Source: Candidatus Woesebacteria bacterium (GTDB taxonomy: Bacteria; Patescibacteriota; Microgenomatia; UBA1400; UBA12108). Taken from it: a stretch of 40,092 nucleotides of DNA. The stretch lies in contig JAGOVG010000003.1 of assembly GCA_018060845.1 (NCBI GenBank), positions 85,759-125,850 on the forward strand, read 5' to 3'. Numbering within the stretch: position 1 is the first letter of the stretch; each line of letters opens with the position of its first letter. Position numbers and translations under genes: made by a program. The notes under the pieces were generated by a model that saw only the letters and a program-made list of their open reading frames with translations, had not been told where the DNA came from and ran no database searches. Of this stretch, positions 1 to 40,092 are shown one piece after another.

Positions 1-166
1 GAGTCGAGATTTTGACAAAGGTCTTAGGTACCCTGACATGTGCTTTGTGGAGTGTTTCTTTGGTCAGCAGTTTGCTATTAGCAATTCTTTTCCCACCTCG
101 ACTGTTGTACTTAGAGGTATAAAGATGATTACGTGAGTTAAGTCCTAAAAAGTCATGGAGTTTCAT
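1..166 (-). CDS. ATP-grasp ligase-like protein (alpha-L-glutamate ligase/RimK-like), N-terminal part, cut by window edge
   Basis: The reverse strand from 166 reads MKLHDFLGLNSRNHLYTSKY and continues in frame for 55 codons to the edge without a stop. The pattern N-S-R-N-H at residues 10-14 followed by an A-N-S-K-L-L-T-K segment is the N-terminal signature of the alpha-L-glutamate ligase-like ATP-grasp family. That family is typically encoded next to 7TM/inactive-transglutaminase membrane proteins. A GGGAGAG Shine-Dalgarno site lies 5-12 nt upstream, and the 7TM gene ends 13 nt before the start, so the two form one transcription unit. The family presumably joins an amino acid or peptide to an unknown acceptor using ATP. 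The catalytic half is outside the window, so activity cannot be judged. Confidence 0.75.
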   Translation of the reverse strand, partial: MKLHDFLGLNSRNHLYTSKYNSRGGKRIANSKLLTKETLHKAHVRVPKTFVKIST

Positions 167-179
167 ATGCTCTCCCAGA

Positions 180-1115
180 CTACTCTTCTTCATCATCCTT
201 AACAACTCGACCAAACAGTAGATACTCTGATAAACGTAGGCCGGTGTACTTGCCCATAAAGATATCGGTTATGGCTAGACCCAAAAAGATCATTTCTGGC
301 CACAGTATTACAGCGCGCTGCACCAGCTCCCACCCTAAGATCAATGAAGTAATAATTGCGAGTCCCACTGTCTGCACGATCAGAGTCCTAGCCTCATTAC
401 TACTACGTCCAGACTGTAGGTCAATAAATGTCTCAGCAAGTAGCATCAAAATAAGGATCGGGAAAATACCAATACTAGTTAGGTTGTTATAGCCCCACTC
501 CCCAGCCACAAACATGACAGATAGTACGCCTGCCGAGACAAACCAGAGTAGTAGAGCTACGCGTGGCAGATACTGGAGACGAAAGTTTTTGAGTAGACTA
601 CGCGATAGTATTGTCACAGCCAATATTAAGACAAAGAGTATAAAGCCTGCCCATACACCAGTTGCCAAGAATGCGACAGCCAGTAGTGCTGGAGTCAGAA
701 TACCCGTACCACGGATACCTATCAGGTGGCGTGACGCGGCAACCAAGGTAACGGCGAGTGGAAACAAGATAATCAGGACCAATGTATTGGCTGGCACCCC
801 CTGCTTAACTGCACGCTCAATAAAATATCGCAAAAAGTTGTGCCAAGCTAGCTCGCCTGCAGGATTCTCATCGATTAATCTCGCAAGCTTTCCTTTTACT
901 TCTGCTGTTGGCTGTGTCAGGTCGGTCTTTGGGGCAAAATCCTCTGCTTCTACTTGCGCACTAGAGCTCGAAACTTGGGCGCTTTCACTAGCTACTTCTG
1001 CAGCTATAGTCGCCTCCTGAGCACTCACAGTGTTGAGTGGGAACCACAGGCTAATTAATAGTACAAATAATATCCCTGCCCCTAGCGTAGCTTTTAGCGA
1101 AGTGGGGTTAATCAT
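180..1115 (-). CDS. 7TM membrane protein of the inactive-transglutaminase/7TM family, lacking the transglutaminase-like domain
   Basis: 311 aa. Residues 1-33 form a signal peptide ending near VSAQE. A Ser/Ala/Glu-rich stretch of about 70 residues follows, presumably extracytoplasmic. From about residue 105 to 295 there are roughly seven hydrophobic helices. The region around LIGIRGTGILTPALLAVAF resembles the 7TM domain that in many proteobacteria is fused to an inactive transglutaminase-like domain (UUP1-type proteins). Here the soluble domain is absent or reduced to the short linker. The ATP-grasp gene follows 13 nt after the stop, the usual partner of this family, so the pair probably acts together at the membrane. 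Function is unknown. It starts just after a terminator that separates it from the DsbA-like gene. Confidence 0.7.
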   Translation of the reverse strand: MINPTSLKATLGAGILFVLLISLWFPLNTVSAQEATIAAEVASESAQVSSSSAQVEAEDFAPKTDLTQPTAEVKGKLARLIDENPAGELAWHNFLRYFIERAVKQGVPANTLVLIILFPLAVTLVAASRHLIGIRGTGILTPALLAVAFLATGVWAGFILFVLILAVTILSRSLLKNFRLQYLPRVALLLWFVSAGVLSVMFVAGEWGYNNLTSIGIFPILILMLLAETFIDLQSGRSSNEARTLIVQTVGLAIITSLILGWELVQRAVILWPEMIFLGLAITDIFMGKYTGLRLSEYLLFGRVVKDDEEE

Positions 1116-1131
1116 ACAAACGTATTATACC

Positions 1132-1155
1132 AAAAACCCCGCCTAAGCGGGGTTT
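1132..1155 (-). terminator. Rho-independent terminator after the DsbA-like gene
   Basis: Perfect 9-bp inverted repeat AAACCCCGC / GCGGGGTTT with a 4-nt loop (1134-1142 and 1147-1155). On the minus strand the stem runs into a short T run. It lies 35 bp downstream of the DsbA-like stop codon and before the 7TM gene start, so it separates two units. Confidence 0.8.
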
Positions 1156-1189
1156 AATTGGCTTGCGAGACTAGTAATAGTCTTAGATT

Positions 1190-1957
1190 CTAAAGAAGTG
1201 GTTCAAAAGCACTCCATGGCTGTGCACCAGAGATAATTTTTTCGTTAACAAAGAAGGTAGGAGTTCCACTACCACCCGTTAGTGACTGGACAAACGCCAT
1301 ATCATCCGCTGGTTGGCCAGCGTACTTTTTGCTGTCGATACAGCTCTGGAGTTTGCGCCCATCAGCTGAATTTCCAACTAGACTGATCAGTTCGCCCACT
1401 TTGGTTGGGTCGTTCTTGACGACATCATTGATCAGGTCGTACCCTGCTTTGGTCATGAGTTTGTCGTGCACAGGCCAGAACTTGTCTTGTTCGTGAGCAC
1501 AGTACATGAGCTGTGTAGCAACCTCGCCGTTACCATGTCCATTAGAGTAAAGGAAGATAAAGGAGGCCTTGCCATCTTCGACCATCTTCTTCATCTCTGG
1601 AACAGGCGCTACATAGGTACCACCATTAGCCTTAAGCTTAAACTGCGCGCTCGTATCATTTAGCTCTGGGTGAAGGCCTGCTGCAATGTGACAGAATGGG
1701 CATGATGGGTCTGACACTTCGGTAAAGACAATCTTGGCATTTTTGTCACCAAAAGTGATGTGTTTACCATCAAACTTTTCTTTAACTTTTTCAAAATCTA
1801 CTGTGGTTGGCTCCGCCGCTGCCTGTTGCTGAGCTGGCTGTACTGCTGCCCCTACCCCCTTTTCTAGCATTTCAGTTTTTGTCTTGTAAACACCTAGAAA
1901 ATAGGCTCCTACGACTAGTAGTATTACCATTAGGTATTGCTGTATGGCCTGCTTCAT
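1190..1957 (-). CDS. DsbA-family thiol-disulfide oxidoreductase, membrane-anchored
   Basis: 255 aa. Residues 6-24 are one hydrophobic helix (signal anchor), followed by a Gln/Ala-rich linker and a thioredoxin-fold domain with an inserted helical region. The active site is C-P-F-C at about 86-89 in the context VSDPSCPFCH. The cis-proline loop is seen as SGTPTFFVNEK near the C terminus. Both features belong to the DsbA/DSBA-like thioredoxin family, so the protein probably forms or isomerises disulfides outside the membrane. A GGGAGGAG Shine-Dalgarno site supports the start at 1957. Its likely electron partners (TrxB, TrxA, CcdA) are encoded 4-6 kb away. The Cys-rich secreted protein near 15 kb is a plausible client, by inference only. 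Confidence 0.88.
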   Translation of the reverse strand: MKQAIQQYLMVILLVVGAYFLGVYKTKTEMLEKGVGAAVQPAQQQAAAEPTTVDFEKVKEKFDGKHITFGDKNAKIVFTEVSDPSCPFCHIAAGLHPELNDTSAQFKLKANGGTYVAPVPEMKKMVEDGKASFIFLYSNGHGNGEVATQLMYCAHEQDKFWPVHDKLMTKAGYDLINDVVKNDPTKVGELISLVGNSADGRKLQSCIDSKKYAGQPADDMAFVQSLTGGSGTPTFFVNEKIISGAQPWSAFEPLL

Positions 1958-2048
1958 GCGCTAACTCCTCCCAAATTTATCATTGTTAATCTGTGACCCA
2001 CTATATATGAATTTATATTTTCCGCCAATCCCACCAAACTGTCTCAAA

Positions 2049-2933
2049 CTAACCATTTAGTATGTACCCTTGCCCTCGCACACTTTCAATTCTCTTTGGC
2101 TCTATCCCTACTTCTACTAGACTTCCCCGGAGTCTCTCCACCAGTTTAGCTAATGCCCAAAAGCTCTTAAACTCACCCTCTCCCCAGACAATATCGGCTA
2201 GCTCATCATAGGTTACCACGTCACCTCTTCGCTCTATTAACTTTTTGAGTATTAATCTCTCCTTATTCCCAAACCACTTCTGCTCGAGCTGTCCTTTTAC
2301 CCAGATTTTACCTCCTCTAAGCTCTAACTCTTGTTTTGGTAAAACCAGGCCTAGACTACGCACATATTCCTCGCTCTCTCGCCTTACTTTGGGTGGAACC
2401 CTTAGGAGCTGACTGTAGACTGGCTCAAAGTCAGAAAACAGCTTTTTCATAACCGGCCTAGTCATTACAAAATCCATTAGAGCTTCACGTTTAGTCCAGG
2501 TAATCCCCATTTCTCGCCTAAGTGTAAATAAAGTGTAGTTGACCATCATTCCCGCCAAATCTCCAATTCCCCTATCGGATCGTAAGTAGTAGTGTTTTTC
2601 GTTCCAATATACAGAAGACGTCGTTCCGATAGATCCCACATCTACCATCACTTTGTCATGCAGTTTCCTCGCCTCAGGTAAGTAATGATCTAGCTCGGTC
2701 CAAAAAGCCTCCCCTACCTCCTCCCAATCACGTTGATACTTCTCGACTCCAACCCCACAGTATTCACATTTGCTTGGCAAGATAACCTGGATCTGGGCTG
2801 GAATATCACTACGTAATTTAGGTACCACCAAAAATCCATGCTCAGAGAACCACCCATTCGCCACCTCCCTCATCGTCGAGCGATAGCGATGTTCTTCACT
2901 TTTTTGACTATTTCTAAACTCTATATCTGGCAT
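2049..2933 (-). CDS. Transcriptional regulator with C-terminal OmpR/PhoB-type winged helix and an unknown N-terminal domain
   Basis: 294 aa. The last ~95 residues are an OmpR/PhoB-type winged helix: LILKKLIERRGDVVTYDELA, then a recognition-helix region FWALAKLVERLRGSL, and the wing RIESVRGQGYILNG. The N-terminal ~190 residues are not a receiver domain. They contain a C-x2-C (CEYCG, about residues 56-59) that could bind a metal or sense redox. I do not recognise this domain. Two TGTCAA direct repeats 11 bp apart overlap the start codon and a third sits in the divergent promoter region, so the gene is probably autoregulated and may control the plus-strand genes next to it. The predicted transcription start lies only ~10 nt before the ATG. 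Short relics of similar genes lie at 5231-5278 and perhaps 4408-4452. Confidence 0.75.
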   Translation of the reverse strand: MPDIEFRNSQKSEEHRYRSTMREVANGWFSEHGFLVVPKLRSDIPAQIQVILPSKCEYCGVGVEKYQRDWEEVGEAFWTELDHYLPEARKLHDKVMVDVGSIGTTSSVYWNEKHYYLRSDRGIGDLAGMMVNYTLFTLRREMGITWTKREALMDFVMTRPVMKKLFSDFEPVYSQLLRVPPKVRRESEEYVRSLGLVLPKQELELRGGKIWVKGQLEQKWFGNKERLILKKLIERRGDVVTYDELADIVWGEGEFKSFWALAKLVERLRGSLVEVGIEPKRIESVRGQGYILNG

Positions 2934-2983
2934 ATGTCAACAATATGTCAACGATTTTACACCCACCTACCCTATAATGTCAA
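2932..2983. promoter_or_regulatory. Divergent promoter region with tandem TGTCAA operator repeats
   Basis: TGTCAA occurs at 2935-2940, 2946-2951 and 2978-2983. The first two lie in an 11-bp direct repeat (ATATGTCAAC twice). An 11-bp period with TGTCA cores is the classic layout bound by PhoB/OmpR winged helices. On the minus strand the third copy doubles as a TTGACA -35 box, followed after 18 bp by TAAAAT. On the plus strand TATAAT at 2973-2978 can serve the gene starting at 3006. The repeats sit between the minus-strand -10 and the regulator start codon, fitting repression. Confidence 0.6.
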
Positions 2984-3005
2984 AAATCACGAGGAAACAA
3001 GATCT

Positions 3006-3479
3006 ATGATTTTTAAATCACATTCAAGAGAAATATTTGTTGAATGGGCAAAAGAACCTATTCACGTACCGGGTGGTACGGTTACACTCGCACCAGTATT
3101 ATCCGCATACTTCTTTAGTTATTCAGATGCTTCACTCATACTCGATACTATCGATGCTCCATGGCAAAAACTTGCTCGTACAGCGATTAGGGAGCTTGAT
3201 AAACCTTTAGTCGTTGACTTTACTACAGAGCAACTAGCATTTATTTATGCACCAATCGGTTTTGCAAAAGCAGTCAAATATATCTCACATCTTAGAGATG
3301 AGTGTAGTGCTGGCATCACGCATGCGTATACAGTAATGCACGAAGATCCCAATGATACCTGGAAATACCTCCTCACTTTATACACAAATCAAATGCAAAA
3401 AGTGCCTATAATCAAAAGCGCTCAAGAAATTCCCGAAAATTCAGTATTGCCAATAATAAAACCCAAACTTAGATCCTAA
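3006..3479 (+). CDS. Hypothetical protein, accessory island
   Basis: 157 aa from ATG 3006, chosen because GAGGAAAC lies 9-15 nt upstream and TATAAT at 2973-2978 fits a promoter. The open frame extends back to 2838, but that part overlaps the divergent regulator and lies upstream of the promoter. The protein is soluble, starting MIFKSHSREIFVEWAKEP, with mixed alpha/beta character and no recognisable motif. It is the first of two closely spaced unknown genes (22-nt gap to the next) and is more AT-rich than the housekeeping genes, as expected for accessory DNA. Confidence 0.6.
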   Translation: MIFKSHSREIFVEWAKEPIHVPGGTVTLAPVLSAYFFSYSDASLILDTIDAPWQKLARTAIRELDKPLVVDFTTEQLAFIYAPIGFAKAVKYISHLRDECSAGITHAYTVMHEDPNDTWKYLLTLYTNQMQKVPIIKSAQEIPENSVLPIIKPKLRS

Positions 3480-3501
3480 ATAGTACCAAATAAGGAAGAA
3501 T

Positions 3502-3939
3502 ATGCCAGATAATATCGAAAGAAAAATAATCAAAAGACGACTTCAAACTCAGCTTAGCAGTCTATCCTATGCATATTTACATGGTGATCCTGATAAAGCG
3601 GAATATTTTAAACTCCAAATGATAGCAGGGATCCCTACAGCAGGTGATGATTACAGAAGGATACCACATGAAATAATGACAAAATTTGAAGAATACAAAA
3701 CCGAAGATCCTATTTATCATGTATTGATAGGGGGTATTGTAGACGCTCTGCGTCAAATTATTATCGATGGTGAAAACCCAGGAGTAATACAAACTAATTA
3801 CGTCCTAGCGCTCGCACAAGTCGCAAATCAAGAACGAGAGAAGTTTGGTGAAAAAAAGAGTTATCCAGGAGTTGTCTGGGGGGTTGGATTTGATACAGCG
3901 GTTAATAAATATAACGGAAATTCTGTTCCTAGTGATTAA
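3502..3939 (+). CDS. Hypothetical protein, accessory island
   Basis: 145 aa, starting MPDNIERKIIKRRLQTQL, with AAGGAAG 9-15 nt upstream of the ATG. It is predicted largely helical and soluble, with no signal peptide and no motif I recognise. It follows the previous unknown gene by 22 nt in the same direction, so they are probably co-transcribed. Base composition is AT-rich like its neighbours. The 112 bp after its stop contain only AT-rich sequence, presumably the promoter of the next gene. Confidence 0.6.
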   Translation: MPDNIERKIIKRRLQTQLSSLSYAYLHGDPDKAEYFKLQMIAGIPTAGDDYRRIPHEIMTKFEEYKTEDPIYHVLIGGIVDALRQIIIDGENPGVIQTNYVLALAQVANQEREKFGEKKSYPGVVWGVGFDTAVNKYNGNSVPSD

Positions 3940-4051
3940 TTCAGCTTTCGCACACTAACCAAAAACTTAAACATATTTATAGATCATAATTTTGTCTTAA
4001 ACATAGTCAATACTAATAATTAAGTTATAAAAATAGACTCAAACAAAAAAT

Positions 4052-4402
4052 ATGTATATTGAATATAAAAACCCTTATAAATCAAAACCACTACAAGTTT
4101 CAAAAAGAGAAGATACATCACTCGAAAATGTGACTGAGGAAGTTGATATTCCTGCTTTAGTATTTCACTTTCCAAGTAATCCTAGCGAAGTAGCTCACCT
4201 AATACAACAAGTAAACACAGCAATAGCAGCTAGAGAATCATGTCAACTAATCATCCCAGAAGCAAAAGTCCTCATTCCAGATGGATTAAAGATAGAAAGC
4301 GCAATAGCTTTTCACGAAGAAGCTATCGAACTATTGGTAATCATACCCGGCGAGCAATATTTGGCTCTATATATCAATAATCTCATCCAATTCCGACAGT
4401 AA
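4052..4402 (+). CDS. Hypothetical protein, accessory island
   Basis: 116 aa, starting MYIEYKNPYKSKPLQVSKRE. It is soluble, with a central helix (NPSEVAHLIQQVNTAIAARE) and a C-terminal beta-rich part. I recognise no family. No clear Shine-Dalgarno is present before the ATG; the AT-rich region upstream (TTATAAAA at about 4024) may hold a promoter for a near-leaderless mRNA. It is isolated between the unknown pair and the VapBC module. Confidence 0.5.
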   Translation: MYIEYKNPYKSKPLQVSKREDTSLENVTEEVDIPALVFHFPSNPSEVAHLIQQVNTAIAARESCQLIIPEAKVLIPDGLKIESAIAFHEEAIELLVIIPGEQYLALYINNLIQFRQ

Positions 4403-4407
4403 AATAT

Positions 4408-4452
4408 CTATAACTTTACAATCACCTTCACCGACTCCAGCCTACATCCACC
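4408..4452 (-). pseudogene. Possible relic of a winged-helix regulator C terminus (weak)
   Basis: The minus strand reads CRLESVKVIVKL followed by TAG. R-L-E-S-V-K resembles the wing R-I-E-S-V-R that ends the regulator at 2049-2933, and in both cases the stop follows within about ten residues. The similarity is short and could be chance. It is listed because a clearer relic of the same kind lies 0.8 kb away. Confidence 0.25.
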
Positions 4453-4478
4453 AACAGATATTAGTAAAAAATAGACCC

Positions 4479-4514
4479 TTGACGCAAAGTAGAAAAAGTA
4501 ATAAATTATTACTT
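4479..4514 (+). promoter_or_regulatory. vapBC promoter and operator (leaderless mRNA)
   Basis: TTGACG (4479-4484) is followed after 17 bp by TAAATT (4502-4507). A perfect 9-1-9 inverted repeat, AAGTAATAA-A-TTATTACTT (4496-4514), covers the -10 box. This is where an AbrB-type antitoxin would bind to repress its own operon. The expected transcription start is within a few nt of the vapB ATG at 4517 and no Shine-Dalgarno is visible, so the message is probably leaderless. Confidence 0.6.
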
Positions 4515-4516
4515 AT

Positions 4517-4804
4517 ATGAACAACGTTATCGCCAGAACCAACACCAAAGGCCAGTTTGTGTTACCTGTAGCCATGAGAAAAGCTTTGGGTATTACTCCT
4601 GATACCAATCTTCACATTTCCCTCGAAGACAAGGTAATTACCATTTCACCTCTCCCTCCCAAACCCATTCAAACCAAAAAGACTCTTTACGAGATTCTCA
4701 AATCTACCCAAGGTGCCTTAGCTGGAGATGACTGGCCAGAGTCAGAGGTCCGGCAGAAAAAAATTGAAATTAAAGCGGCCAAAGAACTCAGGAACGCATG
4801 GTAA
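4517..4804 (+). CDS. vapB: AbrB/SpoVT-type antitoxin of a VapBC module
   Basis: 95 aa. Residues 1-50 are a swapped-hairpin AbrB domain: MNNVIARTNTKGQFVLPVAM, then RKALGITPDT and a VITISPLP strand. The C-terminal 45 residues are a charged helical tail that would wrap the toxin. It overlaps the PIN-domain gene by 7 nt, so translation is coupled and the pair is a standard type II toxin-antitoxin module. It is presumably autorepressed through the 4496-4514 palindrome. Confidence 0.85.
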   Translation: MNNVIARTNTKGQFVLPVAMRKALGITPDTNLHISLEDKVITISPLPPKPIQTKKTLYEILKSTQGALAGDDWPESEVRQKKIEIKAAKELRNAW

Positions 4805-5184
4805 TCATTGATACTAGTCTTATTATCGACCACCTCCGCCAAAAGACTTCAAAAGACACTCACCTCGCCGCACTCTCGCTCAAATATCCAAATGGTGAGC
4901 TCACTATATCTACAATTACGATTCAAGAAATATTTGCAGGTAAAAGCTCTTCATACAAAAAACCACTAGAGAAGATTGCCACCACCTTATCAAACCTAAG
5001 CACTGTAGATTATTCACTAGAAATTGCAAGACTGGCTGGCACTATAGCTCGTGATTCCAAGCACGCTCTACAATTTGCCGATACCGCAATCGCCGCAACT
5101 GCCATCCACTACGGTGCCTCCCTCGCTACCCTTAACACCAAAGATTTTAAAGGCATCCCAGGTCTCAAACTACTCAAACTCTAG
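4798..5184 (+). CDS. vapC: PIN-domain ribonuclease toxin (VapC family)
   Basis: 128 aa, the usual VapC length. The PIN-domain acidic residues are visible: D5 in MVIIDTS, E44 in TIQEIF, D95 in LQFADTAIAA and D116 in NTKDFKG. Together they would bind Mg2+ or Mn2+ for RNA cleavage. All four are intact, so the toxin looks active. VapC toxins usually cleave tRNA or rRNA; the target here cannot be inferred. The start codon overlaps the vapB stop. Confidence 0.88.
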   Translation: MVIIDTSLIIDHLRQKTSKDTHLAALSLKYPNGELTISTITIQEIFAGKSSSYKKPLEKIATTLSNLSTVDYSLEIARLAGTIARDSKHALQFADTAIAATAIHYGASLATLNTKDFKGIPGLKLLKL

Positions 5185-5230
5185 CAAGACCTATCCGATT
5201 GATCATCTTGGTTTACACGATTTACTTGAT

Positions 5231-5278
5231 TTACTGTAACAAGTATCCCTGCCCCCTCACGCTCTCCACCCTCCTCCC
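5231..5278 (-). pseudogene. Relic of an OmpR-type winged-helix regulator (last ~15 codons only)
   Basis: The minus strand ending at the TAA at 5231 reads GRRVESVRGQGYLLQ. This matches the C terminus of the regulator at 2049-2933 (RIESVRGQGYILNG) at nearly every position. A TAG lies just upstream in frame and nothing recognisable precedes it. So only the 3' tip of a second regulator gene survives, immediately beside the BrnTA promoter. The rest was probably deleted or replaced when toxin-antitoxin modules entered the locus. Confidence 0.65.
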
Positions 5279-5306
5279 CTAACAGGCTCTAACAAAAACT
5301 CTCTTC

Positions 5307-5345
5307 TTGACACCCCTCCCCACAATGTGTTACATTGTGTTACAT
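5307..5345 (+). promoter_or_regulatory. brnTA promoter with 10-bp tandem operator repeat
   Basis: TTGACA (5307-5312) is followed after 17 bp by TTACAT (5330-5335). TGTGTTACAT occurs twice in direct succession (5326-5335 and 5336-5345), and each unit contains the palindrome ATGT-GTT-ACAT. Repeats spaced 10 bp apart are typical operators for ribbon-helix-helix antitoxins such as BrnA. Transcription is predicted to begin within a few nt of the ATG at 5344, so the mRNA is probably leaderless. Confidence 0.6.
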
Positions 5346-5622
5346 GGAGCTAGAGTTAACCTCTCTCATCTGGGACGAGTTTAACATCACCCACATCACC
5401 AAACATGGTGTGAGTGTTGAGGAGGTGGAGGCTGCTTGCCGCAACCAGCTTCATGTCCTTACTAGCTATAACAACAGACAAATGTTGTTTGGAGTAACCA
5501 ACAAATCAAGATATCTAACAATAATTTTGGAGAAAAATTACAGTAATCATTATTACGTCGTTACAGCCAGAGATATTAGTCGCAAAGAAAGGAAATACGT
5601 CCATGACCAAGTCAATCAGTAA
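5344..5622 (+). CDS. brnT: BrnT-family ribonuclease toxin
   Basis: 92 aa. Family pattern: an initial beta strand with L-I-W-D-E-F-N, then H-I-T-K-H-G-V-S-V-E-E-V-E (the conserved K-H-G-[VI]-[ST] segment), and a C-terminal V-T-A-R-D-I-S-R-K-E-R-K-Y-V. These belong to the BrnT fold, which is related to RelE. The ATG at 5344 is preferred over a TTG at 5335 because the latter lies in the predicted -10 box. It overlaps the antitoxin gene by 20 nt. The order toxin-antitoxin is usual for BrnTA. Confidence 0.8.
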   Translation: MELELTSLIWDEFNITHITKHGVSVEEVEAACRNQLHVLTSYNNRQMLFGVTNKSRYLTIILEKNYSNHYYVVTARDISRKERKYVHDQVNQ

Positions 5623-5881
5623 GATCCCAAAATTCAACTCAATTGCCGAAGAAGCCGAATTTTGGGACACTCACGATGTTACCGACTTTTTAGATGAACT
5701 AACTCCTGTCAAAATGAAGGTTACTCTGGGTCAACCTAAAGAAGAAACCTTAACTGTTAGACTGCAGAGCAATCTCAAAACCCAGTTAGGCAACATTGCC
5801 ACCGAGATGGGGGTAAACACCTCCACCCTCGCCCGCATGTGGATCGTCGAAAAAATGAAACAGCTCCAAGCTAAGTCTTAG
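5603..5881 (+). CDS. brnA: BrnA/CopG-type ribbon-helix-helix antitoxin
   Basis: 92 aa. The N-terminal segment I-P-K-F-N-S-I-A-E-E-A-E-F-W-D-T-H-D is the CopG-antitoxin/BrnA motif that binds the toxin. Residues 50-85 form a ribbon-helix-helix: beta strand E-T-L-T-V-R-L, then two helices ending T-S-T-L-A-R-M-W-I-V-E-K. It would neutralise BrnT and repress the operon at the 5326-5345 repeats. The stop codon overlaps the convergent trxB end by 4 nt, marking the edge of the accessory island. Confidence 0.82.
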   Translation: MTKSISKIPKFNSIAEEAEFWDTHDVTDFLDELTPVKMKVTLGQPKEETLTVRLQSNLKTQLGNIATEMGVNTSTLARMWIVEKMKQLQAKS

Positions 5882-6849
5882 TTGTCGTTATGACTCGCTA
5901 GCCACCGTTCAGCATCTAACGATGCCTGGATACCCATCCCAACCGCTGTCCCTGCTTGCCTGTAGCGGTGGTCTACACAGTCCCCTGCCGCAAAAACTCC
6001 AGGAATATTAGTCATCGTCGGCCACTCAGCGAGGCCCTCGCCATTTAAGCTCTTTGCAGCTTGGGTGAGGATATATCCCTCAGCATCTAGCTCTATGCTC
6101 GTACTCTTCAAAAAGCCAGTCGCGGGTATGTGCCCGATTGCAAAGAATAGTCCTTCTGCCTTTACATTTCTAGTTTCTAGTTTCGGATTTCTGATTTCTA
6201 GTTCTAGCTCCTCTACTCTCTCTCCCTTTATCCCCTTAAGGTTAGTGTTCCACATCACGGTAATCTGATCTTTAAAAGTATCTAGCCGCTTCTGCATGGC
6301 CACACTAGCCCTAAGTTTGTCTCCTCGGACCAGGAGAGTCACATTAGATGCAAATTTGGTTAGCGCTGTTGCGTCCTCTATTGCAGAGTCACCTCCCCCG
6401 ACCACATAGACATTTTTACCTTTGTAAAAAGCCGCGTCGCACACTGCGCAGGTCGAAAAACCCTTACCCCAATACTTATCTTCCCCCACGCCAAGCAGTC
6501 TGGGTGATGCCCCCATCGCCAGTATTACTGCGTCATATTCATATTCACCACTAGACATCTTAATTATTTGAGAATTTGAGCATTTAGGATTTGGGATTAC
6601 ACTACTCACCGTCTCGTACTCAACTCGTGCTCCAAACTTGGTTGCTTGCTGAGTCATCTCAACCATTAATTCTGGCCCAGTCTTGCCAACCACACCTGGG
6701 TAGTTCTCTATCTCAGTAGTTTTGGTCAGCTGTCCCCCTGGCTCTTCGCCAGCATAAACCGTAGTTTCGATCTCTGCTCGACTCGTATATATCGCAGCCG
6801 CCAGTCCCGCTGGTCCGCTCCCGACAATCGCTACTTTGTATTTGTTCAT
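5878..6849 (-). CDS. trxB: Thioredoxin reductase with two repeat-derived insertions
   Basis: 323 aa. FAD-binding GSGPAGLAAAIY at residues 10-21, redox centre C-A-V-C at 134-137, NADPH-binding G-G-G-D-S-A at 151-156, and the C-terminal FAD motif GVFAAGDCVD. It reduces TrxA with NADPH in the cytoplasm. Two short stretches look foreign to the family: NPKCSNSQI (about 87-95) and LEIRNPKLETRNVK (about 217-230). Both are encoded by low-complexity repeats (6565-6598 and 6168-6206) of a kind seen again in recF and the ligase. They fall at likely surface loops and keep the frame. Its gene is next to trxA, separated only by repeat copy 1. Confidence 0.95.
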   Translation of the reverse strand: MNKYKVAIVGSGPAGLAAAIYTSRAEIETTVYAGEEPGGQLTKTTEIENYPGVVGKTGPELMVEMTQQATKFGARVEYETVSSVIPNPKCSNSQIIKMSSGEYEYDAVILAMGASPRLLGVGEDKYWGKGFSTCAVCDAAFYKGKNVYVVGGGDSAIEDATALTKFASNVTLLVRGDKLRASVAMQKRLDTFKDQITVMWNTNLKGIKGERVEELELEIRNPKLETRNVKAEGLFFAIGHIPATGFLKSTSIELDAEGYILTQAAKSLNGEGLAEWPTMTNIPGVFAAGDCVDHRYRQAGTAVGMGIQASLDAERWLASHNDN

Positions 6850-6870
6850 AATAATATTCTATACCACGTT

Positions 6871-7006
6871 GGTGAGTTGCAGAGTGCAGTCGTATCTCAC
6901 AACAAAAAAATATTCGCAGAGCGGGTAGCTCGAGACATAGATCAAAATTTCAACAGAAATTTATGATCGGTTTTTTGTGTGATGGTACGACGAGCTCGAA
7001 ACGAAC
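6871..7006. repeat. Structured dispersed repeat, copy 1 (136 bp)
   Basis: Nearly identical to 21751-21886 (three differences seen) and a diverged relative of 11444-11578. The predicted fold is an outer stem GAGT/GCTC (6882-6885 with 6994-6997), then GTCGTA/TACGAC (6889-6894 with 6986-6991), an A-run pairing with a T-run, and inside it two hairpins: GAGC/GCTC (6919-6922 with 6928-6931) and GATC..AATTTC/GAAATT..GATC (6940-6968). The second hairpin is followed by a T run on the plus strand and the first by a T run on the minus strand. The element begins 3 bp after the trxA stop codon (minus-strand sense). Confidence 0.85.
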
Positions 7007-7009
7007 CAT

Positions 7010-7342
7010 CTAACTAATAACTTGCTTAATCAAGTTCTCATACATAGGGCGCCCAGCAAACCCTACTTTTCTGGCCACTTCTTTGCCATCTTTAAACATA
7101 ATGACAGTTGGGATACTCATCACACCGTACTGCTGTGCAGTAGCCTGGTTGGCGTCAACGTCCAACTTGCCGATCGCCACCTTGCCCGCATAGTCATCTG
7201 CCAGCTCATCCACGACTGGTCCAGCCATGACACATGGACCACACCAGGTGGCCCAAAAATCTACCATTACTGGCTTGTCCGATTTGAGCACTGAGTCTCC
7301 AAAATTTTGGTCTGTAAATGTTGCTGTATTGGCTCCTGCCAT
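7010..7342 (-). CDS. trxA: Thioredoxin
   Basis: 110 aa, full length. Active site W-C-G-P-C at 33-37 in FWATWCGPCVM, cis-Pro in M-S-I-P-T-V-I-M-F. A strong AGGAGGA Shine-Dalgarno site precedes the ATG. It carries electrons from TrxB to cytoplasmic targets and, by family analogy, to the membrane protein CcdA encoded upstream in the same direction. Repeat copy 1 begins right after its stop. Confidence 0.96.
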   Translation of the reverse strand: MAGANTATFTDQNFGDSVLKSDKPVMVDFWATWCGPCVMAGPVVDELADDYAGKVAIGKLDVDANQATAQQYGVMSIPTVIMFKDGKEVARKVGFAGRPMYENLIKQVIS

Positions 7343-7385
7343 ATGTTCCTCCTATTAGATTTAATTGATCTCTCACTATACTCTA

Positions 7386-8114
7386 CTAACCCAGTAGTAG
7401 CCAAGCCCCCATCCCGAGTAGCACGATAGCTAATGACAGGTGCATCCACCTCTTTGCCTTGTGTTCCCACTCTTTCATCTCAATCAGCTTTTGTCCCCGC
7501 CACATCACGATCAACACAACAATGAGGGGTAGAACAAAAAGGAAATTGTAATAAAGGAAATAGCCAACGATTAGTGGGAATGCCATCCCCGACTGTGAAA
7601 GGATGGTCGCCGTACCTACATAGATAGGCAGTGAACATGGGGTCTCAAGCAGTGTAACTAGTACCCCCAAAAGGATTGTGGTTGGGTAGTTAGCTCGCTC
7701 GATCAGGGCCATTAACCTAGCCTTAGAGGCGGTCGGGATCCGCAGGTGTGGTCCACCCTCTATCCCCAAAAAGTCCTTAAATTGGATTAGTCCTGCAATA
7801 AATAATGCTCCACCTACCACATAGTTAAGGATCGTAGCACCTGCTGTCAGGTCAAACTGCGAGACAAACGAGTAGAGGCCTAACCCGACGATTAAATAAG
7901 TCAAAAATACCGTCAAAATATACAACAGTCCTGTCTTTATCACCCGCTCTGGCTTCTTTACAAAAACCAAGAGGTAACCTAGTAGCATCACCATCATTCC
8001 GATGGCGCATGGGTTAATCCCATCCACTATTCCGGCAACTGTAATTAGGGGAAAAGATAAGATCTCACCTTTACCTGCCAAGTAACATGCTATACGTGTA
8101 CATCCCTCAGTCAT
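7386..8114 (-). CDS. ccdA: CcdA/DsbD-type membrane electron carrier
   Basis: 242 aa with about six membrane helices. The two reactive cysteines of the family are visible in proline contexts: I-N-P-C-A at C36 and E-T-P-C-S at C160. CcdA/DsbD proteins take electrons from cytoplasmic thioredoxin and pass them to thioredoxin-fold proteins outside. Context supports this: trxA is 43 bp downstream and trxB follows. The short N terminus carries two further cysteines (C5, C10) of unknown role. No strong Shine-Dalgarno is seen; the lgt-like gene ends 9 nt upstream. Confidence 0.9.
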   Translation of the reverse strand: MTEGCTRIACYLAGKGEILSFPLITVAGIVDGINPCAIGMMVMLLGYLLVFVKKPERVIKTGLLYILTVFLTYLIVGLGLYSFVSQFDLTAGATILNYVVGGALFIAGLIQFKDFLGIEGGPHLRIPTASKARLMALIERANYPTTILLGVLVTLLETPCSLPIYVGTATILSQSGMAFPLIVGYFLYYNFLFVLPLIVVLIVMWRGQKLIEMKEWEHKAKRWMHLSLAIVLLGMGAWLLLG

Positions 8115-8123
8115 GACTCGATT

Positions 8124-8627
8124 CTACATTCTATACGGCTGCAAAACTAGTCGGATCAAACCATAGCCAACTATATATCCACCTACTCTCTGCTCCTTTT
8201 TTAATTTTACTAGTATCGCAAACAATACGAGGTCTAATATGGCCTCCATCCCCCACCAGGGTATTCCCAAGACTAAGTTGTCAAACTCCCCGTTTACTCC
8301 ATTTGCAACTCTACCTATCGCTTGAGCGAGTGGCAGCGGTGTGATCACTGCCCACAACATATTTTTCACCCGAAAAACCAGATATCCACCACAGAGCAGT
8401 AATGCTCCCCAGATCGAAAGTCCTCCCTCCCATACTCTTGGTATTGACGTAATATCAGCTTGATAATAATCCCAATACTCAAATACGTGATATGCTCTTG
8501 CCCCTATTAAAGACAAGCATAATATCCATGGGATCAATCGCTTTAACCTAGGTTCTAGGTACTCGGCCATGCTCCACCAGACAGCCGACGCGATCCCAAC
8601 AATCAATCCGTATGCGGAAAATATCAT
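8124..8627 (-). CDS. lgt: Prolipoprotein diacylglyceryl transferase-like protein, shortened
   Basis: 167 aa against about 260-290 in typical Lgt. Retained family marks are W-E-G-G-L-S-I-W-G (67-74), the signature A-I-G-R-V-A-N-G-V-N-G-E (103-114) with the catalytic-region Arg, Asn and Glu, P-W-W-G-M-E-A, and a final G-Y-G-L-I-R. Several membrane helices remain. Lgt attaches diacylglycerol to lipobox cysteines of prolipoproteins. Missing length is at the N terminus and in the periplasmic head, so activity is uncertain. It is next to ccdA on the same strand. Confidence 0.75.
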   Translation of the reverse strand: MIFSAYGLIVGIASAVWWSMAEYLEPRLKRLIPWILCLSLIGARAYHVFEYWDYYQADITSIPRVWEGGLSIWGALLLCGGYLVFRVKNMLWAVITPLPLAQAIGRVANGVNGEFDNLVLGIPWWGMEAILDLVLFAILVKLKKEQRVGGYIVGYGLIRLVLQPYRM

Positions 8628-8668
8628 ACCTACCAGGTTATCATAAACTTATTCAACGAGTTTTGTTA

Positions 8669-9229
8669 TTATCCAATCCACAGACTAATTAGCACAAATA
8701 ACCCTGTCATCACCCACAAAAAGACTAGTCGCTCATTGTCCGCTATCTCCCTCTTGATCAGCCAAAAGAGCCGCAGGTGCAGTCGTCTCGGATCCTTTTT
8801 TTGTAGCCTCCAGCTATCATAAAGAATGTGCAGCATCACCCCCATAACAACTCCCTTGCCAAACAGTTGTTGGGTCGAAGTAGTCGCAAAAAATGCGAGC
8901 GGTACCCAAAGCGCCATAAACAAAGACGAGCGAAAGGTTAATCGCTCTGCCTCTAGCCTTCGATCATATAAGAGTGAAAGAGCGGTTAAATACTGTTTTT
9001 GCTTCCAGTACCACGAAAACTGCTGTGAGATCTGAGTACCTGGGTAGCTAAAGGTATAGACAACTCGATCAACAAACAAAACTAGCACTCCAACCAAGAC
9101 CCCGATCATCCACCCACCCCAGTTGAGATAATTACTAATATCGCCGATCGGCAATAGTCCTTTTAATACAAAAATGATTCCGCCGTAAACTAGCGCCATT
9201 GGCAGGTGGGACAGGACATACTTTTGCAT
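8669..9229 (-). CDS. Hypothetical multi-pass membrane protein
   Basis: 186 aa with hydrophobic helices near residues 8-26, 38-56, 104-118 and 165-184. The middle has a conserved-looking loop (VVYTFSYPGTQISQQFSWYW) and a cytoplasmic-type R/K-rich segment (QKKDPRRLHLRLFWLIKRE). I do not recognise the family. It lies 41 bp upstream of lgt on the same strand, so it may be co-transcribed with lgt-ccdA-trxA. Confidence 0.65.
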   Translation of the reverse strand: MQKYVLSHLPMALVYGGIIFVLKGLLPIGDISNYLNWGGWMIGVLVGVLVLFVDRVVYTFSYPGTQISQQFSWYWKQKQYLTALSLLYDRRLEAERLTFRSSLFMALWVPLAFFATTSTQQLFGKGVVMGVMLHILYDSWRLQKKDPRRLHLRLFWLIKREIADNERLVFLWVMTGLFVLISLWIG

Positions 9230-9266
9230 AGCTTAACTATATACCATCCGCTTCCACCTTGTCCCT

Positions 9267-9596
9267 TTACCCTTTAACCTTACTCTGTCTTAGCTCTCGT
9301 AGCTTCCACATAAAGATTCGTCCTTTGCTCCTAGCATTTGGCGCATCCATCGCAAATGTGCGCGCCGCATCCAGGAGCCCTCTAGGCGTGCTTTTGGCTA
9401 GTCGCATATACAGAGATTTATGTGCCAAGTCATCTAGATCAATCGCCAGACGGTACGCATAATCCTGAAATTCTTGGGAGATATATTTACCGTCCTCTTT
9501 GGGTTTATATTTGGAGAGGATATCCCCCACCAGTGTTGGCCCGCCTGCAGCGCTATGCGCAGCATTGCGGGCAGGTTGGATCTTACTATTGTCCAT
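9267..9596 (-). CDS. Small hypothetical protein coupled to the DNA ligase gene
   Basis: 109 aa, helical, basic at the C terminus (RSKGRIFMWKLRELRQSKVKG). Its start lies inside the last codons of the ligase gene (11-nt overlap), so its translation is coupled to the ligase. The N-terminal segment PARNAAHSAAGGP is encoded by a long GC-rich inverted repeat (9539-9572), which may be an inserted repeat. The region K-Y-I-S-Q-E-F-Q-D-Y-A-Y-R-L-A looks like the real conserved core. No known family recognised; the coupling suggests a role with the ligase. Confidence 0.65.
   Translation of the reverse strand: MDNSKIQPARNAAHSAAGGPTLVGDILSKYKPKEDGKYISQEFQDYAYRLAIDLDDLAHKSLYMRLAKSTPRGLLDAARTFAMDAPNARSKGRIFMWKLRELRQSKVKG
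9539..9572. repeat. GC-rich inverted repeat inside a coding region
   Basis: GCCCGC (9539-9544) pairs with GCGGGC (9567-9572). Inside, GCGC-tat-GCGC flanked by GCA/AGC adds a second stem. It encodes part of the N terminus of the 109-aa protein and is much more GC-rich than its surroundings. Confidence 0.55.
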
Positions 9597-11403
9597 ACAT
9601 GGCCTCTATCTCGTCAAGCGTTGTGATTTCTTTTACGCTTTTGTCGTCTCGGAACTTAACAAGTCGGGGGAAGCGTAGGGCATATTTGGCGCTGTGACTA
9701 GGCGAGACTGTAATCTCATCAGCCGCGATCTCAACTACTACCTCGGGCTTGACCCATACATCCGGGATCAAGCTGTCGCTAACTTCGTAGTTTTCTAGTT
9801 TCGAATTTCTGACTTCTAACTTCTGTAGTTTTGCATACAGTTCCCTAAACTGCTCATCCGTTAGTCCAGTCCCGATCTTAGCAATAGTCAGTATGGCTTC
9901 ATCTTTGCCTTTTATCCCAACCAAAAATGCCCCCATCCCAAAGTTACTCCTCTTCCCTCTTCCTCGGTAATAACCCATTACCACACAATCGATCGTGTCT
10001 GATAGCTTGCCCTCTGCACTCTCAATTTCTTTTAGCTTGACCCAGTTAAAACCACTTCTACCTGGGTCATATGTCCCATCTACCTTTTTGACTAATACCC
10101 CTTCGAGTCCCTCAGATAACTGGTTGGCGTGGTACTCTCTGATCTCCAGTGCCTGATCTGTCTCAATCTGGGGGTTAAGAGCCAGGATTACATCAGGCTT
10201 GAGCACGCTCTCTAGTATTTGCCTCCGCTCGCGAAGCGGTTTGTTTATCAAAGTAACACCGTTTAGATACATGATGTCAAAGACAAAAAAACGGAGCGGA
10301 ATATTCTTTTGTTGCTCACTTATCCCATGCTTACGCTTGCGCGTGATGGTCATCTGAAAAGGCAAGAGCTCTCCGCTATCCGGGTCGTATCCGACTGCCT
10401 CTGCATCTAATATCACGCTCTCCGCAGCTAGCTCGCGCTCTATTAACATGAGCTCAGGGAACTGCTCTGTATTCTCGTCTAAGTTTCTTGTATACGTCTT
10501 TACCCAAATTTTATCCTGAGCTACGTCGAAGGACTCTGCTTCAAACATAGATGCCTGGCTTAACTGACCTGTCTTGGCAGCCATGGTTGTTGCATTGCTG
10601 AGTTGTTGCATTCTTGAATAGTGTATCTGCACCCTCGTCCCGTCCAGTTTTGGCTCCACATACACTCTACCCATCTTCTCTATCATTTCGTCAACTGACG
10701 ATAGTCGCTGAGCTAGTGCTGGGATAATAGGCACACCCAAGAATACACTCGCTTTGCTTAGTGCCTCATCGACTCCCTCCCCTACCACTTCCTCGCCTAG
10801 CAGTGCCACATCTGGCCTCATTTGGTAGGCTTTTTCTAGACGCTCACTATAATCTTTATTTCCACAGGCAAAATATGACAAAACGTCGAGCATCGTACTC
10901 TCACTAAATCCTAGACGCAGGCTCTCATTAACCATCCGCACAATATATTTAGCTTCGACAGCACTAGACTGGGACAGCAGGTGGACTAGCTTAGTTTGTT
11001 TGCGCTCCTGGCTCCCTGACCCACTCTCGTGTGCGATCGCAAGGAGCTGCTCATACACTTCTGTAGTACTCAATGCTTCTGTGCTACTAACTCTCCCCGT
11101 TGTCGCGTTACCTAGCTCCCTAACTAGCTCTCCCAAGTCCCCCATTTCTTTAAACTTGGCTGTTACATCATCTGTACTCATTCTGACACTCTGTGCGATA
11201 GCCCTGATCAACATCTTCTCAGCTAGGTTAGATTGTATACGCAAGTATGGTGCAGCTAGTTGGCCTAGCGCCAAATTAATTACCACCCTCACCTCTCCCA
11301 CTTCTATTTTCTTTAAAAGCTCAGCTAAGATCACTGTCTTCTCTAGACGTTTAGTCGTGGCCTCAATCCGTTCAAAATATCCACATAGTTCAGTAAATAT
11401 CAT
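9586..11403 (-). CDS. lig: ATP-dependent DNA ligase (archaeal type) with repeat-derived insertions
   Basis: 605 aa. An N-terminal helical DNA-binding domain (about 1-200) is followed by the nucleotidyltransferase domain with motif I VEPKLDGTRVQIH (AMP-accepting K252), motif III region FFVFDIMYLNG, motif IV EGVLVKK and motif V NWVKLK. A C-terminal OB fold ends RFPRLVKFRDDKS. It seals nicks with ATP; bacteria normally use the NAD+ enzyme LigA, so this gene is notable. Two stretches look inserted: about 265-298 (containing QQLSNATT and SFDVAQDK) and KLEVRNSKLENYE near 530. Both are encoded by repeats like those in trxB and recF. Repeat copy 2 lies 41 bp upstream of the start. Confidence 0.93.
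   Translation of the reverse strand: MIFTELCGYFERIEATTKRLEKTVILAELLKKIEVGEVRVVINLALGQLAAPYLRIQSNLAEKMLIRAIAQSVRMSTDDVTAKFKEMGDLGELVRELGNATTGRVSSTEALSTTEVYEQLLAIAHESGSGSQERKQTKLVHLLSQSSAVEAKYIVRMVNESLRLGFSESTMLDVLSYFACGNKDYSERLEKAYQMRPDVALLGEEVVGEGVDEALSKASVFLGVPIIPALAQRLSSVDEMIEKMGRVYVEPKLDGTRVQIHYSRMQQLSNATTMAAKTGQLSQASMFEAESFDVAQDKIWVKTYTRNLDENTEQFPELMLIERELAAESVILDAEAVGYDPDSGELLPFQMTITRKRKHGISEQQKNIPLRFFVFDIMYLNGVTLINKPLRERRQILESVLKPDVILALNPQIETDQALEIREYHANQLSEGLEGVLVKKVDGTYDPGRSGFNWVKLKEIESAEGKLSDTIDCVVMGYYRGRGKRSNFGMGAFLVGIKGKDEAILTIAKIGTGLTDEQFRELYAKLQKLEVRNSKLENYEVSDSLIPDVWVKPEVVVEIAADEITVSPSHSAKYALRFPRLVKFRDDKSVKEITTLDEIEAMYGQ
10514..10533. repeat. Short palindrome-type repeat encoding FDVAQD in the ligase
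   Basis: TCCT-GAGCTACGTCGA-AGGA: complementary ends around a core. A related unit, with ends ACACT/AGTGT and core GAGTATAGTCGA, lies at 34535-34556. The core is shared while both ends changed together, which suggests a hairpin-type repeat family. Confidence 0.6.
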
Positions 11404-11443
11404 AACTAGAGTTTAACTTATCTTTTAGCGTAGTGTAAGTCTA

Positions 11444-11578
11444 GCGAGCTACAGAATGCAGGTGCATCTCACAACAAAAAAATATTCGCAGCCCGTGTAG
11501 GGCGAGACATAAGTCAAAATTTCAGCAGAAATTTATGACTGGTTTTTTGTGTGACGGTGCGCCGAATTCGAAGCGAGC
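11444..11578. repeat. Structured dispersed repeat, copy 2 (diverged, compensatory changes)
   Basis: Same layout as 6871-7006 but with many substitutions. Stem changes are matched on both sides: GAAT/ATTC (11454-11457 with 11566-11569), GGTGCA/TGCGCC (11461-11466 with 11558-11563), GCCC/GGGC (11491-11494 with 11500-11503), and AGTC/GACT (11512-11515 with 11537-11540). The A-rich and T-rich arms and the AATTTCAGCAGAAATT hairpin are unchanged. It lies between the divergent ligase and fic genes. Confidence 0.8.
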
Positions 11579-11586
11579 GATTTAAC

Positions 11587-11615
11587 TTGCAATTTACCGC
11601 AAAACATGCGGTAAT
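11587..11615 (+). promoter_or_regulatory. fic promoter with 8-bp inverted-repeat operator
   Basis: TTGCAA (11587-11592), 17 bp, then GGTAAT (11610-11615) as a candidate promoter. The perfect inverted repeat TTACCGCA / TGCGGTAA (11594-11601 and 11607-11614) fills the spacer and -10. The downstream Fic protein ends in a winged helix, so it may bind here itself. Transcription is expected to start at or near the ATG at 11622, which has no Shine-Dalgarno. Confidence 0.5.
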
Positions 11616-11621
11616 ACCACT

Positions 11622-12707
11622 ATGCCCTACACTCCTAAATACGCTATCACCAACAAACTCCTAACTCTAGTTGGTAGCGTCGATGCCGCCCGCGAAGTAA
11701 TAACTACCGCCCCCCTCGTCCCCGCCTGGGAGCGCAAATTCCAAAACGAAGCACGTATCCGTACTATCCACCACGGTACTCACCTAGAAGGCAACAATCT
11801 CAACCTCGACGAAGTCGAGAAAATCGTCGACGAGCCAGATAGAGGCGAATCTCTAGCCCGCGAGCGTGATATCCGCGAAGTTATCAACTACCGCGAAGTT
11901 ATGGACTATATCGACTTTCTCAAAAATGAACTAGAGCAATCACCTAGTCCTAGTCTAACCGAGGGTATGCTCAAAGAAATTCACAAAAAAACAGTTAGTG
12001 GGATATTAAATGAAACTGAGGCAGGTAGCTACCGCACACTCAGAGTCGTAATCAGAAATACTACAACTGGCGAGGTCACCTTCCGTCCCCCTGCACCTCC
12101 TCAGGTCCCGACCATGATCACCGACTTCTTTGCTTGGCTTAGTAGTGACGAAGCAGAGCTTACCCACCCGCTAATCAAGGCCGGCTTAATCCACGCCGAA
12201 CTAGTCCGCATCCATCCTTTTACCGATGGTAATGGCCGAGCCACCCGCGCCCTCTCCCTCCTCCTCCTACTCTTAGAGGGTTATGAAATCAAAAAATTCT
12301 TTAGTCTCGACGAATACTACGACCAGGATCCCCAGGCTTACTATGACGCATTAAAATCTGTCGAGATCACTGGCGACCTAACTGCTTGGCTCGAGTACTT
12401 TGTGCTTGGGATAAGCATCGAATTTAACCGGGTCAAATCGTTGGTCCAAAAGCTCTCCCTCGATCTCCATCTCAAAGAAACTATTGGTGGCAAACAAATA
12501 GCCCTCTCAGACCGCCAGATCAGGTTAGTTGAATACCTGGAGAAGTATGTGAGCCTAGGCATGGCCGAAGCCAGGGATCTCCTCCCCGACGTCTCCGACG
12601 ATACCATCTTGCGTGACTTAAGAGATCTCGTCGACAAAAAGCTTATTAGTAGGCGTGGCAACACCAAAGGTGCCAAATATTACTTAAGTAACAGCAAAAA
12701 CTCATGA
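11622..12707 (+). CDS. Fic-domain AMP-transferase with C-terminal winged helix
   Basis: 361 aa. The Fic motif H-P-F-T-D-G-N-G-R-A-T-R at about residue 198 is complete, with the catalytic His. An inhibitory-type segment G-T-H-L-E-G-N lies near residue 55, typical of class II Fic proteins with an N-terminal autoinhibitory helix. The last ~75 residues form a helix-turn-helix (ARDLLPDVSDDTILRDLRDLV, then a K-L-I-S-R-R-G wing). Such proteins AMPylate target proteins and often control their own gene. The 11594-11614 palindrome is a candidate site. The ATGA overlap couples it to the next gene. Confidence 0.9.
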   Translation: MPYTPKYAITNKLLTLVGSVDAAREVITTAPLVPAWERKFQNEARIRTIHHGTHLEGNNLNLDEVEKIVDEPDRGESLARERDIREVINYREVMDYIDFLKNELEQSPSPSLTEGMLKEIHKKTVSGILNETEAGSYRTLRVVIRNTTTGEVTFRPPAPPQVPTMITDFFAWLSSDEAELTHPLIKAGLIHAELVRIHPFTDGNGRATRALSLLLLLLEGYEIKKFFSLDEYYDQDPQAYYDALKSVEITGDLTAWLEYFVLGISIEFNRVKSLVQKLSLDLHLKETIGGKQIALSDRQIRLVEYLEKYVSLGMAEARDLLPDVSDDTILRDLRDLVDKKLISRRGNTKGAKYYLSNSKNS

Positions 12708-12904
12708 ACTATACAACAGACCCCACCTTCCTCATGATGATCTTTATCCTCCCTTCCCTTTTTGGGCTGTCACTACTAGGCGAGGGAGTGAGCAAAATCA
12801 TGAACTACGATTCACGTGGCTGGGTCGGTGTCACTGCTGGGGGCTGCTTTATCGTAATAATTCTCCTGGCTTACTTTATGTTAAGCGCGAGCGTAATTAA
12901 CTAA
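12704..12904 (+). CDS. Small membrane protein coupled to fic
   Basis: 66 aa with two hydrophobic helices (about 8-28 and 42-62) joined by a short polar loop MNYDSRGW. Its ATG overlaps the fic stop as ATGA, so translation is coupled. No family recognised. It may be an accessory or membrane partner of the Fic protein, by context only. Confidence 0.55.
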   Translation: MNYTTDPTFLMMIFILPSLFGLSLLGEGVSKIMNYDSRGWVGVTAGGCFIVIILLAYFMLSASVIN

Positions 12905-12907
12905 AAA

Positions 12908-13258
12908 ATGCAACAAAGCAACAATCTATCAATTAGAACCACAAGCTTTGCGATAGACATAATTGCTTTCACAAAATCAATAACACCCACCGTTTACAAC
13001 AAACCACTAATCACTCAACTTGTGCGGTCTAGTACGTCAATCGGAGCCAACTATCACGAATCGACAGAGGCGCAAACTAGAAATGACTTTATCCATAAAA
13101 TTAGTATCTGCAAAAAAGAAGCTCGTGAGACGCTCTACTGGTTAGATGTAATTCAAAAAACTAATCCAGGTTTAAAGACAGAAGTACTAGTTGATGAAGT
13201 TAGCCAGTTAATTAGAATATTTGCGGCCTCAATGCGAACTGCAAAACAAAATGCTTAA
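12908..13258 (+). CDS. Four-helix-bundle protein (S23/23S rRNA intervening-sequence-protein family)
   Basis: 116 aa, the usual length. The pattern L-V-R-S-S-T-S-I-G-A-N-Y-H-E-S near the centre and K-I-S-I-C-K-K-E-A-R-E-T-L-Y-W-L after it are the signature of the four-helix-bundle family related to proteins encoded in 23S rRNA intervening sequences. The function of the family is not established. It begins 3 nt after the small membrane protein gene, so it is part of the fic unit. The 45 bp after it hold TTGCATTGTTG-type repeats and no terminator. Confidence 0.85.
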   Translation: MQQSNNLSIRTTSFAIDIIAFTKSITPTVYNKPLITQLVRSSTSIGANYHESTEAQTRNDFIHKISICKKEARETLYWLDVIQKTNPGLKTEVLVDEVSQLIRIFAASMRTAKQNA

Positions 13259-13303
13259 CCCTTTTATTGCTGCATTGTTGCATTGTTGAACTGTTACATT
13301 TAT

Positions 13304-15397
13304 TTAGTTCCCTATCGTCCCTGGCACCACTTCTTCCCACTTGAGCGCAAATACTTTCATCGAGTCTGGCATATTGTTAAGTAGGTCGACGCGGTAAGTG
13401 AATTTTTCGGCAGCAGTACTCACGTTGTCGGATACTAGGTCTCTCCCCAGGTTTACTCCTCCCCAGGCGACCACACTCCCCTCAAAGTTAGCTGGAGCGT
13501 CACTAGTCCCATTACTCTCTGTTGTCATGGCTGAGTCGACTACGTAGAGTCCCTGGATGTCTTCTACAGCTGGTGACACGTTTACACTGCCATTAACTAG
13601 TATGGCTAGGAATCCACCGTCAGCAACAGTCACGTCTCCGGCTATTCGTAGGTCACCGTTAACAAAGATGACATAACTCTCACCAGCTAACACATCTAGT
13701 CCAGTTATCATGCCAGCATTGCCCCCTGTTGGAGCCAGGTAGTACCAGTCTACTGTCGTGGTTGGCTTAGTTATTGTGTTGCTACCCCAGTAATTCTGGG
13801 TATTTGGCGTTACCCCCATGTGTGCGGCAAAGTAGTCATAATTCATTGTTTTGCCACGGTACCTGGTCTGTGCACTATATCCCTCTGTCGAGACTGAGCC
13901 TATTCCTACGTCTACTGACCCACTTGACCTCGTTAGAGCGCCGATCGAGCCTCCTAGTCCCGAGTCGATTAGGTAAGTAGAAGCAGAAGGTAGCTCGCTC
14001 CTCACGTTGCCTGACGCATAGATATTGCCACCGACGGCCTGCCACCACGCTTCTCTATTTAAAGTGATAAAGAAATTGGTCGAACCAGTAGTCGTTACAT
14101 TAGTCTTAGTAGGGCATTGGTTACACCCTGATGCAGTCGAGCAGGCATAGCCTGTAGGAAATCCTGTTAGGGTAGCGGTTGGTATGGTGGTCTGGGCGCC
14201 TACATTAATACTGTAAGAGCCATTAGCTGTGCTCACTGTCCCAGTCTGCCCTGTGGATAACGCTACACTCATCCCTCCCCCAGTCCATGGGGTACTGATC
14301 GAGCAGACATTATTAGGATCTAGATACACAGTGCCAGCTATCAGATTGGCGGCGGCTGTCGTATGTGTCGCTACAACTTCACCAGAACAACTATCGCTCT
14401 GATAACGAACCACCCTAACATAATAAGTAGTATTTGGTGACATCCCACTTATAGCATAGCTATTTGTAGCGCTACCGAGTTGTGCATCGACAATACAATC
14501 CTCAGCATTCACACATCCTGCTGTGACCTTGGCTTGATCTGTCCCCACACTTATATATTGTGTTCCACCACTCCCCGCGCTCCACATGGCAGTAGCGCTA
14601 GCATATGTAGATCCAGCAATTATTGAGAGGTTACTAGGTGCAGTAACCGAACAATTAGACACACAACTCCAGGTAGTCGTTACGGTACGACAAGTTATCA
14701 AGTCGTTTTTAATCCAATTCCCCCCGTTCCTATTGCATTGTGCACCACAACCATTCTCATCCTGACAATCACAGTAACAGTTGCTAGCTCCTCCACGAAT
14801 GGTTCTCGAAATAAACATATCGTCCCAATCACTGCATGCAAACTGAGTAGGCGTATTACATCCTATATCTCTAGTATATGTAGAACCCTGTGTCTGTGTC
14901 GGTGTATACGTACTACCTGGTGCACAACAACCACAGTTATCTTGACATCTACCTTTTATCTCAGATCCATCACATCCAGTCACTATGTGTCGTGAGGGAA
15001 AGTATGTATCACATGTCCCTCTTTGGACACATTGTCCTAAATTAGAGTCATTGGTAACGGATCCTCCACTCTGGGTGTATAAGGTAGGACTACCACATGA
15101 TAGTGTAGTTCCACCTCCACATGATTGGCCTTGAAAACCTCCACCGCCCCCGCATTCACCAGCCCCGACGCATTGACCTTGACAACATGTTTGACCGCCA
15201 CCACAGTTACTGTCAAACACGCAAGATGCGTCAGGAGGTAATCCTGGATCACAAAACGATGTACAGCATGGATCTGGAGGACATCCACATGGGTCTGAAC
15301 AACCAGGAGGGGCAGCTTCGACGCTATCTATCCCTGTATAAATAAAAGTGAAATTAAAAATTACGAACAGAGATATAGCTAGCTTGATAAAGTACAT
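13304..15397 (-). CDS. Large secreted Cys-rich surface protein with FN3-like domain
   Basis: 697 aa from ATG 15397; a TTG 21 nt upstream is possible but has no better Shine-Dalgarno. Signal peptide MYFIKLAISLFVIFNFTFIY ending near VEAAPPG. A Cys-rich region of about 240 residues follows (many CxC and CC pairs, e.g. CGCPPDPCC), so disulfides are likely. Next come an FN3-like domain (TAPSNLSIIAG ... MSPNTTYYVRVVRY), a carboxypeptidase-regulatory-like domain (GTVYLDPNN ... TANGSYSINV), and a C-terminal ~230-residue beta-rich region with G-N-V-R-S-E-L and ESYVIFVNGDLRIAG. No C-terminal anchor is seen. Probably an adhesin or surface-layer component; the DsbA-like protein could oxidise it. Confidence 0.75.
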   Translation of the reverse strand: MYFIKLAISLFVIFNFTFIYTGIDSVEAAPPGCSDPCGCPPDPCCTSFCDPGLPPDASCVFDSNCGGGQTCCQGQCVGAGECGGGGGFQGQSCGGGTTLSCGSPTLYTQSGGSVTNDSNLGQCVQRGTCDTYFPSRHIVTGCDGSEIKGRCQDNCGCCAPGSTYTPTQTQGSTYTRDIGCNTPTQFACSDWDDMFISRTIRGGASNCYCDCQDENGCGAQCNRNGGNWIKNDLITCRTVTTTWSCVSNCSVTAPSNLSIIAGSTYASATAMWSAGSGGTQYISVGTDQAKVTAGCVNAEDCIVDAQLGSATNSYAISGMSPNTTYYVRVVRYQSDSCSGEVVATHTTAAANLIAGTVYLDPNNVCSISTPWTGGGMSVALSTGQTGTVSTANGSYSINVGAQTTIPTATLTGFPTGYACSTASGCNQCPTKTNVTTTGSTNFFITLNREAWWQAVGGNIYASGNVRSELPSASTYLIDSGLGGSIGALTRSSGSVDVGIGSVSTEGYSAQTRYRGKTMNYDYFAAHMGVTPNTQNYWGSNTITKPTTTVDWYYLAPTGGNAGMITGLDVLAGESYVIFVNGDLRIAGDVTVADGGFLAILVNGSVNVSPAVEDIQGLYVVDSAMTTESNGTSDAPANFEGSVVAWGGVNLGRDLVSDNVSTAAEKFTYRVDLLNNMPDSMKVFALKWEEVVPGTIGN

Positions 15398-15467
15398 ATA
15401 TACTCTTACTATATACAATCCTACTCACTGCAACAAGTCTAATCAGAGGATCCTGATTGAGACTTTA

Positions 15468-16037
15468 TCAATTTGTGTAATCTGATGTAATTTTTATAAT
15501 ACTAGAATTATTGTTAAAGCCTATATCCAATCTACTTTGTGTTTTTAACCCTAGATTTATTCCTCTCAAATCACGGACGTCTAACCACATAATTTCTAAT
15601 CTATCGTCTAATTTAAGTTCGGACAATAATTTCTTTGACTTAATTGGTTCATTATTATAAATATTGGTGATATCTACATAATATTGGTATTCACTACTTA
15701 ATTTGAACTGATATTCTTTCTGATTATAATCAAAAACCGTTAACACTGATTCACTCTCATCATAGTCAATATAAGTTGCATACATTTTGTATGTATAACC
15801 AGCATTACCTTTATTAAGAACTAAAATGGAGTTAATAGGCACAAAGGGGGGCATATAATCGTTCGGTTCTGCCAAGTATCCGCTATAATGCCACACGAGA
15901 GATTGGCATTTTAATCTAAGCTTAATTAGTAATTCTTGATCTGAAAATAGCGTATTCTTACACGTTAATATTAACGTCGAACCAAAAATTAACAATATGA
16001 ATAAAGCCAAAGCATATCTGCGTATTTCAGCAACCAT
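15468..16037 (-). CDS. Hypothetical membrane-anchored protein
   Basis: 189 aa from ATG 16037; a TTG at 16064 would add nine residues. One N-terminal membrane helix (ALALFILLIFGSTLILTC) is followed by a soluble extracytoplasmic domain rich in Tyr and Asp, probably beta. No family recognised. It is AT-rich. It lies 46 bp after the small secreted protein gene on the same strand and just upstream of the large Cys-rich surface protein, so the three may form one surface-protein unit. Confidence 0.55.
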   Translation of the reverse strand: MVAEIRRYALALFILLIFGSTLILTCKNTLFSDQELLIKLRLKCQSLVWHYSGYLAEPNDYMPPFVPINSILVLNKGNAGYTYKMYATYIDYDESESVLTVFDYNQKEYQFKLSSEYQYYVDITNIYNNEPIKSKKLLSELKLDDRLEIMWLDVRDLRGINLGLKTQSRLDIGFNNNSSIIKITSDYTN

Positions 16038-16083
16038 AACCTCATTTAACACTACCAGCGTCAAATATGCAAAATGACCTAGT

Positions 16084-16368
16084 TTACGCCCTACTACCCA
16101 ACCTCATTAGAAAATCTAGAAGCGCAGCGTCTTGATCTGCTATTCCCGATTCTAACCCTCCACCTAGAATACCTGTGCTAAATAGTGCATCGAAAGCAGG
16201 GTCAACAAAACAAGTATCATTTTCACCAAATGGTCTACACACTTCCCCTGCAGGGACTACTGGTGGAAGTGGCTCTGCTTTTACAACTTCTGAAGGGTGA
16301 AACGCTGCCGCTAATGAAGCTGCGCCTATACCTACTGTTAATAAGTCCTTGATCATGTTCTTATTCAT
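16084..16368 (-). CDS. Small secreted protein
   Basis: 94 aa with a clear signal peptide (KDLLTVGIGAASLAAAFHPSEVVKAEP). The mature part contains two cysteines (CRPFGENDTC) that could pair. AAAGGAGAT lies 6 nt before the ATG, and a TTGACA-17-TATGAT promoter lies upstream. This is one of the best-defined promoter and Shine-Dalgarno combinations in the window, so expression may be high. No family recognised. Confidence 0.65.
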   Translation of the reverse strand: MNKNMIKDLLTVGIGAASLAAAFHPSEVVKAEPLPPVVPAGEVCRPFGENDTCFVDPAFDALFSTGILGGGLESGIADQDAALLDFLMRLGSRA

Positions 16369-16402
16369 AATAGATCTCCTTTATTAACCTACTTATCATA
16401 AC

Positions 16403-16458
16403 ATCATACTGCGACCGATAGTAATTGTCAAGTATATTCAAATTAGATCAATATACTT
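16403..16458 (-). promoter_or_regulatory. Promoter of the small secreted protein gene with upstream 9-bp inverted repeat
   Basis: On the minus strand TTGACA (16431-16426), 17 bp, TATGAT (16408-16403). Immediately upstream and touching the -35 is a perfect inverted repeat AAGTATATT / AATATACTT (16430-16438 and 16450-16458, 11-bp spacer). This is a candidate regulator site. The rest of 16369-16570 is AT-rich with nothing else recognisable; it also holds the start region of nnrD. Confidence 0.55.
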
Positions 16459-16570
16459 ATGTAATACACATAAATACTATGTATGTAAAAACTATACATT
16501 AAGACTCATAATATTGAGGAATTAAAGCTATTAAACGCCTAAACTCTATAGCACGCTATAATGATATTAT

Positions 16571-17362
16571 ATGCCTTATAAAGATATCTCCTCACATGTC
16601 AGTCAAATAACTCTACCAAGAGCCAACTCGCGCAAAGGTGAAAATGGGCGTGTGCTCGTGATCGGTGGATCTACCCTCTTCCATGCTGCCTCGTTCTGGA
16701 GCGCTAGCATGGCTAGTCGCCTGGTCGACATGGTGCATTTCACAAGCCCAGTCATGGAGAATAACGATCTCATGAGAGTGCGAGCCAAGAGCAAATTCTG
16801 GGACGGGATAGTAGTCCCCTACGAAGAGATCGAGCACTATATAGAAGAGGACGACGCTATCTTGATTGGCCCAGGCATGGAGCGGGGCGAGGCTACCAGA
16901 GTAATAGTTAACAACTTACTCAAAAAGTATCCCACAAAAAAATGGGTGGTAGACGGAGGTGCACTACAAGAAGTAGATCCCACCCTGCTATCAGGTAATA
17001 TGATTATCACTCCTAATCAAAAAGAACTTGAGATTATAAAAAATAAGATAGGTTCAGGTTATTCAAATCTTCAACCTACTGTTCTAGCCAAAGGGCCAAC
17101 AGATATTATCTCCTCTCCCACCAACAATTTAACAATTACTGGAGGTGGCCCTGGCCTGACAAAAGGCGGTACTGGAGACGTGCTTTCTGGACTAGTCGCG
17201 GGCTTAGCCGCCAAAAGTGACAATTTTGCTGCCTGTGTTCTTGCCAGCTATGCTGTCAAATCTGCATCGGAGTCACTCTCAACCAGAGTTGGACCATTCT
17301 TTTCTCCCACCAATCTAATCGATGAGATCCCCCGGGCGCTAAAAACCTTTCTCAAAGTCTAA
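16571..17362 (+). CDS. nnrD: ADP/ATP-dependent NAD(P)H-hydrate dehydratase (YjeF C-terminal domain)
   Basis: 263 aa, only the kinase-like dehydratase domain; no epimerase domain is fused. Visible signatures: G-R-V-L-V-I-G-G-S near the N terminus, A-I-L-I-G-P-G-M, T-P-N-Q-K-E-L, L-A-K-G-P-T-D, and the nucleotide-binding G-G-T-G-D-V-L-S-G-L. It repairs hydrated NAD(P)H in the cytoplasm. The start has no Shine-Dalgarno; a TATAAT-like sequence just upstream suggests a very short leader. It converges on recF with an 11-bp overlap. Confidence 0.9.
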   Translation: MPYKDISSHVSQITLPRANSRKGENGRVLVIGGSTLFHAASFWSASMASRLVDMVHFTSPVMENNDLMRVRAKSKFWDGIVVPYEEIEHYIEEDDAILIGPGMERGEATRVIVNNLLKKYPTKKWVVDGGALQEVDPTLLSGNMIITPNQKELEIIKNKIGSGYSNLQPTVLAKGPTDIISSPTNNLTITGGGPGLTKGGTGDVLSGLVAGLAAKSDNFAACVLASYAVKSASESLSTRVGPFFSPTNLIDEIPRALKTFLKV

Positions 17363-18422
17363 TAATGCTGGCCGTATCACCAAAATAGGCAGTAGTCTCA
17401 TCCTCAGCCGATGTAAGGATTACTTGTCTCCCCTCCATGAGTCGGACTACCTCTATTCGGTGCTCTTGGTCTAGCTCACTAAAAATATCATCAAGTAATA
17501 GTAGTGATTTGACTCCACGCTTTTCCTCTAGGTACTCCATGCCACCAATTTTCAAAAATAATACCCCGAGCCGCTGCTCACCCCTGCTCCCATAAGTCAT
17601 TAAATCAATATTGTTATCAATTTGAGAATTTGAGAATTTATGATTTGAGATTAGTATAAAGTCATCTTTGTGTGGGCCGACTAGTGTATATCCAACAGCC
17701 ACTTCTGCATCTGCATATTGTAGTAACCTAGATGGTGAGATTGCCGAGCTCTTATACTCTATGCAGTACTCCCCAAAAGGTACTTTGATGTGGTCATTAA
17801 GGTACTCTATATAGCCCCTTCGATAGTTAGTCAAAATCTCACCATTTTTAATGAGAGACTGATCCCAGTAGGCTAGCTCCACTCTCTTAGAGATCCCATC
17901 CCTTATCTGGTCCAGTAGCCTGTTTCTACGCTTAAGTGTGGCCTCATAGACTGATAGTGCTCTCAAATACTCTGGGTGAGCCATCCCTATCGCCAGGTCT
18001 AGATATCCCCGGCGCCGAGACGGCGACCCCTCGAGGAGTCTCATATCCTCTGGTCTAAAAAGCGTCGCCGGTAGGTGCCCGACAAATGTTGCTCTAGCTC
18101 TGCCTACCCCATCTACGAGGTACCGCCTCTTTGGGGTCCTCTTGCCCATATATACCCCTCTCGTTAGCACTACAGATAGATCGCTGCGTTCTGACTTATC
18201 TTCGACTATCCCACTCACGCTCCCAAGCTCGCCGTCCCAGCTAATCATCTCCTCTATCTTGCCTGCTCGATCGCTGATCCCTGTGGCGAGTAAATATATT
18301 GCCTCTAGTAGATTAGTTTTACCACTCCCGTTCGGGGCGATCAGTAAAGTCACCTCACCAAAGTGATGGGTAGCCTGTTTATAGCTACGAAAGTTTTTGA
18401 GTATTAGCCGCTCGAGTCTCAT
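17352..18422 (-). CDS. recF: DNA recombination/repair ATPase RecF
   Basis: 356 aa. N terminus MRLERLILKNFRSY, Walker A A-P-N-G-S-G-K-T-N at 29-37, the arm region R-R-G-Y-L-D, the signature near T-Y-G-S-R-G-E-Q-R, and Walker B L-L-L-L-D-D-I-F-S-E-L-D. It loads RecA at gaps with RecO and RecR. Just before the signature motif the stretch NHKFSNSQIDNN is encoded by a TTTGAGAA-type repeat (17620-17655) also seen in trxB, so it is probably an insertion. The gene follows mutM by 21 nt. Confidence 0.94.
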   Translation of the reverse strand: MRLERLILKNFRSYKQATHHFGEVTLLIAPNGSGKTNLLEAIYLLATGISDRAGKIEEMISWDGELGSVSGIVEDKSERSDLSVVLTRGVYMGKRTPKRRYLVDGVGRARATFVGHLPATLFRPEDMRLLEGSPSRRRGYLDLAIGMAHPEYLRALSVYEATLKRRNRLLDQIRDGISKRVELAYWDQSLIKNGEILTNYRRGYIEYLNDHIKVPFGEYCIEYKSSAISPSRLLQYADAEVAVGYTLVGPHKDDFILISNHKFSNSQIDNNIDLMTYGSRGEQRLGVLFLKIGGMEYLEEKRGVKSLLLLDDIFSELDQEHRIEVVRLMEGRQVILTSAEDETTAYFGDTASIIRL

Positions 18423-18443
18423 GTACCTGGGATTATAGCTTAT

Positions 18444-19244
18444 CTATTTCTGACACTTTGAACATACCCAGCTCCCCCTACCCCCTACAACTATCCGCTC
18501 CAGTTTATTTCCGCATTTTAAGCATGGTTTGCCCGTCCGCTTATACACCCTAAACTCATCTTGATAACTCCCTTTTTGTCCAAGCGCATTCACATAACTG
18601 TTGTCACTCGCTCCACCAGTAATGAGACCTCGCTCCATTACCATCCGCAGCGCGAGGAGAAGTTTTTTACTCTCCAGTTTGCTCAGGTTCGATGCAGCTC
18701 GTCTCGGGTCTATCCCTGCCTCCCACAAACTATCGTTTGCATAAATATTACCTACCCCAGCTAGCAATGCTTGGTCTAGAATTAGGTTTTTGATCGGTCT
18801 CTGATACTTATGCAACAGTTTATAAAAAGTGTCTTCGGTAATCTCCCATGGATCAGGACCTAGTTTGCTCTTTTGTATTCCCTGCGCGTTCTTTATGTCT
18901 TCGACATATTTCACGTACCCAAAAGTGCGTGCATCCCAGTAGTATATTTTCTTCCCGCTTGAAAGGTCCATCACCACCCTCGTGTGTGGCAGCTCATCAT
19001 ACAAATCAACGTCTACCACCAGTCTCCCTGTCATCTTAAGGTGGATCACGAGTCCTCGACCAGAGTCAAAGTGTACAAACAAATATTTACCTGTTCGCCC
19101 AATCTCAGTAATCAGCTCGTGCACTAGTAGTTCTGGTCCTATATAACAGTTGGCGCGTCGGACAGTAACCCCTGTAATCGTCGCCCCGACTACTTTCTCT
19201 TCTAGTTGCCTCCTAATTGTCTCAACTTCTGGTAGTTCTGGCAT
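18444..19244 (-). CDS. mutM: Formamidopyrimidine-DNA glycosylase
   Basis: 266 aa, full length. N terminus P-E-L-P-E-V-E-T with the catalytic Pro2 and Glu3; the H2TH region L-L-A-G-V-G-N-I-Y-A-N-D; and a C-terminal zinc finger C-L-K-C...C-S-K-C. It excises 8-oxoguanine and formamidopyrimidines. The start overlaps the methyltransferase gene upstream by 23 nt and recF follows, giving a DNA-repair pair. Confidence 0.95.
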   Translation of the reverse strand: MPELPEVETIRRQLEEKVVGATITGVTVRRANCYIGPELLVHELITEIGRTGKYLFVHFDSGRGLVIHLKMTGRLVVDVDLYDELPHTRVVMDLSSGKKIYYWDARTFGYVKYVEDIKNAQGIQKSKLGPDPWEITEDTFYKLLHKYQRPIKNLILDQALLAGVGNIYANDSLWEAGIDPRRAASNLSKLESKKLLLALRMVMERGLITGGASDNSYVNALGQKGSYQDEFRVYKRTGKPCLKCGNKLERIVVGGRGSWVCSKCQK

Positions 19245-19653
19245 AACGTGCTAGTTCCTTTTCTTCCCATTTTGCTCTGATTACTAGTATGGGTAAAAGT
19301 ATTAAGATGCTAAATATCAATCCAGTCCTGCTCCCTAAGGAGGTTGCAAGGCCAACAAAAGTCATCATAATCCCTATGTACATTGGGTGCTTGAATAATC
19401 TATATATTCCAGTACTCACACGTTGTTGTCGTTTGGGTAGTACCCCAAAGCTCCGACCCAAACTAATATAGCTATAGATCCATAAACCTAATCCCAAGCT
19501 CGCGATGATTAGTCCAGAGAGCATTACAGACAAACTCTGCTCATTAGTATTTTGATATGCAATCAGATATAAGTTGAGTAGATAGATACTCGGGATCCCA
19601 ACTACTCCTACTAGCTCAGCGATATTTTTACCTAGCCTCCTCTCGCTCTTCAT
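19222..19653 (-). CDS. Isoprenylcysteine carboxyl methyltransferase-like membrane protein
   Basis: 143 aa with about four membrane helices. The motif Y-R-L-F-K-H-P-M-Y-I-G (about 91-101) and the C-terminal R-A-K-W-E-E-K-E-L are the SAM-binding signature of the ICMT/PEMT-like bacterial family. The substrate in bacteria is unknown. It overlaps the glycosyltransferase gene by 4 nt and mutM by 23 nt, so it is translated as part of this operon. Confidence 0.8.
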   Translation of the reverse strand: MKSERRLGKNIAELVGVVGIPSIYLLNLYLIAYQNTNEQSLSVMLSGLIIASLGLGLWIYSYISLGRSFGVLPKRQQRVSTGIYRLFKHPMYIGIMMTFVGLATSLGSRTGLIFSILILLPILVIRAKWEEKELARYARTTRS

Positions 19654-20768
19654 ATTATTTCTCTAAACTTTTTCTCAAATACACTACGGTTAAATTGCTG
19701 TGCCCATTTGATTATTCGATCATGATCCCACACAGTTTGCTCCATTTGCTTAATCCCGTTAATCACACACTCTACGCTTGTGTCATCTATTAGTATTCCT
19801 GTGCCTTTTTGTTGAATTGTTGAATTGTTGAATTTTTTAATTTCTGGTAGTACTGTCTCCCTATATCCTCCACTATTTAAGGCCAGTACTGGCGTACCAT
19901 GTGCCATCGCTTCAACGACCGTCATCCCAAAGTCTTCGTCACGAGCGAGTGCTACAAATCCTTTAGCTTGACTATATAATTTCGCCAGTTCTTTATCTTC
20001 TACTCTACCCAAATACTCTACATATTTTGAGCTTTGTGCTTTAACATTTGTACTTACCCGCTCCCCGACTAGTTTTAGTCTAAACCGACCGCGCTCCGCA
20101 GCGAGAGTAGCCTCACTCACTCCTTTTGCTCCCGTAATCCGTGTTACCAATAAATAATAATCTCCCCTTTTTAATTGCACCTTTCCACTTTCCCCTTTTA
20201 ACTCTATAGGTGGATATATCACAGTTGCTTCTTTACCATAAAACTTGCGTATCCGAGATGCCACTTCGTGACTGTTAGCTATCCAGGTGTTTACTCGCTG
20301 TGCACTCATATAGTCGAAGTAGCGCAAGGGTGGCCCAAACACGTAGATAAACAGTCTGCCCCACCACTTACTCATTGCCCCAGTTGGGGTGTCATAACCA
20401 TAAAGCCATTTTGGCGGTGTATGGCAATAAGCAACCACTCTAGTCTTGTCCCCCACTCTAAATCCACGAGCAATATATCCACCAGAAGTCGAGGTAATAA
20501 CCAGGTCATATTCAGTTAGATCGATACTCCTCCAGATCCAAGGGAGCAAAAATCGTAAGTAGCTAAAGAGCCGTCCAATTTTTAGTAACCATCCATACGA
20601 GCTCTCGTGGATCTCGCGGTCACTAAACATAGCCTTGGCAGTCCCATTTTTTACAAATGCAGTATAAATAGGTGCCTCTGGATACATCTCTGAAAGCACT
20701 CTGAGTACTCGCTCCGCACCCCCTGCCTCGTTTAAATAATCGTGAACTAATGCTATCTTTTTTATCAT
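19650..20768 (-). CDS. GT4-family glycosyltransferase
   Basis: 372 aa from ATG 20768; an ATG 24 nt upstream lies in a TTGCATTG repeat and would add an atypical MQQGNIET. MIKKIALVHDYLNEAGGAER is the family N terminus. The C-terminal domain has D-E-D-F-G-M-T-V-V-E-A-M-A-H-G, the GT4 E-x7-E motif. It transfers a sugar from an activated donor to a lipid or glycan on the inner face of the membrane. Two stretches look inserted: NVKAQSSKY (about 235-243) and KKFNNSTIQQKG (about 316-327, from a TTGAATTG repeat at 19808-19845). Confidence 0.88.
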   Translation of the reverse strand: MIKKIALVHDYLNEAGGAERVLRVLSEMYPEAPIYTAFVKNGTAKAMFSDREIHESSYGWLLKIGRLFSYLRFLLPWIWRSIDLTEYDLVITSTSGGYIARGFRVGDKTRVVAYCHTPPKWLYGYDTPTGAMSKWWGRLFIYVFGPPLRYFDYMSAQRVNTWIANSHEVASRIRKFYGKEATVIYPPIELKGESGKVQLKRGDYYLLVTRITGAKGVSEATLAAERGRFRLKLVGERVSTNVKAQSSKYVEYLGRVEDKELAKLYSQAKGFVALARDEDFGMTVVEAMAHGTPVLALNSGGYRETVLPEIKKFNNSTIQQKGTGILIDDTSVECVINGIKQMEQTVWDHDRIIKWAQQFNRSVFEKKFREII

Positions 20769-20812
20769 TGTTTCAATGTTGCCTTGTTGCATTGTTGCAT
20801 TAAATTAACAAT

Positions 20813-21727
20813 TTAGAATAAACCCATTTGGTTATCAGGTACTTTTGATTTTACTGTTTTTTCTTCGTCTCCCCAGATCCTCCTCACCAGACTTTTAAAC
20901 CCTAGGTCTTCTAGAGTATTTTTTAATAACTCTTTCTTAATATCCACATACTCCATCTCACTAAGTTCTATCGGAAGGGACATGTCAGTCACGATCCTAG
21001 AGAGATCTTGTGACAAAAAGGCACTGTCACGGCCAGTTAGCAGCTTCTCGTAGACTTTTGAATTTAGCTTGTCATTTTTTGCATTAACTGCCGCATAAAT
21101 GTCCACTAAGCTCCCATACTCTTGCAAGAGCTTGGCGGCAGTCGTCGGTCCGACGCCTGCCACTCCAGGGATATTGTCTGACACATCACCTATCAACGCC
21201 TTGTAATCTACGATCTGGCTCGGAGTGACTCCGTACTTTTCAACTACTTCTGCAACTCCATATATCTTGGCTGGCAACTTGCCTTTAGGAGGAGTTAATA
21301 TAGTTACTTTGGGACCTACTAGCTGCATAGTGTCCTGGTCGCCAGTTAATATGACTACATCCCCATCGATCTCAATACACGACAGTGTTCCGATAATGTC
21401 GTCTGCCTCGTATCCCTCGACTTCGCTCTGGAGTATCCCCATAGCCTCGATCACCTGCTTGACTATCGGGATCTGCTCGACCATCTCGGTATCGGCTTTT
21501 GGTCGCTGAGCTTTATATCCTACATATTTCTCATGTCTAAATGTCGGCTTAGGTAGATCCCAGGCTACCATGACATGACTAGGTGCTACTTCAACGAGTG
21601 CCGAGTAGAGCATGGATGCTACACCATACACGGCTCCTACCACTTGACCAGTTTTTGAGGTCAGTGGCGGGTATGCATGATACGCACGGTGTAGTAGCGC
21701 GCTCCCATCGACTAATAACAATTTCAT
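20813..21727 (-). CDS. Stand-alone 5'-3' exonuclease (PolA N-terminal domain) with putative clamp-binding tail
   Basis: 304 aa, equal to the 5' nuclease domain of DNA polymerase I with no polymerase part. Seen: L-L-V-D-G-S-A-L-L-H-R-A-Y at the start, E-G-Y-E-A-D-D-I-I-G, L-T-G-D-Q-D, G-D-V-S-D-N-I-P-G-V and the helix-hairpin-helix G-V-G-P-T-T-A-A-K-L-L. All metal-binding acidic residues look present. It removes RNA primers and flaps. The extreme C terminus is N-Q-M-G-L-F, close to the Q-x-x-L-F sliding-clamp motif, so it may be recruited by DnaN. Repeat copy 3 is just upstream. Confidence 0.93.
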   Translation of the reverse strand: MKLLLVDGSALLHRAYHAYPPLTSKTGQVVGAVYGVASMLYSALVEVAPSHVMVAWDLPKPTFRHEKYVGYKAQRPKADTEMVEQIPIVKQVIEAMGILQSEVEGYEADDIIGTLSCIEIDGDVVILTGDQDTMQLVGPKVTILTPPKGKLPAKIYGVAEVVEKYGVTPSQIVDYKALIGDVSDNIPGVAGVGPTTAAKLLQEYGSLVDIYAAVNAKNDKLNSKVYEKLLTGRDSAFLSQDLSRIVTDMSLPIELSEMEYVDIKKELLKNTLEDLGFKSLVRRIWGDEEKTVKSKVPDNQMGLF

Positions 21728-21750
21728 ATGTGTATTGTAGCTTAGAGGAA

Positions 21751-21886
21751 GGTGAGATGCAGAGTGCAGTCGTATCTCACAACAAAAAAATATTCGCAGA
21801 GCGGGTAGCTCGAGACATAGATCAAAATTTCAGCAGAAATTTATGATCGGTTTTTTGTGTGATGGTACGACGAACTCGAAACGAAC
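21751..21886. repeat. Structured dispersed repeat, copy 3 (136 bp)
   Basis: Differs from copy 1 at only three positions seen. Outer stem GAGT/ACTC (21762-21765 with 21874-21877) is fully paired here, where copy 1 has one G-T wobble; GTCGTA/TACGAC at 21769-21774 with 21866-21871. It begins 4 bp after the stop codon of the K+ channel gene (minus-strand sense), almost the same placement as copy 1 after trxA. Confidence 0.85.
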
Positions 21887-21890
21887 AAGT

Positions 21891-22310
21891 CTACTTTCTT
21901 ACTAGGTAATCCAAATGCTTCTTTAGCTCATCCAACTTCATATGTAGTTCATCCTGTCGCTCCAATATCCGCCTCATATTAAAATCTTCTTGGTATCTAA
22001 GCATCTCAACCGACACAAAAGCAACCAAAGATCCAAATAATAGTACTCCGCCTACTTCTAGTATCACTGCCATCAGTCGCCCTAGCAGGGTCACAGGATA
22101 CACATCCCCGTAGCCAACACCAGTAACAGTCGTAATAGCAAACCAGAGCCCATCCTCATAATCCAAAATCCGAGCAGCTGCTGCACCCGATTCGACTGGC
22201 ACGATCACGAGTCCCAAAACAAACATCAGAACAATAAGTAATAGTAACAGTTTACGAAATCTCTTACTCCGCGCTAGTTTGCCGGCCACGTCTCTAACAT
22301 GCTGTGTCAT
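21891..22310 (-). CDS. Two-helix potassium channel
   Basis: 139 aa. Membrane helix at about 20-38, pore helix and selectivity filter T-V-T-G-V-G-Y-G-D (the canonical T-x-G-Y-G), second helix at about 85-105, then a ~35-residue charged coiled coil (FNMRRILERQDELHMKLDEL). It would form a tetrameric K+ channel in the plasma membrane. There is no RCK domain. Its start follows the ftsH stop by 3 nt, so it is co-transcribed with ftsH. Confidence 0.9.
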   Translation of the reverse strand: MTQHVRDVAGKLARSKRFRKLLLLLIVLMFVLGLVIVPVESGAAAARILDYEDGLWFAITTVTGVGYGDVYPVTLLGRLMAVILEVGGVLLFGSLVAFVSVEMLRYQEDFNMRRILERQDELHMKLDELKKHLDYLVRK

Positions 22311-22313
22311 ACC

Positions 22314-24266
22314 CTATTTATACACCACGCTATACTTTTCTGCTTTTTGGATCTCTTCTTTAGTAACACCTACTATCCGCTCAAAATCCTCGCGCTCTAG
22401 CGATTCTTTCTCTTTAAGCTCTACAACCACACGATCCATTATTTTGCTTTGGTCTTTGAGTATTTGCATGGTCACCTTCTCACAAATGTTTACGATTTTC
22501 TTCACTTCACCGTCGATCTCAGCCCGCTTAGAATCAGAGACATCAGTTGGCTCTAGATAGTTACGACCCCACTCCGAGTAACCCTCTTGTGGTCCAAAAT
22601 CAATTGGTCCGAGTGGGCTCATACCATAGTCAACAACCATCGCCCGTGCAATACGAGTTACTCGGTCAATATCGGAGCTAGCACCAGCAGTTAGGTCGTT
22701 ATAGACTAGCTGCTCTGCTGCTCTGCCACCTAGCAAGGTACAGATCTCTTCTAATAGCTCGGTTCTGGTGCTCTGATATTTGTCCTGTGCTGGAGGGATT
22801 AGGGTGTAGCCAAGAGCGCGCCCACGTGAGACTATCGAGATCCGGTGTACTGGGTCGGTGTGAGAGAGGAAGTGTGTAACTAGGGCATGTCCTGCCTCAT
22901 GATATGCTGTCATGTCTCGCTCTACCGCATTAAACATCCTCTTCTTTTCTGGTCCCATTTTGACTTTGGTTGCCGCTTCTTCGAGGTCTGCATTTGTGAT
23001 CTCAGTTCTATCCTCACGGGCGATCAAGATGGCAGCCTCATTTAGCATGTTCTCTAGGTCAGCTCCGGTAAATCCAACAGTGCGCCTCGCAGTCTTTTCC
23101 CAATCGATATCTTTTGCAAATGGCTTACCTGCAGCATGGATTCCAAGGATTGCCTTTCGTCCTTCGATGTCTGGCATGTCGAGCGTGACGCGTCGATCAA
23201 ACCTACCAGGCCTAACTAGGGCTGGGTCTAAGACGTCAGGTCGATTGGTTGCAGCTAGTACGACGACACTCTCGTTAGCGGTAAAACCATCCATCTCCAC
23301 TAAGATTTGGTTGAGTGTTTGATCTCTCTCATCATGTCCACCCATGCTTCCTGCACCGCGGGTACGACCGATTGCATCTACTTCGTCAATAAAGATAATT
23401 GCGGGTGAGGCTTTTTTGGCTGTATCAAATAGGTCACGAACGCGAGAGGCACCAACTCCAACCAACATCTCCATAAACTCGGATCCGGCCATCGAGAAGA
23501 ATGGTACATTGGCTTCGCCTGCGACGGCTCGGGCAAGCAGTGTTTTACCAACACCAGCTGGTCCAACTAAGAGGACGCCCTTAGGCGCGCGCGCTCCGAC
23601 TTTGGTATATTTTGCCGGGTTTTTGAGGAAGTCGACTACTTCTTCGAGTTCTTGCTTGGCTTCTGTAACGCCTGCTACTCCATCAAACTTAATAGATTGT
23701 TTGCCTTTAGCAAATAGCTTGGCTTTGCTCTTGCCCATCCCAAACATACCTCCACCCATTCCCCCACCACCACCTCTCATCTGCCTTAGGATCATGACAA
23801 AAAATAGTGCCATGAGGACAAATGACAAGACATTTAGTATCCCGCCTAGCGAATCCCAGAAACTACCATTAGATACTTCAAAGTTAACGCTCGCTGGATC
23901 TATATCATATTGAGTGAGGAGTTCGGTAAATGACTGGCCTGTTTCTTTGGTCGAGAGTTTAATCTTTTTATCGGCATAGTTGAGAACTATCGAGTCACCG
24001 AGAACCTCTACCTTTTCCACCCTTTTCTCTCTTATTTCAGTCATTGCCTCAGTCACAGTCAGAGTGGCATTACTTACCCCACTATTAAGATATGTAAAAA
24101 TAGCAGGCAGGAATAAGAACAGGATTAGGATCCACACAACCGTTCGCTTCATATCAAAGCGGAAGCTCCACATCTTAACTGGTTTACCCTTAAGGACTGG
24201 TGGCATTTTTGTCTCTGGCTTCTTATCTGTTTTTTTCGGCACAGTGTCCCTCCATAGCTCCCCCAT
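22314..24266 (-). CDS. ftsH: Membrane-bound AAA+ zinc protease FtsH
   Basis: 650 aa. Two N-terminal membrane helices (about 41-60 and 143-162) flank a small periplasmic domain; a Gly/Met-rich linker follows. Walker A G-P-A-G-V-G-K-T at 235-242, Walker B F-I-D-E-V-D at 292-297, the arginine-finger region R-P-G-R-F-D, and the protease site H-E-A-G-H at 456-460. It degrades membrane and regulatory proteins. The N terminus carries a ~35-residue Lys/Pro-rich cytoplasmic extension before the first helix. Confidence 0.97.
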
Positions 24267-24309
24267 ATTCGAGCGTCGGGGGATGTGTGTTATTCTACCA
24301 GACTCTTTA

Positions 24310-24507
24310 TCAAATTTCCGACCTTAGGCAATGGTGACTCTTCCCAAACTTGCTTATTTCATCATCAATCCTTTGTTCGGCCCAGTCTTTACCTAATGCT
24401 GCGACCGCTTCTGGGCTGAGTGAAAAGTATACCCACCCACATTGATTACAAATTATTTGCCACGGACCTCCCTCTCCTTTGTAAACAGAATATAATTCAG
24501 TACTCAT
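24310..24507 (-). CDS. Small hypothetical protein with C-x2-C
   Basis: 65 aa. A C-N-Q-C pair at about 20-23 and a later H-H-C (about 58-60) could bind zinc. No strong Shine-Dalgarno. It lies 43 bp upstream of ftsH on the same strand. No family recognised; coding status is moderately supported by the Cys pattern and spacing. Confidence 0.45.
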   Translation of the reverse strand: MSTELYSVYKGEGGPWQIICNQCGWVYFSLSPEAVAALGKDWAEQRIDDEISKFGKSHHCLRSEI

Positions 24508-24560
24508 ATACTATAACCACTCTAACCTTTTTCAGATCGATTTACCTAGCTAGCCGCCGA

Positions 24561-24803
24561 TTAATCCTCTCTTCCTAGTTCTGCCAGTGCAGCAGGGATA
24601 TAAATATTAAGTGTATGGCTCCCGTTATGTCTCTCATGCTCTGTTCCCAATGCTAGTGCGTGACTAAAGCCTTCCATGCTTACGTCATTTGATGGATAAC
24701 CTGGTAGTGTCTTTGGGCATCCACCACTCTTACTCAACCTGCCATTCCCAGCACACCACACTTTTATCTCTTCGCGTTTTGATATTTCAATATTAATAGT
24801 CAT
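24561..24803 (-). CDS. Small hypothetical protein
   Basis: 80 aa, starting MTINIEISKREEIKVWCAGN, with a predicted beta-rich N terminus, a Gly/Pro/Ser-rich middle and a C-terminal helix. It follows the HNH gene by 8 bp on the same strand, so the two are probably co-transcribed. I do not recognise it. Confidence 0.45.
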   Translation of the reverse strand: MTINIEISKREEIKVWCAGNGRLSKSGGCPKTLPGYPSNDVSMEGFSHALALGTEHERHNGSHTLNIYIPAALAELGRED

Positions 24804-24811
24804 AGTTTTTT

Positions 24812-25153
24812 CTATCTAATTACTTCTCTTTCAATATTCGATAGCATTGCTATCGTCAACCCGCCAAGAAATCGCGCTGTCTCTTCGTGAGTGTATTGCA
24901 TCGCATTATCTGCTTCCTGGTGACAGTCTTTACACAGCACTTCAGCATTTACAATTGACCTTACTAGCTCAGGAAATAAGTATGGATAATAGTTAACAAC
25001 ACAATAGATCGCTAGTTTGTGGTGTATCTCTAGATACCCATCTCTCGCCTTCTTCTTGGGTACTTTACATCGCTCACAACGGTATCCAGCACGCTTAAGT
25101 GCATCTATTTTTGTTGCATCACTAAATTCTAGCTCTGAAGGTCTCTCACCCAA
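24812..25153 (-). CDS. HNH-type nuclease-like protein
   Basis: 113 aa. C-E-R-C (residues 26-29), then E-I-H-H-K (the first His pair of HNH) and N-A-E-V-L-C-K-D-C-H, matching the H-N-H core with a four-Cys zinc site. Such small proteins are metal-dependent nucleases; the target is unknown. It lies below an unusually strong hairpin (25241-25286) and divergent to an XRE regulator, which suggests accessory or mobile DNA. Confidence 0.7.
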   Translation of the reverse strand: MGERPSELEFSDATKIDALKRAGYRCERCKVPKKKARDGYLEIHHKLAIYCVVNYYPYLFPELVRSIVNAEVLCKDCHQEADNAMQYTHEETARFLGGLTIAMLSNIEREVIR

Positions 25154-25240
25154 ATAGATCTCTCCACCCGAGGATTTGTGACGTGTGACAAGAGTGCTAA
25201 ACTATAGTCAAGCATAACTTCCCTCTGGGTTGATATGTCA

Positions 25241-25286
25241 CCGACGCTCGGGAGATTTTGCATCCCCATGCACTCCCGTCCGTCGG
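25241..25286. other. Strong nested hairpin in the HNH/XRE intergenic region
   Basis: CCGACG-ct-CGGGAG (25241-25254) pairs with CTCCCG-tc-CGTCGG (25273-25286). Inside, TGCAT-cccc-ATGCA forms a second perfect stem. It is much more GC-rich than the flanks and has no T run, so it is not a normal terminator. It could be a 5'-UTR structure of the HNH gene, or a recombination or single-strand site. The rest of 25154-25395 is AT-rich promoter-like sequence. Confidence 0.7.
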
Positions 25287-25395
25287 CTCTAAATAATTAA
25301 CAAAAGAAAATAAATAGCTACTTAACAAGTGTGTGATAATAGTAAATAGTAGCATTAACTATTGTATAACTAAATAACGGAGTTACGTCAATACT

Positions 25396-25806
25396 ATGAA
25401 AGACATCATAAAGGATCAAAAAAATAACCCAGTTGGCAGCTATGTTAGCTACCAGAGGAGTAAGCGAGGTATCTCGCTATCTGAGCTGTCACGTCGCTCA
25501 CAGCTTTCTGTCTCTTACCTCTCAAAATTAGAGGGAGGTGCATACAAGTCACCCAGTTTTGAAGCCTTAAATGCTCTAGCTATAGCCCTAAAAACTCCAA
25601 CTGCAGATTTTTTGCGTAAGTGCGGCCTGATCGACGAAAAAGGAGTCCTCCCCTCTATCAACTTTCATCTCAAAGAGCAGTACTACTTCCCCCCCGAAGC
25701 AATAGACGAGGTCAATTCATACATCGACTACATTAAATCTAAGTACAAAAAAGAGATCGCACTCTACAAAAAGCTCCACCAGGAATACTGGAACAAACAA
25801 TCTTAG
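25396..25806 (+). CDS. XRE-family transcriptional regulator
   Basis: 136 aa. Residues 14-70 are a helix-turn-helix: G-S-Y-V-S-Y-Q-R-S-K-R-G-I-S-L-S-E-L-S, then the recognition helix S-V-S-Y-L-S-K-L-E. The C-terminal half is helical and may mediate dimers. Upstream the half-sites AATAGT and ACTATT could form an operator. It may control the divergent HNH genes. It converges on the tRNA-binding protein gene with a 4-nt overlap. Confidence 0.85.
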   Translation: MKDIIKDQKNNPVGSYVSYQRSKRGISLSELSRRSQLSVSYLSKLEGGAYKSPSFEALNALAIALKTPTADFLRKCGLIDEKGVLPSINFHLKEQYYFPPEAIDEVNSYIDYIKSKYKKEIALYKKLHQEYWNKQS

Positions 25807-26153
25807 TGAAATTCGCTTCCCAAGGGTACACCTGCCTGCGCAGGCAGGTCTTCACCAATTCTCACAATATATGGCTTACCATCTACTGTGTCGCAGGCAA
25901 ATAGCATCCCCTGTGACTCACCAAATGGAGTCTTCTTGGGTGGGATATTAGTTACCCAAATGGTCGTGACCCCCACCAACTCTTCTGGGTTGTACCATTC
26001 TTTAATTCCTGAGAAAATTGTCCTTGTCTCAGTAGCAAAATCTACACTAAACTTAATCAGTTTCTCGCTCCCCTCTGGAACCTCTGCGGCCGCTATCTTG
26101 CCCACTCTCACTTCTACCTTGGCATAATCAGCAAACGTTATTGGATCTTTCAT
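25803..26153 (-). CDS. Free-standing tRNA-binding (EMAP/CsaA-like) domain protein
   Basis: 116 aa. One OB-fold tRNA-binding domain: V-E-V-R-V-G-K-I near the start, then N-I-P-P-K-K-T-P-F-G-E-S-Q-G-M-L-F-A, the conserved S-x-G-M motif of the MetRS C-terminal/CsaA family. It could deliver or hold tRNA for a synthetase. The ATGA-type 4-nt overlap with trpS and the T-box upstream imply it works with TrpRS. The stretch LPAQAG is encoded by a perfect 20-bp palindrome (25830-25849) and looks inserted. Confidence 0.85.
   Translation of the reverse strand: MKDPITFADYAKVEVRVGKIAAAEVPEGSEKLIKFSVDFATETRTIFSGIKEWYNPEELVGVTTIWVTNIPPKKTPFGESQGMLFACDTVDGKPYIVRIGEDLPAQAGVPLGSEFH
25830..25849. repeat. Perfect 20-bp palindrome within a coding region
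   Basis: ACCTGCCTGCGCAGGCAGGT, fully self-complementary, encoding P-A-Q-A-G near the C terminus of the tRNA-binding protein. It is GC-rich compared with the surroundings and removes no frame. It resembles an inserted palindromic repeat unit. Confidence 0.75.
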
Positions 26154-27640
26154 ATATTTAACTTGTTCCTTTCACCTATCACCTCATAAACTTCGGCAAG
26201 CGTATCTTTTGCAAACTGAGTGGCCTTAACTGCCCCTCGCTCGAGTATTTCGCTCACTTGCTTCATGTCATCTACTAGTTCAGCTCTACGTACCCTTGCA
26301 CTCGCAAACTTTCGTTTATGTGCTGCCACCAGTTTTTGTTTGACCTCAACATCCCCGACTGTCCCTGCCCGATATCTATCTTTTAACTCTTCCACTTCAA
26401 CCTTATTATCGTTCATTAGATCATGATAAATAAACACTGGGTTCCCCTCTACTTTGCCCGGGTCGGTCACCTTTAGCCGTGTAGGATCTGTATAACTACT
26501 CATAATTTGCTTTTCAATAACTTTTTCATCCTCAAATATCCCTATAATATTCCCCAATGATTTACTCATTTTCCTAACTCCATCTGTCCCAATAATTTTG
26601 CCTACTTCTTTTGATATCATCGGCTCGGGTAGTGGGAATACACTCTTCTTATATGCTTTGTTAAAACTATCTGCAATATCACGAGTTAGCTCAATATGCT
26701 GACGCTGATCTTCCCCGACCGGTACTCCGTAAGGCTTGTACAATAGAATGTCCGCTGCCATCAATATCGGGTAGTTGAATAATCCCATATTAATAGAGTC
26801 AACGCTCGTACCTGTTTGCAGTTTGTCCTTAAAAGCATGCATTCTTTTCATCTGGCCGTAACTTATATAGTTAGCTAGTACTACTGCAAGTTGTGAATGC
26901 TCTGGCACGTCCGACTGACGGAAAAACACACACTTGTTGGGGTCGAGTCCTAGTGCCAGATAGTCTAAAACCACCCCAGTGATATTTTTTTCTAGTTGAT
27001 CTCGATCGTGGATCGTAGTTAGAGCATGTAGATCTGCTACAAAGTAATGTGTCTCATGAGTATCTTGCAGTGCTATTTGTGGAGCTACTGCCCCAAAGTA
27101 GTTGCCAATATGGAGCTGGCTCCCGCTTGGTGTAATACCTGACAAAATACGTGGGTGATCTATATATTGTGACTCGTACTCAGTTACATCACACATAATT
27201 GGATGACTCACCCTGAAGAGTTCCTTCGGTGAGGTAAGCATCCCATACTCGTTGTCTGCTGCCCCTGTGTATATCTCGTCTAGCTCCAACATCTTGTTGT
27301 CCGCATAGAATGGCATATCAAGTCCAACAGGCGGGACGAGTCCTATCTGTAAACCAAGACTGTCTAGCTCTTCTTTAGTCGCCAGACTGAGACGCTTAAT
27401 GCCCAAGAACTCACGCAGCTTTTTGCTACTCACTTTAGTGTCACCTCTTCGCTGCACTGCAACAAACCCCTTCTCTGTTGAATAAACCATGGTAGCAAGC
27501 GCATACTTCATTGGCCTGCCATGAAACCTCATGTGTTCTGCCACATCAAGCGATATGTTTTCTGGCAGCTTGATTAGCTCATATTTAACGTGAGCGTCGT
27601 CTAGCATCTTCAATACTTTTTCTTTCATCTTGTTTATCAT
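26150..27640 (-). CDS. trpS: Tryptophanyl-tRNA synthetase with N-terminal YbaK/ProX-type deacylase domain
   Basis: 496 aa; a normal TrpRS has about 330. Residues 1-155 are a YbaK/ProX-like aminoacyl-tRNA deacylase domain (FVAVQRRGDTKVSSKKLREF, then L-V-P-P-V-G-L). From 163 the class I synthetase follows: R-I-L-S-G-I-T-P-S-G-S-Q-L-H-I-G-N (HIGH-type) and K-M-S-K-S in the C-terminal third. A strong AAGGAG Shine-Dalgarno supports the start. The fused domain probably edits or discriminates charged tRNA. It is the third gene of the T-box operon, 13 nt after the 257-aa gene, and overlaps the tRNA-binding gene by 4 nt. Confidence 0.93.
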   Translation of the reverse strand: MINKMKEKVLKMLDDAHVKYELIKLPENISLDVAEHMRFHGRPMKYALATMVYSTEKGFVAVQRRGDTKVSSKKLREFLGIKRLSLATKEELDSLGLQIGLVPPVGLDMPFYADNKMLELDEIYTGAADNEYGMLTSPKELFRVSHPIMCDVTEYESQYIDHPRILSGITPSGSQLHIGNYFGAVAPQIALQDTHETHYFVADLHALTTIHDRDQLEKNITGVVLDYLALGLDPNKCVFFRQSDVPEHSQLAVVLANYISYGQMKRMHAFKDKLQTGTSVDSINMGLFNYPILMAADILLYKPYGVPVGEDQRQHIELTRDIADSFNKAYKKSVFPLPEPMISKEVGKIIGTDGVRKMSKSLGNIIGIFEDEKVIEKQIMSSYTDPTRLKVTDPGKVEGNPVFIYHDLMNDNKVEVEELKDRYRAGTVGDVEVKQKLVAAHKRKFASARVRRAELVDDMKQVSEILERGAVKATQFAKDTLAEVYEVIGERNKLNI

Positions 27641-27653
27641 AGATTCTCCTTAG

Positions 27654-28427
27654 TTAAATAGTATACAAGACAGACATTCTTTCGTCTCGCTTTAAGTATG
27701 AATGATAAAAATATCCCCTCAAGTAGCCTGACGGCTCAGTAAAAAGAATAACTGGATTTGTGTACAACTTCTTGATTGCTTGTCCTGCAAATCCATACTC
27801 GACTGCAAATCTAGCCACCTCCCTCTCTGCCAAGTTCGAGTACTGGCCAATCTCGCTCTCAGAAAAAGTATTCTCTGACATAGCTTTGTTGATTCTTTGA
27901 AAAATCAAACTATCTCGATATTCACTTGCTCTCGCCTTAATATCAGGCAGTACCTTTGCAAAGTTAAGCCGTGCTTCACTATTCCTCACACCATCAATTG
28001 GAATATTATTAAATTCTTCTTTCAATTCAGACATTTTTACAAAATCTACCACTATCTTGTTTTTCTTGACTATTTTCTCGTTAATATCATTAAAAAAGTT
28101 GTCCATAATTATCTGGACGTCTTGTTTCTTAACCAGTTCATGGTAGTTCAATATGGCAACGTCCGCCAAAATCATTGTGGCTTTTACATTTCCTAAATGA
28201 GAAATGCCAGATAGATACCGATACATTTTATCAATCATCAAGCGAACGTTGGGACTCTTATCTATCCGATCCGACAAAGCAGGAAAGTCGAATTGTTCTA
28301 CCGACCCCTCTCTCTTGCGCATATAGCCTGGACAAATAATATTCAAAATGGTGATTTCATCACCACTCTGCAAAGAGGTAATAATATTTAATCCTTGCAA
28401 CGTATTTTGTAACATCATGTCTTTCAT
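27654..28427 (-). CDS. Unknown protein B of the T-box operon (paralogue of protein A)
   Basis: 257 aa, soluble. I do not recognise the family. It aligns with the upstream 283-aa protein: C-P at 32-33, M-I-L-A-D at 85-89, D-N at 109-110, Y-G-F-A-G-Q-A-I at 211-218, F-T-E-P at 229-232, and Y-H at 241-242. Spacing between these points is nearly the same in both. The start overlaps the upstream stop by 4 nt and trpS follows after 13 nt, so it is translationally coupled and under T-box control. A role in tRNA-Trp use or a Trp-derived product is inferred from context only. Confidence 0.75.
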   Translation of the reverse strand: MKDMMLQNTLQGLNIITSLQSGDEITILNIICPGYMRKREGSVEQFDFPALSDRIDKSPNVRLMIDKMYRYLSGISHLGNVKATMILADVAILNYHELVKKQDVQIIMDNFFNDINEKIVKKNKIVVDFVKMSELKEEFNNIPIDGVRNSEARLNFAKVLPDIKARASEYRDSLIFQRINKAMSENTFSESEIGQYSNLAEREVARFAVEYGFAGQAIKKLYTNPVILFTEPSGYLRGYFYHSYLKRDERMSVLYTI

Positions 28428-29275
28428 ACAATATTCTCCCTTGGTACTACAATCATTAGATCCTTAGGATCCATGAATGCGTGATATAAATAATTCATAT
28501 AACTAGTCTCAGGGTCTGTTCCAATTATCAAATCTACACCCCGGGATCTAAGTGCAAGCCCAGCCAAACCATAGTTTAGGTGGAAACCGTATGATTCATA
28601 TTCGGATTCACCTCTCCCACGCTTATGTCTTGCCTCGTCATAAGTTTTACGTGCGACATCCTTATTTAGATGACCAAACTGAATATCACCTGAACGCATA
28701 ATTTTCCCATCTTCAACTAAATCAGATCCTTTTTGCGCAAAATCTCCAACACGATACTGAGCTGTTAATTCGCTGATCATATAATGATCTGAAGCATTAA
28801 AAATCGATCTATCTTTTCTAAGTAAATACTGCCCATACTCCAATAGATTGTCGCTCAACATGATGTTCAGATTATGTTTTCTACCCAACAACTCCCCGTT
28901 TGGCAACCCAGTATCACCGAGTATCAGCTCAATATGTACAGGCAAAGCACCCATAAGAACGCTTTTAATTTCTCTAATCAATGCTATTGCTTTATCGAAT
29001 TTATGCTTATATCGCGGGAACGCATCTATAGTGCCAACAGCCACATCAGTAATAGCCGAACTAAAACCTGCTGCCAATTTTTTTTCATCGATTAAAAAGA
29101 GCGGACACACAAACACTGCTACCTTAAAATCATCACGCTCGAATCGCTTGCGAGAAATTATTTCAGCTAGTTGATGTACTGGGTCAACACCATATTTCAT
29201 CGGATGAACGGCAGGCAACAACTCTTTATACGCTTTTTGTGCATAACCAAAGTATCCCCTGATGCCCATAGACAC
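28424..29275 (-). CDS. Unknown protein A of the T-box operon
   Basis: 283 aa from GTG 29275, with GGAG 6 nt upstream; an ATG two codons later is less well placed. Soluble, alternating beta strands and helices as in Rossmann-like proteins. Landmarks shared with protein B: C-P at 57-58, L-I-L-G-D at 117-121, D-N at 142-143, Y-G-L-A-G-L-A-L at 235-242, G-T-D-P at 252-255, Y-H at 264-265. No catalytic motif of a known family is recognised; cyclodipeptide synthases and PvcA-type enzymes were considered and not supported. First gene after the T-box, so it should be induced when charged tRNA-Trp is scarce. Confidence 0.75.
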   Translation of the reverse strand: MSMGIRGYFGYAQKAYKELLPAVHPMKYGVDPVHQLAEIISRKRFERDDFKVAVFVCPLFLIDEKKLAAGFSSAITDVAVGTIDAFPRYKHKFDKAIALIREIKSVLMGALPVHIELILGDTGLPNGELLGRKHNLNIMLSDNLLEYGQYLLRKDRSIFNASDHYMISELTAQYRVGDFAQKGSDLVEDGKIMRSGDIQFGHLNKDVARKTYDEARHKRGRGESEYESYGFHLNYGLAGLALRSRGVDLIIGTDPETSYMNYLYHAFMDPKDLMIVVPRENIV

Positions 29276-29315
29276 CAGAGGCTCCTTTCACGTATTCATT
29301 TTCTCGTTTTAACAT
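29226..29315 (-). CDS. Possible 29-codon upstream ORF overlapping the start of protein A
   Basis: ATG at 29315 with an almost perfect AAAGGAGG Shine-Dalgarno 5 nt upstream, reading MLKRENEYVKGASGVYGHQG and on to TAA at 29226, with one Trp codon near the end. It is in a different frame from protein A and runs 50 nt past that gene's GTG start. The Shine-Dalgarno is stronger than that of protein A, so ribosomes should load here. It may couple or limit translation of the operon. Confidence 0.45.
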   Translation of the reverse strand: MLKRENEYVKGASGVYGHQGILWLCTKSV

Positions 29316-29348
29316 ATACCTCCTTTATATAAATAATTAATACCCATT

Positions 29349-29670
29349 AAAAAAGCCCTTGCACGCCCACCACAAAATTTGTGATAGATGTACAAGGGCC
29401 CTTCAGCTTAGTTCAGGACGATACCACCTTGCATTCTCTTCTTACAAAAAATCCCCTCGTCGGGGAATAAATCGCAAGAAAACTCTTTCTCTGCGAGCTT
29501 TATCCTTTCGGCAACACTCGTTGCTGACTTTTTACGGTTTCGCCTCCGTATAGCACATCTCTTGGGGACTCGTACTGAGTTTACCGAAGTAGTAGCGCTA
29601 TCAGCTTGCCCGCCGCTAGGCTGGGCTCAAGGATTCCCAATCAAATCCTCTCAACGCCTTTATTCAATTA
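29349..29670 (-). promoter_or_regulatory. T-box riboswitch (probably tRNA-Trp) controlling the A-B-trpS-tRNA-binding operon
   Basis: The minus strand carries the T-box sequence GCAAGGTGGTATCGTCC (29432-29416) with the tRNA-acceptor-binding TGGT. The antiterminator pairs GCAAGG with CCTTGT, and GTCC with GGGC, around a 7-nt bulge. The competing terminator pairs GCCCTTGTAC with GTGCAAGGGC (29399-29390 and 29364-29355), followed by six Ts. Upstream helices: TCCCC/GGGGA (29452-29466), TCGCA/TGCGA (29472-29496), GCAAC/GTTGC (29511-29524), ACGG/CCGT (29534-29549), GCCC-GCC/GGC-GGGC (29608-29626). A small hairpin at 29630-29649 has TGG, the Trp codon, in its loop (29639-29637) and is the candidate specifier; Stem I would be very short. 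Confidence 0.85.
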
Positions 29671-29676
29671 AAGCGC

Positions 29677-29705
29677 AATATATCAGTCCTATACGCAGTT
29701 GTCAA
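29677..29705 (-). promoter_or_regulatory. Promoter of the T-box operon
   Basis: Minus strand TTGACA (29705-29700), exactly 17 bp, TATATT (29682-29677). The start of transcription should be near 29670, about 30 nt before the candidate specifier TGG. It lies directly after the yraN stop (29716). Confidence 0.75.
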
Positions 29706-29715
29706 ATTACCAGGT

Positions 29716-30090
29716 CTACAGCTGCACATTCTCCCAATGCTCTACCCTGCTAACTAATCCTAGTTGATCCAGCCACACACCCACTGCATCAATCCGGAGC
29801 AGTCCATGGTAGTGGTTCTGTATACACCATAGATGTCCCATCTGCGTAATCTGCTTAATTTTGTGTTTGTTTATCATCTCCCAGGGCTCACCAAACATCT
29901 CCTCCGTCTTAGTCTTTACCTCTACAAAGACGATATAACTTTCAACTTTTACCTTGCACCTGGCCACTATGTCGATCTCTCCATATTTTTCTCTATAATT
30001 TCTCTCTAATATTTCATAACCTTTCTTCTCTAGATAGTCTGCAGCCTCGTGCTCACCCTTATTCCCAGTCTTAAGATTATTTTGCTTCAC
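29716..30090 (-). CDS. yraN: YraN/UPF0102-family nuclease-like protein
   Basis: 124 aa. N-terminal G-N-K-G-E-H-E-A-A-D-Y-L, then R-E-K-Y-G-E-I-D-I-V-A and F-V-E-V-K-T-K, the conserved E/D-ExK core of the restriction-endonuclease-like fold of this family. Exact role is unsettled in the literature; a DNA-processing role near comM/dprA is plausible, since these three are often neighbours. The stop lies just upstream of the T-box promoter. Confidence 0.88.
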   Translation of the reverse strand: MKQNNLKTGNKGEHEAADYLEKKGYEILERNYREKYGEIDIVARCKVKVESYIVFVEVKTKTEEMFGEPWEMINKHKIKQITQMGHLWCIQNHYHGLLRIDAVGVWLDQLGLVSRVEHWENVQL

Positions 30091-30120
30091 ATCAATAGTG
30101 TATCACTAGATAAATGACCC

Positions 30121-30133
30121 TATAATGTATAAT
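30121..30133 (+). promoter_or_regulatory. Promoter -10 elements of the M3 peptidase gene
   Basis: TATAAT occurs twice (30121-30126 and 30128-30133). The second places transcription start at about the ATG (30141), and no Shine-Dalgarno is present, so the mRNA is probably leaderless. No convincing -35 was found. Confidence 0.5.
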
Positions 30134-30140
30134 ATTCACC

Positions 30141-31880
30141 ATGAATAAGGCAAGCGAAGCAAGAAGTTGGGATTTACGCAACCTAGAATCACCAAACCTA
30201 GAAAGAGATTATGCATCACTGAGACATCTATCTTTCAATTTTTCAAATGAAACAATCGGTGTAGCGCCTCTACCATCTGATATACAACTTCATGAAATAT
30301 TAATAAAATATTTAATCGCAGAGGCGGCACTAGATGATGTCGATTCTTACTTAAGTCTAAGAGCACACATACATCCATCTGAAAGCGTTTTCGAAGAAAT
30401 GCTTCTGAGCATGCAAACTACCACAGCTGAACTAGATCAGTTCTTACGTATCTGGCTCGCGAGCATTCCAGAAGCACACTTTGTGTCAACAATAAACAGT
30501 CCTCTATTTGCTAATAGGAAAGCATGGCTATTAAAAAAGCACGCCGATAGTACAGACTACTTAAATTCTAACCCAGAAAAAACTGCTGCATATTGGACAT
30601 CTATCGAAAAACCAAGGACAGTCTACACTAACGAATTTGACTCACTAAGCATCAATCACCCAATATCCAATAAGACTCTAAATATTCACTCTGCAATGGT
30701 GTCGAGATATGATGAGAATGATAAATCTGCGAGAAGAGAACTTAGAACTAGGGTACGAGATTCGCTCGTAACATTTATGCCGAATGCCAGCATATTACTA
30801 GAAAGGATATACAAGCTTAGAGCAGAAAATGAAAAAAAAGATGCCTTCAATGACAAGTTAAGCGATATGTCAATCACACCTGTAGCGTGGGATCTATTTA
30901 TACAAACAGCAAAAACATATAAATCTATTTTAACAATGCATCACAATAATAAGTCACTATTACTCGGATTTCAACCAGATTTAGATGATCCAATAGATTT
31001 GAAAGCAAGTAGAAGCGAGCCTGACTTATGTTTTGATGAAACAATAAAACACATAGAACTAGCATGGAGTGATATTTCACCAGAATTAGGAGAGATTATA
31101 AGACTGGTGAATGATAAAAATCACATATTTACAAATCGTCCTGATAGTAAGAGTACTAATGCTACTTATCATTGGTTGGGAAACCCGTTAATATCGTTAA
31201 ATTGGAACGGCGATCTTGCCAACGCCAATACTCTCGCTCATGAACTTGGTCATGCTATCCACGGGTTCTTGCGACATAAACATGACGCTCTAGAACATAG
31301 TACTAACTCCATCATATTGGAAACTATCGCATTTTTTAGTGAACTACTTTTTAAAAAACATCAAGTTGAAACAAAGTTAATTAATCCAGACCAAGTACAC
31401 CAACACAAAATCGGAAATAGATTTTCTGATATTTACACAACCTTAGCAAGAATAGAGTTCGAAAACAATTTGTTAAATCTTGTGAGAAATAGTGTGGCGT
31501 TAAACACTGAAATAATTACGCAAACATATGAAGGTTCTCTTCTTGAATGGGGTCAAGATAATTCAGCACAAAACTACTCTTACGCTTGGCCATCGCTGAC
31601 ACATGTTTTTAAGTACTCTTACCAAAACTTAAATTATTTATTCCCTAGAATACTTAGCTACTCACTATTCAATACATATTTAAACGCAAAAGAAACTCAC
31701 ACTATTCCTGCATTTTCCAAAAATTTAATAAAGATGATGTCGCTTAGTGACTCACACACCCCTCAAGAAATACTAATGACTGGTGAATTAGATACATCAA
31801 ACCATAAAACCTGGGAATATGGATTAAAACTTATGTCAGCACCTATAGTTAACTTGCATAATGAATTAACAACAAAGTAA
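30141..31880 (+). CDS. M3-family oligoendopeptidase
   Basis: 579 aa, close to the PepF length of about 600. Zinc site H-E-L-G-H at 367-371 (LAHELGHAIHG) with the third ligand E394 in L-E-T-I-A-F-F-S-E. Helical N-terminal lobe. It cleaves short peptides in the cytoplasm, useful for an organism living on scavenged peptides. The gene is AT-rich compared with comM and dprA and stands alone on the plus strand, so it may have been acquired separately. It ends 21 bp from the convergent comM. Confidence 0.92.
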   Translation: MNKASEARSWDLRNLESPNLERDYASLRHLSFNFSNETIGVAPLPSDIQLHEILIKYLIAEAALDDVDSYLSLRAHIHPSESVFEEMLLSMQTTTAELDQFLRIWLASIPEAHFVSTINSPLFANRKAWLLKKHADSTDYLNSNPEKTAAYWTSIEKPRTVYTNEFDSLSINHPISNKTLNIHSAMVSRYDENDKSARRELRTRVRDSLVTFMPNASILLERIYKLRAENEKKDAFNDKLSDMSITPVAWDLFIQTAKTYKSILTMHHNNKSLLLGFQPDLDDPIDLKASRSEPDLCFDETIKHIELAWSDISPELGEIIRLVNDKNHIFTNRPDSKSTNATYHWLGNPLISLNWNGDLANANTLAHELGHAIHGFLRHKHDALEHSTNSIILETIAFFSELLFKKHQVETKLINPDQVHQHKIGNRFSDIYTTLARIEFENNLLNLVRNSVALNTEIITQTYEGSLLEWGQDNSAQNYSYAWPSLTHVFKYSYQNLNYLFPRILSYSLFNTYLNAKETHTIPAFSKNLIKMMSLSDSHTPQEILMTGELDTSNHKTWEYGLKLMSAPIVNLHNELTTK

Positions 31881-31901
31881 CAAGTAAATATCAACTTACT
31901 A

Positions 31902-33482
31902 TTACCACACATTCTCCCTATACTGCGCCGCTTCCGCGATGTGTGCTACTTCAATATCTGCTACCTCAGCTAGATCAGCAATAGTCCGAGCCACCTTAAT
32001 CACTTTAAAATAAGCTCTAGCCGAAAGATTATATTTCTTAACCGCTGCCTGCAGGAATGTGTGAACCTCGCTACTCAGTTCACAATATTTCTTAACTTCT
32101 TTGTTCCCCATTTGTGCATTAGAATACATCCCCTTAACTCCGTCAAATCTCTTTTGCTGTATCCCTCTTGCTCGCTCTACCCTTTTTCTCACAGCTTCTG
32201 AGTTTTCGACGAGTTTTTCACTTTCACCTTTTACCTTTTTACTTTCATAATTTAGCTTGCTCACCTCGACCGGGTCCACCCACACATGTAGATCGATCCG
32301 GTCAAGTATCGGCCCACTTATCCTACTCCTATACTTCTCAATCTGGCGCTCTCCACAGCTACATTCTTTAAATGGATGGTTAAGGTATCCGCATGGGCAC
32401 GGATTAGCTGATGCTAGGAGCATAAATTTGGCTGGGTATTCTGCACGTCCCGCCGCTCTCGTAATACTGACCCTACCATCCTCCATTGGTTGCCGCAGCA
32501 CTTCGAGAGTTGAGCGTGGGAACTCTGGCAGTTCATCCAAAAATAATACCCCTAAATGAGCCAGACTGATCTCTCCTGGCATCGGGTTAGTGCCTCCCCC
32601 AATTATTGAGATCGTGCTCGCTGTATGGTGTGGTGAGCGATACGGCCTACGACGCATCAGAGCAGTGCCCGCTGGTAGTATCCCAGCCACAGAATATATC
32701 CGGGTAACTTCTAAAGATTCGTCAGGCAGAAGTGGTGGTAGGATCGACGGGAATGCTTTTGCGAGCATTGTTTTCCCTGCTCCCGGTGGGCCAACGAGGA
32801 GTAGGTTGTGTCCACCGGCAGCCGAGATCTCGGCCGCTCTCTTAGCCATCTCCTGCCCTGCTATCTCACTGATGTCGACAGTTGTTACTGCATCTTCGAT
32901 CAGTTGTTCGACAGGCAGGGGTTGTAAATGTTCGATCCGCTTAGTAGTTTGCATGTGCGAGACCAGCTCTGCAAGATTTCGCACAGGGTAAACCGTTACA
33001 CCATCGACCACTGCGCCCTCCAAAGCACTCTCTACCGGGACATATATTTCACTCACTTTGCGCTCTCTGGCTGCTAGTGCCACAAGTAGAGTACCTCTAA
33101 CATGCTTAACCTCACCCGACAGCCCTAACTCTCCGTAATAATACCCATCAGTTTCAATAAATCCCTCATCAGTATTATTAATCGGTGTAATATTAATTTC
33201 TTGTGAAGCAAGTAAAATACCGATCGCAATCGGCAAGTCGTAGTTACTCCCCTCTTTGTGAAGATCAGCTGGTGCTAGGTTAACCGTTATCCGCTTGTCA
33301 GGAAAATTAAACCCAGAATTCTCTATTGCTTTCTTAACTCTCGCTCGCGATTCGCCTACAGCCTTATCAGGTAGTCCGACCATATCAAAAGCCGGGAAAC
33401 CTTTGTTGGCTACGTCCACCTCCACTACTACTTCTACTGTCTCTAGTCCTATTGTTGCAATTGACTTAACTCTTGCGAGCAT
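31902..33482 (-). CDS. comM: ComM/YifB-family AAA+ ATPase (Mg-chelatase-like)
   Basis: 526 aa, full length. N-terminal domain beginning V-K-S-I-A-T-I-G-L with D-M-V-G-L-P-D-K-A-V; Walker A G-P-P-G-A-G-K-T-M-L-A-K; Walker B L-F-L-D-E-L-P-E-F; sensor region A-S-A-N-P-C-P-C-G. ComM drives branch migration during natural transformation. A Lys/Glu-rich stretch NYESKKVKGESEKLVEN near 425-441 looks like an inserted repeat peptide. It follows dprA by 2 bp, a competence pair. Confidence 0.94.
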   Translation of the reverse strand: MLARVKSIATIGLETVEVVVEVDVANKGFPAFDMVGLPDKAVGESRARVKKAIENSGFNFPDKRITVNLAPADLHKEGSNYDLPIAIGILLASQEINITPINNTDEGFIETDGYYYGELGLSGEVKHVRGTLLVALAARERKVSEIYVPVESALEGAVVDGVTVYPVRNLAELVSHMQTTKRIEHLQPLPVEQLIEDAVTTVDISEIAGQEMAKRAAEISAAGGHNLLLVGPPGAGKTMLAKAFPSILPPLLPDESLEVTRIYSVAGILPAGTALMRRRPYRSPHHTASTISIIGGGTNPMPGEISLAHLGVLFLDELPEFPRSTLEVLRQPMEDGRVSITRAAGRAEYPAKFMLLASANPCPCGYLNHPFKECSCGERQIEKYRSRISGPILDRIDLHVWVDPVEVSKLNYESKKVKGESEKLVENSEAVRKRVERARGIQQKRFDGVKGMYSNAQMGNKEVKKYCELSSEVHTFLQAAVKKYNLSARAYFKVIKVARTIADLAEVADIEVAHIAEAAQYRENVW

Positions 33483-33484
33483 AG

Positions 33485-34348
33485 TTAAACTATACCAAAT
33501 ATCCCTCGCTCTTCTACCACTACACCATTCATTTCGAGAGACGCTAGAGCAGAGAGTATCTCTCCCACCTGACCACCACTGCTCCGCGCTAGTTCATTAA
33601 TGCTCTGAGGACCTAGTAGTTCTAACTGCTCATAAATCACTTTTTCTACTCCCAACAGGACTGGACGCACAGTATTTTTGTAAAGAAGATCGCTGCCTCT
33701 CCCGATTAATAAATCTATTACACTGGGAGTTAGCGGCTTGGCCATCCCTGTCTCTATCATAAAATTGGCTCCCTCTGAAGTACTCGAAAACATGCTACCA
33801 GGGACGGCATAAACAGGCTTGCTCATTTTTTCGGCCCACCTAACCGTACTCATTGTGCCTGACTTAACCCCTGCCTCAACTACTATCACTATGTCCGACA
33901 GCCCGACCACTATCCGGTTGCGCTGTGGGAAAGTCCATAGTTGTCCCCTAGTTTCACCTGGATACTCAGACATAACTACTCCGCCATGAGCCACTATCTC
34001 GTCTGCCATCCTATCGCTCTCTGGATCATTCGCCCGCTCTATCCCCCACCCAAGAACTGCCACAGCGACACCTCCTTGCTCAAGTGTTATCTTATGTGCG
34101 AGCTGATCCACCCCATACATGAGTCCCGATATTATGGTAAATCCAGCACTACATAATTTTGGCACCACCTCCTCGATCACACTCCTGCCATACCTACTCA
34201 TTCGCCGGGAGCCTACTACCGCCACAGTTTTTGTAGACAACTCTTCTCTCCACTCCCCTCTATACCACAGTTTTTTGATTGGAGGCTTAACCTCCAATAG
34301 TCTATGAGGAAATCCTAGCGAGCCATTACTAAAATCACTTATCTCCAC
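33485..34348 (-). CDS. dprA: DNA processing protein DprA
   Basis: 287 aa. Rossmann-like core: V-G-S-R-R-M-S-R-Y-G, I-S-G-L-M-Y-G-V-D, F-P-Q-R-N-R-I-V-V-G-L-S and K-S-G-T-M-S-T. The C-terminal ~60 residues form a winged helix (SINELARSSGGQVGEILSAL). DprA binds incoming single-stranded DNA and loads RecA. The N-terminal SAM domain of longer homologues is absent. No strong Shine-Dalgarno. Operon with comM. Confidence 0.93.
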   Translation of the reverse strand: MEISDFSNGSLGFPHRLLEVKPPIKKLWYRGEWREELSTKTVAVVGSRRMSRYGRSVIEEVVPKLCSAGFTIISGLMYGVDQLAHKITLEQGGVAVAVLGWGIERANDPESDRMADEIVAHGGVVMSEYPGETRGQLWTFPQRNRIVVGLSDIVIVVEAGVKSGTMSTVRWAEKMSKPVYAVPGSMFSSTSEGANFMIETGMAKPLTPSVIDLLIGRGSDLLYKNTVRPVLLGVEKVIYEQLELLGPQSINELARSSGGQVGEILSALASLEMNGVVVEERGIFGIV

Positions 34349-34421
34349 AACTTAAGTATCCCAAATTTTTGCATAAATTGCAGATCTGGGTTACAATCCT
34401 GGTAGTTCTATAAAAATAACG

Positions 34422-34490
34422 CGCGGGGTAGTGTACGGCGCACGTGAGGCTCATAATCTCACAGACTGGGTTCAACTCCTAGCTCCGCAA
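34422..34490 (+). tRNA. tRNA-Met (CAT), initiator-like
   Basis: Acceptor CGCGGGG pairs with CTCCGCA leaving the C1-A72 mismatch that marks bacterial initiator tRNAs. Anticodon loop CTCATAA (CAT at 34452-34454); T loop TTCAACT with CTGGG/CCTAG stem. The D arm is short (GTGT-ACGGC-GCAC, 5-nt loop), T11-A24 is elongator-like, and the three G-C pairs of initiator anticodon stems are not all present. CCA is not encoded. Confidence 0.8.
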
Positions 34491-34497
34491 CAAAATT

Positions 34498-34524
34498 AAA
34501 AATCCCGCTTCAGCGGGATTTTTT
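34498..34524. terminator. Bidirectional Rho-independent terminator between two convergent tRNAs
   Basis: TCCCGC-ttca-GCGGGA with an A run before and a T run after, so it works on both strands. It lies 8 bp after the plus-strand tRNA and about 30 bp after the 3' end of the minus-strand tRNA. Confidence 0.85.
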
Positions 34525-34534
34525 GTATCAGCTA

Positions 34535-34556
34535 ACACTGAGTATAGTCGAAGTGT
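34535..34556. repeat. Short hairpin-type repeat touching the tRNA 3' end
   Basis: ACACT (34535-34539) and AGTGT (34552-34556) enclose GAGTATAGTCGA. Related to the unit at 10514-10533, whose ends are TCCT/AGGA around GAGCTACGTCGA. The last base coincides with the discriminator base of the minus-strand tRNA. Confidence 0.6.
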
Positions 34557-34628
34557 AGCAGGGGCGGGGCACGATCCCGCGACCTTAGCCTTATGAAGAC
34601 TCTGCTCTACCAACTGAGCTACCCTGCC
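34556..34628 (-). tRNA. tRNA with CAT anticodon (elongator Met or Ile2)
   Basis: 73 nt. Acceptor GGCAGGG with CCCTGCT (G1-T72 wobble), D arm GCTC-AGTTGGTA-GAGC, anticodon loop TTCATAA, variable AGGTC, T stem GCGGG/CCCGC. The T loop is ATCGTGC rather than TTCGANT, and pair 27-43 is G-A. CCA not encoded. Met and lysidine-type Ile cannot be told apart by sequence alone. The first 10 bases also carry the stop of the 34619-35329 gene. Confidence 0.8.
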
Positions 34629-35329
34629 ATATTGGTCATTTTACCACGAAAATCACTTATCTCCCTCAAGCGATCTATAGCACCAGTCACTCTGTAACTA
34701 AGATCTGTACTCTTTTGTACGTGTACAGCTAAGACTCCATAATATGTATTGCGATTCTCATATTGTTTTACCCATTTACTCTTAATTTTAGTAGTCTTGG
34801 TGAACTGCGACAAAGGTGTGTTGGTGACATTCGACCAATACTGTTCAATCTCTTTTATTCTATCGCTATGCTGCTCGTTAATAGTGACCCTACAAGTTAT
34901 CTGATTAGGTTTAATGTCAAAACATTCTTTCAACCACCTCATGTATAGAGTGATCATGTATGGGTCAGAGTTAGTTAGCAATACTCGCCTATCTTTTTTA
35001 GATCCTTCAGACCAATACAGGGCTAACCCAACTAGAAATAAGTCATGTTTTGACAAAGTTTCTACTGAATTATAGCCAAATGAGTGGTTAATTATATATC
35101 TTTGCCTTTTCTCCTCTCTATGCCACTCCCAAGCAGTTATCCGACCTTTGGTTTTCCCTGCATTCTCCGTTGCGAGCAGTATCTCGATTTGCTCCTTTGA
35201 CAAAAGGATGTCACGACACCACAAACTTACACTGCCTTTTGAAACCTTGAGTGCGCTAGCAATCTCGCGAATGCTCTTCCCTTCTCTTCGCATCTCTCTT
35301 GCCAGCTGTTTTTCCCTACTTTTAGCCAC
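34619..35329 (-). CDS. HTH plus LAGLIDADG-like protein ending inside a tRNA gene
   Basis: 236 aa. Residues 1-45 are a helix-turn-helix (MRREGKSIREIASALKVSKG). From about 95 a segment LFLVGLALYWSEGSKKDRRV resembles the LAGLIDADG-like helix of homing-endonuclease-type proteins, followed by a strand-rich core with N-S-D-P and K-I-K-S-K-W. The last codons ATG-GCA-GGG-TAG are also the 5' end of the tRNA. The overlap suggests that this element is tied to the tRNA, as expected for mobile DNA. Function otherwise unknown. Confidence 0.7.
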   Translation of the reverse strand: MAKSREKQLAREMRREGKSIREIASALKVSKGSVSLWCRDILLSKEQIEILLATENAGKTKGRITAWEWHREEKRQRYIINHSFGYNSVETLSKHDLFLVGLALYWSEGSKKDRRVLLTNSDPYMITLYMRWLKECFDIKPNQITCRVTINEQHSDRIKEIEQYWSNVTNTPLSQFTKTTKIKSKWVKQYENRNTYYGVLAVHVQKSTDLSYRVTGAIDRLREISDFRGKMTNMAG

Positions 35330-35368
35330 AACTAAATTTACCCAAATATTAGCCGAATTGCCAACACA

Positions 35369-36388
35369 TCAAAGAGTCAAAAGTCCAAAGAGTCCCAATG
35401 CGAGTAGTAGTAGTCCCACAGATACGGTCCCAACAGTAATCTCAAAGACGCCAGTAACCGGTACTCCCTCGCTAGTATCAGGCATGGCAGCCCGTGTCGA
35501 CGGCGTGGGTGTAGGCGTAGCAACTACCGCGGCCGTACTCGCTTTAACACTAGGCGATGGAGACACACTAGCTTTTACGCTAGGAGATGGTGAGGGAGAA
35601 GAACTAGCTTTTACACTAGCACTAGGGCTAGGCGAGGTGGTGGTGGATGCAGCTGGGCTCGGGGAAACGGTCGCAGCAGATGGTGCATAAGTCCAGACCA
35701 TATATAAGTCGTTAAACTCACCCGGTACATCGTCATCTTCCCAGCATTGATACTCAAAAATGCTCTCGCCCGCGAGTTTTGACTTAATAAAAGCTATTTG
35801 TTCCTCGTTGTTAGCTACCACTCCTCCCGACACTCCACACTCTTTTTTGTTATTAGCATCCATTGGTGGCAACCAGCCTCTTAGCTTAGGACCACTAGTG
35901 CTGTTTAGGTAAGCGACGAGTGTGCCAGTACTCCCTGCTTCAACCTCAAAAGACGAGTCAGCAAAGTTAGCCGGTGTAGTTGTTGATATTGCTTTGTTTG
36001 GCAGAGTAATGGTCTTGACTGTTCCATTAATCGTAAGCTGCAAAACAAGCTGGATGTTATTTAATGTGTGATAAACCCTAAGCTTTCCCTTTTTTGGGAA
36101 TGTCAGAGTATTAGCAGCTGGAGTTACCTCATTAGTCGCAGGTGCCGCAGGACTGGGAATAGGTGCAACGCTGGCAACTGGCGCACGACTAGCTCGAGGC
36201 GCGCTTGATGGACTAGGTGCAGGCGACAAAGACTGTTGGTAGACAAAAACACCAAGACCCACCCCAACCACTACGCAGCCAAGCACTATCCAGAGCAAAC
36301 TACTCTTCTTTTTGCCACCACTAGCAATCGGTATCTCTCCAGACAGACTATTCATCTGCACAATATCCTGCGCGTCCTGTACACTCAT
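35369..36388 (-). CDS. Cell-surface protein with Ser/Pro-rich linker and C-terminal anchor
   Basis: 339 aa. Cytoplasmic N terminus (1-28), membrane helix about 31-50, Pro/Ala/Ser linker, then a soluble extracytoplasmic domain of about 130 residues containing two cysteines (K-K-E-C-G and Y-Q-C-W). A long Ser/Pro/Ala/Lys low-complexity region follows (repeated S-P-S-P-S-x-K-A-S, about 236-290). The end is M-P-D-T-S-E-G-V-P-V-T-G then a hydrophobic helix, resembling an LPxTG-like sorting signal but without a basic tail. Probably a wall- or membrane-attached surface protein. Confidence 0.75.
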   Translation of the reverse strand: MSVQDAQDIVQMNSLSGEIPIASGGKKKSSLLWIVLGCVVVGVGLGVFVYQQSLSPAPSPSSAPRASRAPVASVAPIPSPAAPATNEVTPAANTLTFPKKGKLRVYHTLNNIQLVLQLTINGTVKTITLPNKAISTTTPANFADSSFEVEAGSTGTLVAYLNSTSGPKLRGWLPPMDANNKKECGVSGGVVANNEEQIAFIKSKLAGESIFEYQCWEDDDVPGEFNDLYMVWTYAPSAATVSPSPAASTTTSPSPSASVKASSSPSPSPSVKASVSPSPSVKASTAAVVATPTPTPSTRAAMPDTSEGVPVTGVFEITVGTVSVGLLLLALGLFGLLTL

Positions 36389-36433
36389 ACCAGTTCATAA
36401 TGACAGAGATTAGACTTACGGTCAACTATATTT

Positions 36434-37027
36434 TCAGTTCAATTTTTGTGCCAAGATCATCTGGTGACGTTCGCCAAAACTACTACTAAATTCTTCGTGC
36501 TCTATTGTTAGGCCAGCTGCCTCAATTATTCTTCTATTCTCCACACTACCCCACTGCGAGCTATAACTAGGTACCCCATACATTTCGTGGTCTCCCTCAT
36601 ACGCTCTATCTCCCATCGAGATCAGTAACCACCCATTAATAGGCAAATAGCTAGCAAATGTTTTGATCAATCTAGCATGCTCGCTCCGCGGAACATGAAA
36701 GAGAGCAAATAAGCACACGACTGCGTCAACTGAATATTCGTTCGGCTTTAGTTGCTGCATATCGCCAGCAGTGTAACTAGCCTGTGGCACTAGCTTACGC
36801 GCTATTTTGATGAGACTAGGCGAGAGATCTATCCCAGTTACTTCGTGACCAGCTTTGACCAATACGTCATCAACCGGCACCCCTGCCCCACATCCAACAT
36901 CTAAAATCAAAGAATTTTTTGATAACTGCTTCAGTAGCATTCGAACATACGAGTCACTTTTGAGTGATTGTCTATGCTCTAGATACGCTTTGCCCAGTTG
37001 CTCGTAAGCTGCCAGTACCTGCTTCAT
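36434..37027 (-). CDS. SAM-dependent methyltransferase (class I)
   Basis: 197 aa. Motif I L-I-L-D-V-G-C-G-A-G-V-P-V at about 35-47, motif II region G-I-D-L-S-P-S-L-I, and D-A-V-V-C-L-F-A-L-F-H-V. A small Rossmann-fold methyltransferase of UbiE/type-11 style; the substrate is unknown. It follows the helicase gene by 10 bp on the same strand. Confidence 0.88.
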   Translation of the reverse strand: MKQVLAAYEQLGKAYLEHRQSLKSDSYVRMLLKQLSKNSLILDVGCGAGVPVDDVLVKAGHEVTGIDLSPSLIKIARKLVPQASYTAGDMQQLKPNEYSVDAVVCLFALFHVPRSEHARLIKTFASYLPINGWLLISMGDRAYEGDHEMYGVPSYSSQWGSVENRRIIEAAGLTIEHEEFSSSFGERHQMILAQKLN

Positions 37028-37037
37028 ATGACTTATT

Positions 37038-38270
37038 TTAGTCTATAAAGGTTAGGGCAACGCCTGTTCGATCTGCGCGACCTGTGCGACCTATTCGATG
37101 AATATAGTCAGCATAAGTCTCTGGTAGCTCAAAGTTAATGACGTGTGTCACGCTATCAATATCTATTCCTCGCGCCGCCACGTCTGTTGCGAGTAGCACC
37201 TTTACTTCGTTTCGCTTAAAAGCAGTAAGAGCACGCTGTCTTTGACTCTGACTCTTGTTGCCATGGATCGAGGCAGTAGCAAAACCACGCTCAGTAAGTG
37301 TTTTGGATAGTTTTTCCATGCCATGTTTGGTGCGTCCAAATACTAGGACTTTGTCAAAACCTGGCTGGATCAGGAGTTCGTGGAGAACTTCTATTTTTGA
37401 CCTACCATTTAGTTTGACGATATCCTGATCGACCGCTTCGGATGCATGCTGAGTTTCTATCTGGATAGTTACAGGATTATTCAAAAATTCGCGGGCAATA
37501 ATCTGGGCTTTGTCGTTCATCGTCGCCGAGAAAAATAGTCCGTGTCGCTCTTTGGGGAGCTGACCAATGATAGTGCGCATGTCATCAATAAAGCCCATGT
37601 CTAGCATCCTGTCTACCTCGTCGAGCACGATGGTTTGATAATCACTCATTCGTAGTGCACGTCGTTCCATCAAGTCCTTTAACCGACCTGGCGTACCAAC
37701 AACGAGAGATGGCTTACGTGATAGATCTCTGATCTGTCCTCGCATATCCACCCCGCCAATAATTAGCGCATAATTAATACCACTTCCGCGGGCAAACTCA
37801 CCACCCTCTTCGACTATTTGGACAGCGAGCTCACGAGTAGGAGCCATAATGAGCACACGCTCAGTCTTGACTCGCATAATCTTATTAAGTAGTGGCAACA
37901 TAAATGCGGCTGTTTTACCGGTCCCAGTGGCCGCGAGCCCTATCACATCCCGTCCCTCCATTACGACCGGGATTACCTGATCCTGAATCGGAGTTGGGGT
38001 TACATATTTTTTACGAACAATGTTTTCTTGGATAATAGTCGAAAAAGGAAAATCACTAAACTGGTGTTTGGATTCGTAGGGGGTTTGCTCTAGTTTTGTG
38101 CCTTTTTTAACTAAAATTCTAGGGTCTACACTCATGTATTTAATCCGGTTGCCTCCGCGTCCAAATCCGCCCTGTGAGCGACCAGTACTCGCTCGACCAC
38201 CTGCAAAACGAGGGTTACGATTAAATCCCTGAGGACGAGATCCCCTGGCGCTAAATTCGCGTCGTGACAT
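37038..38270 (-). CDS. DEAD-box RNA helicase with Arg/Gly-rich N-terminal tail
   Basis: 410 aa. Residues 1-45 are Arg/Gly/Ser-rich (G-G-F-G-R-G-G). Q-motif P-T-P-I-Q, motif I A-T-G-T-G-K-T, motif II D-E-V-D, motif III S-A-T, and motif VI H-R-I-G-R-T-G-R-A near the C terminus; the protein stops about 15 residues later, with no C-terminal extension. It unwinds structured RNA, likely in ribosome assembly or cold stress. The RG-rich RNA-binding tail is at the N terminus instead of the usual C terminus. Confidence 0.93.
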   Translation of the reverse strand: MSRREFSARGSRPQGFNRNPRFAGGRASTGRSQGGFGRGGNRIKYMSVDPRILVKKGTKLEQTPYESKHQFSDFPFSTIIQENIVRKKYVTPTPIQDQVIPVVMEGRDVIGLAATGTGKTAAFMLPLLNKIMRVKTERVLIMAPTRELAVQIVEEGGEFARGSGINYALIIGGVDMRGQIRDLSRKPSLVVGTPGRLKDLMERRALRMSDYQTIVLDEVDRMLDMGFIDDMRTIIGQLPKERHGLFFSATMNDKAQIIAREFLNNPVTIQIETQHASEAVDQDIVKLNGRSKIEVLHELLIQPGFDKVLVFGRTKHGMEKLSKTLTERGFATASIHGNKSQSQRQRALTAFKRNEVKVLLATDVAARGIDIDSVTHVINFELPETYADYIHRIGRTGRADRTGVALTFID

Positions 38271-38416
38271 AACTTAACTTTCTTCTATGATTGTTAGGAA
38301 AGACCCCGAACCAAATTAATGTCCAAAATCTCGCGCCTACAACTTATATAGATGCTTATTTCAATTAACTATGACTAGTATATCACACTACTACAGTAAG
38401 TACAAGCTATAGGATG

Positions 38417-39739
38417 CTACTTAGAGTTCTTAAGGTAATAGGCTGAGAGCTGTCGGTATGGTCGGCTACGAGTCGCCAGTACTGTAATAGTCAGGCCGAT
38501 TAAGCCGGCAACAGTAAAGACTAGCGCTATCCCACGCGCTGGCCCGGTGCCAAAATATGGGCCAAGAACAGTCGCACCTACCCCATCCGTCATAAACGGG
38601 ATAACCAAAAACTCAGTAATAGGGCCAATCGCAAATGCAGTAATGGGTGATGCTGCCTGCTCAACAGTCTGAGCAAATCCGAACACCCTACCTTGCCTTG
38701 CTTGCGGTACCAAGTTTTGGAATATCGTATGTTCCGAGGCTTCGATAAATGGCACTACCATTAAATAAATAAACGATCCAAAAAGGAGTAGGTAAATGGA
38801 TGGATAAGAGGTAAATACCGCACTCATCATCCATATTATCGCGTTAGCCAAAAGCAGTGATTTGACCGGATTTTTGCCTAAGCCGTATTTAGAGATAATG
38901 ATGCCACCAAAGATAAACGCGATGCTCAAAAATCCCCACATGAGACCCCAGGTCTCGACAGAGACCAGTGACAGCCCATATGCATCCATGAGTGACATAA
39001 ATACCCCACCCAAAAAATTGTTAAACGTCGCAAATAGGATCAGTGCTAAGAGTCCTGGAATGCCTCTGATTACTTTTAAGGTTCCGGCAAAGTCTATATT
39101 TTTGTGATCATTATTTAGGTGGATTATTTTCTTTTCAACGATTTTTATCTGCATTAGGTGGATGAGAGCGATTATCGTAACCACCACGCTCCCCACTAGT
39201 GCCCCGAGCATCCCCGTCTTGGCTACCAAAAATCCGCTGATTACCGACGTGATCATAAACCCAATTCCAGAAACCATCCCTACCTGCCCGTTTGCTTTGG
39301 CTCTATCATCTTTATTAACTAGTAATGTAACGAGCGTTGGTAGCGCAATATTTCTTAAGTTGCCAACAATCACCCCAGCTAAGAGGAGTAGGATCAACAC
39401 CCATAGATGAGGGCTATAGATATGTGTATAAGCATCAGCTGGAGCAGATAGGTATGCAATGAGTCCAGCTAAATATGAGATGAGCGAGACATTACTCGAC
39501 CATGCCATCACTGTTTTTTTGTGATGATGGTCTACTAGTCCCCCAAACCATAGGCCTGTGAGTGCCGTAAAAACCAAGTGAAATCCAGAGATTAAGCTAG
39601 TTGCAAAAACAGAGTGTGTCGATAAATAGACATAATAGGTCAGGGCAAACCAAACCGTCATGTTGGTTAAGTTGGCCACAAAAGTGTTGACCAGTAGTTG
39701 GTTAAATATAGTCATAAAGCTCCCGAAAGAATAGATCAC
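38417..39739 (-). CDS. Major facilitator superfamily transporter
   Basis: 440 aa with about 12 membrane helices. Between helices 2 and 3 the loop G-L-W-F-G-G-L-V-D-H-H-H-K-K is the MFS loop signature (G-x3-D-R-x-G/K-R/K type). It resembles the MFS_3/enterobactin-exporter-like group. Substrate unknown; probably efflux. It is divergent to the ligase-like gene at 39797. The 146 bp between it and the helicase start show no further feature. Confidence 0.85.
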   Translation of the reverse strand: MIYSFGSFMTIFNQLLVNTFVANLTNMTVWFALTYYVYLSTHSVFATSLISGFHLVFTALTGLWFGGLVDHHHKKTVMAWSSNVSLISYLAGLIAYLSAPADAYTHIYSPHLWVLILLLLAGVIVGNLRNIALPTLVTLLVNKDDRAKANGQVGMVSGIGFMITSVISGFLVAKTGMLGALVGSVVVTIIALIHLMQIKIVEKKIIHLNNDHKNIDFAGTLKVIRGIPGLLALILFATFNNFLGGVFMSLMDAYGLSLVSVETWGLMWGFLSIAFIFGGIIISKYGLGKNPVKSLLLANAIIWMMSAVFTSYPSIYLLLFGSFIYLMVVPFIEASEHTIFQNLVPQARQGRVFGFAQTVEQAASPITAFAIGPITEFLVIPFMTDGVGATVLGPYFGTGPARGIALVFTVAGLIGLTITVLATRSRPYRQLSAYYLKNSK

Positions 39740-39796
39740 ATTATATCATATACTCAGACCAAATATGTCATGATTTATCCGTGTTATCATCTAATA

Positions 39797-40092
39797 ATGC
39801 GTATTGCAGTAGTCTACAACCAAAGGCCTGAAAGTCTCGATCGCACAGACCCCGAGCTAGAAAAGCATATCGAGGGAGATGAGTTGAAAACGATTAAAGC
39901 AATCGGCGAGGCAATTAAGTTAAACGGGCATACTGTCGACTACGTGACAGTCGATGAAGATCTCTACCCTAAGCTCTTAGAACACATAGGCAAAATAGAT
40001 CTCATCTTTAATATGTCCGAGGGTCTGTCACATGCCAAAGACAGGGAAGCTCACCTCCCCATGCTCGCTGAGATCATAGGTATCCCCTACAC
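39797..40092 (+). CDS. D-alanine-D-alanine ligase-like ATP-grasp protein, N-terminal part, cut by window edge
   Basis: From ATG 39797 the frame stays open for 98 codons to the edge: MRIAVVYNQRPESLDRTDPE at the start, then L-I-F-N-M-S-E-G-L, R-E-A-H-L-P-M-L and E-I-I-G-I-P-Y. The N-x2-E-G and R-E-A..P...E..G-I-P-Y features are those of D-Ala-D-Ala ligase N-terminal domains. TTATCAT about 8-12 nt upstream may be a -10, giving a nearly leaderless mRNA. Only the N-terminal domain is visible, so the substrate cannot be assigned. Confidence 0.75.
   Translation, partial: MRIAVVYNQRPESLDRTDPELEKHIEGDELKTIKAIGEAIKLNGHTVDYVTVDEDLYPKLLEHIGKIDLIFNMSEGLSHAKDREAHLPMLAEIIGIPY

Follow-up and report, generated by a model that had tools for sequence, protein, structure and literature searches.

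A short, structured, non-coding repeat found three times in a 40,092-nt stretch of a Candidatus Woesebacteria contig (hereafter the window) is a real and widespread element, apparently uncatalogued in Rfam and in the literature searched. Its copies have a common fold, are dispersed through CPR genomes, are present at a given site in some species and absent in others, can lie in either orientation at the same site and can be closed by an inverted copy of coding DNA. We think it probable that this is a mobile, non-autonomous, non-coding element of CPR bacteria, with a conserved head, a stem derived from the host, copying by fold-back, a factor acting in trans and a unit that flips in place. The genomes of CPR bacteria are very small, and the literature searched contained no account of a small dispersed repeat from this group.

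The longest repeat family of the window is 136 nt in length, and its three copies (Table 1) have 100, 82 and 98% identity to copy 1. All three + strands adopt one common fold (-43.6 to -51.8 kcal/mol), for which the z-scores are -5.5, -4.9 and -4.1 and none of 200 shuffles is equally stable; the reverse strands fold more weakly. The paired stem of copy 1 runs a few bases past the limits of the repeat. An earlier note on this DNA had described three copies with one fold, on which the repeat search and the folding of all three + strands agree, with the start of copy 2 corrected from 11444 to 11443. The paired changes that it listed between copies 1 and 2 are present, namely GAGT/GCTC to GAAT/ATTC, GAGC/GCTC to GCCC/GGGC, GATC/GATC to AGTC/GACT and, with one T.G among its pairs, GTCGTA/TACGAC to GGTGCA/TGCGCC. 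Copies 1 and 3 do differ at only three positions, and a recent origin of one of them is plausible from the letters. However, the core of copy 3 is 100% identical (110/110) to a sister-species copy, so that recent duplication has an alternative in gene conversion or strong constraint. The window also has scattered short runs of an 8-nt TTGTTGCA-like motif in both orientations, at 10584-10629, 12897-12938, 13256-13309, 19798-19843 and 20757-20810.

Table 1. Copies of the element in the window and the parts of copy 1 (CM, covariance model; the gene names around copy 1 are our own reading of the sequence)
Feature	Position	Strand	Evidence and details	Neighbouring genes
Copy 1	6871..7006	+	repeat; fold; CM match at 6900-6980, 70-76 bits	stop codon of 110-aa thioredoxin-like gene (7010-7342, -); start codon of TrxB-like gene (5878-6849, -)
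Copy 1, inner stem P1, 5' strand	6889..6910	+	fold; pairs with 6971-6991; paired changes in copy 2	
Copy 1, hairpin P2	6913..6936	+	fold; GCA/GA internal loop, GAGC/GCTC stem	
Copy 1, hairpin P3	6940..6968	+	fold; C-ANCA-G loop, bulged A	
Copy 1, inner stem P1, 3' strand	6971..6991	+	fold	
Copy 2	11443..11578	+	repeat; CM match, 75-80 bits; most diverged of the window copies	divergently transcribed genes 9586-11403 (-) and 11622-12707 (+)
Copy 3	21751..21886	+	repeat; CM match, 72-77 bits	ion-channel-like gene (21891-22310, -); PolA exonuclease-like gene (20813-21727, -)

With 111 distinct copies aligned, the covariation is overwhelming. All 28 base pairs vary on both sides, 95.6% of the cells are paired, and the covariation score is 0.747, as against 0.178 after shuffling and no more than 0.116 with slid partners; the alignment was made by fitting to the model and is biased in its favour (in the alignment of the first model, length differences were padded with N). 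The head is a three-way junction, in which P2 is interrupted by a GSA/GA internal loop, while P3 is capped by a C-ANCA-G loop and has one bulged A; covariation is seen in all P2 pairs and in all 11 P3 pairs. The unpaired parts are kept: in the internal loop of P2, the 3' side reads GA in 108/111 copies and the 5' side GCA or GGA in 87/111, and the P3 loop is AGCA, AACA, ACCA or ATCA in 105/111. Two copies (L090 and L091) keep the ANCA loop on a P3 stem of wholly different sequence, CTGAGTC/GACTCAG. G.U makes up ~2% of the pairs, a low share that is unusual for RNA. On the + strand, G.U outnumbers A.C by 59 to 16, an excess which indicates that one single strand is the folded form. We infer that the head is recognised as a folded single strand, either ssDNA or RNA.

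Further copies, which the earlier note had proposed as a check, were found in the window's own genome. The covariance model matches six places in it, three of them inside the window; with a weaker copy on contig C6 (L092:2132) and, on C7 (L005:1470-1560), a copy with an internal deletion, there are at least five copies or remnants beyond those of the window. The deleted copy has lost P3 and part of P2 and still closes as a perfect GCAGGAGTAT/ATACTCCTGC hairpin; its intact version stands at the orthologous site in G002 (L010). An exact search for the P3 motif in ~85,000 bacterial and archaeal genomes returned 46 stretches, of which 42 are in CPR lineages (Nomura-, Zambryski-, Yanofsky-, Taylor- and Giovannonibacteria, Microgenomates and others). 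The other four (L024, L036, L052 and L058) were rejected as chance small hairpins, matched weakly by the R2 model and in three cases over P3 alone. The covariance model located the element in 29 of 380 sampled Patescibacteria genomes, in a patchy distribution, with up to 11 copies found among the 12 candidates scored per genome. In g169, a genus of Nomurabacteria, it is present in 24/24 genomes, with 2-33 copies each. The family is almost confined to Patescibacteria (CPR). The earlier note's picture of a structured non-coding repeat with real covariation is right, and its copies are dispersed in CPR genomes. Among 2.9 million viral contigs there were zero matches to three core patterns, and a phage origin was rejected on this ground.

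A known RNA family was rejected on the Rfam searches. In the window, Rfam 15 gave no match to the element at gathering score and returned two tRNAs only; at four other loci, searched up to an E-value of 5, none was credible, the best being a microRNA model at 37 bits with a cut-off of 90. A 23S rRNA gene in Parcubacteria (L028:4894-8000) has a group I intron-like match of 43.5 bits, below the cut-off of 50.

Comparison with relatives reveals empty sites, as the earlier note had suggested looking for. The site of copy 1 is empty in three of them (G002, G004 and G001), the junction between the thioredoxin-like and TrxB-like genes of G002 reading TTATTTAATAGAGATATAGAATATAGTTATG without an insert. 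The site of copy 3 is empty in G002, G001 and G005, and the gap that corresponds to copy 2 in G002 holds 492 bp of unrelated content without the element. In G003, the site upstream of polA is occupied by a different subfamily in the same orientation as copy 3 (L123, about 190-300), a copy identified by eye and not among the covariance-model matches. Five intergenic sites were compared in up to 24 genomes of g169, and at every one of them some species carry an insert and others have none, while some species hold the unit in the opposite orientation or another hairpin family instead. A second such family, observed at the same g169 sites (L175, L185, L186, L174 and L214), has the form GGATTGTTAAAATTATTT-ATCTCGTAGGGC...GGGTAAAGAGG-AAATAATTTTAATAATCC with locus-specific arms; a third, ATAGAGGTCCAACATCAAGCTGGCYCCAGAGRTTRTACCTCTAT, occupies both sites of one locus of G312 in opposite orientation (L094, about 3900-3970 and 8500-8570; L095, about 4130-4200).

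The limits of the unit are best resolved in g169, where matches between paralogues set them at 99 nt, AAAATAG...CTATTTT (AAAATAGTCT...AGAGCTATTTT). This unit has 92-96% identity between g169 loci with unrelated flanks, and its AAAATAG/CTATTTT ends are terminal inverted repeats in the sense used for MITEs; copies in f56 end in GCGAG...CGAGC. The ~136 bp given in the earlier note therefore stands as the length of the repeat but not of what moves, the mobile unit being ~99 nt in this genus and roughly 108 nt in that of the window. At site E2, the insert of G387 is identical to the reverse complement of that of G386 at 121/127 positions, and in direct comparison at 62/127, which shows that the two are inversions of each other. 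All six differences in these 127 nt form three compensated pairs, which suggests that change on both sides at once is common here. Close REPIN-like inverted pairs of copies, spaced by about 45-80 nt, are frequent; they were seen in G387 C1, at 560582/560707 and 692610/692754, and in G386, G404, G406 and G168. Almost every copy is intergenic or lies at the end of a gene, and many f56 copies end 2-6 nt from a stop codon.

The source of the outer stem can be read from individual loci. In G387, the flanks outside the unit also lie outside the model, so that pairing there is free of its influence; taken locus by locus they have a mean longest complementary run of 7.9, as against 4.30 +/- 0.27 when re-paired (highest value in 500 permutations, 5.4). 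Nine relatives (L208-L212 and L215-L218) have plain intrinsic terminators at site B, such as AAAAAACCCAAATAA-TTG-TTATTTGGGTTTTTT in G398, and the filled site of G404 reads AAAAAAATCCCAATAAG-unit-CTTATTTGGGATTTTTTT, with G312 alike. From this comparison, the unit stands where the loop of the terminator would be, with the stem of the terminator as its outer arm. The left arm at site E2 consists of coding sequence and encodes the K-L-V/I of a C-terminus that is found in empty relatives too: the gene ends in ...DGTKLVY* (G388) and ...DGNKLIY* (G404) where the site is empty, and in ...DGVKLVVIK* (G400), ...DGYKLIEIK* (G394) and ...DGVKLIEAK* (G387) where it is filled, the stop codon in these last three coming from the AAA TAG of the unit. 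In each of the three, the right arm matches the reverse complement of the same species' left arm exactly (AAACTAGTC/GACTAGTTT in G400, AAATTAATC/GATTAATTT in G394 and AAAACTAATA/TATTAGTTTT in G387). The same inverted gene-end pattern is seen at site E1 in G394 (TTTAAAAAATC/GATTTTTTAAA) and, with the gene on the other side, in a copy of G242 (TTTCGAAATGTGG/CCACATTTCGAAA). A short GNA/GNA mismatch loop lies between unit and arm. The arms of the window copies are not terminator-like and none of them was seen to copy coding DNA, both of which count against the explanation proposed below. In the genus g185, where intergenic DNA is too diverged, the comparison of arms with empty sites is uninformative; arms extended outwards by a lenient aligner ran too far where the DNA is AT-rich, and the gene-overlap list from this step was left out.

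These arms also bear on the earlier note's reading of the paired changes as selection on structure. For the head this reading holds, its loops being kept in >100 copies from many families. As the sole source of the outer stem it does not: the second arm there repeats the local host DNA in inverted form, so that pairing need not reflect slow compensatory selection.

In the mechanism that we propose, the unit would fold as one strand, with a short self-complementary end (AAAATAG...CTATTTT in g169) closing the three-way head, and would land beside the 3' ends of genes or at the place of a terminator loop. The part of the stem that lies outside the unit is host DNA, either the arms of the terminator or the native flank with an inverted copy of that flank. 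The self-complementary end may fold back and serve as primer for copying the flank, either when the unit inserts or afterwards through template switching, and such fold-back copying would give the long, perfect, locus-specific stem. A putative factor acting in trans would recognise the head, and recombination between the arms could then flip the unit in place. We offer more tentatively, as possible rather than probable, the specific proposal that insertion builds its own stem, with the end snapping back, polymerase copying host DNA in reverse and the unit able to flip. If true, every copy would gain a perfect locus-specific inverted repeat, inverted coding sequence included. A GNA/GNA mismatch at the boundary of the unit is not expected from plain fold-back copying and counts against it.

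Further results count against the mobile reading itself. No mobilising gene was found: no open reading frame recurs beside the copies beyond housekeeping genes such as MreB/DnaK-like ones and no mobilisation gene is shared, and a linked autonomous gene was rejected on this ground. No target-site duplication is visible at copy 1 or at E2, where the species compared are ~70-85% alike and the junctions approximate. Copies in G387 have no orientation bias with respect to replication, as judged by the GC-skew halves (6/5 and 5/5). Insertion into lagging-strand ssDNA was rejected for this reason; the absent bias argues against such a mechanism unless inversions erase it.

The chief alternative to a mobile element is that the cell itself uses the head, as a host-serving structured RNA or terminator module, for example a 3' UTR terminator, a protector of mRNA ends or a protein-binding RNA. 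We regard this as unlikely, although several results favour it. The head is conserved across many CPR families; every relative examined has a terminator at site B, whether or not the head is there; and the unit supplies a stop codon in G400, G394 and G387. The element is also enriched between convergent genes: 10 of the 26 copies in G387 lie in convergent and 1 in divergent gaps, where intergenic length predicts 19% and 20%. At the orthologous dnaX-ybeY site, copies of two species have a near-identical core and diverged flanks, which host constraint or gene conversion fits better than a decaying parasite. However, most sites are empty in some close relatives, there is no fixed neighbour gene, and other hairpin families replace the unit at the same site. 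Between tandem genes there is no orientation preference with respect to transcription (42 vs 34), one site has the flipped orientation, and the share of G.U pairs is low for RNA. A riboswitch or other cis-acting mRNA element was rejected on the lack of orientation bias and of a fixed downstream gene. The stem followed by a T-tract, as in intrinsic terminators, is seen at site B and in some Paceibacteria; among 113 copies, an A-tract on the 5' side is paired with a T-tract on the 3' side in 20 and the reverse in 4, so that the idea of every copy lying inside a terminator was rejected, paired tracts being present in only about a fifth. The earlier note had left the choice between a mobile element and an RNA or terminator element; the results fit a non-autonomous mobile element, with a tie to terminators in some clades.

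A second alternative, which we consider improbable as a full account, is that the paired changes are mutational and not selected, with one arm copied onto the other. Published work describes how RNA hairpins can arise and be maintained through template switching during DNA replication (PMC8794818). Besides having this published mechanism, such an account would fit the three compensated pairs of G387 and G386, the rarity of G.U intermediates and the outer arms that repeat coding DNA perfectly in inverted form. While the stems are explained in this way, the unpaired features kept across families are not: the GSA/GA and C-ANCA-G loops, the bulged A and the lengths of the junction would be erased by unguided correction. 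Near-identical units in unrelated flanks are left unexplained as well. Template switching is likely a contributor, not the whole.

That the copies are REP/REPIN-type elements moved by a host REP-associated tyrosine (Y1) transposase is very improbable: they are dispersed intergenic palindromes, with REPIN-like inverted pairs about 45-70 nt apart in G387 and RAYT-sized Y1 proteins in several carriers, but Y1_Tnp (PF01797) is missing in about half of the carriers tested, among them the window's own genome with its >=7 copies and ten others (G131, G137, G159, G164, G186, G228, G280, G328, G363 and G096), and is present in many non-carriers, so that transposase presence does not track carriage. An IS110/IS1111-linked structured element was rejected, as no IS110 transposase (PF01548, DEDD) occurs in 46 genomes, with the positive controls detected.

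Among known systems, REP/REPIN sequences with their RAYT (TnpA-REP) come closest in being short, non-coding, intergenic, imperfect palindromes with many copies and inverted pairs, and REP elements are recognised as a folded strand (PMC3116915, PMC2817692, PMC8266576). The CPR element differs from them in its branched three-way head, its far larger unit of 99-108 nt and its stem extension of host DNA, and it has neither a GTAG/CGTC tag at the hairpin foot nor a Y1 transposase that tracks it. With MITEs and ERIC/RU-type sequences (PMC2759123), small mobile sequences that include the 127-bp RU-1, it shares a non-autonomous nature, a length class of 100-150 bp, an intergenic location, inverted ends and presence or absence between relatives. 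Unlike these, it has an internal structure kept by covariation across many families and an outer stem that is, at resolved sites, an inverted copy of host DNA, with no target-site duplication seen. Group IIC introns insert beside terminator stem-loops. The CPR element resembles them as a structured element whose targets include intrinsic terminator hairpins, but its unit is ~100 nt, no reverse transcriptase was seen nearby, the group II intron model is absent from the Rfam matches in the window and the four other loci, and the unit takes the position of the terminator loop, not one downstream of the stem. Template-switch hairpins (PMC8794818) likewise repeat the neighbouring sequence perfectly in inverted form and change on both arms at once; these are local mutations, whereas here a conserved unit from elsewhere stands at the apex and spreads. 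The outer arms, some of them inverted coding ends, are natural before-and-after pairs for perfect hairpins made by selection, by insertion or by template switching, and they bear on the use of covariation as proof of functional RNA.
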